Source: Letharia columbiana
Lineage: Eukaryota > Ascomycota > Lecanoromycetes > Lecanorales > Parmeliaceae
NCBI RefSeq assembly: GCF_014066305.1
Contig: NW_023501037.1
Location: forward strand, 868,001-932,000
Direction: 5' to 3'
Length of the DNA: 64,000 bases
The notes beneath the pieces were generated by a model. It was not told the DNA's origin. It did no database searches and was given only the letters and a program-made list of their open reading frames with translations. The position numbers and the translations under genes were made by a program. Every line of letters begins with the position of its first letter. The first letter of the stretch is position 1. This document shows positions 1 to 64,000 of the stretch, in pieces.

Positions 1-1906
1 CTTAATCTTAAACTTTTTTTATATATTTTTATATTATAATTTTTTTTACTAATTAAGATAATACTATAGCTTTTTTCTATTATTAAGCTTCTTTATAAAT
101 TTATAAAGTATAATTTAAGAAGTTAAAGGCGATATAGTAATTTATAATTTGATTTTTAAGTAATTTTATATTTAAGTAGTTTAAGCGTATTTTTTAGAGA
201 TTTCTATTTATATAATATATTTAAAAACGCTCTATATATAGCTTACGAAATTATATCTACTATTAATATTATTAAGAATATAAACTTATCTTATAAATTA
301 ATCTAGAGCTAAAAATATAAATATTTTAAAACGATCTTATAGTCGAATAAGCGTTCTTCTTAATTCTATTTAAAGTTATATTATTATATTTTTTTTATTT
401 TAGAATAAAGTATTTAGCTATTAAAATAAGATAGCTTTTTAAAAATAAATTAAGAGATTTATATATATAATATCCTCTTTTTTAATTATAGCGTAATTTT
501 CTATATATTAATAAAAAAAAAATTCTTAATATATAATTTCTTTATTATTAAAAATAATATTATTAATATTATATAATTCTTTTAGAACTAATTAAAAGAA
601 TTCTAGATTAAAAATATAAAAATTACTATTAGATTCTCTTAAAGTAGCTTATCTAGAAGATTTTAAAAGATTTTATAAACTTATTAAATCTATAATATTA
701 GAAAAAATTATAAATTTTTTAAAATTATTTATATAGCTTATAATATAATTTATTATATTATTAAATCTACTTTTATAAATAAAAACGATATTTATTAAGA
801 ACTCTCTTAATTTTATAAAAACTAATTTTCGCTAGAATTAGATTTTAAAGCGATATTTTCTAAATTGAAAGCTTTTAGCTAATTAAAAGTTAATTTATTA
901 AATCTATTATTAAAAAATCCTATATTTAATTTTTTTTAATATTTTTTATTATTATTTCTTAATATCTTATTAAATATAGATTAACTTAATAAAAAGAGAA
1001 TTTTATTTATTAAGTTTATAGCTATATAGAAAATCTCGAGAATTTAATATATTTAGCTTTTTTAAAGTTTAATTTATTTTTAATATAAAATTTAAAAGTA
1101 ATAAAAAGAAAGATGAAAACTGAGATTAATAAAGCGATTAAGGTTTTTATATAAGAGTTATAAGTAATAATAAAAAAAACTAGTAAGTCTTCTTTCTTTA
1201 TTTTTATCGAGCTTAGAAAAAGAAGTTCTATTTTTAAGGCGAGAAGATTAGATTATTTTAAGAAAAGAAGAAGATAATAACTCTAAAAAGACGTCTATAT
1301 AACCTCTCGAGTTAAGACTTAAATTTTTAAGAATAGAGGTATTCTTAAATTTAAGTTAAGTTATTTTAACTTATTAGATAAGAAAATAATTACTATTTAT
1401 ATAATAACGAACTTTATATATAAAGATAATAATTACTTCTATTAGAGTACTTATAGATCTAAAATTATAATTCTAAAAAAGAGAGTAGATAAGAGATTTC
1501 TCTAATTAAGTAATCTTCGAAAGAGAAATCGAGTTAATACTTTAAGATTAATCTTATTAAATATATAAATCTTAACTACGTAGAATATTAATAGATAGAT
1601 TATAAATCTATATAATCGATTTAATAATTTAATAATAATTCTTATTAAGAACTTACTTATAGAGTTTAGGATTTTTTATTAAAAAAGCTTAAAATTAAAA
1701 GATAAATAAAATCGTTAAGTTTAATAGAATAGATTTTTTAACTTTATCGATTATAAATAGTTATACTTTATTATAAAAAGATATAGAGAGAATATAAAAA
1801 GAAAGATTTATTAAGAAGAAAGAAAAATATTAAAAATAAGAGATAAGTTTTCTTTAAGAGAAGAAAAGTTATTTAAAAAGATAAAGGAATTAAATAGCTT
1901 TTATAG
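1..1906. other. RIP-degraded AT-rich DNA, no gene recognised
   Basis: The sequence is very AT-rich, with CpA and TpG nearly missing and CpG kept (many tcga and gcg words), which is the RIP signature. Every frame is broken by TAA/TAG. I could not assign this stretch to an element; it is probably an old transposon remnant interrupted by the inverted-repeat element that follows. Confidence 0.7.
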
Positions 1907-1908
1907 TA

Positions 1909-1978
1909 ATCGTAGTCCGACTATTCGCTCCGCTTATAGTAGTTCGCAACTTAAAGACGTACTAGTCTTAAAGACGCG
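1909..1978 (+). repeat. Left terminal inverted repeat of the pogo element
   Basis: This 70-bp repeat is the reverse complement of 3747-3816 apart from a few differences. It is the more RIP-altered of the two ends (CTTAAA in place of CTCAAA, twice). It begins immediately after a TA dinucleotide. Confidence 0.92.
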
Positions 1979-2039
1979 TTTTTTCGCGATTTGATATCCT
2001 ATATTATAATCCACTATTATTTTATTATATTATATCTTT

Positions 2040-3700
2040 ATCTTATTCTAAGTAAGAGAAACTCGTTTAGAAGACTATTAATAAATATAAAGACGATTAT
2101 TTTCGTAGCGCTATAGCGGTCGTAGAGTATTATAGTCTTAAATTGTAATAAGTATAAAGACGACTTCGGGGATAAGCTTCTAGGAGTACTCGAATACTTA
2201 TCTATATATATCTTATTACGACTTAAGAATAATTACTATATAACTATATTAATCGTCTAAATAATATCGAGTATTTACTTCGATTAAATTATATTTAGAA
2301 TACTACTAAGTATATCTTAAAAATCGCTTTAAATTCGTATTATCTCTCTAAATTACTCGGTAAAAATTAAGCTATATAATTTATAAAACGATATTTTAAA
2401 TATTATAAATGAAAGTAAAAATCTCTTAGTGCTAAATATAAGAATACGTACGATATTAAGAGTATACGCGTAATATATAAGAAATTTCGACGAGGCTATA
2501 AAGAGAAGAATATATAATATTAGAATATTTGAAATATAAATAAAACTAGCTTTCGAATTAACTATAGAATTATTTATTATATTATTACTTTAAATAAAAG
2601 TAAGTCTCTATAATTCGTAGATCTAGATAATCGTAATTATATTATATTCGTGAAATATATTAGCGCCGTAGACTAAAGTATATCTTTATTTATAATTCTA
2701 AAAGATACTTATATTCTATATAAATGAAGTAAAAACGACTTATCTTCGAATACTATATTAGTCGTTTCATCTATTAAATATTTAAATAACCGACTAATAT
2801 ACGACTGGCTACTACATTTTAATATATTTTCTTATTATCATTAAGTGAAAGAATAAAGAATCTTAATTCTAAACGGCTTCGAATCTTATTATATCTACGA
2901 ATTTCATATATTTATCTAGCAATTAAAGATCGACTTATTTATACTTTTTTTATATTCTATATATATTATATAATTATTAGATATAGAATACTTTTAATTA
3001 TTTAAATATTATTATACGAAGGTTATAGATTTAGCTATATATCTTAAAAATAGCGACTTTAATAAACTTAATTTTCTTATAATATTTAATTAAATAAGAA
3101 TCTAAATCTTTACGCCTAGTACTATATATTTAATCTTTTAAAAAACTAATTTTATACTTTATAACTCTAAAGTAATACTTAAAAAAATTAGAAATCTAAT
3201 ACTTCGCGCTATAATTTTAGATAAGTTTATATCTCTTATACTTACTAGAACTTTTTATAAAGCTAAAAACGTTATTAAATATAATTAATAATTTAAAGAA
3301 TTACTTACTATTTAGACTTTTATTATTCTAAAGAATATACGATAACTATTAATCTAGTTTATAAAAGGATCTATTATTAATAATTACTCGAGATAAATTA
3401 CTAAGCGAGATATTAAAACTATTTATAAAGAGGCCGTAGTTAAGCGGATATATAAGATATTTTTAAAGATAATTATCTTAAAAGAAGAATAAATATTAGT
3501 AGATTAAATACGTAAATCTCTAATTATAATAAAAGAAATAGTTATAGAAAAGACGAAGAAGGCTCTAAAGCGAGCTACTCGGGCTAAGGAAATTTAGTAA
3601 GAAAAAGCCGATAAGATTATTAAGGCTTATATTCGAAAGCTGAATTATAGTTTATAGAAGCTAGTATATATATATTAAAATGTATTTATTAGAATTCGAG
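2040..3700 (+). pseudogene. Degraded pogo/Fot1 transposase (DDE superfamily)
   Basis: This is the remnant of the transposase that would cut and rejoin the element's inverted ends. At 2533-2562 the frame reads N-I-N-K-T-S-F-R-I-N, which is what G-to-A mutation makes of the family motif N-M-D-E-T-G-F-R-I-G around the first catalytic Asp. About 35 codons on comes a stretch ending in V-K-Y-I-S-A-V-D, matching the family's conserved V-E-C-I-S-A block. Stops of TAA/TAG type interrupt the frame throughout. The ends of the ancestral ORF are not determined. The family assignment is good; nothing here is functional. Confidence 0.78.
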
Positions 3701-3746
3701 TTATAGAACGAGATCTATATAGAATTAGGAAGGAATAATGGATTTT

Positions 3747-3816
3747 CGCGTCTTTGAGACTAGTACGTCTTTGAGTTGAGGACTACTATAAGCGGAGCGA
3801 ATAGTCGGACTACGAT
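3747..3816 (-). repeat. Right terminal inverted repeat of the pogo element
   Basis: This is the partner of 1909-1978. It keeps several TpG/CpA dinucleotides (CTTTGAG, TTGAGTTGAGG), so it is less mutated than the left end. A TA target dinucleotide follows at 3817-3818. Confidence 0.92.
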
Positions 3817-5329
3817 TAATTCTTTCTTTTTAATATAAAAATAGTATCTCTAATATAAAAAATAATAAGAATAATAGTTAAAGAATATAGAAAAGCTATA
3901 TATTATTATTAATTATTAGAAATACTATATAAGAAGTATATATATACTTTTAGAAAGAAGTTTTATAAAGAAGGGAAAGGTAATTCTTAATTCTGATTGT
4001 AATTGATTAATCGATTCTTTTAAAGCTATAAACGTTCTCGAAGAAAGAAAAGAAAGTAATATACTAAGTTACGCTAGTAAGATTTCTTAAAGAAAGAAAA
4101 GAAAGCGATAGTTCTTACGCTATATCGAGAATATAATAAGTATAAAGATATATAGATTAGATATTAATATAAAATATTAAATCTCTTATTACTTTTAAAC
4201 TTTATTAATATATCTCTAATCTTAAATATATTTAATAAGTTATTAATATTACTTTTCTAAACGATAGTAATCTTATCTAAAATAGAATAATTATAGATAT
4301 ATAGATTATAATATTATAAGTTCTTATAAAGTAACTTATAATTTTATATATTTAAATCGATCTTTAGTCTTTTAAATATTAATTTAAGAGTATTAATATA
4401 GAAATTAATACTTTTAAGAATTATAGCTATTTTATAATAAAGTATCTAATTAATATAATTATAATAGTTATATCTAGTAAAGTTAATATAAAAAACGCGA
4501 TCGAGAGAAAATTATATCGTATTATAAATTAATCTTAGATATTATTTATAATATAGATTTAATTAAAAATTAATTTTTCGCTCTCTAAAAACGCTAAAAT
4601 AGATATATAAGTAATAATTACTTTCTAGATTTTATATATATATAAAGTAATTAAATAATTAATAATAATCTACTATAAGATTATAGAGATTATATTATTA
4701 TATTAAACGCTATAGCGACGAAATTCTTTATAATTATTAATAAAATTTAAGATTTCTAATATTAAAGAATAAAGAATTTAATTAATAGTATACTCGCTAA
4801 GATTAATCGAATTATTTATACTTATTTTAATACTCTTATAATTTTATTCTATATTATCTACTTCTTAATTAATATCTATTTTAAATATATTAACTTTAAT
4901 CTTTTTACTATCGTAGTATTATTCGATAATTTTATCTTTTTATAATATTATATTATAGCTATTATAAATCTAATCTATAGAATTTAAATTATATTATATA
5001 AACTTTATAATATATAAATAATACGCGATATAGCTAGTAAGTCTTATTAGAGATTAAATAGAATTTAAATAAGAATTAAAAGATAAGTTAAAAGATTATA
5101 GATTATTAAAAGAGTTATTATTAAAGAAATCTAATAATAAATCTTATAATAGAGAGTCTTCGATAGCGTCTTTCTCTTATTTAAAAACTTCTTTTTAATA
5201 ATATTTAAAATCTAATACGCGTTAAGAGGCTTTAAAATAAAATAATAAAAAATAAATTAAAGAGGAAAACGCGTTTTAAAAGATAGTATTATTAAGTAAG
5301 AAGGTATTATCGCTAATTTAAAAGAAATC
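3817..5329. other. RIP-degraded DNA with a dispersed-repeat fragment
   Basis: No gene is seen. Roughly 3,915-4,095 is the mutated, inverted counterpart of 18,310-18,500: both contain the words for a GAAGGGAAAGG tract, a CTGATTGTAATTGA tract and two AAGAAAAGAAAG runs next to TTACGCTAGTAAG. The remainder is not recognised. Confidence 0.6.
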
Positions 5330-5975
5330 TATAGAGAAGAATATATTCGTTTAAGCTCTTTTTAAGAGTTTTTTAACGCGTTTATAAGTAATAATAAATC
5401 GCTTATAGTCTTAATTATTAATAATAGTAAATTTATTAAGAAGTAGTCTAGGGGCGTTAATAGAGACTCTAAGAGGCGAGTAAAAGAGATATATATATCT
5501 AAAGCGTTTAATAATATTTTCGCGAGAGATATCGAGAATAATTATATTTATATTAATAGAATTAATAGAATTAATAAAGAGATAGAAGAATAATAATTAT
5601 ATAAATAAATAAAAGAATTATTTAATCTTAAACGCGTTTTATATAATTATATTTAAATACTACTTTACTTTATTAATAGTAAATTAAACTTTATAATTTT
5701 TATAATATTAGAAAGCGTAAAGCGAGCTTTATAATTTAAGAAATTATAAAATAATTATATATATTATAAGCTAAATACTTTAAATTATAAAATTTTTATA
5801 TATAAATTTTTAATAAGAAAGCTCGAAAGAATTAGCGAGCTAATCTAGTCGATTTAATTAAAGAGCGTAATAACTTTAAATTTATAATTAACTATATATA
5901 TAAATTTAAGATTTTCTAGCTTAGCTCTATCTTATTCTTTTATATATACTAATAATTCTATTCTCTTATACTACG
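5330..5975 (+). repeat. Family C repeat, copy 1
   Basis: This dispersed non-coding repeat of roughly 650-800 bp was recognised by comparing copies inside the window. Its landmarks in order are: a TTTTTAACGCGTTTATAAGTA block, a TTATATTTATATTAATAGAATT microsatellite block, AACGCGTTT(A/T)ATATAA, TTAGAAAGCGTAAAGCGAGC, and a closing module with ATAACTATATATATAAATTTAAGATTTTC then CTTATTCTTTTATATATACTAATA. Other copies lie near 29.6, 34.9, 53.6, 59.5 and 63.0 kb. No coding capacity is visible. Confidence 0.75.
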
Positions 5976-8900
5976 ATATAAGTATTAATAATTTATATTA
6001 ACGAGCTATTAATAGATAAAAACTTATTCTTTAAATCGTAATACTTAATATTATTAAGCTATATTAAAGAAATCTATATCTATATAATAAATATATCTTT
6101 CTAAATAGTTTAAATAAGAAATAATATTAATCTATTTATCGTTATTTCTTATAAGATATAACTAGATATACTAGATAAATATAAATAAAATAAATATTTC
6201 TCTATCGAAGTATACTATACTAATCTTATTATTATCGAATAAAGAAATTAGAAGATTAAATTAATACGCGATATAATAATAATAGTACTCGACCTTTAAG
6301 CTAATCTATAATAACTTATCGTAAATATTTTATTTAATAATAAAGTCGTTATTATCGATTTATTCTTAAAATATATTATATTAAACGAAGTAATAATCTA
6401 TAGAAAGTTTAAAGTAGCGAAACTTTTAATTTATTTACTTAATAAATACTAAAATCTTTTTATCGATTAAGATTAAACGATAAATATATTAGAGAAGAAA
6501 TAAATATTTATTCTCTTAAAGTCTAATATAATATTTAAATTTATTAAGATATACTTAATAAGATAAAAAAATAAGAAAGTTATTAATATTACGTTTAATA
6601 AGTTATATAACTAAAGAAAAATAATATAATCTATATAATCTATATTATATAACTACTTAATTTTTATAGTTTAAAAGAATACTTTTAACGATTATAAGAG
6701 ATATATTATAATAGATATACGCGAGCTTAATAAGATAATAAAAATAGATTCTTATTTACTATCGCTATAGTTAGAAATTATAATATTATTACTAGAATAC
6801 GCGTATCTATTAATTATAAACGTTATAAATTAATTTTATTAATTTCTTATAGCGTGTAATAATCGCTATAAGTTTATAATAGTTAATTATCGAAGATAGT
6901 AAGAATCTACTATCGTCTTAATAAAGTATAAGAAATTTCTATTATATATCTAAAGATAAACGAATACTATATTATAATTATTTAAAGTCTTTATAAAAGT
7001 ATTCGTAAATAATATTATTATCTTCTTATATACGTTATAAAAATATCTTAATTATCTTTATTAGATCTTTAAGCTCTTTTATAATAAGCGAGTAAGCTTA
7101 TTATCTATTAAATTATTTATTAATTATTTATTAATTACTCTACTAAACTAACGAGTTAATAAACTAAATATATTTATATCTTAAAAGAAGATTTATATAA
7201 TTATTAATCTACGATTTTTAGAAATACTACGCGATCTCGAAATCTTTCTTAAATTTACGAGATAGCTTTATTCTTCGATTTCTTATTATATATAACTTAC
7301 TAATCCGCTATAAAAATAAAAAATTATTCTTATTAAAAGCTTAGAAGTTAATACTAAGAGTTTATTACGTAAATAATCTACTATTAAAGTATTATTCTAT
7401 ATCTCTATTAAAGTAAAAGTAAAAATCTTTTATAAGCTTTAATAAGCTTTTACTAATCTCTCTTTTCTAATATATTATAACTTTATAAAGCTCTTATTTA
7501 TAAATCTAAACGCTTTTAAAAGCTTTAGATTTACTATAATAATATATTATTATAAATAAGATTAAATTTCTAAAAGTTTAAAATAAAATAGCGTATATAA
7601 ATATTTAATTAATTATATTTTTAAGTTAATATTTAAATATAATTAAGTATAACTACTAGCTTATAAAGTTAGAAGTTATTAATATAATATAAATCGTAAA
7701 AAAAAAAAATATATTTAATTAAATTTAGTTTAAAGTTATCTATAATAGTTTATATTAACTATTTAACTATAATTTTTATTTCTAAGTAAATTATATTTAA
7801 TATTATTAGTATTAATAAACTCAACCTCCGCCTAATTCGTATATTCTAATATCTTTCGATATTTAATCTTAAGCTCCGCTATAAGATAGATAAATTTAAT
7901 ACTATACTTAACGTATTATCGCGTCTACTATAGACTTTTATTACGTAATTTATAAAATTTAAGAAAATACTTAATATATTATATAAGAGTATAAAATACT
8001 AGTCGAAGCCCTTAAGTATTACGCCTATCGAATTAATAATAGTCTACTATACTATTCTTATAGAAATATTAGACGATTTTAAATAGCGATTAAATTAAAA
8101 ATATATTAAGAATTCTTATTAGAAAAGACTTCTATAAATACTAAAGCCTTTAATAGAGAATATTATTATTACTTTAATAATAACTTATACTATCTAAACA
8201 GAGTCTATAAAGCGTATTTCTAGAATTTTATTTATACTAAGAGAAGATCTTATCTATTATATTAATAACGAGAATAAATAATATCTCGATATTTTATCTT
8301 CTATAGAGTAAGAGATATTTAAATAAGCTTATAATATATTTAATTATAAAGATTACTATAGATATTATAATTAATTATCTTATATAATTTTTATTAAATA
8401 TCTATTTAAGCGCTTATAAATCTATATAGTATATTATTCTAAATATTAACTTAATTAAACTAAGAGATATAAGCTATATAAATCTCTTATTTTAATTACT
8501 ACTTTAACTATTTCTTTTTATATTATAGCTATAAACTTTATTATTATCTTATCTTCTATTAAAGTAGAATATAATTATCTATTTATTATTATCTATAAGA
8601 TTATTAAAAGAAATCTTCTAATATTAAAAAAGAAGACTTAAATTACTATTTAATAGATTAAGATAATACTTTATATATTACTATAGTATAACTAAAACGT
8701 ATTAAAATATATTATTAATAATCGCGATTTATATTTTATATTTACTTTCTAAAAGAAAATCTTTAATAAACTATATATTAAGTTTCTAATATTTATAATC
8801 TATTATCTATAGATAAATAGTTAATCTAAGCGAATTAATTAAACGATAGAGATAGTATTATATTTTTATCTTATTATAAATTCTAACGATAAATAAGATA

Positions 8901-10079
8901 AAATCTTATTATATATTTAGAGATTACTTTTAATAACTTTTTAAGTAGTATTATAGATCTAATATCTAACGAATTATACTACGATTTTAAGATTAATAAT
9001 ACTATAAATATATTACTTATAAATCTTTTAATATCTATAAAGGTCTTTTATAAGCTTTATTTAATTAAAAGAAAAGAGATAAATAATATTATAATATTTT
9101 TATTTATTATTATAAAAGTAAGATATAATATAAAGTATTTAACGTTAAATCTTAAAAAAGAAAATAATATCTTTCTTAAACTATACTATAAATACTTAAT
9201 TTTAAATATTTTAAATAAGAAACTCTTATAATATATCGATTTCTTTAAGATTTTAATAAAGATTAATTATTTAATATATCGATTAAAGCTATTATTAATT
9301 ATACGAATTTATTTAATAATATTAATCGTCTAATTAAAGTTAATTACTACTATTATAATTAAAGCTTTAAATTTATATAAGAGAAGAATTAATATAAAAT
9401 CGTTATTCGTTTATAATAAAGAAGATAACTTCGAAGTTAAAATAATTATAAATAAACGAATTATACGTGAAAAGTTTAAGTACTTATTATATTAAAAGAA
9501 TTAAGATTATAAATATAATATATAATATATAATTAAGAATTTATCTAATATAATAAAGCTAATAAATAACTATAAACGTAAGCTAGTACTTATTTCATTT
9601 ATTAGATAAAAGATAAATAAGAGTATTAAAACTACGTAAGTACTATAGTCTATATAAGTATTATAATCTATATAAGTACTATAGTCTATCTCTAAAAGAG
9701 AAAAAGAAAAGTTATATAAGACTTTACTAATTAGATAATAATCTACGTTAAATTATTTTTTAAATTAATAAAGAAAATATCTAAAGTTTAAAGTAAAAGA
9801 CTTTTACTACTTACTATATATCTAATTTATATATTAATAAGCGTCTATTTTAACTACTATCTTAACGAGAATATTAACTTATTTTTTCTTTATTAATATC
9901 TAATATAATATTATAAAAGCCTTTTATAGAAGTCTCTAATAGAGTCGTTTCTACTAGATCTAAGAGGCTTAAAGAGTCTAAGTTAAATATATATTAGCGT
10001 CTCCGAGTACTCTCTACTAAAGTAGATTTCTAGATAGTAAGAATATATCTTCTTTTTATATTATAACTTAATTTATAAT
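5976..10079. other. RIP-degraded AT-rich DNA, unassigned
   Basis: This is four kilobases of CpA/TpG-depleted sequence with no intact frame. Near 7,361 a frame reads V-Y-Y-V-N-N-L-L-L, which could be a mutated reverse-transcriptase YVDD box of copia type, but the flanks did not support this. I leave the stretch unassigned; degraded retroelement is the likeliest content. Confidence 0.5.
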
Positions 10080-10240
10080 ATTAAAGATATTTAGAGATAC
10101 TTAAAATGATAAAATCTATTAAAATAGTCGAGATATATCTCGAAACCTTAGCTTCGGATCGGGGCGGGGTCGGGGTTTCGAGGAAACTCGATACTACGAT
10201 TCGAAACTCTACCCCGACTCTAATCCCCTTCGAAACCTCG
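10080..10240. repeat. GC-rich core of family D (hairpin-like)
   Basis: An abrupt GC-rich patch in AT-rich DNA contains GGGGCGGGGTCGGGGTTTCGAG and, about 20 bases on, CGAAACTCTACCCCGAC in the opposite sense. The same patch recurs near 13,980-14,070, 19,395-19,480 and 19,610-19,720. Here the flanking family D sequence is only partly present. Confidence 0.65.
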
Positions 10241-10289
10241 TTAAAAAAATTTTAAAATTTTAATAGAAAATAAAGATATTATTTTAAAA

Positions 10290-10884
10290 GTAAATTAGTA
10301 TATATAATAGAATAAGATAGAGCTAAATTAGAAAATCTTAAATTTATATATATAGTTAATTATTAATTTATTAGATCTACGCTTTTTAATTAGATACCGC
10401 GAGTAAACATATTAATATCCGCAATTATTAAAAAAATAGATATACGTTATTAATATATAGAATAACTTTTTTATTTTCTATTAACTTTTTAAGATTTTAA
10501 ATTTTAAACTTTAAAGCGCAGTCTACGCTTTCCGAATTTTTAAGAATTTTAAAATTTGATCTTATAATTATTAAAGCGTAAGGAATTTAAATATTACTTA
10601 CTAGAGTTCGCTCGATAGCCGAATAGCCCTAATTAAAAAAAATAGATATATATTATTTAATTTTAGAATAACATTTTTGTTTTCTATTAAAACTTTGAAA
10701 TTTTTTATTTAAATTATAGAGTATAATGTGGGCTTTTAGATAAAAAATAAATTACTAAATTTAGTCTTATAGATATTTAAGAATAAAGAATTTAGATATC
10801 GTCTATTAAAGATCGCTTATCAAAATTTACTCGATAGCCCCGATTAAAAAAAATGATTATAAATTTAATTTATAAGTCTTTACT
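10290..10884 (-). repeat. Family A repeat, copy 1
   Basis: This dispersed repeat is flanked by an ATATATAATAGAATAAGATAGAGCTAA module. It contains two related half-units, each ending in a CGCTCGATAGCC / CTCGATAGCC block, and closes with the reverse complement of AGTAAAGacTTATAAATT. No coding capacity is visible. The same layout occurs near 32.6, 37.9/45.4, 47.0, 57.8 and 58.7 kb. Confidence 0.7.
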
Positions 10885-12202
10885 CGTAATATATATCTAA
10901 TTAAAACTATTTAACTATTAAGCGAACTTTAATAAATAATATTTAAATTTCTTATATTTTAATAACTATAAAATTAAAATTAAAATCTTTTTTTAAAAAT
11001 CTATATTTTATTCTATAATTAAAAAAAAAACTGGAGATTTTAATAAAAATTAAAAAAGTTATTTTATATATTAATAATATATATCTATTTTTTTAATAAA
11101 AAAGTTTAAAAGATTTAATTAATTAATTTAATTAAAGAGCGTAGCGAATTTAAATTATAATTAATTATATATATAAATTTAAGATTTTATAACTTAATTC
11201 TATTTTATTTTAATATTAATATATATAATAGAATAAAATAAAGTTAAGTTATAAAATCTTAAACTTATATATATAATTAATTATAAATTTAAATTTATTT
11301 TATTCTTTAATTAAACTAATTAATTTAGCTTAATAACTTTTTTTAACTCTCTTATTAAAAGAATAAATATATATTATTAATATATAGAATAACCTTTTTA
11401 TTTTTTATTAAAATTTCAAGATTTTTTTTAAATTATAAAATGAAATCTAGATTATTAAAAAAAAATTAAATATAATATTATAATTATTAAAGTATAAGAA
11501 ATTTAAATATTATTTATTAAAGTTTACTCGATAATCTAATACTTTTAAAATAATATTTTATTTTCTATTATAATTTTAAGATTCTTTTTTAAATTATAAA
11601 ATAAAATATAAGCTTTTAGATAAAGAAAGAATTTTTAAATTTAATCTTATAATTATTTAAAGATAGAGAATTTAAATATCGCTTATTAAAAACTTATTTA
11701 TTTTATTAAAAATATTATTTTATAGAAGCTTAAATAATTAAGTAATAATAATCTTAATAAAATTCGAAACTATTTCGCTTCGTTCTCGATTTAAATCTAT
11801 AAAGCTCCCTCGCTAAAAAATTATAAAAATCGTAAAAATCTTAAATTCTAAAATAAAGAATAATAAGAATTAATATAAAAAAATTATTACTAATATAAAA
11901 GAATTACTATTACTATTAAAATTAACTTCTTATTAATGTAAATAAAATTAATTTAAAATTAATTAATTTTTAAAAAACTTATTAATTATATAACTTCTTT
12001 TTTTTCTAATAAAATCTTTTAATTTTTTTCTATATTATAGAACGTAATTTTTATTTTTAAATAATTTAAGAATCTTTAAATTTAATTTCATAATTCTAAG
12101 TAAATCTTAAATTTAAAAAAAATTTACTTCTTAAAAGTCGAATTTAATCTCGAAATTAGATTTAAAAATTAATTTATAAATTTAAACTTATATATATTAA
12201 CG
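10885..12202. repeat. AT-rich DNA with a second, more degraded family A copy
   Basis: About 11,110-11,710 repeats the family A order (TTAATTAAAGAGCGTAGCGAA module, a pair of ATAGAATAAC/TTTTATTTTTTATTAAAA half-units, CTCGATAATC). The rest (about 11,710-12,200) is unassigned, apart from a short GC-richer stretch near 11,765-11,815. Confidence 0.55.
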
Positions 12203-12645
12203 TGTAAAGGTTTATAAATTAAATTTATAATTATTTTTTTAATTAGAGCTATCGAGTAAGTAGGTAAGCGATCTTTAATAAGCGAACTTTGGTAAGTTAT
12301 ATTTGAATTCCTTACGCTTTAATAATTATAAGACTAAATTTCAAAATTCTTAAAAATTCGAAAAGTACAAATAGCGTTTTAAAAATAAAAATAAAATCTT
12401 AAAATTTTAATAGAAAATAAAAAAGTAATTCTATATGTTAATAATATATATCTATTTTTTTAATAAGAAAGACGTAAAAGAGCGAGATTTTAATAGTTAC
12501 GAACGCTAATTTATTTATCTACGATAAATTAGTCGATCTAGCTAAAAAGCGTAATAACTCTAAATTAATAATTGACTATATATATAAATTTAAGATTTTT
12601 AAACTTAACTCTATCTTATTCTTTTATATATATTAATAAACTTAT
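12203..12645 (+). repeat. Family A repeat, copy 3
   Basis: This copy begins GTAAAGGTTTATAAATTAAAT, runs through GCTATCGAGTAAGTAGGTAAGC and the internal AATAATATATATCTATTTTT block, and ends in the shared module that closes with CTTATTCTTTTATATATATTAATA. Some TpG and CpA survive (TTTGGTAAG, CAAAATTC), so it is slightly less mutated than neighbouring copies. Confidence 0.7.
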
Positions 12646-12933
12646 TATATAATTAATATAATCGTATAGCTATATTAAAGAAAAAAGTCTTTTAAAACTA
12701 ATTTAAATTTAATATAGAATCTCTATAGTATAAGATAATAAAAGTCTTTTTTTATAAAACTACGTAGTAGCTAAATACTATATAAGAATAAAAAAACGTA
12801 TTATAAAAATTTATAAATAGAATTATTAATTAAATTAATAGCTAAAGAAGAAGAAAGAAATAAGAGAATATTTAAATATTTAATACTTTTATTAAGTATA
12901 TTATAATATTCGCGCTAACTACGTAACTCGTAA

Positions 12934-13077
12934 TATTAAGAAATTATTATAATTTAACTTATATATATATATATAATATAAAAGATATTAATTAATCTAT
13001 ATAATTTATAAATAAATATATATAATATTAAGTCTACGTTAGTAGTTCTATAAGTATTTCTAAAATATTATATAATA
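12934..13077 (-). repeat. LTR of the 5.1-kb family B element (left in window)
   Basis: TATTAAGAAATTATTATAA corresponds to TGTTAAGGAATCATTATGA at 50315, and the end TATAATA to CATGACA. All mismatches noticed against the clean LTR are RIP-type transitions or small length changes. Confidence 0.78.
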
Positions 13078-13579
13078 ATTACTTATAAAAAATAGAGAAA
13101 TATTATATTCTTATAATAAGAAGTATTAAAATATTAAAGAGAATTAAAGATATCGAGTTAATTAGTAATAAATATTTTATAATATCTTCTATTATAGTAA
13201 AATCTTTCGAAATAACTATTAAAGTAAGATATTAGACGATTTTAATTTATTTAAATATATATTATTCGATATTCTTTTATAAAGATCTAATTAGCTATAA
13301 TTATCGTAATAAATTCTTCTCTTCTATTATTATTATAGTAATAGATTATAATATAATATTGTTTAGATATATAGAGATAGTAAGTTAAATTATAGTAATA
13401 TTCTTTACTTATTAAATAGCGATTTAATATAAGAGCGTAAAGAGTAAGTTTATATTCTTAATAATATAAGTCTTACTATCGCTTAATTTCTCTATAATAT
13501 TCTTTATAGTATTCTTCGTAATCTTCTTTGCATTTATCTATTATAGTAACTTCTTCTCTTACTCGATTAACTACTCTAG

Positions 13580-14102
13580 CTACGCTACGTAACGAAGTAA
13601 AATAAGACGAAGTTTTAAATACTTAATACTATCTCTCTTTAAGACGAGATTTTAATAAAGTAAAATTAAGTTAAGATAATATTTTTTTATCGAGATAATA
13701 AGAGTATTTCGTTATTCTTATTAAGCGTTTAATTAGATTAGCTCGAGACTATTATCTCGATAACGCCTCTATAATATCTTCTATAGCGCTCTCGTAATAT
13801 TTCTCTTCTTATATATCTTATTATCTTTCTAAGCATCTATATCTTACTCTAATTTAAATTATAATATCGTATTCTATACTCTATTTTATTATACTTCTTA
13901 ATATAGAATATTAAAATTTAGAGAAATCGCTTAGTAATACTTAGGGTTTATCGAATTAACGAAGTATATTTCGAAATCTCAGCTCCGAGTTATAGGCGGG
14001 GTCGAAGTTTCGAGCTTCCTCGAAACCCCGACCCGAAACCCTATTCTAACCTCGACTCCTTCGAAATCTCATCGAGATTTCTTATCTTATTACGTAGCGT
14101 AG
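13580..14102. mobile_element. Family D: 523-bp TIR element (MITE-like)
   Basis: The element starts CTACGCTACGTAA (13580-13592) and ends with the exact reverse complement TTACGTAGCGTAG (14090-14102). CTCTAG sits directly outside both ends (13574-13579, 14103-14108), so it is a probable target duplication. The outside sequence resumes the interrupted family B sequence. There is no coding frame. A GC-rich near-palindrome lies at 13997-14035. Further, less complete copies lie at 18.74-19.74 kb. Confidence 0.8.
13997..14035. repeat. GC-rich inverted repeat (hairpin) inside family D
   Basis: CGGGGTCGAAGTTTCGAG and CTCGAAACCCCGACCCG are inverted around a CTTC spacer. The two arm mismatches are AA against GG, that is RIP-type transitions in one arm. 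The original arms were probably perfect. Confidence 0.8.
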
Positions 14103-14108
14103 CTCTAG

Positions 14109-16700
14109 CTAAATAGCTAACTAGACGACTTATTCGATAATCGTCGAGAGATAATATTTAAGAATTCTAGTATTATTATTTATATTATTACTATAAAACT
14201 ACTATATAATTTATATTAAATAGTCGTAATCTATTATATAAACTTTATTTAATTCTTTCTATAGTGAAATCGTTCTATATAAGTTTCTTTCTTATATAAA
14301 GAGATTTTATAGATAGCGTATCCTCCTCTAATCTTTTATACTCTCTTACTATTACTACTTATTTCTTTATTAAACCTTCGAAATTCTTTCTTCTAACGAT
14401 TTAAACGATATATAAAATACTATTAAACGATCTTTAAGTCTTATTATTTATAATTATTTTATATTAATTTTAATAGAGTAGAAAGTAAGATAAGAGGTTA
14501 TCGAGATCGTTTATCTTTTCTATCTTTCTTAAGTAATCTTATTATTATCTATTTAAGAAACGTCTAATACTTCTAACGAAATATTTCTATAGATTCATAG
14601 AGTTTAAAAGTATTCGAAAGATCTTTTATCTAATTTCCAGTGAAATTAGAGTATTTATATTCGATTATAAGCTCTATAAGAAGAATATATAGTTATTAAT
14701 ATATTAAATCGATTAATCTCCCTCTATATATCTATTATAGTAGAAAAAGATCTTCGAAATATCGAAATTCTTTTATTAGACGTTATTTCTATTCTCTTTA
14801 AAAGTAGATAAGATAATATAATTATTAATACTTATTCTATTAAGACGCTTTCTCTTTTTAATAATAATATTATTAATCTCTCTAATATCGTAGATAGTAA
14901 TAAGGGCTAAAATAAGATTATTATTCTATTAGACTACTTAATAAGAATATCGTTCTAAACTACTATAATAAGAGTATCGTATAAAATATTCTTAATAAAT
15001 CGCTATTTTATCTCTATAAGTAATTCTAAGAAGATTTATTTAATTTAGCTTTATAGTCTTATATATAGTTATTCTTATAATCTTTAACTTACTAGCTAGC
15101 TTTAATTTAATAAAATAATTATTTATAAAGAGAATAAAGTTAGAGAATAGTATATTAATAATTAATTTAAAGACTATAGCGCTTATATCTCTAAGACCTT
15201 TAACTTTAAATCTATTCTCGAGATCTTATTTAGATAAATATTATATATAGTTATAGAGATAGCTCTTATTATTAATTATAAAAATCTTATATTTCTTCTT
15301 AATTAACTTATCTAAAGTTATAATAGAATAATAAATATATCTTATCTTCTTAATTATATATTTATTAATTATATAATAACTATTTAAGATATATAATTTC
15401 TTTTAATTACTTTATATCTTATCGATAAATAAAAGTATCTTCTTATATTATATAGACTTCTAATATCTATTCTTTTTAATAGTAAAAGAATTCTCTTCGT
15501 TAGAATCTAAATAATAAATTATTCTTCGAAGAAGTATATAGCGATCTTATATTATTTCGCTAGTAAGAATCGAAGATATCGAAGTAATATTATTAATTCT
15601 TTAATAATTATAAATAGTAGAAAAGCGATAGATTCTTATATAGATTATAATAGCGACGAAGATTTTTAGCTTCGAAATACGAGTAAGTTTTTAATAAGAA
15701 TCTAAAGAACTCTATCGAGAAGTATATAAATTTATACTTTTATAAAGTATATTCTAGATAATAGTAGTTTATATAAAGCTAAATACTAAATATAAGAGAA
15801 TTATAAAGTTATTCGAAAAGTAATTAATAAGTATATAATACTCGATTTATAGTAGTTAATACTTAGATAATATAGATATACATCGAAGAAGAATATTATA
15901 TTACTTAAGTTTTTCTTTCTTATCTCGATCGTAGCCTCTTTTTTTTAACGTTTCTAGATCTTATATACTTCGTTCTTATTAGACTAAGATAGAGTAGCAA
16001 TTTTAGTTATATTAAACTATATTTAATAAAATAGTAAGAAAGAATATAAAAAAGTCGCGTTCTTAAAAGACGCGATTTTTAAAGCTAAAATGTTATCTCG
16101 GCTCGGCGATTATCGAATAGAGATCTCTTATATTACTAATAAGTCTTCTAATTTCGATACTTCTTCTTCTATTATATTATACGTATAAATAAATACTTCG
16201 ATAATCGAGTAATATAGAAATTAAATAAATTATTACTATTCTAATTATAAGAATTAAAATCGTATAATAAGTATATTATTATTCGAAAATAGAAAAATAA
16301 GATTATATTCTTAATAAAAGCTAGTATAATCTATAATAGAGATATTTAAAAATATATATAGCTATAATATAAATAAGATAAGTTTTATAGTATATAAGTT
16401 TATTATAATATTAATAAATTTAATTACTAGTCGAAAAGATATATTATATCTTATAGAATATTTTATATTAAGTAATATTATATCGTACTCGAATATAATA
16501 TAAATAGAATTAAATATTATTTTATTTTTCTAATATAGATTTAAAATCTTAATAATATATATTACGATATAATATATCTATAATATTATATTATAAAATA
16601 ATATATATATAAGATATTTCGTTAAGATTTCTATATTTAGAAGTATAAAGTAGCTATTTTAATTATTATTCTAGTTAACGACTAATCGTATATACTTTTA
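14109..16700. other. Unidentified RIP-degraded interior of the 5.1-kb element
   Basis: There is no open frame of note and no reverse transcriptase, integrase or transposase motif that I could read on either strand. CpA and TpG are rare. This may be an insertion in the family B element or its lost autonomous coding part; I cannot tell which. Confidence 0.45.
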
Positions 16701-16710
16701 TTTAATATAT

Positions 16711-16868
16711 TATTATAGCTATTACTATTATAGTATTTACTACTCTTATAATTAATACTATTATAGCTAATATTATTATATTTATTATTATTATAGCTAT
16801 TATTATTATAGTTACTATTATTATAACTATTACTTACTATTATAACTATTACTATTATAGCTACTATC
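16711..16868. repeat. 15-bp minisatellite (TATTATTATAGCTAT type)
   Basis: Imperfect tandem copies of a 15-bp unit close to ATTACTATTATAGCT are interspersed with 18-bp variants. The same unit recurs at 16,998-17,040 and, in near-perfect form, at 59316-59435. Confidence 0.85.
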
Positions 16869-17054
16869 GAAATATAACTTTCGCGTATTCTAGTTATTAT
16901 ATTCTTTAATTATCTAATTTTATACTATATTTAAAATCTAGTCTCGAAGAGATTTTAAAGAATTAATTTATTCGTTCTATATATTATATATCTAATATTT
17001 TAATAGCTATTACTATTATAGCTATTACTATTTATTATTTAAATAATTTATTAT

Positions 17055-17465
17055 TATATAATAGTTATAATAGTATTAATTATAATAGTATTAATTATAA
17101 TAATATTAATTATAATAATATTAATTATAATAATATTAGTTATAATAATATTAATTAAAATAATATTAATTAGAGTAATATTAATTAGAGTAATATTAAT
17201 TAGAGTAATATTAATTAAAGTAATATTAATTAAAATAATATTAATTAAAGTAATATTAGCTAGAATAATATTAATTAAAATAGTATTAGTTAGAGTAATA
17301 CTAGTTAGAGTAATATTAATTAAAATAATATTAATTAAAATAATACTAGTTAGAATAATATTAATTAGAATAATATTAATTAAAGTAATATTAATTATAA
17401 AAGTATTAATTATAATAGTATTAGTTATAATAATATTAGTTATAATAGTATTAGCTATAATAAAT
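17055..17465. repeat. Long 15-bp minisatellite (TAATATTAATTATAA type)
   Basis: About 27 tandem 15-bp units have the form TAATATTAATTAnAn. The first units carry TATAA, the middle ones TAGAG or TAAAA, and the last ones TATAA again. It is the reverse complement of the CTATTACTATTATAA type seen nearby, diversified by point change. Confidence 0.88.
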
Positions 17466-17876
17466 TAGAATAATAACTAGAATAACTACTTATACTTTTA
17501 AATATAGAAATTCTTATCGAGATATCTTATATATATATTATTTTATAATATAATATTATAGATATATTATATCGTAATATATATCGTTAAGATCTTATAC
17601 TATACTAGATATAAAATTATATAAATCTTAATAACTTATATTATATTAGAGTATAGTATAATATATTAATATTTTATATTATATTATATCTTTTTAACTA
17701 GTAGATTTAATAAAAGAATCGATTTAGATAATATTAAGAGATATTTAATAACTATAAGTATATTAGAGAATTAACTTAAAGTATTATATTATTAAATATT
17801 AATATAAACTTTACGTAAACGTCTAATATAACGTCTATTAATCTATAAATATAAATCTTTAAATATTACTATTAAA

Positions 17877-18018
17877 TATTAAGAAATTATTATAATTTAA
17901 CTTATATATATATATAGTATAAAAGTTATTAACTATTCTATATAATTTATAAATAAATATATACGATACTAAGTTTACGCTAGTAACTATATAAGTATTT
18001 CTAAGATATCTTATAATA
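17877..18018 (-). repeat. LTR of the 5.1-kb family B element (right in window)
   Basis: This 142-bp direct repeat of 12934-13077 has the same length as the clean LTR. It is preceded by a mutated copy of the sequence that lies inside the LTR at 51,352-51,532. Confidence 0.78.
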
Positions 18019-18087
18019 TATAGTCTAGTAAGTTAACTCTAACTCTAATAATTCGCTTTATATACTTTTATTTAAGAGTTATTTTTA

Positions 18088-18177
18088 GAAGATAGCTATT
18101 ACGCGTATAGTCTTTATCTAGTAAATATATAGTCTTTATTTATTAGATATATAATTCTTTTAATTAAGTTAGCGATT
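18088..18177 (+). repeat. Left arm of a 90-bp inverted repeat
   Basis: It starts GAAGATAGCTATTACGCGTA and ends AGTTAGCGATT. Its reverse complement is at 20243-20331, with differences mostly transitions. The arms enclose 2.07 kb that includes two family D copies. Confidence 0.8.
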
Positions 18178-18309
18178 ACGTAAAAATTAATAAATATTAA
18201 TTAAAAATAATAAAGAATTTATATTTAGTCTCTTTAAGATTCTTATAAAAATACTTAATAATAATAAGATAAGCCTTTTTATATCTCTTATTACGTTTTC
18301 GATATAATA

Positions 18310-18500
18310 TAAGAAACCTTACTAGCGTAACTCCTTACTAGCGTAACTTGGCATATCGCTTTCTTTTCTTTCTTCGAGAACGTTTATAGCTTAATTATTA
18401 TTCAATCACAATCAGAATCAAGAAACACCTTTCCCTTCTTCGTGAAACTCCTTTTCAGAAGTATATGTATGCTTCTTACATAGTATTTCTAATACTTTAT
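18310..18500 (-). repeat. Dispersed repeat with a preserved, unmutated patch
   Basis: This is the inverted counterpart of about 3,915-4,095. From 18,345 to 18,480 it keeps CpA and TpG (CTTGGCATATCG, TTCAATCACAATCAGAATCA, AAACACCTTTCCCTTC, GTATATGTATGC), unlike everything around it. ACTAGCGTAACT is repeated in tandem at its left side. No frame is open for long; function unknown. Confidence 0.65.
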
Positions 18501-18739
18501 AGATTTATAATTTTAAATAATTTTAATTTATTAATTAATAAAGTTTTTAAAAAAAAAAAATATAGCGATAGCTAATTAACTAACTACTCTCTTTACTTAC
18601 TATAAAAAATACGTTTATTATATTTAAATATTTACTATCTATCGACTACTTAATCTTTCTATATTTAAAATATATTAAATATAATTTTATTACTCTATAT
18701 ATAGATTTATATAATATTATCTTATTATTCTTATATAAT

Positions 18740-19740
18740 ATTACGCTACGTAACGAGACGAAATAGAGCGAGATTTTAAATATCTAATACTACTTCGCTT
18801 CGAGTCGAGATTTTAACGAGATAAGATTAGATCGAGATAGAATTTTTCTCTCGAGATAATAAAGATATTCTATTATCTCGCTAAGTTTATTAATTAGATT
18901 AGCTCGAGACTATTATCTTTATAATATTTCTATTATACTTCTTTAAATATATATTCTAAGTATCTTTCTAAGTATTTATATTTATACTCTAATTTAGATT
19001 ATAATATCGTATTTATACTATATAATAAGACGAGATAAGACGAGATTTCGAATATTTAATACTATCTCGCTCTAAGACGAAGTTTTAACGAGATGAAATT
19101 AAGTCGAGATAGTATTTTTTTATCGAGATAATAAGAATATCTCGTTATTCTCGCTAAGTATTTAATTAAGTTAGCTCGAGGCTATTATCTTAATAATATT
19201 CTTATAACGTCTTTATAACGTCTTCGTATTTTCTTAATCTTATATATCTTATTATCTTTCTAAATATCTATATCTTATACTTTAATTTAAACTATAATAT
19301 CGTATTTTCTATTCTATTTTATTCTATTCTTAATATATTTTATTAAAATTTAGAGAGGTTACTTAGAGATACTTAGAGTTTATCGAGATAATGAAATATA
19401 CTCTAAAACCCCGTTCTCGAGTCGAGACGAGGTCGAGGTTTCGAGCGAAAACTCGAATCTCTAACCCCCTTCGAAACTTCGTTAAGATTTTATACCTTAT
19501 TATATAGCGTAATTATATTCTATATTTTATTTTATTTTATTTTTAATATATTTTATTAAAATTTAAAGAGATTACTTAGAGATATTTAGAGTCTATTAAG
19601 TTAATAAGATATATCTTAAAATTTCATTTTCGAGTTAAGACGAGATTAAGATTTTAAGAAAACTCGAAATTTTAATTCAAAATCCTATCTCAACCTCGAC
19701 TCCCTTCGAAATTCTATTAGAGTTATTACGAGCGTATTCT
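18740..19740. repeat. Cluster of incomplete family D copies
   Basis: There are three overlapping or truncated copies. One starts TTACGCTACGTAACGAG near 18,751. A second runs from about 19,022 to 19,505, with a GC-rich core at 19,395-19,480. A third, shorter one from about 19,510 to 19,740 has its core at 19,610-19,720. Each repeats the order GACGAGATTT...TATCGAGATAATAA...GCTCGAGACTATTATCT...CTCGAAA/CCCC core...CTTCGAAA. No coding capacity. Confidence 0.7.
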
Positions 19741-20242
19741 TAATATATCTCTTAGCTTTATAACTAGCGAGTCTTAACGAAGATATCTTCTATTATATTA
19801 TATCTTCTTTCTATTTATATAATTCGATATCTTAGTTATCTTATTTAATATATCTATATTAATATTATATCTATATCGATTCTAATACGAGTTTCTCATC
19901 TCGTTACGTAGTATATATAATATTATTATCTCGCTATTTTTCTCTTATAATTTATTTAATCTATTTATCTTATTATTATTCTTATATAATATTTAATTAT
20001 TAAAATAATTATTATAATAATTATAAATTCTTTTATTATAATATTTTAATATAGAGATAAATATAGAGATAGATATAAATATAAATATACGCTTTAATCT
20101 TTATTTATTAAATAAAAAATATAAATAAACTATAGAATAAGAGTTAATTCTATTATTATATTCTACTATAAAGATATTTAACTCGAAGATACTAGATACG
20201 AGTTTTTTACTATTTTATATTAGATTTTATTAGTTTTCGCGC

Positions 20243-20331
20243 GATCGCTAATTTAATTAAGGGGGTTATACGCCTAGTAGATAAGAGTTATATATTTAAT
20301 AAATAAGAGCTATACGCGTAATAGCTATCTT
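20243..20331 (-). repeat. Right arm of the 90-bp inverted repeat
   Basis: Reverse complement of 18088-18177. It keeps GGGGG and CGCC where the left arm has AAGAA and TATC, so it is the less mutated arm. It lies at the edge of the gene island. Confidence 0.8.
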
Positions 20332-20568
20332 TTAGAAATTTCAATTACGTTAAAACTATACTTCTTAATTTTTCACTTATAGCTTATATAAAAGTTTCTA
20401 AATTAAGTTTCGAAGATTAGTATTAAGATTTTAAAGCTACTATTCGAATATAAAGTTATTAATTACTATACGTCGTTGATAATAAATTTTTAAAAATCGT
20501 ATATTTTAGTAGTTTAAGCGTCGATCATTAATTTGACGTAGTCGAAAATTCTAGAAATAACCCTCGGC

Positions 20569-20649
20569 TATTGGGGGTATTTAATTCGTATTAAATTCGA
20601 TTTCTAATAACGCTAGTACAATGATATTGCGGTGCTTTTTATTTTCTTC
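20569..20649 (+). repeat. RIP-mutated copy of the short repeat found in the oxidase intron
   Basis: This 81-bp segment has the same length as, and is collinear with, the reverse complement of 24644-24724. All differences are transitions: ATTCG for GTTCG, AAATTCG for GGTTCG, TTTCTAATAACG for TTCCTAACGGCG, GATATTG for GATGCTG. It marks the left border of the gene island; downstream, CpA and TpG return to normal. Confidence 0.85.
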
Positions 20650-21560
20650 GGCCCTTATAGGGTCTTCGAGGATCTGGTCTATGGCCCTTAAAATGTTTAA
20701 GTGCTAATTCGGGCCGATCGTGTCGATTGTACCTTACATTACAGATCGTGCTGATAGTAAGACGTATTTCGCTTGCTGATCCTGCTATCTGGGCCGGACA
20801 TAAGCTGATTTGTGCTATACCGGCAAAATGGTTTGTGAAGCTAGGGGAGCCGGGAGCTTCGGGCCGATCTACGCAAGTCCATGAGTAGTACGATTAACAC
20901 GAATCGGCAGAATTAACTCCTTTCTTGAATATGGCAATTCACACACTTTTTTCCCGAAATTTCTAGCATTAGGTAGTCTCTAGTCCACGTGGGTATGACT
21001 ACGGATTACCGATGCTTCAACAAGTGTTTCAGTTCCGGTCATCACTTCGATCGCCGCCGAGATGGGGCCTTCCCTCTAATTGTCAGGTCTCAATGCAACA
21101 ACACTTTGTCTGGACCCGTGTCCGCTTTTGCAGCTTGCTCCGCCACATTGTATGTTGGCCGGCACCGTGTCGAATCATCTCAAGCCTGTTATCAGCAACC
21201 CTTTTTTAACGGGTCAAGACGTCTGGAACATGCAGAAAGGGGCGGCTGCAGGCAAGGCTGGAAAGCGCCTTGCTTACTGCCGTCTTACCGCATAACGAGG
21301 GTGACCATCAAGCACTTTAAATCGTGCCCCGCACTCGGCTCGCTGACGAGTACACAACACCACTAGGCATATTTCTAGGGTTCCATTTTAGATAGTGTGC
21401 GTCCATACTGCCTGCAAAAGGAAGTTCGTTTGCAGTCAAAATGGGGGCATGACCAGGTTGATGTGGTTAATCGGATCGTCACGATGTTTCAATCACTCTT
21501 CGCTACACAAGAATCCTGCAGTCCATGATAGGATTCTGGCAAGGCTGAAGTGATGAACCA
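20650..21560. other. Island DNA without a supported gene
   Basis: Base composition is normal. A 125-codon frame at 20989-21366 and two smaller ones overlap it in other frames, but none shows a domain, a hydrophobic pattern or splice sites that would extend it. I read the stretch as the upstream region of the rhodopsin-domain gene. A species-specific short gene cannot be excluded. Confidence 0.55.
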
Positions 21561-21563
21561 CAG

Positions 21564-21573
21564 TATATATAAG
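21564..21573 (+). promoter_or_regulatory. TATA box of the rhodopsin-domain gene
   Basis: TATATATAAG lies about 100 bases before the ATG at 21671, in unmutated DNA, and is followed by a C/T-rich leader (CTTGCCTTCCCTGAGACTC). The position suits a fungal core promoter. Confidence 0.6.
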
Positions 21574-21670
21574 TGGGGGGAATAGCGTTCTTCGCTCAGT
21601 ATCTTGCCTTCCCTGAGACTCATAGGCTCCACACAAAAATCACTCGACATATCAATAACTATTTTTCAAT

Positions 21671-22950
21671 ATGTACGGAGTCGCTAGTTTCATCGTCACG
21701 GCCATTTTGTTTCCACTGCTTGGCTTTTTAGCCGTATGCTCGAGATTTTATACGCGCATCCGTCTTACGCCCACCTTTGTGGGTATCGACGACTGGCTGA
21801 TTGCTTTCTCCTGTCTTCTGGTTCTAGGCCAAGGTGCTTCTCAGATCGTTGGTATGATACTAAAGCCTCTTCGTCTTAATCAGAACGAGTCAGTAGAGAA
21901 AGGCTTGAAGTAGAGATCTTTCTGACTCGTATATAGGCGCTGTCATAGGATCGCTTGGGAGAGATAACGAGCCGACTGTTGAATGGCGCGAGGCAAATCA
22001 GGCCAAGGTATAGTCCTTTAAAAGCCATCCTGTTCTACTTTTGAAGAATAATAACGCTTTGCTAACTTAACATTTATCATAGATTAATTATGCCACCATT
22101 ATCGTCGAGAAAGTCACATACAGTTGTATCAAACTCAGCGTTCTCTTCTTCTACCGTCGTATCTTTCTTCGGCAAAAGTCATTTCGAATCGCGAATAATA
22201 TCCTGGTCATTCTCATCGCGCTCTGGGGTCTCGTGTTTTTGTTATTGCAGGTGGTTCTTGAAACTGACAATGAAACTCTCGCTCTGCCTCGGGGCTCGCA
22301 GGAGTGGTTACTGTTGTGGTTTGCTATCACGGATGTATTGGGTGATATTGCGGTTCTTGCGCTGCCATATCCGTGTATTCGCAAGTTACAGATGAGCAGA
22401 CGATTCAAAGTCGAGCTGAGCTTCGTGTTTTTGCTGGGCACGCTGTGAGTCGAACCGTCTTCTTGCGCATAGGCAATGAGTATTGCTTGAACACTGACTC
22501 GTTATAGATCACTTGTCTTCGGCGTAGTACGACTATACTTCGTTGCAGTTAATTTTGCTAGTATGCCTCCTCTACATAGCATACGTTTCTTAATCAGCAG
22601 TTGGTGGTATCCGCTTAAAAGGCAAATACTAACCTGGTACAGTCTTCTTTCATCCTCCAAAAACGACTCCGAAGGCCCATTCCGAGCCAACCTTCTGGAC
22701 GACGGCCGAAGTCTCAATCGGCCTTTTGGCAGCCTGTCTTCCCCCTCTAAAGCCTCTGCTTGAAAAGATGGGCGGCGCCTTAAAACGTAGTCTTGTCTCA
22801 TTTCGTGCGAGCAGGAGCAGAAAATCCGAAAGATTGTCGAGTGTCGAAAACATTGCGAAGATTGACGGCTTCAACGAGGTGAAGTTGGAGGCAGCAAAGG
22901 GGACAGAGTATGAGATGACCGACTTCGACAGAATCGAAGTGGAGGAATAG
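21671..22950 (+). CDS. Fungal rhodopsin-domain integral membrane protein
   Basis: Five exons join in phase: 21671-21851, 21937-22007, 22083-22444, 22508-22560 and 22643-22950, giving 324 residues. Introns start GTATG, GTATA, GTGAG and GTATG; branch sites CTGAC, GCTAAC, ACTGAC and TACTAAC precede TATAG, CATAG, TATAG and TACAG. The protein has an N-terminal membrane segment (about 5-24) and the D-D-W after the first loop (residues 40-42). Later it has K-L-S-V-L-F-F-Y-R-R-I-F, a D-I-A-V-L-A-L-P-Y-P block, F-W-T-T-A-E-V and A-A-C-L-P-P-L-K-P, all typical of the fungal 'rhodopsin domain' family, and a charged C-terminal tail. Family members are multi-pass membrane proteins of mostly unknown role; no retinal-binding function is implied. 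It converges on the oxidase gene, with 92 bp between the stops. At 324 residues it is slightly short for the family, but complete. Confidence 0.88.
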
Positions 22951-23042
22951 GCGGGTATTTAGCAATGCCATGTGAGGCGTACCATGTCATTCACCATCTC
23001 AAAGGGTACTCTTGATGCCACGGTCTAGATCGTTGCCAAGTC

Positions 23043-25099
23043 TCATATTCCACCTTCTAGTTCGCTGAAATGTACCACATCCGGCGCATGGCTGCTATTT
23101 CCATAAACATCCCCTCCGTAAGTGAGATACCCCTCAATGTCCGCCTTCGGCACTGCCAACACTTGCTCAGCATCACCAAACACCCACACGGTCTGCATAC
23201 CCATGATCATATGCTGCAGCGTATGACAGTGGATCATCCACACCCCAGGCTGCTGCACCCTCAACCTCCACGCGCGCCACCCTTGCTTTTCGTTTGGTTG
23301 CGTTGTCGCATTGTAGCGGAAGAGCATCGTCGTGTCCCGAAGCACCGGTTCGGTGCCCTTCAGTCGCTCTTCGGCAACTTTGGGGTCGAAGGCTCCCGGC
23401 CCGCCTCCGATGTCGTAGTAGTGTTCGCCGTGGGCATGCCACGGGTGGACGTCGAGCCCGCCACCCGTTTCATTGTCGATGGCGTGAGCGCCAATGTTCT
23501 GGAGCACTATCTCCAATACTTCGCCGACTTTGGCAGGGAAGGTGTTCGTCGATGGGTCGAGGCCACCGTTCTTCACGGCTGCCGAGTAGGACGGCGTGTA
23601 AGCGGTTTGGTTCTTGTACAGCGACACGAGATATGGCTGGCTTGGCGTGGTGTGCGGGATCGAGTCGTTCGTGTCGGCCGTCCAGGTTACGCTTGAGTCC
23701 TTCCAGATGATGTACTTGTCCAGGATTTGCTGCACGTTGAGGACGACCCGGCGTGTCACCTGTGAAACAGAGGGGAAGTCGTTTGGATAGAGAGGTTGTA
23801 GGACGTAGTCGAGAAAACCGTCGACGGTCGGTGGGAGTGCGATGGGCTTTCGGTTTGGGTAGGTCGTGTTTGAAGCGCTCTTGGAGGGATCCGAAGGGAT
23901 CATGCAAGAATTGTTATAGCGAAGGATGGCGTAATTCGTTGTGTTGCTCGGACGCTCACGGCTCTCGATCTGAATGTAGTAGTCGAGTTTTCCGGACTGC
24001 TTCAGCTCATTGCAGGTATTGGATTTGAGAAGCGCGCTGAAGCGCTGGCCAGAACCAATCTGGAGGAAGGTGGTGGAGTGTGGTTTGGTGTAACCGCCAT
24101 CAGCTTCGATGACTTGTAGATCGGTATGATCTTCGACTCCCAATGCAGAGTACGATAGGGAGTGACCTCCAATGAAACGCACCCTGTACAAGCTGTTTGG
24201 CTCTATATCAATGATTGCAAGTTGGGAGGATGATTGGTCGGTCACACCAAAGTTCGAGATTGTCTTGCCGTTGATAATGAACCCATTTGTTTCACCACTC
24301 CACACGAAAGGCGTTGCCTGCAACCCCTGCTCTATGGTTGTGTCTGTCTCATTGAAGAGCTCTTGAATATGAACGACCAGGTCGCCATCAACTTCATACG
24401 GGGGGACTTTGTCCTCGACGATCAATGGACCGGAGCAGCTGACGGCCTGGAAGCCTACGTGAGAGTGATAAAAGTACGTTCCTGCCGATCCATTGGGCAT
24501 ATGGAGTTCATAGTCAAAAAAATGTTGGGGAGGTATGGGCCATTGACTGGCGAGTGGTGTTCCGTCGGAAAATGGATAGGCAGCCATTGCGAGTCCATGC
24601 CAATGCTAAATATTTTCTCAATTAACTAAAAGAGCATGAGGAAGAAGAAAATAAAAAGCACCGCAGCATCATTGTACCAGCGCCGTTAGGAATCGAACCT
24701 AATACGAACTAAATACCCCCAACAACAGAAGAGGAAGGGGACCATTTGTCTGGTTATTCAACTCACCATAGTAAGATTTTGACCTTTCATATCATTGTAA
24801 ACCCTGATCCAAGCTATTTCGTTTTCCGGCACACGAAGCTCGGGTCCAGGAATGGATCCGTTGACCAGCGTTGTGAGCCTTTGAATCCCTCCTAGACTGA
24901 TATTTTGCACCGTGACGCGCAATATCGCGTCGGGCGAAAAGGAGCCATCGTGAATGATTGCTGTCACATCATAAGGGATAACAAAAGGGAATAGCAGCAG
25001 AAGAGAATAACGATAAGACAGTTTGACTGGCATCATGATCAACGCCCATAAAGAGCAAGACATCACTGGAGCTTTGTGAAAAGCCTTTTCGAATGACAA
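23043..25099 (-). CDS. Secreted fungal-type L-ascorbate oxidase (multicopper oxidase)
   Basis: Two exons: 25099-24767 and 24605-23043. The 161-bp intron starts GTGAGT, ends TTTAG and joins N-L-T-M to H-W-H-G in phase 0. From the first ATG the protein has 631 residues. Met22 or Met23 (about 25036/25033) is the likelier start, since K/R then L-L-L-L-F-P-F-V-I forms a signal peptide directly after it. Copper ligands are present in all four motifs: H-W-H-G (112-115), Y-H-S-H (157-160), H-P-W-H-A-H-G (498-504) and H-C-H-x3-H-x4-M (570-581), so T1, T2 and T3 centres look intact. The run from H-D-G-S-F-x-P-D to Q-W-P-I-P-P-x-H-F-F-D-Y-E resembles fungal ascorbate oxidases more than laccases. The expected reaction is oxidation of ascorbate (or phenols) with reduction of O2 to water, outside the cell. 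Many N-x-S/T sites are seen. Laccase is the alternative. Confidence 0.9.
24644..24724 (-). repeat. Short dispersed repeat with a tRNA-like B box, inside the oxidase intron
   Basis: On the minus strand this 81-bp segment contains TTAGG-TTCGATT-CCTAA, a 5-bp stem with 7-base loop shaped like a tRNA T-arm and matching the Pol III B-box core GGTTCGATTCC. It is followed by CGGCGCTGG. No complete tRNA cloverleaf is present. A mutated copy is at 20569-20649 in the other orientation. It may be a SINE-like fragment. It occupies about half of the intron and does not touch the splice sites. Confidence 0.75.
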
Positions 25100-25600
25100 A
25101 TCCTGGTGACAATAAGTGCTGTGTAGGCATGTTTTAAGAGATCTTTCCGTCAGCCTTGCGAGATATATGGATTCTTCCGCGGACCAGGGTCAGTGTCAGT
25201 TGGCTCCCTTAAGCAGCTGAACGAGTCCTGAGCGCACCGCGCATCACGCAAATGCACGCACACCTTTTTGGTTGCGCACCAGCGTGACGCTTATCTTACA
25301 TGTTACTTTGACTGACTGTATATTAGTGGCTGGAAAGATATGGAATATTCAATGGTGTCGTGGTTTCATGGTTTTGTACGCGCTCAGCACCAAAAGCATG
25401 TCAATTCAAATATCATTCAGATTATACATTGAGTCCCTGACATAATTCTACTACCCCTTCTCTTTACGCTCCCATTTAGCAGTTTCTTCGAGTAGTTACT
25501 TTATGTTACGAACCTACCCTTACCTTAACACTCCTTTTCATGATACTTCCGCATTAGAACTGGCGTGTATTGGCAGAGACTAGATAGGTTTAGCAACGAA
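25100..25600 (-). promoter_or_regulatory. Upstream region of the ascorbate oxidase gene
   Basis: Normal-composition DNA with no ORF of note. CCATATATCT (minus strand, about 25,161-25,170) is a TATA-like site about 65 bases before the first ATG and 130 before the preferred one. Composition turns AT-rich with RIP features after about 25,600, the right border of the island. Confidence 0.5.
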
Positions 25601-25899
25601 TTTTAAAAGAATAATTTAAAGCGGGAATAGTTCTACTCTTCTACCGCTAACTCGATTAGGTAATATCACGGACTTCGACGAAACCTTTATCGAAGAGTTA
25701 TAAATCTCTTTAAATTTCACTTATTCTTCTTCTTTTATTATATATATATATTATAAACTTCTTTAATAATAGGGCTCTCGTTATAACGATTTTTATAGTT
25801 ATATTACTAGACTATTAAGCTATAATCGCTATTATATTATATTATAAATATATTCTTTTAATAAAGTATAAGTAAATCGAGTTTAATTAGCTAGATATA
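25601..25899. other. Transition to AT-rich DNA
   Basis: CpA and TpG fade out across this stretch. No gene or repeat family was recognised. Confidence 0.5.
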
Positions 25900-26795
25900 A
25901 CTATAATAGTTCGAATAACTAAAATAATTAAGATATTTCTATAGCTGCGATAATCTAAATAGCTAAGATAATTAAAATATTTCTATAGCTGCGATAGCTT
26001 AAATAGCTAAAGTAGCTAAGATATCTCTATAGCTGCGATAGTCTAACTAGCTAAAATAGCTAAGATATCTCTATAGCTGCGATAGTTTAAATAGATAAAA
26101 TAATTAAAACTTCTTTATAGCTGCGATAGCTAAGATATTCTTATAGCTGCGATAGCTTTAATAGCTGAAATTACTAAGATATTCTTACGGCTGCGGTAAT
26201 TCAAGTAGTTGAAATAACTAGAATATCTCTATAGCTGCGATAGCTTTAATAGCTGAAATTACTAAGATATTTTTATAATTGCGATAGTTTAAATAGTTAA
26301 AATAATTAAAATAGTTATATAACTACGATAGCTTAAATAGTTAAAATTATTAAAATATTCTTACGACTACGATAGTTTAAGTAGTTAAAATAGTTAGAAT
26401 ATCTTTATAATTACGATAACTCGAATAGCTAAAATTACTAAGATATTCTTATAACTATAATAATCTAAATAGCTAAAATAGTTAAAATCTTCTTATAATT
26501 ATAATAGTCTAAATAGCTGAAATAACTAAAATATTTTTATAGCTACGATAGCTTCGATAGTTAAAGTAATTAAGATATCTCTAGAGCTATAATAGCTTAA
26601 ATAACTAAAATAGCTAAGATATTCTTACGACTACGATAGCTTAAGTAGCTAAAGTAATTAAGATATCTCTATAGCTGCGATAGCTTTAATAATTAAAATT
26701 ATTAAGATATCTTTATAGCTACGATAGTCTAAATAGCTAAAATAACTAAAATATCTCTATATTTACGATAGTTTAAATAGCTAAAATAGCTATCG
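25900..26795. repeat. Minisatellite, unit about 45 bp, roughly 20 copies
   Basis: Tandem units are of the form TAGCTAAAATAGCTAAGATAT, CTCTATAGCTGCGATAGCTTA, differing by point changes and small deletions. Several units keep GCTGCGATAG with TpG while others have ACTACGATAG, so RIP-type mutation is uneven along the array. Within each unit AATAGCTAA/TAGCTAAGATA is itself a partial duplication. No coding frame. Confidence 0.88.
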
Positions 26796-26796
26796 A

Positions 26797-27455
26797 GATA
26801 AGATATCGAATAATTTCAATTCGTTTAAATATATATTATTCGATAGATAACTCTTATCTATAGAGATTTAATTAACTATAATCGACGTAATAGATTCTTC
26901 TCTTATATACTTATTATAGTAATATATTATAATATAATATTATCTAGATACGCGAAGATAGTAAGTTAAATTATAGTATTATTCTTCGCTTATTATATAG
27001 TAATTTAACGTGAAATTATAGAGAGTATATAATATAAGATCTTAAAGAGCTAAGCGATATTCTTAACGATAATAATCTTATTATCGCTTAGTCTCTTCGT
27101 AATATTCTTTATATTTATCTATTACGATAATCTCTTCTCTTACTTAACTAAGTACTCTAGCTAAATAGCTAACTAAGTAAATAATTAAGTAAATTAATAT
27201 AAGATTATAGAGAGTAGATTTATTATATTACTATTACTACTAACTATCTTCGTAATAATCTCCGTATTTATCTACTATAGTAATTTCTTCTCTTACTAAG
27301 TATCGAGCTAGTATAAGATCGTAAAGAGTAGATCTATTATATTACTACTGCTACTGACTATCTCCGTAATTCTCTTCGTAATATATTATTCCTCCTCTTA
27401 TAGAATATTAGACTAAGTAACTAATTGAGTAGCTAACTAAATAAATTGATGTAAG
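26797..27455 (-). repeat. Family B fragment, heavily RIP-mutated
   Basis: It begins with GATATCGAATAATTTCAATTCG, the counterpart of the sequence at 50,635-50,660, and runs through mutated repeat-tail sequence (TATTCTTCGCTTATTA, CTTATTATCGCTTAGTCTC). It lacks both LTR and palindromic terminus. Confidence 0.7.
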
Positions 27456-27461
27456 ATTATA

Positions 27462-29640
27462 AGTAAAGGCCTATGAATTAAATTCATAAAGTTGAATTTT
27501 TCTAAGTTAAATCGAATTTTAGCCCTAGCCCTAAGTCAAATCGAACTCTAATCGCTTACTGTGCGTTTTTAACCTATATATAAGTATATATATATGAAGA
27601 GAGGCGCGCTAAGGCCTAATTAGAAAGGTATATTAAGTATAGAGAATTAATTCGTAATAATTACCTATAAAAAATAGAGAAAGACCACGTTCTTATAATA
27701 AGAAGTATCGAAATATCGAAAAGAAATAAAGATAACGTGCTAATTAATGGTATAAATTCTATAATATCTTCTACCGTAGTAAAATCTTTCGAATAATAAA
27801 ATAGCTGTAGACATCGAACGATTTCAATTCGTTTAAATATATATCGTTCGATATTTCTTCTATAGAGGCTTAATTAACTATAATAGTAGATTCTTCTCTT
27901 ATAACGTTATTGTAGTAATGTATCATATTAATATAGTAAGAATAATAGACTAAGTTATAGTAATATTCTTCGCTTACTAAGTAATAATTTAATATAAAAC
28001 CGTGGAGAGTATATAACGTGGAATCTTGGAGAGCTAAGCCGTGTTCTTAACGATAATAGTCTTATTGCCGCTTGATTTCTCCGTAGTATTCTCCGCATTT
28101 GCCTATTATAGTTCCTTCTCTTACTCCTCAATATAGTAGAAATAACAGGTCAAGTTACAGTGGTATTCTCCGCTTACTAAGTAATGATTTAATATAAAAC
28201 GATTAAGTTGCAGTGGTATTCTCCGCTTACTAAGTGATAATTTAATATAAAACCGTGAAGAGTATATAACGTGGGATCTTGGAGAGTTGAGCCGTGTTCT
28301 TGACGATGATAGTCTTATTACCGCTTGATTTCTCCGCAGTATTCTCCGTAGTATTCTCCATAGTGTTCTCCGCATTTGCCTATTATAGTTTCTCCTCTTA
28401 CGATATTTCTTCTATAGAGGCCTAATTAACTATAATCGTCGTAGTAGATCCTCCTCTTATAACGTTATTGTAGTAATGTATTATATTAATATAGTAGGGA
28501 TGATAGGCCAAGTTGTAGTGGTGTTCTCCGCTTACTAAGTAATGATTTGATATGAAATCGTAAAGAGCATATAACGTGAGATCTTGGAGAGCTGAGCCGT
28601 GTTCTTGACGATGATAACCTTGTTGCCGCTTAGTTTCTCCGCAGTGTTCTCCGTAATATTCTCCGCAGTATTCTCCGCATTTATCTATTGTAGTTTCTTC
28701 TCTTACTTCTTAATGCAGTAGGGATAACAAGCCAAGTTGTAGTGGTGTTCTCCGCTTACTAAGTAATGATTTGATATAAAACCGTGAAGAGTATATGACG
28801 TGGGATCTTGGAGAGCTGAGCCGTGTTCTTAGTGCTGAGGGCCTTATTGCCGCTTAGTTTCTCCGCAGTATTCTCCGCATTCGCCTATTATAGATCCTTC
28901 TCTTACTCCTCCTCTTATAGAGTATCAAACTAAGTGGCTAGCTAAGTAGCTGACTGAGTGAATAATTGATATAACGTGGGATCTTGGAGAGCTAAGCCGT
29001 GTTCTTAACGATGGTGACCTTATTGCCGCTTAGTTTCTCCGCAGTGTTCTCCATAGTATTCTCCGCAGTGTTCTCCGCATTTGCCTATTATAGTTCCTCC
29101 TCTTACTCCTTAATGCAGTGGGGATGATAGGCTAAATTGTAGTAATGTTCTCCGCTTACTGAGTGATGATTTGATATAAAATCGTGGAGAGTATATGACG
29201 TGAGATCTTAAAGAGCTGAGGCGTGTTTTTGACGATGGTGGCTTTATTACCGCTTGATTTCTCCGTAGTATTCTCCGTATTTATCTATTATAGTTCCTTC
29301 TTTTACTCCTTAATATAGTGGGAATAATAGACTAAGTTGTAGTGATATTCTTCGCTTACTAAGTAATGATTTAATATAAAATCGTGAAGAGTATATAACG
29401 TGGAATCTCGGAGAGTTAAGCCGTATTCTTGACGATAATAGCTTTATTACCGCTTGATTTCTCCGTAGTATTCTCTAGTATTCTCCGTAGTATTCTCCGC
29501 ATTTATCTATTATAGTTTCTTCTCTTACTTCTTCTCTTATAGAGTATTAAACTAAGTAATTAGCTGAGTAACTAATTAAGTAAATTACTAAGCTAATAGA
29601 GTAAATAGTATTAACTAAGTAACTAATCGAGTAGTATATA
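27462..29640 (-). repeat. Family B copy with expanded internal repeats
   Basis: It starts with the palindromic terminus AGTAAAGGCCTATGAATT and continues into the sequence matching the 3' part of the BIR-element ORF. The region for the repeat-rich tail is then expanded: TTCTCCGCTTACTAAG-type words recur at about 27,967, 28,166, 28,219, 28,524, 28,748, 29,148 and 29,348. Between them are GGATCTTGGAGAGCTGAGCC and GTATTCTCCGCA runs. RIP is moderate, since many TpG and CpA survive. Minus frames are broken. No BIR part was recognised in this copy. Confidence 0.75.
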
Positions 29641-29644
29641 GAAG

Positions 29645-30300
29645 AGAACGATGGCTGTAAATCCGTTTCGAGCTCTTTTTTAAGAGCTTTTTAACGCGTT
29701 TATAAGTAGTAGTAGATAGCTATTAGACTCGCTTACGGCCTCGATTACTAGTAGTAGCGGATTCGCGTTAATAGAGGCTCTAAGAGGCGGATAAAAGGGG
29801 TATATATATTTAAAGCGTTTAGTAACGTTTTCGCGAGAGGTATCGAGAACGATTATATTTATATTAATGGAATTAATAGAATTAATAGAGTAATAAAAGA
29901 ATAATAATTACATAAATAAACAAATAGGTGAAAGAATTATTATTCGATCTCGAACGCGTTTAGTATAACTACTATAACTATTATATTTAAATATTTATTT
30001 AATTTATTAATAGTAGATTAAACTTTATTATTTTTACAGCGTTAGAAAGCGTAAACTAAGCTCTATAATTTACGAAATTATAAAGTAATAGTATTCGTAG
30101 AGAGCTAGTTATTTTAGAGTATAAAACTTCTATATATAAATTTTTAATAAGAAAGCTCGAAAGGGCTAGCGAGCTAACTTAGTCGATTTAATTAAAGAGC
30201 GTAGTAATTCTAAATTTATAATTAACTACATATATAAATTCAAGATTTTCAAGCTTAGCTCTATCTTATTCTTTTATATATACTAATAGAGAGTAAAGCT
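29645..30300 (+). repeat. Family C repeat, copy 2
   Basis: Landmarks as in the copy at 5.3 kb: CTTTTTAACGCGTTTATAAG, GAGGCTCTAAGAGGCG, ATTTATATTAATGGAATT, AACGCGTTTAGTATAAC, TTAGAAAGCGTAAAC, then the closing CTTATTCTTTTATATATACT module. It follows directly on family B. Confidence 0.78.
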
Positions 30301-30555
30301 ATTATATTACTACTACTATTAACTATCTTCGTAATTTTAATTTTATATATCTAAATAAGTAGTTACGTTAACGTTGTATAGAGTAACTTTATAATTAAAT
30401 TACTATCTTATAATATAAAATAGTAATGTAATTTATAGATGATCGACGAGGCTAATAACTATTCTATATAATTAGCCTATTAGATTATTACCCTTTTCGT
30501 TTTAAATTATTCTTTTAAATTATATTACTAAATCTATCTACTTTCGCTAATCGTA

Positions 30556-32414
30556 TGAAAATACGCTATACTTAATATAGACTATCTTAACGCTAAGACT
30601 ATCTTAATATTAAATTTTTTAATAATTGAAATTATTTATTTCTTATCTATCTATTATAATTATAATTATATTTAATTTATATATTATTATTTAGAAACGT
30701 ATCTAAAAGGCTTTAGCTATTATTATTCTCGAAATAAAGTTTAAAGTTATTCGATTAACTATTAAATTTAATATATCTTATAATTAGCTTCTAAATCGTT
30801 ATAATAAGATTTTCTTTAAAGATAGTTACTCTTATATACTTATATATTATAAAGAATAAGCTCTTTATTAATATATATAATAACTCGATAAATTAAAAAT
30901 ATCTTATAGTCGTTCGATATTTAAAAGAGTTATAAACTCTATACTCCGCGAGCGCTTTAGTTCTATTAAGTACGTAGGTAATTATTAATTCACGCGATTT
31001 TTAAGATATAATTCTTAATATAAAATATATAAATAAAAGTCTCTTATAGCTTAACGAAAGAATATATATAAATTAGAAGCTATTTAGAACTAATTTTAAT
31101 ATTTTTAAAATATCTATTAAGAGTTTAAAGTATAAATAAAGAATATTTAATAAGATTAAATTTCAAATTAGAGTAAATAAGAGTTAATAGATTATTATAA
31201 AAGAAAGAGAATTTCTATTTTATTAAACGAATATAGATAATAGAGAGTATATTATATTAATTAAGTATATTAGTAGCTTAGATTATACGCTTCCCCCGAT
31301 ATTAATTTTAATTAAGAAATAATATCTTAATAATTAATTCTAAGAGAGTCTTAATTTTAATACTCTATAAGATATTAATAATTTCGAATATATAAACGAT
31401 AATCTATATAAGGCCTAGATTCAGTTATTTTAATTATTTTATAAAGAGAAGGCGTATAGAAATATATAGGTTATTATTATTTAATAATTATAATAGTTAT
31501 CTTATTAGAGAAGTACTTAAATATATAAAGAATAATAATATTATTTTATTCTATTTACTTTTATACTCTTTATATCTATATTAATTATTAAATATAAATA
31601 TCTTTTAATTATTTAAATATTAGTATATCGAGATAATTAATATCGTAATACGCTAAACTAGCGATAATTATTTAAAACTCGATTTTTTAATTAATTTTTA
31701 AGTAATTTATAATTAAATCTTTATTAGATTAATTATTATATTTAAATAATGATAATAAGCCTTTTTCTCTATAATTCTACTATTATTTTAAATTATTTAA
31801 CTAGATTTTAATAGAGAAACTCTTCGCTAAGAAATAAAACTCTAGAATAAGAAATATTCGATCTTGAAGATTAGCTAATACTATATACTTATTATTAAAT
31901 TATATAATATAAAAAGAAACTATAGAATATATATTTAATTAATTAGTCGCTTAATAGATATATTCGTAAGATAAAAGCGAAGATACTTTTAGATCTTCTT
32001 ATTAAGTAAGAATTAAATATTATTTAATAGGCTATAGTAATCTAAGTAGCTTATAAAATAAAGTTTAATACGATAATTTAAAAGAAAGATATTATCTACT
32101 CTTATTAAATCTAAAATAAGATTATTATATCTAAGAAAACGAAGATTAAAAAGACTTTAAAGACTTTAAAGTAGATAAATATTAAAGAATCTCGAATATA
32201 TAATATACTTAGAAATAAGAAGATTAAGTAATTTAAGATTACTATAATAAGAGCTAGATAGTTAATTAAGATTAAAAGAATTAAAGAGACTAAAATAGAT
32301 AATAATAGTTTATAATATATATATATATAGATAAATAGATAAAATAATTGAAAAAATTCGTATTAAGGCGGTCTTAGCGTTAGAGTAGCTTATATTAAGT
32401 ATAGCGTATTTTCA
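30556..32414 (+). mobile_element. Second pogo/Fot1-type transposon, RIP-mutated
   Basis: A 1,859-bp element whose ends are inverted over about 54 bp (30556-30609 and 32361-32414), starting TGAAAATACGCTATACTTAA, flanked by TA at 30554-30555 and 32415-32416. At 31146-31172 a frame reads F-N-K-I-K-F-Q-I-R, as expected from a mutated F-D-E-T-G-F-Q-I-G motif of pogo transposases. Further on Y-T-L-P-P-I-L-I-L-I-K matches the conserved L-P-P block. Its terminal sequence is unrelated to that of 1909-3816, so this is a different family. Stops are frequent; inactive. Confidence 0.87.
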
Positions 32415-32559
32415 TATAATTACTACTTAGAAGTCTTCTTCTCTTATAGATATTCGTACTCTAATTAATTATCTTATTTAATATAAGTAAAAACTTATAA
32501 ATTAAATTTATAGTAAGTAGATAAATAGTTAGAGAAAATTGAAAAGTTTATTAAATTAA

Positions 32560-33110
32560 TATATATAAAAGAATAAGATAGAGCTAAGCTAAAAAATCTT
32601 AATTTTATATATATAGTTAATTATAAATTCGAGTTCGCTACGCTCTTTAATTAAATCGACTAAGTTAATTTAATAACTCTTTTATATCTTCTTATTAAAA
32701 ATTAAATATATATTATTTATAAATAAAATAACTTTTTTATTTTCTATTAAAATTTTAATTTTTTTTTCTTAAATTATAAAGCGTAGTTTACGCTATCTAA
32801 TATTAAAAGAATTATAAAATTCGATTCTATAATTATTAAAAAGTAAGAAGCTTAAATATTATTTATTAAAGTTCGCTTATTAAAGTTCGCTCGATAGCTT
32901 TAATTAAAAAATAGATATATATTATTTAATTTTAAAATAACTTTTTTATTTTCTATTAAATTTTTAAGATTTTCTATTTAAATTATAGAATATAATATAG
33001 ACTTTTAGATAAAAAAAGAATTATTAAATTTAGTCTTATAGATATTTAAAGATAAAGAATTTAAATATCGCTTATTAAAAGTTCGCTTATTAAATTTACT
33101 CGATAGTCGA
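32560..33110 (-). repeat. Family A repeat, copy 4
   Basis: The module AATATATATAAAAGAATAAG opens it. Two half-units follow, with CGCTCGATAGC near 32,890 and CTCGATAGTC near 33,100. Heavily RIP-mutated, no coding capacity. Confidence 0.7.
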
Positions 33111-33194
33111 TAACTTATTATTTTAATTAAGAATAAATATATATACTAGTCGAAAAGATATAATATAATATAATATTTTAATTTATTATATTAT

Positions 33195-34920
33195 ACTCTA
33201 ATAAGTAAAAACTTATAAATTAAATTTATAAAGTTAAATTTTTCTAAGTTAAATAAAGTTAAATTTTTCTAAGTTAAATGAAATTTTAGCTCTAGCTCTA
33301 AGTTAAATCGAACTCTAATTACTTACTATACGTTTTTAATCTACTTTTCTTAGTTTTATTATTATAAAATTAATAAAGAAGATAAAAGCCTTAATTCTAA
33401 GTTAAATTAAACTCTATTTATTTTTTATATAATATTTAATCTATTTAATTTATTTCTATTACTATAAATCGCTAATTAATTATATTCTTATTTAAAAAAG
33501 AAGTATTTATTTAATAATCTTATTTTTAATATATCTTATTAATTAAGTAAATTATCTTCTTAATAAATCGCCTAGAATTATAATTAATAAGTTAACTTTA
33601 TTAATAACTCGACTTAAGACTATATATAATTAATTATAAATAAAAACTTCGAAGTATAGATATAGATTAATTTACTATAATAATTAGTCTTAGATTTTAT
33701 TAATTATTATATTAAAGATTAATTAAATTAGAAATTAAATATATTAAAAGAAAGTATATAGATTATTCGAATTAGATAAAGTTAGAGGGATATATAATAT
33801 ATAATATTATTTATTATTATATTTATTTTTAAGAATATAATAATCGAGTATTTTAGATTTAATATATTTTATTTATAAATATATCTTATTATATAGATTT
33901 ATATATTATTTTAAATTTCTTAATATTATTATTATATAATCTTATATTAATTTTAAATAATAAGATAAAAGCGAGATTAATTTAAAGATATTTATTATTT
34001 TAATAAGTAGAAGAAAGCTATCTTTCTTATTAACGACTTAATTTCTATTATTATAAATAATTTTAGCTTTAAAAAACTTATTAAAAACTTAATTATTAAA
34101 TTAAGTAATATTCTTATTAAAAGTATAAAGAATTATTTTAGATATATAGAAATTAGCTATTTAATATAAGTTAAGATTATTATAAATAATATTAATTACG
34201 TTATAAGTAATAAAATATATAATTATAAATTAAATAAGAGAAAAAGTAAAGTTTAATATTTATCGCTATAGTATTAAATACGCTATTAATTAAATAACGA
34301 TCTCGCTCTTTATTATTAAGAGATAAAATTATTATATCGAGTAAAAAGCGTAAGATAACTACTCTAATAAATATCGATAATAAAAAAATCTTTATATTAT
34401 AATCTTTTATTAAAGAGATATAAATTTCTAAATCTAAATACGCGTTAATAATAATATATACTATTAATAATTATTAAATACTCTTATATAAGAAGTATAA
34501 TTTAATTTTTAATTTTATAAATAATCGAGAAAAAAAGTAAGAGTAAACTTTAAAGGTATATATTATAAATATATAAGGATATAAGGATATAATTTTAATT
34601 TTTCTTAAATCTATAATATCGATTTAGATATTTATTAACGCGAGTAATTTTAGATTTATCGCGATTTTTTTATAAGTAATAAAAAGTAAATATTAAAATT
34701 AGTATAGATACGATATTAGTATAAGTAAGATAGATAAAATAATAAGACTATCGAATTATATATATAAAAAGAAGATATAATATAGTAGAGAATATCTTCT
34801 ATTAAGATATTAGATTATAGAATTAAGTAATATATTAAGAATACGCTCGTAATAGTAAATAGATATCGTAATAGTAAATATAAAGTAATTTATATTATTA
34901 GTTAATATAGTAATTATATA
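33195..34920. other. Family B terminus fragment, then unassigned RIP-degraded DNA
   Basis: 33,195-33,350 repeats the AGTAAA..TTATAAATTAAATTTATAAAG terminus of family B, with a short internal duplication of AAGTTAAATTTTTCTAAGTT. From 33,350 to 34,920 I see only AT-rich broken frames. Confidence 0.5.
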
Positions 34921-34924
34921 TAAT

Positions 34925-35735
34925 TTAAAATTATTAATATATATAAAAGAATAAGATAGAGCTAAGCTTAAAAATCTTAAATTTATATATATAGTTAATT
35001 ATAAATTTAGATTTACTACGCTCTTTAATTAAATCGACTAAGTTAGCTTAATAATTCTGTTAAGCTTTCTTATTAAAAATTTATATATAGAAGTTTTATA
35101 CTTTAAAGTACTTAGCCTATAATATATATAGTTTCTTTATAATTCCTTAAATTATAGAGCTCGCTTTACGCTTTCTAACGTTATAAAAATTATAAAGTTT
35201 AACTTACTATTAATAAATTAAATAGATATTTAAATATAATAATTATATTAAACGCGTTTAGAATCGAATAATAATTCTTTTATCTATTTATTTATATAAT
35301 TATTATTCTTTTATTACTCTATTAATTCTATTAATTTCATTAATATAAATATAATTATTCTCGATATTCCTCGCGGAAACGTTACTAAACGCTTTAGATA
35401 TATATATCTCTTTTATTCGTCTCTTAGAGCTTCTATTAACGCGAATTTATTATTACTAGTAATTAAGGCCGTAAGTAAGCTTAATAACTATCTACTACTA
35501 CTTATAAACGCGTTAAAAGACTCTTAAAAAGAAGTCTAAACGAATACGTTCTTCTCTATATACTCCTTTCAAGCTAGTAAAACTAATATTTAAATATTAT
35601 AATTATATTAAACGCGTCCGAAATCGAATAATAATTCTTTCATCTATTTATATAATTATTCTTCTTTTATTATTCTATTAATTCTACTAATTCTATTAAT
35701 TCTATCAATTCCACTAATATAAATATATTTACCCT
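34925..35735 (-). repeat. Family C repeat, copy 3
   Basis: Family C in reverse orientation: the GAATAAGATAGAGCTAAGC module comes first, then GCTCGCTTTACGCTTTCTAA, AAACGCGTTTAGAATCG, GCGTTAAAAGACTC and, at the right, AAACGCGTCCGAAATCG plus a TTAATTCTA run that ends at ACCCTCGATA. It abuts the family B copy that follows. Confidence 0.78.
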
Positions 35736-35737
35736 CG

Positions 35738-36085
35738 ATACCCTCACACTTAGTTAAACAAGAGAAGGATCTACAACAGGCGAATACGGAGAACACTACG
35801 GAGAACATTGCGGAGACAGTCATCAGCAGCAGTGACACAACAGGCCTACTCTCCACGGTCTCACACCAATCCACTCAGCCAGTGCAAGAGAAGTCGCTAC
35901 AGCAGGCGAATGCGGAGAACACTACGGAGAAACCAAGCGGTAACAAGGCCCTCAGCACCAAGAACACGGCTCAGCTCTCCAGGATCCCACGTCATATGCT
36001 CTCCACGATTCCACATCAAACCATCACTCAGCAAGCGGAGAACACCACTGCAACTTGGCCTATCATCCCCACTGTATTAATATAA
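35738..36085 (+). pseudogene. Fragment of the family B (BIR-element) ORF, repeat-rich tail only
   Basis: An open stretch of 115 codons lies in frame with the methionine at 35882 and ends at a TAA at 36083-36085. It is collinear with the tail of the ORF at 50449-51342: both have L-Q-Q-A-N, E-N-T-x-E-K-P-S-G, K-N-T, I-T-Q-Q-A-E-N-T-T-A and W-P-x-I-P-T-V-L-I. L-Q-Q-A-N-x-E-N-T-T-E occurs twice here, so the tail is built of diverged repeats. After the stop, E-E-D-L-L-R-R-S-Q-P continues the homology. The zinc-binding domain is missing, so this is a fragment. Confidence 0.7.
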
Positions 36086-36548
36086 TACATCACTGCAATA
36101 ACGTTATAAGAGGAGGATCTACTGCGACGATCACAGCCAAAGGAGGAACATCGGACGATACATATTTGGACGAATTGAAACCGTCCGATGTCTTACTCTG
36201 ACAGCTATTTCATTATTCGAATGATTTTACTGCGGTAGAAGATAATATGGGATTTACATCACTAATTAATATATTGTCTTCATTTCTTTCCAGTATTTCA
36301 ATACTTCTTACTATAAGGATATAGCCTTTCTCTATTTTTTATAGATAATTATTACGAATTAATTCTTTATACTCGATATACCTTTCTAATTAGACCTTAG
36401 CGCGCCTCTCTCTATATATATATACTTATATATAGATTAAAAACGTATAGTAAGCGATTAGAGTTCGATTTAACTTAGAACTAGAGACTAAAATTCAATT
36501 TAACTTAGAAAAATTCAACTTTATAAATTTAATTCATAAGCCTTTACT
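35738..36548 (+). repeat. Family B copy, partly unmutated
   Basis: From 35,738 to about 36,260 the sequence keeps CpA and TpG and aligns with the BIR-element ORF tail and its 3' part. From 36,260 to the terminus (reverse complement of AGTAAAGGC, ending 36548) it is RIP-mutated. The BIR domain itself is absent. It shows the family B end that replaces the LTR in most copies. Confidence 0.78.
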
Positions 36549-36549
36549 T

Positions 36550-37845
36550 ATTTATTATATTTTTATATTAAATTTTATTTAAAAATAATAAGAATAATTA
36601 TAATAAAATTATATAATATAATATTACGTAGTTAGATAATTTTAATATATTTAAATAATTTAAAAATTTATTAAAAGTTTTTTTAGAAGAGCTATTTAAT
36701 AATTTTAATATATATAATTAAATTAAGTATTTAATTAATTTATTATCTAAGAAGCTATTTAGAAGTAATTTAATTTATAATATATTATATAATAAATTTA
36801 TAATAATTAGAGATTATCTAAATATTATATTTAAAAGAAAATAAATTTAATTTTTAATTAGTTAAATTAGCTCGCTAATATTATTTATTAAAAAATTAAA
36901 TAACTTATTATAATTATATATTAATTATCGAGAATTTAATAAGATAATTATTAAGAATAATTACTCGTTATCGCTATTTTTAAAGATTTTAAAAAGATTT
37001 ATATATATAAAGTACTTTATTAAAATTAATATTTATAATATATATTATCGAATATAAATATAAAAAGAAGATAAGTAAAAAGTTATTTTTTAAACTCGCT
37101 ATAATTAATTTAAGTATTAAATAATATCTTTTAATCTTATAAATACTTTTATAATCTTTTAAATCTATATAAATAAAGTATTTAAATTATATATTAATAT
37201 CTTCTATATAATATATTTAAATAATATATTAATCTATTTTAAAATAGAAGAGTTATATTAAAAGTATATATATAAATATTACGCGTATTATTAAAGTATT
37301 AACTTTATATAAAGTTATTAAAATATACTTTTAATTATAATAAGATTTTTTTTTTAGAGTTCTTAATAAATTAGCGTAGTATTTAAATAAAGTTATTATA
37401 TATTAAAACTATTATTAAATAGCTAGAACTAGAGTTTATTAAGAATATCTTAATTTTTCTAAAATTTATAAACTTTTATTAATAATTTATATAAGGCTTT
37501 TTATAAATAACTACGTTTTTAATAAATCTAATTTAAGAAGCGAAGAAAGATGAGATTAAATTACTCTTCGTATTTAATAAAAAAGTATATAAGACTTTTA
37601 AAATACTTAAGCGAATATTTATTATTATATTTATATTAAAATATTATAATTAAAAAATATTATTTATTATAAAGATTAATACTTTTAATATAGATATAAA
37701 TATTATACTTAATTAATTAAGCGAAAATAGATAATAATATCTTATTACTTTTTTTAGTTATAAATTTAAAAATATTAAATTTTACTAGAATATATATAAT
37801 AAAAAGCTTTATATAATTATATTAGACTTTAAAAATTAAAGATAT
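36550..37845 (+). pseudogene. Ty3/gypsy reverse transcriptase remnant (third element)
   Basis: At 36923 the frame reads N-Y-R-E-F-N-K-I-I-I-K-N (from D-Y-R-x-x-N). Exactly 99 codons later, in the same frame, it reads Y-L-N-N-I-L-I-Y (37214-37237), the mutated Y-L-D-D catalytic box. Then comes L-E-x-E-F-I-K-N-I-L-I-F-L-K-F-I-N-F-Y, the connection region. Spacing equals that in the two other gypsy elements here. No LTR was found. Family B lies directly on the left and a family A module directly on the right. Confidence 0.8.
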
Positions 37846-37849
37846 AAAT

Positions 37850-38288
37850 ATATATTAAAGAATAAAATAGAATTAAGCTTAAAAATCTTAAATTTATATA
37901 TATAGTTAATTATAAATTTAAGTTCGCTACGCTCTTTAATTAAATCGATTAAGTTATCGCGAGTAAATAAATTAGCGTTTATAATTATTAAAAAAATAGA
38001 TATATATTAACTATTAAAAAAATAGATATACGTTATTAATATATAGAATAACTTTTTCTTTTTCTATTAAAATCTTAAGATTTTTTTAAAATTATAGAAC
38101 GAATTATAAGCTTTTAGAAAAAAAAGAATTTCTAAATTTAGTCTCATAATTATTAAAGCGTAAGGAATTTAAATATCGCTTATTATATTCGCTCGATAGC
38201 CGAATAGCTCTAATTAGATTTATATTTTTTTAATTTTAAAATAACTTTTTTATTTTCTATTAAAGTTTTAAGATTCTTTTTTTAAATA
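37850..38288 (-). repeat. Family A repeat, copy 5, left part (split by a gypsy element)
   Basis: The family A sequence runs normally to TTTTTTTTAAATA and then stops at the LTR start. It resumes at 45411 with AAATTATAGAATAATATAG and ends at about 45583. The split is strong evidence for the exact insertion site of the retrotransposon. Confidence 0.82.
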
Positions 38289-38562
38289 TGTTAGGCCTAA
38301 TGCGTTATGGGCCTTGGCGCTGCTTGCGCTAAGGCCCCGATATCGCATGTGCTACGTTAGGGTCCCTTTTAGGGTCCAGTTTCAATGACGTATCCCGTAT
38401 ACCTAGGGGCTTGGCGGACATAGGTCTACTTCGTATGCCCCGGAGTTTTGATATTCTTTAGAGATTAGTTCTACTATTAAATATACTATTAAATCTTATA
38501 ACGATATTATATTTTTTATAGTTTATACCCGCTAGTTAATCGCTAATAAATTATACTCTTAT
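38289..38562 (+). repeat. 5' LTR of the gypsy chromovirus
   Basis: It begins TGTTAGGCC and ends ...CTCTTATA (the family end would be CA). The first 180 bases keep TpG and CpA (CTTGGCGCTGCTTGCGC), while the last 100 are RIP-mutated. Confidence 0.9.
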
Positions 38563-38703
38563 AATTTTAATCTCTCTACTTTTTAAAGAAAAAGGCCTAT
38601 TATTATTACGATATCGGATTTACCTCTAAATCGTATAATAAAAAATAAAGGTGATATTGAAAGCCGCTATAGCGTCGATAATGAGTTCGAGAATTTCTTA
38701 TTA

Positions 38704-39720
38704 ATGGAAGATCTTACTGTGAAAGAATGTCTTATAGTCGCTAAAGCTGAAAATTGTTATCTAAAATAAGAATAAGAATTAGCTACGTTAAAGGCCTGTA
38801 ATTACGAGCTTTATAATATTAGCTTATTATCTATAGCTAGCGAAGGCCCACCTACGCCGGTTATTATTACGCCTTTAGCGAATATATTAATTAAGGCGAA
38901 AATACTTCGCTTTAAAAGAATACGTTCTTATAAGAGTGTTAGTGAGAGAGAGTATCTACGCTAGTTTTATAAAGTCGAAATTAAGTTTCTTATAAGTTTT
39001 AAGTATTTTATTACTAACTAATTAAGAATTATCTATTATATACAATTTTTAGAAGATAATTTTAATATCTAATAATATAAATACTACTAAGCCTATAGTC
39101 TGAGGGGTACGATTTTCGAATTCTTTAAGTAGTTTCTACTTAATTTAGTGGCGGATTTAGTAAACCGCTATCTCCTTATCTATGAAAAGTGAGAGAAGAT
39201 TAAATAACGCTTCGATTAGAAGATATCTATTTTTAAGACTTACTTAAAGGAGTTAGAGACCTATATAACCTTATTTTTTAAGAAATATTAAACTAATTTC
39301 TTCTTAGCTAAGCTTAGATTAGAGCTTAAGAATAAGATTCTAAATATTAATAATATATCGAAATAACGGGAAGAAATTCTTATCTAGGCTATTATATAGA
39401 AAAAGATTTTAAAACGCGTACGCTTCGGCGGCGGTTCTTATTCGAAGTCTTTAAGGGGGTCCGCTAAGGATAAGCTTCTAGAGAATCGAATTTCGAAGTC
39501 TAAATCGACTTTAAACGGTAGCGTTTACGTAGCGCGTATCTAAGACGATAGCGTAAAGCGTAAAGTCGAATCCTTTAACCCTAATTATAAGAAGGATAGT
39601 TATTTTTATTGTAAAAAATAGAGTTATTAGATATCTAAGTATCTAGACCTCGATAAATCGCCTATAGCTTATATCGGCGTAGTATTAATAAAAAAAGATT
39701 CAACCTCGTAACCGCCTTAG
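38704..39720 (+). pseudogene. gag-like ORF with CCHC zinc knuckle, RIP-mutated
   Basis: One frame from the ATG at 38704 reads through about 330 codons, broken only by TAA/TAG stops of the kind made from CAA, CAG or TGG. Near 39,290 comes F-F-L-A-K-L-R-L-E-L-K. At 39601-39650, in frame, is the nucleic-acid-binding knuckle in mutated form: Y-x2-C-x4-Y-x4-Y for C-x2-C-x4-H-x4-C. It would be the structural protein that packages element RNA. The pol frame that follows is offset from this one, so pol needs a frameshift or an overlap. Confidence 0.78.
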
Positions 39721-39739
39721 AAGCGAGGTAAGAACGATA

Positions 39740-42700
39740 ATTAATAGAGGTAATTTCTTCTATTCTTATAAAGGGGTAAATAAAGCTTTAAAGTAAATAG
39801 AGGTAACTCGTTACTCTACTCGACACTAGAGCGTATATTAATTTAATTTCATAAAAGTTCGTAGTTTAATAGAACTTAAAATCTTACGACGCTATCTTAT
39901 CGTAATCGAAAGCGCTAAGCAGCTAAAGTATATATTACTATAACGCGTATTAGCTGAATTATTAGTTAGTAAATAGCTGGAATTAGAATAGAAAGTATAA
40001 TATACTCTTTTATATCGTTAATTAAAAAGGTCTTAATATTATATTAGATATACCCGAGCTAAGTTAATTATAAGTATTACTAAACTCAGCGATGGAGTAA
40101 TAATAATTTAAAGTTAACGCTGGTAAATTATAGATTGAAGAATCGATTAAGTTTATTCGAATTATCGAATAAAAGTTAAATATATTCGTAATCGTATACG
40201 CTGCGATAGCGCGTAGCGAATCAAAAAACGAGTGTAATCTAGAGCTTTCTTAGAAGTTATTAAAGTTTAACGACGTTTTTTTTAACGAAAAAGTAGGGAT
40301 CTTACTTGCGCTTAAGTAGAGAGATTATATTATTAAGATTAAGAGCGGTAAGAAGTCGTTATATAATTTCTTATATAATCTATCTTAAACGGAGTTAGCG
40401 GAGCTACGGTATTATTTAAAGGACTCCCTTTAGAAAGATTAGATCTATTATTCGACTTCCTTAGTTAAAACACTAATCCTTTTCATTTCTAAAAAGGATA
40501 AGGGACTTTATCTTTATGTTGATTATCGAGGCCTAAACGCGATAATTGTTAAAAATCGATACCCGCTACCTCTAATTATCGAGACTTTAAATTGCTTATA
40601 TGGGGCTAAAGTCTTTACGAAGCTAGATCTTAAGAATACTTATTATTAAATTCGAATTAAAGAAGACGATAAGTGGAAAATAGCGTTTCGTAGTTATTAT
40701 AACTACTTCGAATATTTAATTATATCTTTTAAACTTATTAATATATCGATAACTTTTTAAGCGTATATTAATAGAGCTCTTACGGGTCTAATAAATATAA
40801 CGTATATAATATATTTAAATAATATTTTAATTTATAGTGCTAATTTAGCGGAGTATTAGTAGTACGTTAAGTAAGTACTTAAGCGTTTACGCTAGTTTTA
40901 ATTATATACTAATTTAAAGAAGTATTAATTCTATATCGAGCGGGTTAAGTTTCTAGAGTTTATCGTATTTATTAAAGATATTATAATAAATTAGAAATAT
41001 ATCGCTATTATTAAGAAGTGGCTAAAACTAAAAAGTTATTAAGATATATAAGTCTTTTTAGGCTTTGCTAATTTCTATCGATAATTTATCTATGACTATT
41101 CTAATATAATAGTATTACTTACTAACTTGCTTAAAGATAGTAAGAATAATAAGAAACCTAGGTCGTTAGAGTGAATAGATAACGCTGAGTAGGCGTTTTA
41201 ATAGCTTCGAAATACTTTTATAACCGCGTTATTTCTATATTATTACGATCTAAATTTGAAGTTACGTCTTAAAATTAACGCTTTTAACTTCGATATAAGA
41301 ATTATACTTTTATAATCGAATAAGAATAGCTATTAACGACTAGTAATATTCTAGTCTAGGAAAATAATTTCTACGAAGTAAAACTACGAGATTTATAATT
41401 AAGAGTTATTCGTTATTGTAGCGTTTATAAAGTAATAGCGTTATTATCTAAAAGGTAATACGTTTTATATTAAGATTTTAACGAATTATAATAATCTTAA
41501 GAGCTTTATAAAGTAGAAGAAATTAAATTTTAGATAAGCTCGTTAGGCGCTAAAGTTAGTTATTTATAACTTTAAGATTTTTTATTAAGTAGATAAATTA
41601 AACCCTATCGACTCGCTATTATAGCGCCTCGATTATAAGAGAATTTCGCTATTAAATATTAAACTTTTATTGATATTATAGAATAAATTTATACTTTAAA
41701 CTAGTGGCGAGTAGTTATAAAGGGGTAAGAAGCTTATAGCGGCCATAGCGCCTATATTTCGTATTATCGGCGTTTAGATAATTATTTCTAGAAGAAAGCC
41801 TAAGATCGTATAAGAGACTATTTATAACGTATTTTAAAGATTAATAAAAATATTAATTCGAGACCTATAAGCCTATAATAATTAAGTAAGCTCTTTTCGA
41901 ATTAATATTAATAAGCTAGCGGTTAAGCGTCGCGTACGTAGTTAAGTATAGGTCTTAGACTTTAAAGAACTATTAAGATATAATAATCGCCTTTATATCC
42001 CTAGAAATAAGGCCTTAAGAGAAGAGCTTATTAGCAAATATTATAATAATCCGTTATTAAAACACTTTAACACTACGAAGACGTATAAGCTACTTATTTA
42101 TAAATATTATTAAGACGAAAGTCTAAAGTAAGTTATCGACTATATTAAGATATATAACGTTTATTAGCGGATTAAAGCTTCGCGACATCGCCTATATAGC
42201 GAATTAAGCTCGCTTTCTATCGCTATTAAGTTATAAAAGAAAATTTCTATAGACTTTATTATTGGCTTATTAGCGAGTAAGTATAAGAGTATCATCTATA
42301 ATACTATTCTAGTTATAGTAAATCGATTTATAAAAATAATAAGATATATTTCTATATCTATTACGATCGATGCCGCTTAGCTAATAAAAGTATTTTATTT
42401 CGAAATAGTATATCGCTATAGTATATTAAATGGTATTATTAATAATAGAGGCTCTATATTTATTAATAGCTTCTAGTTCGCTATTTACTTTTATTTCAAA
42501 ATTAAGCGGCGCTTAAGTATCGCCTTTCACCTATAAATCGACGAGTAGATTAAGCGGTAAAACTAGGTGCTAAAATATTTCTTACGCGTATTCGCTAACG
42601 ATAAGTAAAACGTTTAAGCGAAATAACTATTAATAATAGAGTTCGCTTATATAAATAGTTAATATTCCTTTATTAAAACGATATTATTTTTTCTAATATA

Positions 42701-43385
42701 CGGATATTATTCTAAAATTTGTTAGAAGATCGAGAACGACTTCGTCGAGGGGGAGATATTCGCTATAAATAATAAAATAAAGAAGTTATAAGTATTAAGG
42801 GATAAGATAGTAGAGTATCTTCGTAGCGCGGTTATGGCTTAATTTAAGTATTATAATAAAATATATTAATTTTAAAGCTATAAGGTAGGCGATTTGATAA
42901 TATTAGCGATTAAGAACTTAAAGTAAAAACGTCTAAGTAAGAAGTTATCTTATAAATTTATAGGATTATTTTAGATTATAGATAAGGTAGAGGCGTAGAC
43001 GTATCGCCTACTTTTATTCTTAATATATAAAATCTATAATATCTTTTATATATCGTTATTTAAGTTTTATTATCTTCGCGATTGCGATAACGCAGCGGAA
43101 GCCTTTATATAAACTCTCGATTTTATTAATAACGATAAGCTTTAGAAGGTTGAAGAAATTATTAATAAGATTAAGTATAAGAAAGGCGTTTAGTATAAAG
43201 TTAAATAAACTAATTAGGGCGAAGAGTATAATTAATAATTATTAGATAACGAATTTACTGATATTAGCGAGCTAATTTAAGTCTATAAGTAGGCGGGTAG
43301 TAAGCGAAAGTACTAAGTAATAAATAATGAGTCTCTTATTATTAAAGAGCTTGATTAATTATATGAATTAACGGCGAGTAAGTAA
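39740..43385 (+). pseudogene. pol polyprotein: protease, RT, RNase H, integrase, chromodomain
   Basis: Five landmarks share one reading frame, so no indel has shifted it over 3.4 kb. They are: protease L-L-D-T-R-A at 39816-39833 (mutated D-T-G-A); reverse transcriptase V-D-Y-R-G-L-N at 40518 and Y-L-N-N-I-L-I-Y-S at 40812 (mutated Y-L-D-D); integrase D-F-I-I-G-L at 42252 with a downstream D-A-A, N-R-G-S and F-H-L block; and a C-terminal chromodomain from 43134 (K-V-E-E-I-I, Y-K-V-K, G-E-E-Y-N). The chromodomain identifies a chromovirus, whose integrase is thought to read histone marks. All defects noticed are RIP-type stops and substitutions. Confidence 0.88.
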
Positions 43386-43389
43386 AGGC

Positions 43390-45135
43390 GATGAAATTAG
43401 ATATAATTATTGATTAGGTTAGATATTTTTCTAGATAATACTTATACTACGCGCGTACTCCTCTATACTTATTACTATTAAGATGTAGGTTAATAAAATA
43501 ATTATATTATTTAGCTATCTACTAAACTCTACTATAAAGAAAGTTTATCGTATTAAGATATATGCTATTAATATAGACGTATTTTTACTTAAGATAGCTA
43601 TTAAAGAATTATCTAAGGATTTCACGCTAGCGCTATTACTAAAAAAAGGTTGCTATTTAAGTATCTTTCGCTATCTTAGCGTTAGATCTCGAGTTAAATT
43701 TATTAATCTAGTTCTCTAATAAGAAGATAATTAAAGTATAATCTTCGTATTAATACCTATCGATGTTCGTTATATATCGACGAAGGCTCTTAAGCTCCTC
43801 CTTTAGTAACTTATTTATTCCCTTCAATTTCTTTATACGCTTATATATTATTACGAGCTAGTCTTAAAGATCTATAATTATAGTAGAAGTAATCGAAGCC
43901 GTCGCTATCGTATACTTCTATAACTTGCGTTATTAGATGATCTTCTTATCGAGCTTAGTCTATCGACGAGATAGCTTTTAAGACTATTTAGCGCGGCGAT
44001 GGCGTTGTATTAATTTTCTTATCTACGTCTAAAGATATAAGAGGATTTTAATATAGCGATTAATATCGCGCCTTTTGACCTTACAGTTATTATAAAAAGG
44101 AGACTTACCTCGAATATATAAATCATCGCCTCGATAAAAGCAAGTTCTATATGATAAACTAGATATTAGGACTTATTAGTAGTTACGTATGCGGAGCGAT
44201 AATAATAGAAATAGTTAAGGGTTAGTAGTCGCGTCTGTGAGGCGACTATATACTTACTGTTGAAGTTGTTATTATTGTTAAAAAAGGATACTGCAAAATT
44301 GTTAGTCTGCGTATCGACGCGATTGATGATAATAAGATACTTATAATAAAGAGAAGCAGACTATTAATATAATAAGATATACTACACTTACATTAGTATT
44401 AATATCGACGTTATAACGTTAAAGTAAGCACTTATAAGAGAGGCGTTAGAAGTTACAAAGAATAAAAATAAATAATTTAAAAGGGGTTTTTATATCCTCT
44501 ATCGTAGCGCTATTACTAGCGAATAGCATCTAATAACGTAGATAGTAGCGACGCGGTAATGTTTTACTACTATCTACTAAGCCGTATCGCCTAGCTATCG
44601 TTATTGTTTCTACTATTATTAATTAATAATCGAGGATATTGTCGCGGACGCGTCGCTTTATCGATTACTCCCTTCGAATTTCTATAATAAAGGTTATTAT
44701 TACGTTATTTCGCTATAAACGTAATATATTATAGAAACGACGTTACTTATAGAGAAACTCTTCTCCCTTCTTTTACTTATTAAGTTTTCGAGGTTTTGTT
44801 ATAAGTTTCTAAATCTAATATTATTCGCTATAGGGGTTATTAACTAGCGCTATAGAAACGCCGATGCTAAGCGCGTTAACTTACTATAAATTACTATTAA
44901 TTAGCACTATAAAAGCGATGTTATTCTCGAAGATAGTATTAATATTATTATACAATATATTAGTAACGCGTCTACGACGCGTAAGGGTTAGTTCTATCGC
45001 GTTATTAAAACGATATTATAACTTTAATAGATTAACTCTTTTCTCTTATTTCTCTATTAGAGTTTAAAGGTTTTTTAATAAATGTTCTATTTTTACTTAG
45101 GCGCCTAAGGACTAAGGTCTAGAAGAAGAGATAAT
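43390..45135. other. 3' region of the gypsy element, unidentified
   Basis: 1.7 kb lies between the chromodomain and the 3' LTR, richer in GC than the flanks. On the minus strand, about 43,767-43,846, a frame reads L-K-G-I-N-K-L-L-K-E-E-L-K-S-L-R, a short heptad-like stretch. A 67-codon plus-strand frame at 44864 is hydrophobic by composition but has no support. The region just before the LTR is AGAAGAAGAGATAA, a plausible polypurine tract. Confidence 0.5.
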
Positions 45136-45410
45136 TATTAGACTTAATACGTTATAGGCCTTAACGCTGCTTACGTCAAGGCGTTAACATCGTATATTCT
45201 ACGTTAAGGTCTCTTTTAGAATTTAATTTCAATAACGTATTCTATATACTTAGGGGCTTGGCGGATATAGGTCTACTTCGTATACCTCGAAGTTTTGATA
45301 TTTCTTAGAGATTAGTTCTACTATTAAATATACTATTAAATCTTATAACGATATTACGTCTTTTATAGCCTATGCCCGCTAGCTAACTATTAGTAAACTA
45401 CGCCCTTATA
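45136..45410 (+). repeat. 3' LTR of the gypsy chromovirus
   Basis: Direct repeat of 38289-38562, beginning TATTAGACTTAATACG and ending CGCCCTTATA. It is more RIP-mutated at its start and less at its end than the 5' LTR, so between them both copies show the original sequence. Confidence 0.9.
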
Positions 45411-45583
45411 AAATTATAGAATAATATATAGACTTTTAGATAAAAAAAGAATTACTAAATTAAGTCTTATAGATATTTAAAAGTAACGATTTTAAATATC
45501 GTCTATTAAAAGTTCGCTTATCAAATTTACTCGATAGCTCTAATTAAAAAAAAAATTATAAATTTAATTTATAAATCTTTACT
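45411..45583 (-). repeat. Family A repeat, copy 5, right part
   Basis: Continuation of the family A copy that stops at 38288: AAATTATAGAATAATATAGAC, TCGATAGCTCTAATTAAAAA, then the reverse complement of AGTAAAGATTTATAAATT. Confidence 0.8.
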
Positions 45584-47400
45584 CGTTACTTATAAAATAA
45601 TAAGTACTCTATTTATATAATTTTAGATTATAATAATTTATATTATTTTATAATAATAAAAGAGTTTAATATAAAGTAAATTCGCTAGATTAAGAAATTA
45701 ATTATATTTAACTTTATAATTAAATATTATAAGAGAAAATTTAACTTTATAAATATATTATTAAGAAGATCTAATATTATTAAATTAAATAATAATAAGA
45801 ATAATAATAAGAATACTTTATTTATTTTATAAAATAAGCTTTATAATTAGAAATATTAATTTAATCTATAAAAATATAATAGCGTATCTATTATAATTAA
45901 ACTTATAGCGTTAATAAAGTAATTAAATAATATTATTATTATAAATATTTAAATTATTAATTTAAATAAGAGAGTATTTAATAGATAAATATATATTCTA
46001 AATATTATAATATTATTTTAATTTCTAATTTATTAGATTTTAAAGTTAAAGAGATTTTATTTAAAGTTATAAAAATTAATAATAATATAATTATTTAAAT
46101 TATAATATAAAAATACTTTTATTATAAATAAGAAGTAATATTAAAAATATATTATTAAATAGAATAAGCTTTTAAAATAAAGAGTTAAAGAGAATAGACT
46201 ATTACGTTATAATCTCGTAATCTATATATTTAATAAATTTATTATAAAAAAAGATATTTTTTATATAAATTTTAATAATTTTAATATTATATACTTTATT
46301 TATAAGTATATTAAAAAAATTAGATTTAAAGATTATTAAATAAATATAATAAGCGATATAATAGAGTATATTCATATTTATCTTAATTATTAGAGAACGA
46401 GTAAAGGTTTATAAATTAAATTTATAATTATTTTTTTAATTAGAACTATCGAGTAAATTTAATAAGCGATCTTTAATAAGCGAACTTTAATAAGCGATAT
46501 TTGAATTTCTTACGCTTTAATAATTATAAGATAAATTTTTAAAATTCTTAAAAATTCGAAAAGCGTAAATAGCGCTTTAAAATAAAAAAAATAAATTTAA
46601 TTTTAATAGAAAATAAAAAAGTTATTACTATTATAAATGATATTATTAGAAAAGAAGCTTAAGAGTTTTAAGTAAGAGAACTCTAAATTACTTAATTTAT
46701 ATATATCTAATATACGTCTAACGTATATCTAATATACGCTTAGCGAAGGCTTAACGAAGTCTTATCGAATAAGCTTAAGTAAGCGATTCCTCTCGAGTTT
46801 TCTTTATTTTCTTAAGAATTAATTTTACTATTAGATTAATATATAAATATATTTATTTTTCTAATTTTATATTACTATATAACTTTAAAACTCTTTAAAT
46901 TTAATAATGTTAATTCTTCTACTCTTTTTAGAGTTAGCGAATTAAAATATTATTATAATACGAGTAAAGGTCTATAAATTAAATTTATAATTATTTTTTT
47001 AATTAGAACTATCGAGTAAGTAGATAAGCGATCTTTAGTAAGCGAACTTTAGTGAGCGATATTTAAATTCCTTGCGCTTTAATAATTATAAGACTAAATT
47101 TAAAAATTCTTAAAAATTCGAAAAGCATAAATAGCGTTTTAAAATTTAAAAAAAAAATCTTAAAATTTTAATAGAAAATAAAAAAGTAATTCTATATGTT
47201 AATAATATATATCTATTTTTTTAATAAGAAAGGCGTAGAAGAGCGAGATTTTAATAATTATAAATATTAATTTATTTATTCGCGATAAGTTAGTCGATCT
47301 AATTAAAGACGATAGCGAACTCGAATTAATAATTAGCTATATATATAAATTTAAGATTTTTAAGCTTAATTTCATCTTATACTTTTATATATACTAATAA
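45584..47400. repeat. AT-rich DNA with two family A copies
   Basis: From 45,584 to 46,399 nothing is recognised. At 46,400-46,620 there is a truncated family A copy starting AGTAAAGGTTTATAAATT. At 46,621-46,962 is AT-rich DNA containing a direct repeat of TCTAATATACG / TCTAACGTATA. At 46,963-47,400 is a full family A copy ending in the CTTATACTTTTATATATACTAATA module. Confidence 0.65.
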
Positions 47401-47404
47401 TTAA

Positions 47405-48650
47405 ATATATTAGAGCGTATTATAGATTTTAATAAAGAGATCTTTTCGCTAGTTATAGATAGTAATTTAATAAAGAAATCGAGTAATAGTAATAATAACG
47501 ACGCTACTATTTATAATTAAAAAAGTATTTTTAATAATAAGCGAGATATTAACGAATAGATTAATAAATCTACTTATTCTCTAAATAATAGAGTAAAGTA
47601 TATTATTCGCTATCGAGATATACTTATATAAGAATATCGCCTTTAATCTCTAAAAGCGGAAATTATTTTACTTAAATAAGATAAAATATTTATAGATTAT
47701 AGTCGTAATAGTAATAATAATATATCGAGATTATTAATAATTTTAAAAATAAAGAGAATTATAAATAATATTAATCTCGAATATAATAATATCATTTAAC
47801 GATCTTAAAAAACGATTTAATTAGAGAAATTATTAATTTATTATAAAAAGAGTATTTAAAAATATCGAGCTTTAATATAGAAGATAAACGAGATATTTCG
47901 CTTAATCTCGAAAAACTTTCTTATTAAAAAGAATAAGATTCTTTAAACTCGTTAATCTCTTAATAATTAGAAAGAATTATAAACTAATAAGAAAGATAGA
48001 TTTTCGAATTATAACTATATATAATAGAAGTTTATTAACTTTTTATTAAATTAAATTAAAGATTTAATAAATCGCGAATTTAATATCGCTTAAGCGTATA
48101 TAAATATTAATTAAAGATAAAATTAAACTATATATTAATTTAATAACTATCTTCGATTATTAAAAGTCTAAATAAATCTCTATATTAAGAATTAATAAAT
48201 ATATTACTTATTTATAAAGCTTTATATAAATCTTCGCTATTAGCTAGCTAATATTTAAATTATATTAATTAAATAAAATAAGTTTTTAACGCTTATAATA
48301 TATTTAAAGAATAATAATAAAAAGTAAGAATCTTTTAAAGAATATAAAGTAGATAGTATTTCTAATTTATAAGAGAATTAATAGCGAGAAAATTAAAATT
48401 CTTAATATAAGAAATCGTAATTATCGCGAAGATAAAACGACTTCGATTTAAGAAATAAACGATCTCGAGATTATAAGTCTAAGAATAAATTTAAGAATAA
48501 TAAGTTTTATTTAAATAGTATAAAATATTATAATTATAAAGAAAAAGAATATTATATTAATATCTATATTAAATTAAAAAAATAGAAAATAAATAATTTT
48601 AATAATATATTAATTAATTTAATTAATAATTATAAGCTTTATATAGTCGA
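47405..48650 (+). pseudogene. gag remnant of the second Ty3/gypsy element
   Basis: At about 48,526-48,567 a frame reads Y-Y-N-Y-K-E-K-E-Y-Y-I-N-I-Y, which fits a C-x2-C-x4-H-x4-C zinc knuckle after TGT-to-TAT, CAT-to-TAT and GGA-to-GAA mutation. Upstream is charged, broken sequence as expected of gag. No left LTR was recognised: the element starts right after a family A module. Confidence 0.65.
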
Positions 48651-50314
48651 CTTAACGAGAAAAGAGAAATTCTTATTAAAGACTTTATAACGATAAAGAT
48701 AAAAATAGAAGTAATATTTATTTTATCGTTAATTTACGAAGATAGAGTATTTTTAAATAATTAAAACGAGTTATAAACTCTTATTAAAATCTATTTTAAT
48801 AATAATATAAAGATAAATATAATAAACTAGCGTTTTACGATTAAATAGAATCTAATAAAGATTAATAATCTTTTATTAAAACTTATATAAATAAATAAAA
48901 AATTAACTTATTACTATAGTATTTATTTAATTATCTATTATTTATAAAATAGTTAAAAGCGTATTAAGCGCTATAAATATATTTTTTATATTATTAATAA
49001 GAAAGATCTTTTAATAATTTTAGATCTTTTAATCTTAATTAATAAGCGAATTAAAATAAATATAAAAGATTAAATCTAGCGTTTCGATATTAAAAAGTAA
49101 TTACTTAAGATTCTAATATTATAATAATTCGCGAATACTTTATAGAGATATAAGATTATTTATATATTAGTTATAGTCGAAATAATAATTATAAATAAAA
49201 AATTAAAAATTAATATAGTTAAAATATAGAGTATTTATATAAATAGCGTAGAGATTATTTTTAAATCTTTTAATAAATTAAAAGAATATAAAGATATATT
49301 CTTATTAGAAGAAGTAAATTAATTATTATTATATAAAAATTATAATTATATTATTAAAATTACGACGAAGCTATTATTTAGTTTATTATATAATTTATTT
49401 AATATAAAGTTAATAATATTAAGAATTTATTTTAATAAAGTCTTAGCGAAGAATTAAATAAGATATTTTATAAGTTCGATAGAAGCTCTAATTTTATTTA
49501 TTTTAAAAAAGAATAAAGATTTATATTTATATATTAACTATCGTAAACTAAATAAAATAATTATTAAAAATTAATATCTCTTATTCTTAATTAGCGAGAC
49601 GCTTGATTATTTAAATAATTTTAAGCGATATATTAAATTTAATTTAAAGAATATTTATTATTATATATAAATTTATAAAGACGATAAGTAAAAGATAGCG
49701 TTTTATATATATTACGAGTATTTTAAATATTTAATAATATTATTTAACTTAATTAACGCTTTAATAATCTTTTAAATCTATATTATTTAAGTCTTAATTA
49801 AACTAGTTAATTAATTTTATATAATATATTTAAATAATATTTTTATCTATTTTAATATAAAAAAGAAGTATTTAGATTATATAAAGTAAATACTTAATTA
49901 ATTTAAATAATATAGCCTTTATATAAGTTTAAAGAAATATAAAAAATTTATTATCGAAGTAAAATTTCTCGACTTTATAATATTTATTATTAATATTATT
50001 ATAAATAAATATAGAATAGTTATAATCTAAGAGTAGCTAAAATTAAAAGATTATTATAATATATAAGTTTTTCCTAAATTTATAAATTTTTATCGAAGAT
50101 TTATTTATTATTAATCTTAAATTATAGGTTCTTTAATAGAATTTCTTAAGAAAAGCGAAAAAGATATTAAGTTAGAATTATTTCTATAGCTCGAAATTAT
50201 AGAATATATATTTAAGAAGTTAAAGAGTATTTTTATAATTATATTTCTTCTAAAATATTTTAACTTTTAGCTTTTAATTTAAATCGAAATTAATATCTTA
50301 TTATTCGCTATAGC
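48651..50314 (+). pseudogene. pol of the second gypsy element, part 1: RT and start of RNase H
   Basis: In one frame: I-N-Y-R-K-L-N-K-I-I-I-K-N at 49533 (from D-Y-R-x-L-N-K-I-T-I-K-N), I-S-E-T-L-D-Y-L, then exactly 99 codons after the first Asp position Y-L-N-N-I-F-I-Y at 49827 (Y-L-D-D), and E-I-N-I-L-L-F-A-I-A at 50286 (from E-T-D-A-S-x-F-A-I-A, the RNase H catalytic start). The frame is cut at 50314 by the BIR-carrying element and resumes at 51675. Confidence 0.85.
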
Positions 50315-50456
50315 TGTTAAGGAATCATTATGATTTGACTTATATATGTGTGTGGTGTAAAAGATGTTGATTAATCTATGTGCCTGCAGGGCAGATATGT
50401 GCGGTGCCAAGCCTACGCTAGTGGCCCTATGAGTATGCCTGAGGCATCTCATGACA
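50315..50456 (-). repeat. LTR of the BIR-carrying element (3' LTR in sense orientation)
   Basis: 142 bp, TG...CA, with a 5-bp target duplication ATAGC on its outer side. The ORF's stop codon (50449-50451) lies within it. Confidence 0.92.
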
Positions 50457-51342
50457 ATTGCCCACAAAAAACAGAGAAATGCCATGTCCTCATGGCAAGA
50501 AGCATGCATGCATGTGTGCTTTTCGAAAAACCGGAAAGAATTGGAGACACCAGGCTAATTAGTGGTGTGCATCCCGCTAAATCTCCTGCTGGAATGAAAA
50601 CTTTTGAATGATGAAATGACTGTCGGAGCAAGATATCGGACGGTTTCAATTCGTCCAAATATGCACTGTCCGATCTTCCTCCTGATCTTCCTCCTGCAGT
50701 CGAGAGTGGCCCAATTGGCTGTGATCGACGCAGTAGATCCTCCTCTTGTGACGTCATTGCAGTAATGTACCCTATCAATACAGTGGGGATGGAAGGCCAA
50801 ATTGCAGTTGTGTTCTCCGCTTGCTGAGTGATGATTTGACGTGGAAGCGTGGAGAGTAGACCTGTGTTCTTGGTGATGGGGGCCTTGCTGCCGCTTGGTT
50901 TCTCTGCAGTGTTCTCCACAGTGTTCTCCGCAATCTTCTCCGTATTTGCCTGTTGTAGTTCCTCCTCTTGCTCAACTGAGTGCTCTGGCTGAGTGGCTGA
51001 CTGAGTGGATGACTGAGTGGATTGGTGAGCTGGCGAAGTGGCTGCTTGTAGAGACCTTCTCTTGTATTGCTGGCGTCGAGTCTTCTGATTCCGGTCCTTC
51101 TTTTTCTGCTGTGTTGCACGTACAAATGGACACTCCGGTGATCGAGTAGCGTGGAAATCAAATGGATTGTCACTATCCCAGTCACAAGGATCAAGACCGC
51201 ATAGTGAGCACACCGTTAGATCCGGGGATGGAAAAGTAGGGTCGAATTCTCGATGAAAGCCAGCACGGGCTACGGTAGAGGCACTTGGATAAACGTGTGG
51301 CTATGACGTGAATGAGGCGAGTCTTTTAGCGTATGAATTCAT
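50449..51342 (-). pseudogene. BIR-domain protein with repeat-rich tail, one nonsense mutation
   Basis: The frame opens at the ATG at 51340-51342 and would give 297 codons, but codon 14 (51301-51303) is TAG. With Trp at that place it reads S-F-T-S-W-P-H, the usual BIR opening, followed by A-R-A-G-F-H and then C45-S-L-C48, H64 and C71, the C-x2-C-x15-H-x6-C zinc ligands; P-E-C-P-F-V closes the fold. Residues 75-110 are basic and Gln-rich. About 110-185 is Gln/Thr/Asn-rich with E-N-T repeats. The C-terminus has no recognised domain. BIR domains bind zinc and mediate protein contacts in inhibitor-of-apoptosis and Bir1/survivin proteins; the role here is unknown. A start at GTG 51213 would remove half the domain. 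The TAG is CpA-to-TpA on the plus strand, so RIP is the likely cause. Confidence 0.8.
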
Positions 51343-51517
51343 GATATCGATAGGCCTAGCGAAAGGATCGATGTGGACGGTGTTTTGGTCAAATGGTACT
51401 CGATGACCAACGAGTGTATATAAGGGCCGGCTTGGAGCGTTGCACTATTAGGTGTTGATGCAGGCTTTGCGTAAACGTCTGATGTGACGCCTGTTGGTCT
51501 ATGGATATAGATCTTCA

Positions 51518-51530
51518 GGTGTTGCTACCA
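51518..51530 (-). promoter_or_regulatory. Primer binding site of the BIR-carrying element
   Basis: The minus strand reads TGGTAGCAACACC two bases inside the LTR, which would pair with a tRNA 3' end ...GGTGTTGCTACCA. The first seven bases equal those used by many elements primed by initiator tRNA-Met; the tRNA itself is not identified. Confidence 0.65.
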
Positions 51531-51532
51531 AT

Positions 51533-51674
51533 TGTTAAGGAATCATTATGGTTTGACTCATATATGTGTGTGGTGTAAAAGATGTTGATTATTCTATGTG
51601 CCTGCAGGGCAGATATGTGCGGTGCCAAGCCTACGCTAGTGGCCCTATGAGTATCCCTGACGCATCTCATGACA
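51533..51674 (-). repeat. LTR of the BIR-carrying element (5' LTR in sense orientation)
   Basis: 142 bp, differing from 50315-50456 at five positions (two transitions, three transversions), so the insertion is not brand new. Followed by the ATAGC duplication at 51675-51679. Confidence 0.92.
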
Positions 51675-52426
51675 ATAGCGAGTATATTAATTTAGTTATA
51701 TATAAATAAGTAATAATATTTAATTATTTTTTATTTAAGAAAGATAATTAATATAAATTATAATTATAAAATATATAATTAAAAACTTCTCGCGATTATT
51801 ATAATATTTAAATATTAATACTATTATCTAAAGAGAAGTTTCTATATTATAAAAGTTTTTATTAATTATAATAATTTAAAATATTTTATAAAGTAATTAA
51901 TATTAAATAGTAGATAAATTCGCTAAATAATAAAACTCTCTTTATATAATTTTTTAATTTTATATAAATTAAATAAGATAAACTTTATTAATACGCCTTT
52001 AAAACGCTTTAATTATAAAGGCGAAAATAAATTAATTAATAGACTTTTCTTTATATTATAATAGAAACTAGCTAGAATTAAAAATCTTTTAAATTCTATT
52101 TTAATTATTATTAAGATAGCTTATAAAAATTATAAAAATTATATATATAAAAAATATAATTTTAATAATAAATATCTTATTATATTAAATAATTTAAGTA
52201 TAAATAAAAGTTTCTTAGATACTAGTTTTTAAAAGAAGTATTTATAAAAAAGATAATATTTAAGAATTTAATAACTATTATAATATAAGAAATCTACTTA
52301 AATATAATATATTCTTTAAAATTTAAAGAATTTTAATCTTTAATAAAAGAAAGCTTAAGCGAGATATTTATTTAATATATTCGTAATATAATTAATAAGC
52401 GACTTAATTCTATTATTAAAACTATA
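51675..52426 (+). pseudogene. pol of the second gypsy element, part 2: rest of RNase H
   Basis: Continues the frame cut at 50314 (A-I-A-S-I-L-I). Near 51,910-51,990 is R-x-A-R-x-x-x-K-L-S-L-Y-N-F-L-I-Y-Y-K-L-N-K-I-N-F-I-N-T-P, the mutated end of RNase H with its tether. The element is interrupted again at 52427 by family B and C repeats. Confidence 0.75.
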
Positions 52427-53570
52427 AGTAAAGGCCTATGAATTAAATTTATAAAGTTGAATTTTTCTAAGTTAAATCGAATTTTAGCCCTAGCTCTAAG
52501 TTAAATCGAACTCTAATCGCTTACTATACGTTTTTAATCTACTTCTATTACTATAAAATTAATTTAATCTATATAGTATATAAGTATATATATATAAAGA
52601 GAGGCGCGCTAAGGTCTAATTAGAAAGGTATAATAATTACTTATAAAAAATAGAGAAAGACTATATTCTTATAGTAAGAAGTATTAAAATATCGAAAAGA
52701 AATAAAGATAACGTATTAATTAGTGGTGTAAATCCTATAATATCTTCTATCGTAGTGAAATTTTTCGAATAATAAAATAGCTATAGATATCGAACGGTTT
52801 TAATTCGTTTAAATATATATCGTTTCGAAGTAATAATTTAATATAAAACCGTAGAGAGTATATAACGTGAGATCTTAAAGAGCTAAGCCGTATTCTTAAC
52901 GATGATAGCCTTATTACCGCTTAGTTTCTTCGTAATATTCTTCGCATTTATCTATTATAGTTCCTTCTCTTACTTCTTAATATAGTAAAAATAATAGATT
53001 AAATTATAGTAATATTTTTCGCTTATTAAGTAATAACTTAATATAAAATAATTAAGTTATAATAATATTCTTTACTTACTAAATAATAATTTAATATAAA
53101 ATTATAAAGAATATATAACGTAAGATCTTAGAGAGCTAAGCCGTATTCTTAATAATAATAATCTTATTACCGCTTAGTTTCTATAGTATTCTTCGTATTT
53201 ATCTATTATAGTTCTTTCTCTTACTTCTTAATATAGTAAAGATAATAAACTAAATTATAGTAATATTCTCCGCTTACTAAGTAATAATTTAATATAAAAT
53301 CATAGAGAGTATATAATATGAAATCTTAGAGAGCTAAGCCGTATTCTTAATACTAAAGACTTTATTATCGCTTAATTTCTTTATAGTATTCTCCGTATTC
53401 GTCTACTATATTAACTTCTCTTATACTAGCTAAATAAATTAATATAAGATTATAAAGAGTAGGCCTATTATATTACTACTGCTAATAACTATCTTCGTAA
53501 TATTCTCCGTAGTATTCTCCGTATTCGCCTATTATAGATTCTTCTCTTATTTAACTAAATGCGAGGATAT
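52427..53570 (-). repeat. Family B copy with palindromic terminus
   Basis: Starts AGTAAAGGCCTATGAATT, runs through the mutated 3' part of the BIR-element ORF and several mutated tail units (TCTTCGCTTACTAA words), and joins family C without spacer. Confidence 0.75.
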
Positions 53571-54355
53571 CGAGAATAAATATATTTATATTAATAGAAT
53601 TAGTAGAATTAATAGAATAATAGAAGAAGAATAGTTATATAAATAGATAGAAGGATTATTATTTAATCTCGAACGCGTTTAATATAACTATAATATTTAA
53701 ATATTAGTTTAATTTATTTATCGCTAACTTAGAAAAAGTATATAGAGGAGAATATATTCGTTTAGACTCTTTTTAAAGATTTTTTAACGCGTTTATAAGT
53801 AGTAGTAGATAGCTATTAAGCTCGCTTACGATCTCGATTATTAATAATAATAAATTTATTAAGAGATAATCTAGAAGCGTTAGTAAGGAGCTCTAATTAG
53901 ATAAAAGATACTAAAGATAATTATATTTATATTAATGAAATTAATAGAATTAATAAAATTAATAGAATAATAAAAGAATAATAAATAGATAAAAGAATTA
54001 TTATTTAATCTTAAACGCGTCTAATATAACTACTATAACTATTATATTTAAATATTTATTTAATCTATTAATAATAGATTAAACTTTATAATTTTTATAA
54101 CGTTAGAAAGCGTAAAGCGAGCTTTATAATTTAAGAGATTATTAAATAAATATATTTAATATAAACTAAGTATTTTAAAATATAAAAGTTTTATATATAG
54201 ATTTTTAATAAGAAAAGCGCGGGAGAACTATTAGGCTAACTTAGTCGATCTAATTAAAAAGCGTATAAAACTCGTATTTATAATTAACTATATATATAAA
54301 TTCAAGATTTTCAAGCTTAGCTCTATCTTATTCTATTATATATACTAATTAATTT
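53571..54355 (+). repeat. Family C repeat, copy 4
   Basis: Shows both AACGCGTTT blocks (53,680 and 54,015), the AGTAGTAGATAGCTATTAAG block, the TTAATAGAATT run and the closing CTTATTCTATTATATATACTAATT module. B and C together interrupt the gypsy element between RNase H and integrase. Confidence 0.77.
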
Positions 54356-55950
54356 TAAATAATTTATTTTATATTTAATTATTAAAGTATTAATAACTAG
54401 CGAAATAATATATAATATAAATTATAAGCTTATTTATAAATTTATAAAAATACTTTAATAAGAGAATACTCTTATTAAATAGTATAAAGTTAATAAAATA
54501 GTAAGTAAGCGAATACGAAGTGTTAATAATTAAATTTAAAATAGTTAGAGGCTATTAAGATATAATAAGAAATTATATATTTTTAAAAAAGATTTAATTC
54601 GAGAAAATCTATTAAAATACTATTAGAATAATTTTATAACTAGATATTTTAATATTAATAAGATATTTAAACTAATAAATAAAAAATATTATTAGAATAG
54701 TATTTATATAAATATTAAGAAGTATATTAATATATATAATATTTATTAGCATATGAAGATAAAACGCTATTATCTCTATAATAAACTAAATCTACTTTCT
54801 TTATTAATAAAATTATAAAAGAAATTATAATAAATTTTATTATAAATCTTTCTTTTAATAAATATAAAGATTATATTTATAATTTAATTCTTATAATAAT
54901 TAATCGATATATTAAAATATTAAGATATATACTTATTAATAAGATAATTAATATTATATAATTAAAAGAGTTATTTATAAAGAAAATTATTCTTTAATAT
55001 AAAGTATTAAAAGATATTATTATAAATCGAGAATTTATCTTTATAAATATATTTTAATTAGAAATTTATTATTAATTATAAATAAAATATAAATTAAATA
55101 TTATCTTTTATTTATAAACTAATAAATAAATAAATTAATAAAATTAGACTTTAAAATATTATTTAAAAATATATTATTTAAAGTAATAAGATAATTATAT
55201 AGAGCTTCTATTAATTATAAAATTTATATATTATTAAAATAATTATAAAATAATTAATTATAATCTATTTTTCGCTATATATAAATATTAATTAAAATTA
55301 AAATTAATCGCTAAAGATAGTATTATTAAGAGAGAAATACTTATAATAAAAAAACGTATTAAAGAAATCGATATAATTCGATAAGAGCTAATAAGATATT
55401 AATAAAATATATAAAAATTTAAAAACGTAATCGAAATTTTATAATAAGAATTATAAATTATAAAGATTTAATCGTAACAATTTTATTATACTTTTTATAA
55501 AGAATTTAAAATAAAAAAGATTAAATAAAAAGCTTTTTAATAAATAAATAAATTTATTTTATATTTAAAAATATATTAAAACGTAAGCGTATCGACTATA
55601 GCTATCGCTTATTTATTAAATCTACTTTATTTTCTATATATTATTATTAAAACTATATAAATAAAAATTAAAAGATTTAAATATCTTTAAATATTTTATT
55701 TTTAAACTAATAAAAGATAATAAAGAGTATTTAATAAAATTTATATATAAAAAGCGTATAAAAAAGAATAAGATAAAATATCTTATTTAATAGAAAGATT
55801 ATTTTAAGAAATATAATAAATAGTTTAATAAAGAAGTTATAAAGAATATATAAAATCTAATTAATAAGTTTAATAAGTAAAACTCGTAGATATAAAATAT
55901 ATAAAATATAAATATCGAAAAAGAACTCGAAAATTAATAATTTTAAAAAA
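54356..55950 (+). pseudogene. pol of the second gypsy element, part 3: integrase and chromodomain
   Basis: Around 54,730-54,840 a frame reads I-Y-N-I-Y-*-H-M-K-I-K-R-Y (from C-D-I-C-Q-R-M-K-x-K-R-H, the integrase zinc-finger end). It is followed at 54833 by N-F-I-I-N-L (from D-F-I-x-x-L, first catalytic Asp) and N-R-Y-I-K. Near 55,770-55,860 comes Y-L-I-*-*-K-D-Y-F-K-K-Y-N-K-*-F, the aromatic-rich core of a chromodomain (Y-L-V-x-W-K-x-Y, E-Y-N-x-W). This shows that the sequences on both sides of 52427-54355 belong to one chromovirus. Confidence 0.8.
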
Positions 55951-57760
55951 TAATAAAAAATAAAAAATCTAGTTATAAGAAGTTAAATTTAAAACTTTAT
56001 AATAAAAAATAATATTAAAAGAGCTAATAAAAAGTATTAATATTTAAAGATAATAAAGAAAAGATTATATTATTAGATATAATAGATATTATAGTATTAA
56101 ATATATATATATAAAATAATAGACTAGTTAAATTCTTTAAAGTCTTTATCGAAAATATTAATATTAACGTTATTACTATCGAGATTATTCTCTAAATCGC
56201 CTTTATAAATAGATCTTATCTTATTATCCTCTATTTCTTTTAATTTATTCTTCTCTTCTTTCTCTATCTCTTCTTTTTTATTTTTCTCTTTCTCTTTATC
56301 TCTACTATTATCTATTTTATTCTTATTATTATTACTCTTAAAATTTAAATTTAATTTAAATATTAAAAAAGATATATTTATTAAAAAAAGATTAATTTAA
56401 AATATATTTAATATAAGTACGAGAAATAAGAAATAGATATAAATATTATAAATATATACGATAAAGCGTATAACGTCGTAGATATCTATAAGAATATTTA
56501 GAATTTTTTAAAGAATCTTTACTTTATTAAGCGAAGCCGCTTCGCTATTTAACTTCTTCTTTATTTCTAAATAATTTTTAATATATTAAATAGTTATTAA
56601 AATCGTATTAAAGTATTTATAAATAGTTTTAAATCGCGTAATAAATATAAAATCGAAGATATTAAGAATAAGAATATAATAAATAATATAAGTATATTAT
56701 AAGCGAATATAAATTATAGCGTTAATATTAATAAAAATATATTTATTTATTAAAATCTTTTAAAAAAATTAGTAGACGCTATAAGTATATCTATTATATA
56801 TTATTTATATAAAAACTTATTATAATATAATTATTACGAAGACGAGTATAATAATAATACTTTATAATTATATTTTTATTATTATTAAATATAATATTAT
56901 ATAAGCGAATAGTATATTAAAAAACTTATCGAGTATAATAATAATAAATATTTTTATTTAATATTAATAGAGATTTAACGCTATAAAAAGCGAGTATTAT
57001 AAATTATAGCTATTAATATAAAAGAAATATATATATAATTATAAAGTCTTTAAAATACTTATAATAATAGCTATAACGTCTATAAAATATATTTATTAAA
57101 TATATATTTATTATATATTAATTATAAAAAGCGTAGATTATTAAAAATTAATAAAGAAATATTAATAAAATAGAATTTTTTTAAAAGAAAAGTAAATATT
57201 ATTATAGTCGTATATTAATTATATATATTACGTATTTAAATTATAATATTAACTATTACTTTATATATTATTATAATTATATTTAATTTATAAAAATATA
57301 TCTAATATTATTTATAAGCGTTATATACTTTTATTATATATTTATACTATATTATTATAAAAAACTCCTTTTCTTCTTTTCTTATAAGATTTAAAAAATT
57401 TTAATAAATCTTTTAATAATAATAAATTATTCTTTTTATACTTAGATTTAAGAATAAATCTTTAAAAAAAGAAGATTATTATTATTAAAGAGGCTTATAG
57501 ATTCGAAGTAAGAGAATTTTAAATTACTTAATTTATATATATCTAATATACGCTTAATAAAGTTTTAATAAATAAGTTTAAATAAGTAATTTCTCTCGAT
57601 TTTTTTTACTTTCTTAAAAATTAATTTTACTATTAAATCGATATATAAATATATTTATTTTTTAATTTTATATTACTATATAATTCTAAATCTCTTTAAG
57701 TTTAATATATTAATAATTAAGAATATAAAGCTTATATTAATAATATATTAATAAATAACG
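55951..57760. other. RIP-degraded AT-rich DNA, unassigned
   Basis: No motif recognised. There is a T-rich, C-rich tract at 56,215-56,310 (TCTTCTTTCTCTATCTC type). Near 57,515-57,700 are the TCTAATATACG and TTTTACTTTCTTAAAAATTAATTT sequences also present at 46,690-46,870, a further dispersed repeat. Confidence 0.5.
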
Positions 57761-58235
57761 AGTAAAGGTCTATAAATTAAATTTATAATTATTTTTTTAA
57801 TTAGGGCTATCGAGTAAATAGATAAGTAATCTTTGATGAGCGAACTTTAGTAAGCGGGCTATTCGGCTGTCGAGCGAACTTTAATAAGCGATATTTAGAT
57901 TCCTTGCTTATTAATAACTATAGAATTAAACTTTAAAATTCTTAAAGATTTGAAAAGCGTAAATAACGCTTTATAATTTAAAAAAAGAATCGTAAAATTT
58001 TAATAGAAAATAAAAAAGTTATTCTATTCGTAAATAACGTATATCTATTTTTAATAAGAGAGACGTAAGAGAGCGAGATTTTAATAGTTACGAACGTTAA
58101 TTTATTTACTCGCGATAAATTAGTCGATCTAATTAAAAAGCGTAGTAATTCTAAATTTATAATTAGCTATATATATAAATTTAAGATTTTTAAGCTTAGC
58201 TCTATCTTATTCTATTATATATATTAATAAGAGAA
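57761..58235 (+). repeat. Family A repeat, copy 8
   Basis: Starts AGTAAAGGTCTATAAATT. It contains CGGGCTATTCGGCTGTCGAGC, a less mutated version of the half-unit junction, and ends with the CTTATTCTATTATATATATTAATA module. Confidence 0.75.
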
Positions 58236-58660
58236 ATTATATAAAAAATAAGAATAAGATAGTTAAAAGTACTTTATATAAATAGAAGAGAATTAAAATA
58301 CTTAATATAGAATAGAATTCTAATTATCTTTCTTATTATCGAAAAATATATAATTTTTTTATTCTAATAACGATCTCTTTATATTCTCTTTATTAATAAG
58401 AACTTTTTATTTAAAGAAACGTATAGTTAATAATCTTAATATAAAAAATAAAATCTCGAATTCTTAAATCTTAAAGTATCGTAAGTTAAATAATAATTAT
58501 AAATAAATTTAATATAAATTAGATTAGAAGTAAGAATTTAATATAATAGCGAGTTTATATCTTCTTTATTAGCGAGAATTTCTTATTTAAAAAAATATAT
58601 AGCTAATAATCTTAATATAAAATATAAAATTCTAGATTCTTAAATATTAATATAGATCGA

Positions 58661-59174
58661 CTAAGTTATTATAAGTAAATAAATTAGCGTCCGTAATTAT
58701 TAAAATCTCGCCCTCCCGCGCCTCTCTTATTAAAAAAATAGATATACGTTATTTATAATAGAAATAACTTTTTTATTTTCTATTAAAATTTTAAGATTTT
58801 TTTTTAAATTATAGAGCGCTATTTACGCTTTTCAAATTTTTAAGAATTCTAAAATTTAATCTTATAATTATTAATAAGTAAGAAATCTAAATATTACTTA
58901 TTAAAGTTCGCTCGATAGCCTTAATTAAAAAATAGATATATATTATTTAATTTTAGAATAACCTTTTTATTTTCTATTAAATTTTTAAGATTTTTTATTT
59001 AAATTATAGAACGTAATATAGGCTTTTAGATAAAAAAAGAATTATTAAATTTAGTCTTATAGATATTTAAAGATAAGAAATTCAGATATCGCTTATTAAA
59101 GATCGCTTATTAAAATTTACTCGATAGCTCTAATTAAAATAAATAGTTATAAATTTAATTTATAGATCTTTACT
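58661..59174 (-). repeat. Family A repeat, copy 9
   Basis: Inverted relative to the previous copy, 430 bp away. Two half-units with CGCTCGATAGCC (58,912) and CTCGATAGCTC (59,121); ends with the reverse complement of AGTAAAGATCTATAAATT. The 425 bases between the two copies contain a direct repeat of TAATAATCTTAATATAAAA. Confidence 0.73.
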
Positions 59175-59315
59175 CGTAAAATAATATATATATAAGATAT
59201 TTCGATTAGAATTTCTATATTTAGAAGTATAAGTAGTTATTCTAATTATTATTTTAATTAACGACTAATTATATTTATTTTTATTTATATTTATTTAATA
59301 AATTCGATATAATAG

Positions 59316-59435
59316 CTATTACTATTATAACTATTACTATTATAACTATTACTATTATAACTATTACTATTATAACTATTACTATTATAACTATTACTAT
59401 TATAACTATTACTATTATAACTATTACTATTATAA
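59316..59435. repeat. Perfect 15-bp tandem array, 8 copies
   Basis: CTATTACTATTATAA is repeated eight times without change, followed by a partial unit. It is preceded by TATATAAGATATTTCG...AGAAGTATAA..AGTAGTTATTCTAATTATT, the same context as the arrays at 16.6-17.5 kb, so these belong to one dispersed repeat. Confidence 0.95.
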
Positions 59436-59449
59436 CTATTATTATTAAT

Positions 59450-60005
59450 ATATATAATAAAATAAGATAGAGCTAAGCTTAAAAATCTTAAATTTATATA
59501 TATAGTTAATTATAAATTTAGATTCGCTACGCCCTTTAATTAGACCGGCTAAGTTAGTTCGATAGCCCTTTTTAAGCCCTTTTACGTCTTCTTATTAAAA
59601 ATTTATATATAGAAATTTTATACTTTAAAGTACTCAGCTTACGATATATACTATTTCTTTATAATTTCTTAAATTATAGAGCTCGCTTTACGCTTTCTAA
59701 CGCTATAAAAATTATAAAGTTTAATCTACTATTAATAGATTAAATTAATATTTAATTATTATAGTTATATTAAACGCGTTCGAAATCGAATAATAATTCT
59801 TCTATCTATTTATATAACTATTCTATTAATTCTATTAATTCTATTAATTCTATTAATTCTATTAATTCTATTAATTCTATTAATTCTATTAATTCTATTA
59901 ATTCTATTAATTCTATTAATTCTATTAATTCTATTAATTCTATTAATTCTATTAATTCTATTAATTCTATTAATTCTATTAATTCTATTAATTTTACTAA
60001 TATAA
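59450..60005 (-). repeat. Family C repeat, copy 5, with an expanded 9-bp array
   Basis: Family C in reverse orientation, starting with the GATAGAGCTAAGC module, then GCTCGCTTTACGCTTTCTAA and AAACGCGTTCGAAATCG. The first AACGCGTTT block and its flank are missing. The microsatellite block is expanded (next entry). Confidence 0.75.
59821..59991. repeat. Perfect 9-bp tandem array, 19 copies
   Basis: TTCTATTAA is repeated 19 times with no variation. Other family C copies hold only two to five diverged units, so the expansion is recent and later than RIP of this copy. Confidence 0.95.
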
Positions 60006-61510
60006 ATATATTTATCGTCGATACTCTCGCACTTAGTTAAATAAGAGAAGGATCTATAATAGACGAATACGAAGAATACTACGAAGAATATTACGGAGAT
60101 AGTTATTAGTAGTAGTAATATAATAAACCTACTCTTTATAATCTTATACTAATTTACTTAGCTAGTATAAGAGAAGTTATTATAGTAGACGAATACGAAG
60201 AATACTACGAAGAAATTAAGCGATAATAAGACTCTTAATACTAAGAATACGACTTAGCTCTTTAAGATCTTACGTTATATACTCTCTATAATTCTATATT
60301 AAATTATTACTTAGTAAGCGAAGAATATTATTATAATTTAACTTATTATTCTTACTATATTAATAATATCGTAAGAGAAGAAATTATAATAGATAAATAC
60401 GAAGAATATTACGGAGAATACTACGAAGAATATTACGAAGAAATTAAGCGATAATAAGACTATTATCGTTAAGAATATAACTTAACTCTTTAAGATCTCA
60501 CGTTATATACTCTTTACGATTTTATATTAAATTATTACTTAGTAAGCGAAGAATATTACTATAACTTAATTTATTATTTCTATTATATTAATATAATATA
60601 TTACTATAATAACGTTATAAGAGAAGAATCTACTATAACGATTATAGTTAATTAGATCTCTATAGAAGAAATATCGAATAATATATATTTAAACGAATTA
60701 AAATCGTTTAATATCTATAGCTATTTCATTATTCGAAAGATTTTACTACGATAGAAGATATTATAAGATTTATACTACTAATTACATCTATAAATCTAAA
60801 AAGTTTCTATAAAATTTGAAATTGCTAATCGCGCGTATATCGCGGAAATTATAAAATCCGCCGAATTAGTAAATCTAATTAGAATTCGTCTAAATTCCGC
60901 CGGTTCAGTAACTATCTTAATCTTTTTTATTAGTTCTATTAGTTTAGCAGTAATATATACGAAAAAGAAAAGTTCTAATAATCGACGTTGCGATAATAAG
61001 GTTCTATAATAACGAGTATTAACGCTAACTTAAATTTGACTATAAAATTAAACGATTTAATAAAATTAGTCGCGTAGATAATACTCTAATATAGCGTATA
61101 ATAATATATATATTAATAATAATATATATTAATATCATATATAGAATAGTACTTAAAGTATATTAGAGTGCATTACGCAAAATTTTTAAAGTTGCTAAAA
61201 ATTTTTAAAGTTACTAGACTGGTAGAACTAGCGGAAAGAGTTAGATATAGATAAAGTCTACTTAATAAACTAAATTATACTTATAATGCGGACTCGGCGA
61301 AAATCGTGTGGAAATTTACTTTTCAGATTTGCAGATATAATACGTTATCTCTATTTCTTTTTAATATTTTTAATACTTCTTATTATAAGAATATAATCTT
61401 TCTCTATTTTTTATAAGTAATTATTACGAATTAATTCTCTATACTATATCTTCCTAATTAGACCTTAGCGCGCCTCTCTTCGTATATATATATCTATAGA
61501 CTATATAGAT
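60005..61510 (+). repeat. Family B copy interrupted by a small TIR element
   Basis: It starts as the copy at 35.74 kb does (CTCTCGCACTTAGTTAAATAAG) but is strongly RIP-mutated. Tail units are duplicated (GAATACTACGAAGAA words at 60,080, 60,200, 60,410). It is interrupted at 60785-61337 and continues to the GCGCGCCTCTCTTCG block near 61,470. Confidence 0.75.
60785..61337. mobile_element. 553-bp MITE-like element with TA target duplication
   Basis: The left end is CATCTATAAATCTAAAAAGT. The right end reads, reversed, TATCTGCAAATCTGAAAAGT, the same but for transitions. TA flanks both ends (60783-60784, 61338-61339). It interrupts family B precisely: the two sides rejoin to match 36,250-36,300. 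No ORF. Ends and target suggest a Tc1/mariner-type MITE. The right end is unmutated (GTGTGGAAATTTACTTTTCAG). Confidence 0.8.
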
Positions 61511-61636
61511 TAATGAAATAACTTTATATTATATTAATATTATATAATATTAAAAACTATTTCTTAATAATAGTTTTAATTAAAAAAATAGATTATGAAT
61601 TTAATTTATAGACTTAAACTTATTATAACTATTATA

Positions 61637-62990
61637 AGTAAAGGCCTATAAATTAAATTTATAGAGTTGGATTTTTCTAAGTTAAATCGAATTCTAGCCT
61701 TAGCTCTAAGTTAAATCGAACTCTAATCGCTTGCTATGCATTTTTAATCTATATATAAATATATATATACGAAGAGAGGCGCGCTAAGACTTAATTAGAA
61801 AGGTATATCGAGTATAGAGAATTAATTCGTAATAATTATCTATAAAAAATAGAGAAAGGCTATATTCTTATAGTAAGAAGTATCGAAATATCGAAAAGAA
61901 ATAAAGATAATATATTAATTAGTGGTGTAAATCTTATATTATCTTCTATCGTAGTAAAATCTTTCGAATAATAAAATAGCTATTAGAGTAAGATATCGGA
62001 CGATTTCAATTCGTTTAAATATATATCGTTCGATATTTAATTAGCTATAATTATCGTAGTAGATTCTTCTCTTATAACGTTATTATAATAATATATTATA
62101 TTAATATAGTAAGAATAATAAGCTAAGTTATAGTAGTATTATTCGCTTATCGAGTAATAATTTAATATAGAATCGTAGAGAGTATATAACGTGGGATCTT
62201 AGAGAGCTAAGCCGTGTTCTTAACGATAATAATCTTATTACCGCTTAGTTTCTCCGTAGTATTCTTTATATTTATCTATTATAGTTTCTTCTCTTATAGA
62301 GTATTAGATTAAGTAACTAGTTAAGTAACTAACTAAGTAAATAACTAATATAACGTAGGATCTTAGAGAGCTAAGCTATATTCTTAACGATAGTAGCCTT
62401 ATTATCGCTTAATTTCTTCGTAGTATTCTTCGTATTTATCTATTATAGTTTCTTCTCTTACTTCTTCTCTTATAGAGAGAGTATTAGATTAAGTAGCTAG
62501 CTAAGTAGCTAACTAAGTAAATAACTAATATAACGTAAGATCTTAAAGAGCTAAGCCGTGTTCTTGACGATAATAGTCTTATTATCGCTTAGTTTCTTCG
62601 TAATATTCTTCGCATTTATCTATTATAGTTTCTTCTCTTACTTCTTAATATAGTAAAGATAATAAACTAAGTTATAGTAGTATTCTTCGCTTACTAAATA
62701 ATAATTTAATATAAAATAACTAAGTTATAGTAATATTCTTCGCTTACTAAGTAATAATTTAATATAGAACTATAGAGAGTATATAATATAAAATCTTAAA
62801 GAGCTAAGTCGTATTCTTAACGATAATAATCTTATTACCGCTTAATTTCTTCGTAGTATTCTTCGCATTTATCTATTATAGTTTCTTCTCTTACTTCTTA
62901 ATATAATAAAGATAATAGATTAAATTATAATAGTATTTTTCGCTTACTAAGTAATAATTTAATATAGAATCGTAAAGAGTATATAATATC
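61637..62990 (-). repeat. Family B copy with palindromic terminus
   Basis: Starts AGTAAAGGCCTATAAATT and runs through the 3' part of the ORF and four or more mutated tail units; joins family C at about 62,990. Same B-then-C arrangement as at 27.5-30.3 and 52.4-54.4 kb. Confidence 0.75.
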
Positions 62991-63620
62991 TAAACGCGTT
63001 TAGTATAACTATAATATTTAAATATTAATTTAATTTATCTATCGCTAGCTTAAGAGAAGTATATAGAAAAAGATATATCCGTTTAAACTCTTTTAAAAAA
63101 CCTTTTAACGCGTTTATAAGTAGTAGTAAATAGCTATTAAGTTTATTTACGATCTCGATTACTAGTAGTAGCGAATTTGTTAAGAGATAATCTAGAGGCG
63201 TTAGTAAGAGGCTTTAATTAGATAAAGAATATCGAAGATAATTATATTTATATTAGTAAAATTAATAGAATTAATAGAATTAATAGAATTAATAGAATAA
63301 TAAAAGAATAATAAATAGATAAAAGAATTATTATTCGATCTCGAATACGTTTAATATAACTATTATAATTATTATATTTAAATATTTATTTAATTTATTA
63401 ATAGTAAACTAAACTTTATAATTTTTATAGCGTTAGAAAGTATAAAGCGAGTTTTATAATTTAAGAAATTATAAAGTAATTATATATATCGTAAACTAAG
63501 TACTTTAAAGTATAAAACTTCTATATATAAATTTTTAATAAAAAAGCTTAGAAGGGCTAGCGGGCTAATTTAGTCGATTTAATTAAAGAGCGTAGTAATT
63601 CTAAATTTATAATTAATTAC
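62991..63620 (+). repeat. Family C repeat, copy 6
   Basis: AAACGCGTTTAGTATAACTA, CCTTTTAACGCGTTTATAAG, TTAATAGAATT x4, TTAGAAAGTATAAAGCGAG. The closing module is cut at AATTAATTAC, where the next family B copy has inserted. Confidence 0.75.
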
Positions 63621-63621
63621 A

Positions 63622-64000
63622 AGTAAAGGCCCATGAATTAAATTCATGGAGTTGGATTTTTCTAAGTCAAATCGAACTCTAATCGCTTGCTGTGCGTTTT
63701 TGACCTACATACAGGTATATATGTGCGGAGAGAGGCGCGCTAAGGCCTAATTAGGAAGGTGTATCGAGTGTGGAGGATTGATCCGTAATAATTGCCCACA
63801 AAAAACAGAGAAAGGCCATGTCCTTATGGCAAGAAGTATCGAAATACCGGAAAGAAATGGAGACAACATGCCAATTAGTGGTGTGAATCCCACATTATCT
63901 CCTGCCGCAGTGAAATCTTTCGAATAATGAAATAGCTGTCAGAGCAAGACATCGGACGGTTTCAATTCGTCCAAATATGCATCGTTCCGGAGTGATGATT
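63622..64000 (-). repeat. Family B copy, unmutated, running off the window
   Basis: Normal CpA and TpG. Starts AGTAAAGGC, then the perfect 19-bp palindrome CCATGAATTAAATTCATGG. From 63,777 it matches 50,457 onward (AATTGCCCACAAAAAACAGA). It lacks the LTR: the first 155 bases replace it. It is inserted in a RIP-mutated family C copy, so it is a young copy. A full unit, possibly with the BIR part, may lie beyond base 64,000. Confidence 0.8.

Follow-up and report, generated by a model that had tools for sequence, protein, structure and literature searches.

The window analysed here is a stretch of 64,000 nucleotides from the lichen-forming fungus Letharia columbiana, at positions 868001-932000 of contig 2, and a short LTR element occupies part of its minus strand. 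The features of this element and of its immediate borders are as follows.

50315-51674, minus strand: LTR element
50310-50314, no strand: first copy of the target duplication, ATAGC
51675-51679, no strand: second copy of the target duplication, ATAGC
51533-51674, minus strand: 5' LTR, 142 bp, identical to the 3' LTR at 137 of 142 positions
50315-50456, minus strand: 3' LTR, 142 bp
51518-51531, minus strand: primer-site-like sequence TTGGTAGCAACACC adjoining the 5' LTR
51343-51532, minus strand: leader, from the 5' LTR to the ATG, common to copies with different modules
50449-51342, minus strand: ORF frame of the element gene, broken by TAG at codon 14 (51301-51303)
51121-51324, minus strand: BIR domain (PF00653), 35 bits, with one TAG inside
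51046-51111, minus strand: basic stretch QQKKKDRNQKTRRQQYKRRSLQ after the BIR domain (coordinates counted by eye)
50716-50928, minus strand: shared tail, apparently related to part of a Gag-like protein
50457-50613, minus strand: conserved 3' region, ending before the 3' LTR in CTGTTTTTTGTGGGCAAT, a weak polypurine tract

The LTRs have TG...CA termini and are bordered by the exact ATAGC duplication, so that the LTR pair proposed in the first-pass annotation of this DNA is borne out. The sequence CTGTTTTTTGTGGGCAAT preceding the 3' LTR is conserved among copies and its purine run is short. The predicted fold of the leader RNA is not notable (z -1.25). The window copy has a GC content of 47.6% and no RIP signature, whereas the approximately 3 kb on each side have 15-18% GC and strong RIP indices; this contrast indicates that the element probably landed in repeat DNA that was already RIP-mutated and then itself escaped mutation.

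The profile search that had been proposed for the frame places the BIR domain of the window copy at 35 bits, against a Pfam cut-off of 22.9, and the motifs C-x2-C-x15-H-x6-C, AGF, and PECPFV are present, confirming the domain first recognized from the letters. The Trp reported at codon 14 was a misreading: the codon is TAG in the window copy and Trp in intact copies, and the BIR domain thus cannot be made from the window copy's own ATG. E-values for the domain in three intact frames are 8e-10 (L005), 1e-10 (L006), and 3e-10 (L011); four element frames score 27.9-42.5 bits for PF00653, and a scan of the genome found 11 element copies with a BIR domain at 35-45 bits, all over the same cut-off. 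The closest solved structures are those of NAIP (E 2e-7) and survivin (E 3e-7). The zinc ligands C-x2-C, H, and C are invariant across an 8-row alignment of BIR domains; copies that have decayed, L003 and L014 among them, have lost part of these ligands. Two runs of structure prediction gave poor models, with mean pLDDT of 45 and 53, and the single Foldseek match to such a model, a BIR chain at E 6.4, is not counted as evidence.

The window element has at least 108 matching stretches genome-wide (best 40 of 492 candidates). A search for LTR pairs around the ORF, as the first-pass annotation had advised, yielded 16 LTR-bounded copies that were read individually, and 11 of these contain the BIR region. 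The copies are dispersed and in part recent. With L019 and L021 set aside for having one end damaged or shifted, 14 clean-ended copies are available; an exact 5-bp duplication was recognized by eye in 13 of them (the exception is L007), and between the two LTRs of each copy there are 0-9 substitutions over ∼142 positions, with none in L006 and L009. Some 3' LTR ends are mutated, for example TTTCTTAATA in L002. Seventeen BIR matches were found in the genome, of which 11 belong to the window-element family. Ten of the 11 are in LTR-bounded copies; the other, L012, lies at the end of a contig and has one LTR. L003 is LTR-bounded and contains the BIR region, yet is absent from the genome matches. 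The combination of LTRs and BIR domain recurs in copies and is not due to chance. The notion that two repeats flank an ordinary BIR gene by coincidence is refuted by the same layout at 11 LTR-bounded loci with a BIR region and by exact duplications in 13 of the 14 copies. The proposal that a non-autonomous retroelement carries and spreads a BIR gene accordingly holds to the extent that 11 BIR matches lie in dispersed members of an LTR family with duplications, and its remaining part is taken up below.

The window contains further sequences related to the element:

12934-18018, minus strand: heavily RIP-mutated relative of 5.1 kb, sharing LTRs, leader, BIR region, and tail with the element
27457-27659, 33201-33446, 36350-36551, 52423-52640, 61422-61834, and 63617-63790: second LTR type

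In the relative at 12934-18018, approximately 1.3 kb precedes the BIR region and 2.5 kb follows it, and its length may be due to nested insertions or may represent an older long form. RIP-mutated LTR matches number at least 46 in the genome (best 40 of 77 candidates). Among the matches listed, seven neighbouring same-strand pairs have spans of 1.16-1.42 kb, and further pairs comprise one of 2.4 kb, one adjacent pair on C51, and the 5.1-kb member in the window; none of the listed matches points to an autonomous member that is clearly longer. The second LTR type, 268 bp in length (TGTTACGG...), adjoins the same tail and 3' region and has at least about 40 genome matches (best 40 of 649 candidates). 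The tail-coding repeat also occurs in tandem arrays, at 27708-29573 in the window and at loci L022, L024, L026, and L028.

The front of the element protein is not the same in all copies. Non-BIR fronts are found in four LTR-bounded copies, L015 and L020 having one module, L016 another, and L019 a third, and these copies have the same kind of LTR, leader, and tail despite their unrelated fronts; no Pfam match over cut-off was obtained in their scanned frames. Recurrence of modules was assessed in 82 proteins, taken from the 100 of 112 in which the tail is present and having at least 59 residues before it. Stricter clustering assigned the 82 to 27 clusters, 13 of them with at least two members; three multi-member clusters (starting MRRILRR, MYQRGG, and MSVTPS) were discounted as other-frame or linker starts by eye, and about ten recurrent N-terminal modules on the shared tail result, of which BIR is one. 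A looser clustering (8 clusters, one of them of 46 proteins) was discarded because the Q/T/P linker joined unrelated fronts.

Near-identical backbones thus carry unrelated modules, as is most readily seen in pairwise comparisons. Copies L011 (BIR) and L020 (non-BIR) agree at 267 of 268 aligned tail positions, with 5 gapped, and at 182/182 positions of the 3' region, but at just 103/246 in the module; other pairs with different modules show 33-45% module agreement. Copies sharing a module give the converse picture: L011 and L010, both with BIR, agree at 284/297 module and 199/232 tail positions, and L015 and L020, with the same non-BIR module, at 240/246 and 200/233. In these alignments, backbone and module evidently have separate histories. 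Copy L004 is likewise a mosaic, identical to L006 at 950/950 positions over 370-1319, its last 950 bases, and to L001 and L003 at 42/42 over codons 1-14, common stop included. The first-pass annotation had considered that the LTR-like repeats and the ORF might prove to be independent sequences; this is so in part, as LTR type and module do recombine, but in the loci read they do so among members of one element superfamily. The peptide IDPFxRPxDI stands in frame right before the ATG in several module types (L005, P0076, P0096, P0100), as either a conserved RNA signal or upstream coding sequence.

The proposed route of front exchange is template switching, which would take place between RNAs packaged together. 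Chromosomal copies undergoing ectopic recombination or gene conversion would show the same mosaic pattern, and internal tail repeats are indeed tandem in some loci; we nevertheless consider exchange between chromosomal copies rather unlikely, given that the mosaics L004, L011, and L020 each keep an intact 5-bp duplication and have LTR differences of only 1, 1, and 2, respectively. Intact duplications and near-identical LTRs are as expected if the mosaic preceded insertion, and are compatible with conversion too.

Stops are present in the window copy (L001) and in L002, L003, and L004, and the same allele, K6 with TAG14, is found in the three insertions L001, L003, and L004. Three insertion sites have apparently received the stop-bearing allele, indicating that an intact BIR domain is dispensable in cis and suggesting that the element protein is supplied in trans. 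A less simple alternative is independent RIP at the same bases in all three copies. The TAG at the Trp codon could have arisen by RIP. A-to-I editing would read TAG as Trp, and speculatively codon 14 might be an editing site.

The common stop is also what would be expected if the BIR domain were passive cargo, a host gene transduced once whose conservation merely reflects recent spread and common ancestry, since the stop apparently reached three insertion sites by descent and four copies in all have stops. Substitutions in the BIR domain argue otherwise. Over up to 98 codons of BIR and basic stretch, with the codon-14 stop of L001 skipped, dN/dS is 0.09-0.26 in all ten pairs among the five better-preserved copies L006, L010, L011, L005, and L001, at dS of 0.15-0.26, and Fisher tests on 8 of the 10 pairs, which are not independent of each other, give p from 7e-7 to 4e-3. 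Pairs involving the decayed copies L002, L003, L012, or L013 have dN/dS from 0.13 to 0.84, and the tail is less constrained (0.28-1.03 over 28 pairs). These ratios indicate that the element BIR has been kept under purifying selection. Beyond Letharia columbiana, BIR domain and tail occur together in Letharia lupina and in ENA records, and the NCBI record P0033 contains BIR (55.7 bits), basic stretch, and tail, with 42% identity along an alignment that covers 92% of the query ORF. Both the low dN/dS among the better-preserved copies and the occurrence of all three parts in P0033 run counter to the cargo explanation, which we regard as distinctly unlikely.

The tail has relatives in elements of another kind. 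Loci L077 and L080 are LTR elements of 1.72 kb with 153-bp LTRs and a 387-aa frame, their only coding content being a Gag-like ORF. The LTRs of L077 are identical, the 5-bp duplications read by eye are ACCGC (L077) and TTTAC (L080), and the LTRs partly resemble those of the BIR family, at 86% over 78 bp. Residues 140-198 of the L077 protein are homologous to the tail: the protein matches P0082 at E 3e-14 (2.6e-5 under the settings of the 112-protein search) and 13 of the 112 proteins at E up to 1e-3, and these residues match BIR copies L007 and L009 at E 2e-4 in tblastn. When the tail profile was compared with L077, hhalign gave a weak result (probability 26%, E 7e-4), and P0033 alone gave no match to L077. 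Locus L082 is intermediate: its LTR end and leader are of L077 type (96% over 129 bp), its 3' region resembles that of the BIR family (89% over 88 bp), and its ORF, that of P0047, has another module and the tail; by these matches, it bridges the L077 type and the BIR family. The comparisons indicate that the tail is related to the Gag-like protein of related LTR elements. Searches with the L077 protein gave no match in Pfam (E up to 1), in the PDB (E up to 10), or in the phage collection, and the label Gag is therefore one that we assume from the position of this protein in an LTR element and from motifs that we take to be of Gag type. Accordingly, the earlier description of the BIR domain as captured cargo oversimplifies, since the ORF is Gag-related at its rear and other copies carry unrelated fronts in place of BIR; the idea of capture is right in outline, with BIR one cassette of a modular, apparently Gag-derived family.

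In a tree of BIR domains (11 rows, 75 columns, including a hand-assembled row for L031), the element BIRs, P0033, and the host gene L033 split from Bir1-type domains with support 96/97. A tree of 75 columns made without the L031 row has the same split (98/95); in it, with midpoint rooting, L033 branches between P0033 and the remaining element BIRs (92/89). Derivation of the element BIR directly from the Bir1 of this genome is unsupported, as the trees separate the two. L033 (HO173_011276, C69:47924-48127) is a single-BIR host gene at 45-49% to the element BIRs. Its locus, over 3.2 kb, has no DNA match to the LTR, leader, or 3' region, and a word-limited search (E up to 1e-3) yielded no other homologue; the gene is either kin of the donor or a domesticated relic of an element. 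Two more module types with the same tail are present in NCBI records, one in P0098 and one in P0099 and P0100. The source of these three records is probably not Letharia, and they and P0033 are perhaps from one organism. P0100, a non-BIR protein, agrees by eye with BIR copy L005 at 26 of 30 residues before and at the ATG.

The first-pass annotation also raised the possibility of an effect on cell death or chromosome passenger functions. For such a role in the host, many loci would have to produce a protein resembling Bir1 or survivin. Retention of all zinc ligands and sequence kinship to survivin are in keeping with such a role, but in the trees the element BIRs fall with a single-BIR host gene and not with domains of Bir1 type, and no further IAP domain exceeds its own cut-off in the four BIR frames scanned, rendering this explanation highly improbable.

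The sequence following the LTR, TTGGTAGCAACAYC, is found at 26 places in the genome and at none in a reversed control. Its conservation agrees with the primer binding site that had been proposed; as to the tRNA type of that site, searches with three patterns gave no convincing match to a primer tRNA, one of them returning eight matches, no excess over its reversed control (5 and 7). Places outside the known copies were examined as L077-L082, with C1:1845583, C18, C26, and C87:13885 left out. L079 is another short element with the primer-site sequence. In L078 and L081 the same sequence follows a different LTR-like stretch, 83% similar between the two. The longest frame in the 16 copies is 341 aa, and no reverse transcriptase or integrase domain was detected in eight frames scanned. 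None of the 150 RVT_2 matches in the genome could be tied to the family, and no autonomous partner was found among them; the one Copia-type locus read (L076, 6.5 kb) was considered as partner and rejected, since no LTR pair, primer site, or match to the element was seen.

We interpret the locus as one copy in a family of non-autonomous LTR retroelements from lichen fungi, in which the element gene probably combines an exchangeable N-terminal module with a Gag-derived tail, and to this reading we assign a probability of roughly 0.6. RNA driven by the LTR would be packaged and copied by enzymes of a partner element, with reverse transcriptase and integrase acting in trans, and the common leader and 3' part are probably the recognition signals. 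The BIR domain would have been taken from a single-BIR host gene lineage and may provide the Gag-like protein with its protein-contact module, either for self-assembly or for docking to a host protein, for example in chromatin; in sister elements its place would be filled by modules that appear coiled-coil-like by eye. More tentatively, and with somewhat less than even expectation, the Gag-derived protein may carry a cassette long exchanged between coexisting lineages, of which BIR would be a functional version (assembly or chromatin docking) acting in trans as a good shared by the family. That the protein would be shared in trans follows from the movement of elements with a broken cassette.

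Several known systems resemble the family in part. TRIMs are not expected to have protein-coding capacity, whereas in the window family an ORF that comprises a BIR and a Gag-related part is conserved, is under purifying selection, and recurs in divergent records. TR-GAG elements of plants are LTR elements that keep only a Gag-type ORF; the window family differs in that its apparent Gag relic is truncated and its N-terminal module exchangeable, one such module being BIR. Bs1 of maize and similar LTR elements contain a transduced cellular gene and are thus alike in having host-derived coding sequence within an LTR element, but in the window family the host-like domain is under selection and is one of several alternative modules. 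Bir1, survivin, and IAP proteins share the PF00653 BIR by sequence; the element has a single BIR fused to a Gag-derived tail and falls outside the Bir1-type group in trees. In its shortness, lack of autonomy, and 5-bp duplications, the family is similar to TRIMs including fungal Helenus, described in PMC10886601 as short non-autonomous LTR elements with 5-bp duplications in fungi. According to the same paper, TRIMs are thought to depend on an autonomous element that shares perhaps only the primer region, and Copia elements with 5-bp duplications are presumed to mobilize the Helenus-type TRIMs of fungi (PMC10886601), which the duplication length in the window family fits. Helenus LTRs are stated there to hold a tRNA-like sequence (PMC10886601), whereas ARAGORN finds no tRNA inside the window and Rfam gives no match in 50300-51690. 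A hAT element of Pseudocercospora fijiensis that captured histone H3, with copies subject to RIP, is a comparable fungal transposon multiplying a captured host domain, but it is a DNA transposon with another domain, and the relevant passage makes no mention of module exchange (PMC13041039). Neither a BIR-bearing LTR element nor the window family was found in the titles and abstracts listed by searches of open-licence papers.

If the interpretation is true, Gag-type proteins can exchange their front part as a cassette, and a domain known from proteins of cell division and cell death can be co-opted as such a front. The mosaics constitute a natural set in which to study how retroelements that lack a polymerase of their own recombine. 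Dozens of annotated Letharia 'hypothetical proteins' belong to the superfamily of the window element, and annotated proteins such as P0044 read the tail repeat in more than one frame.
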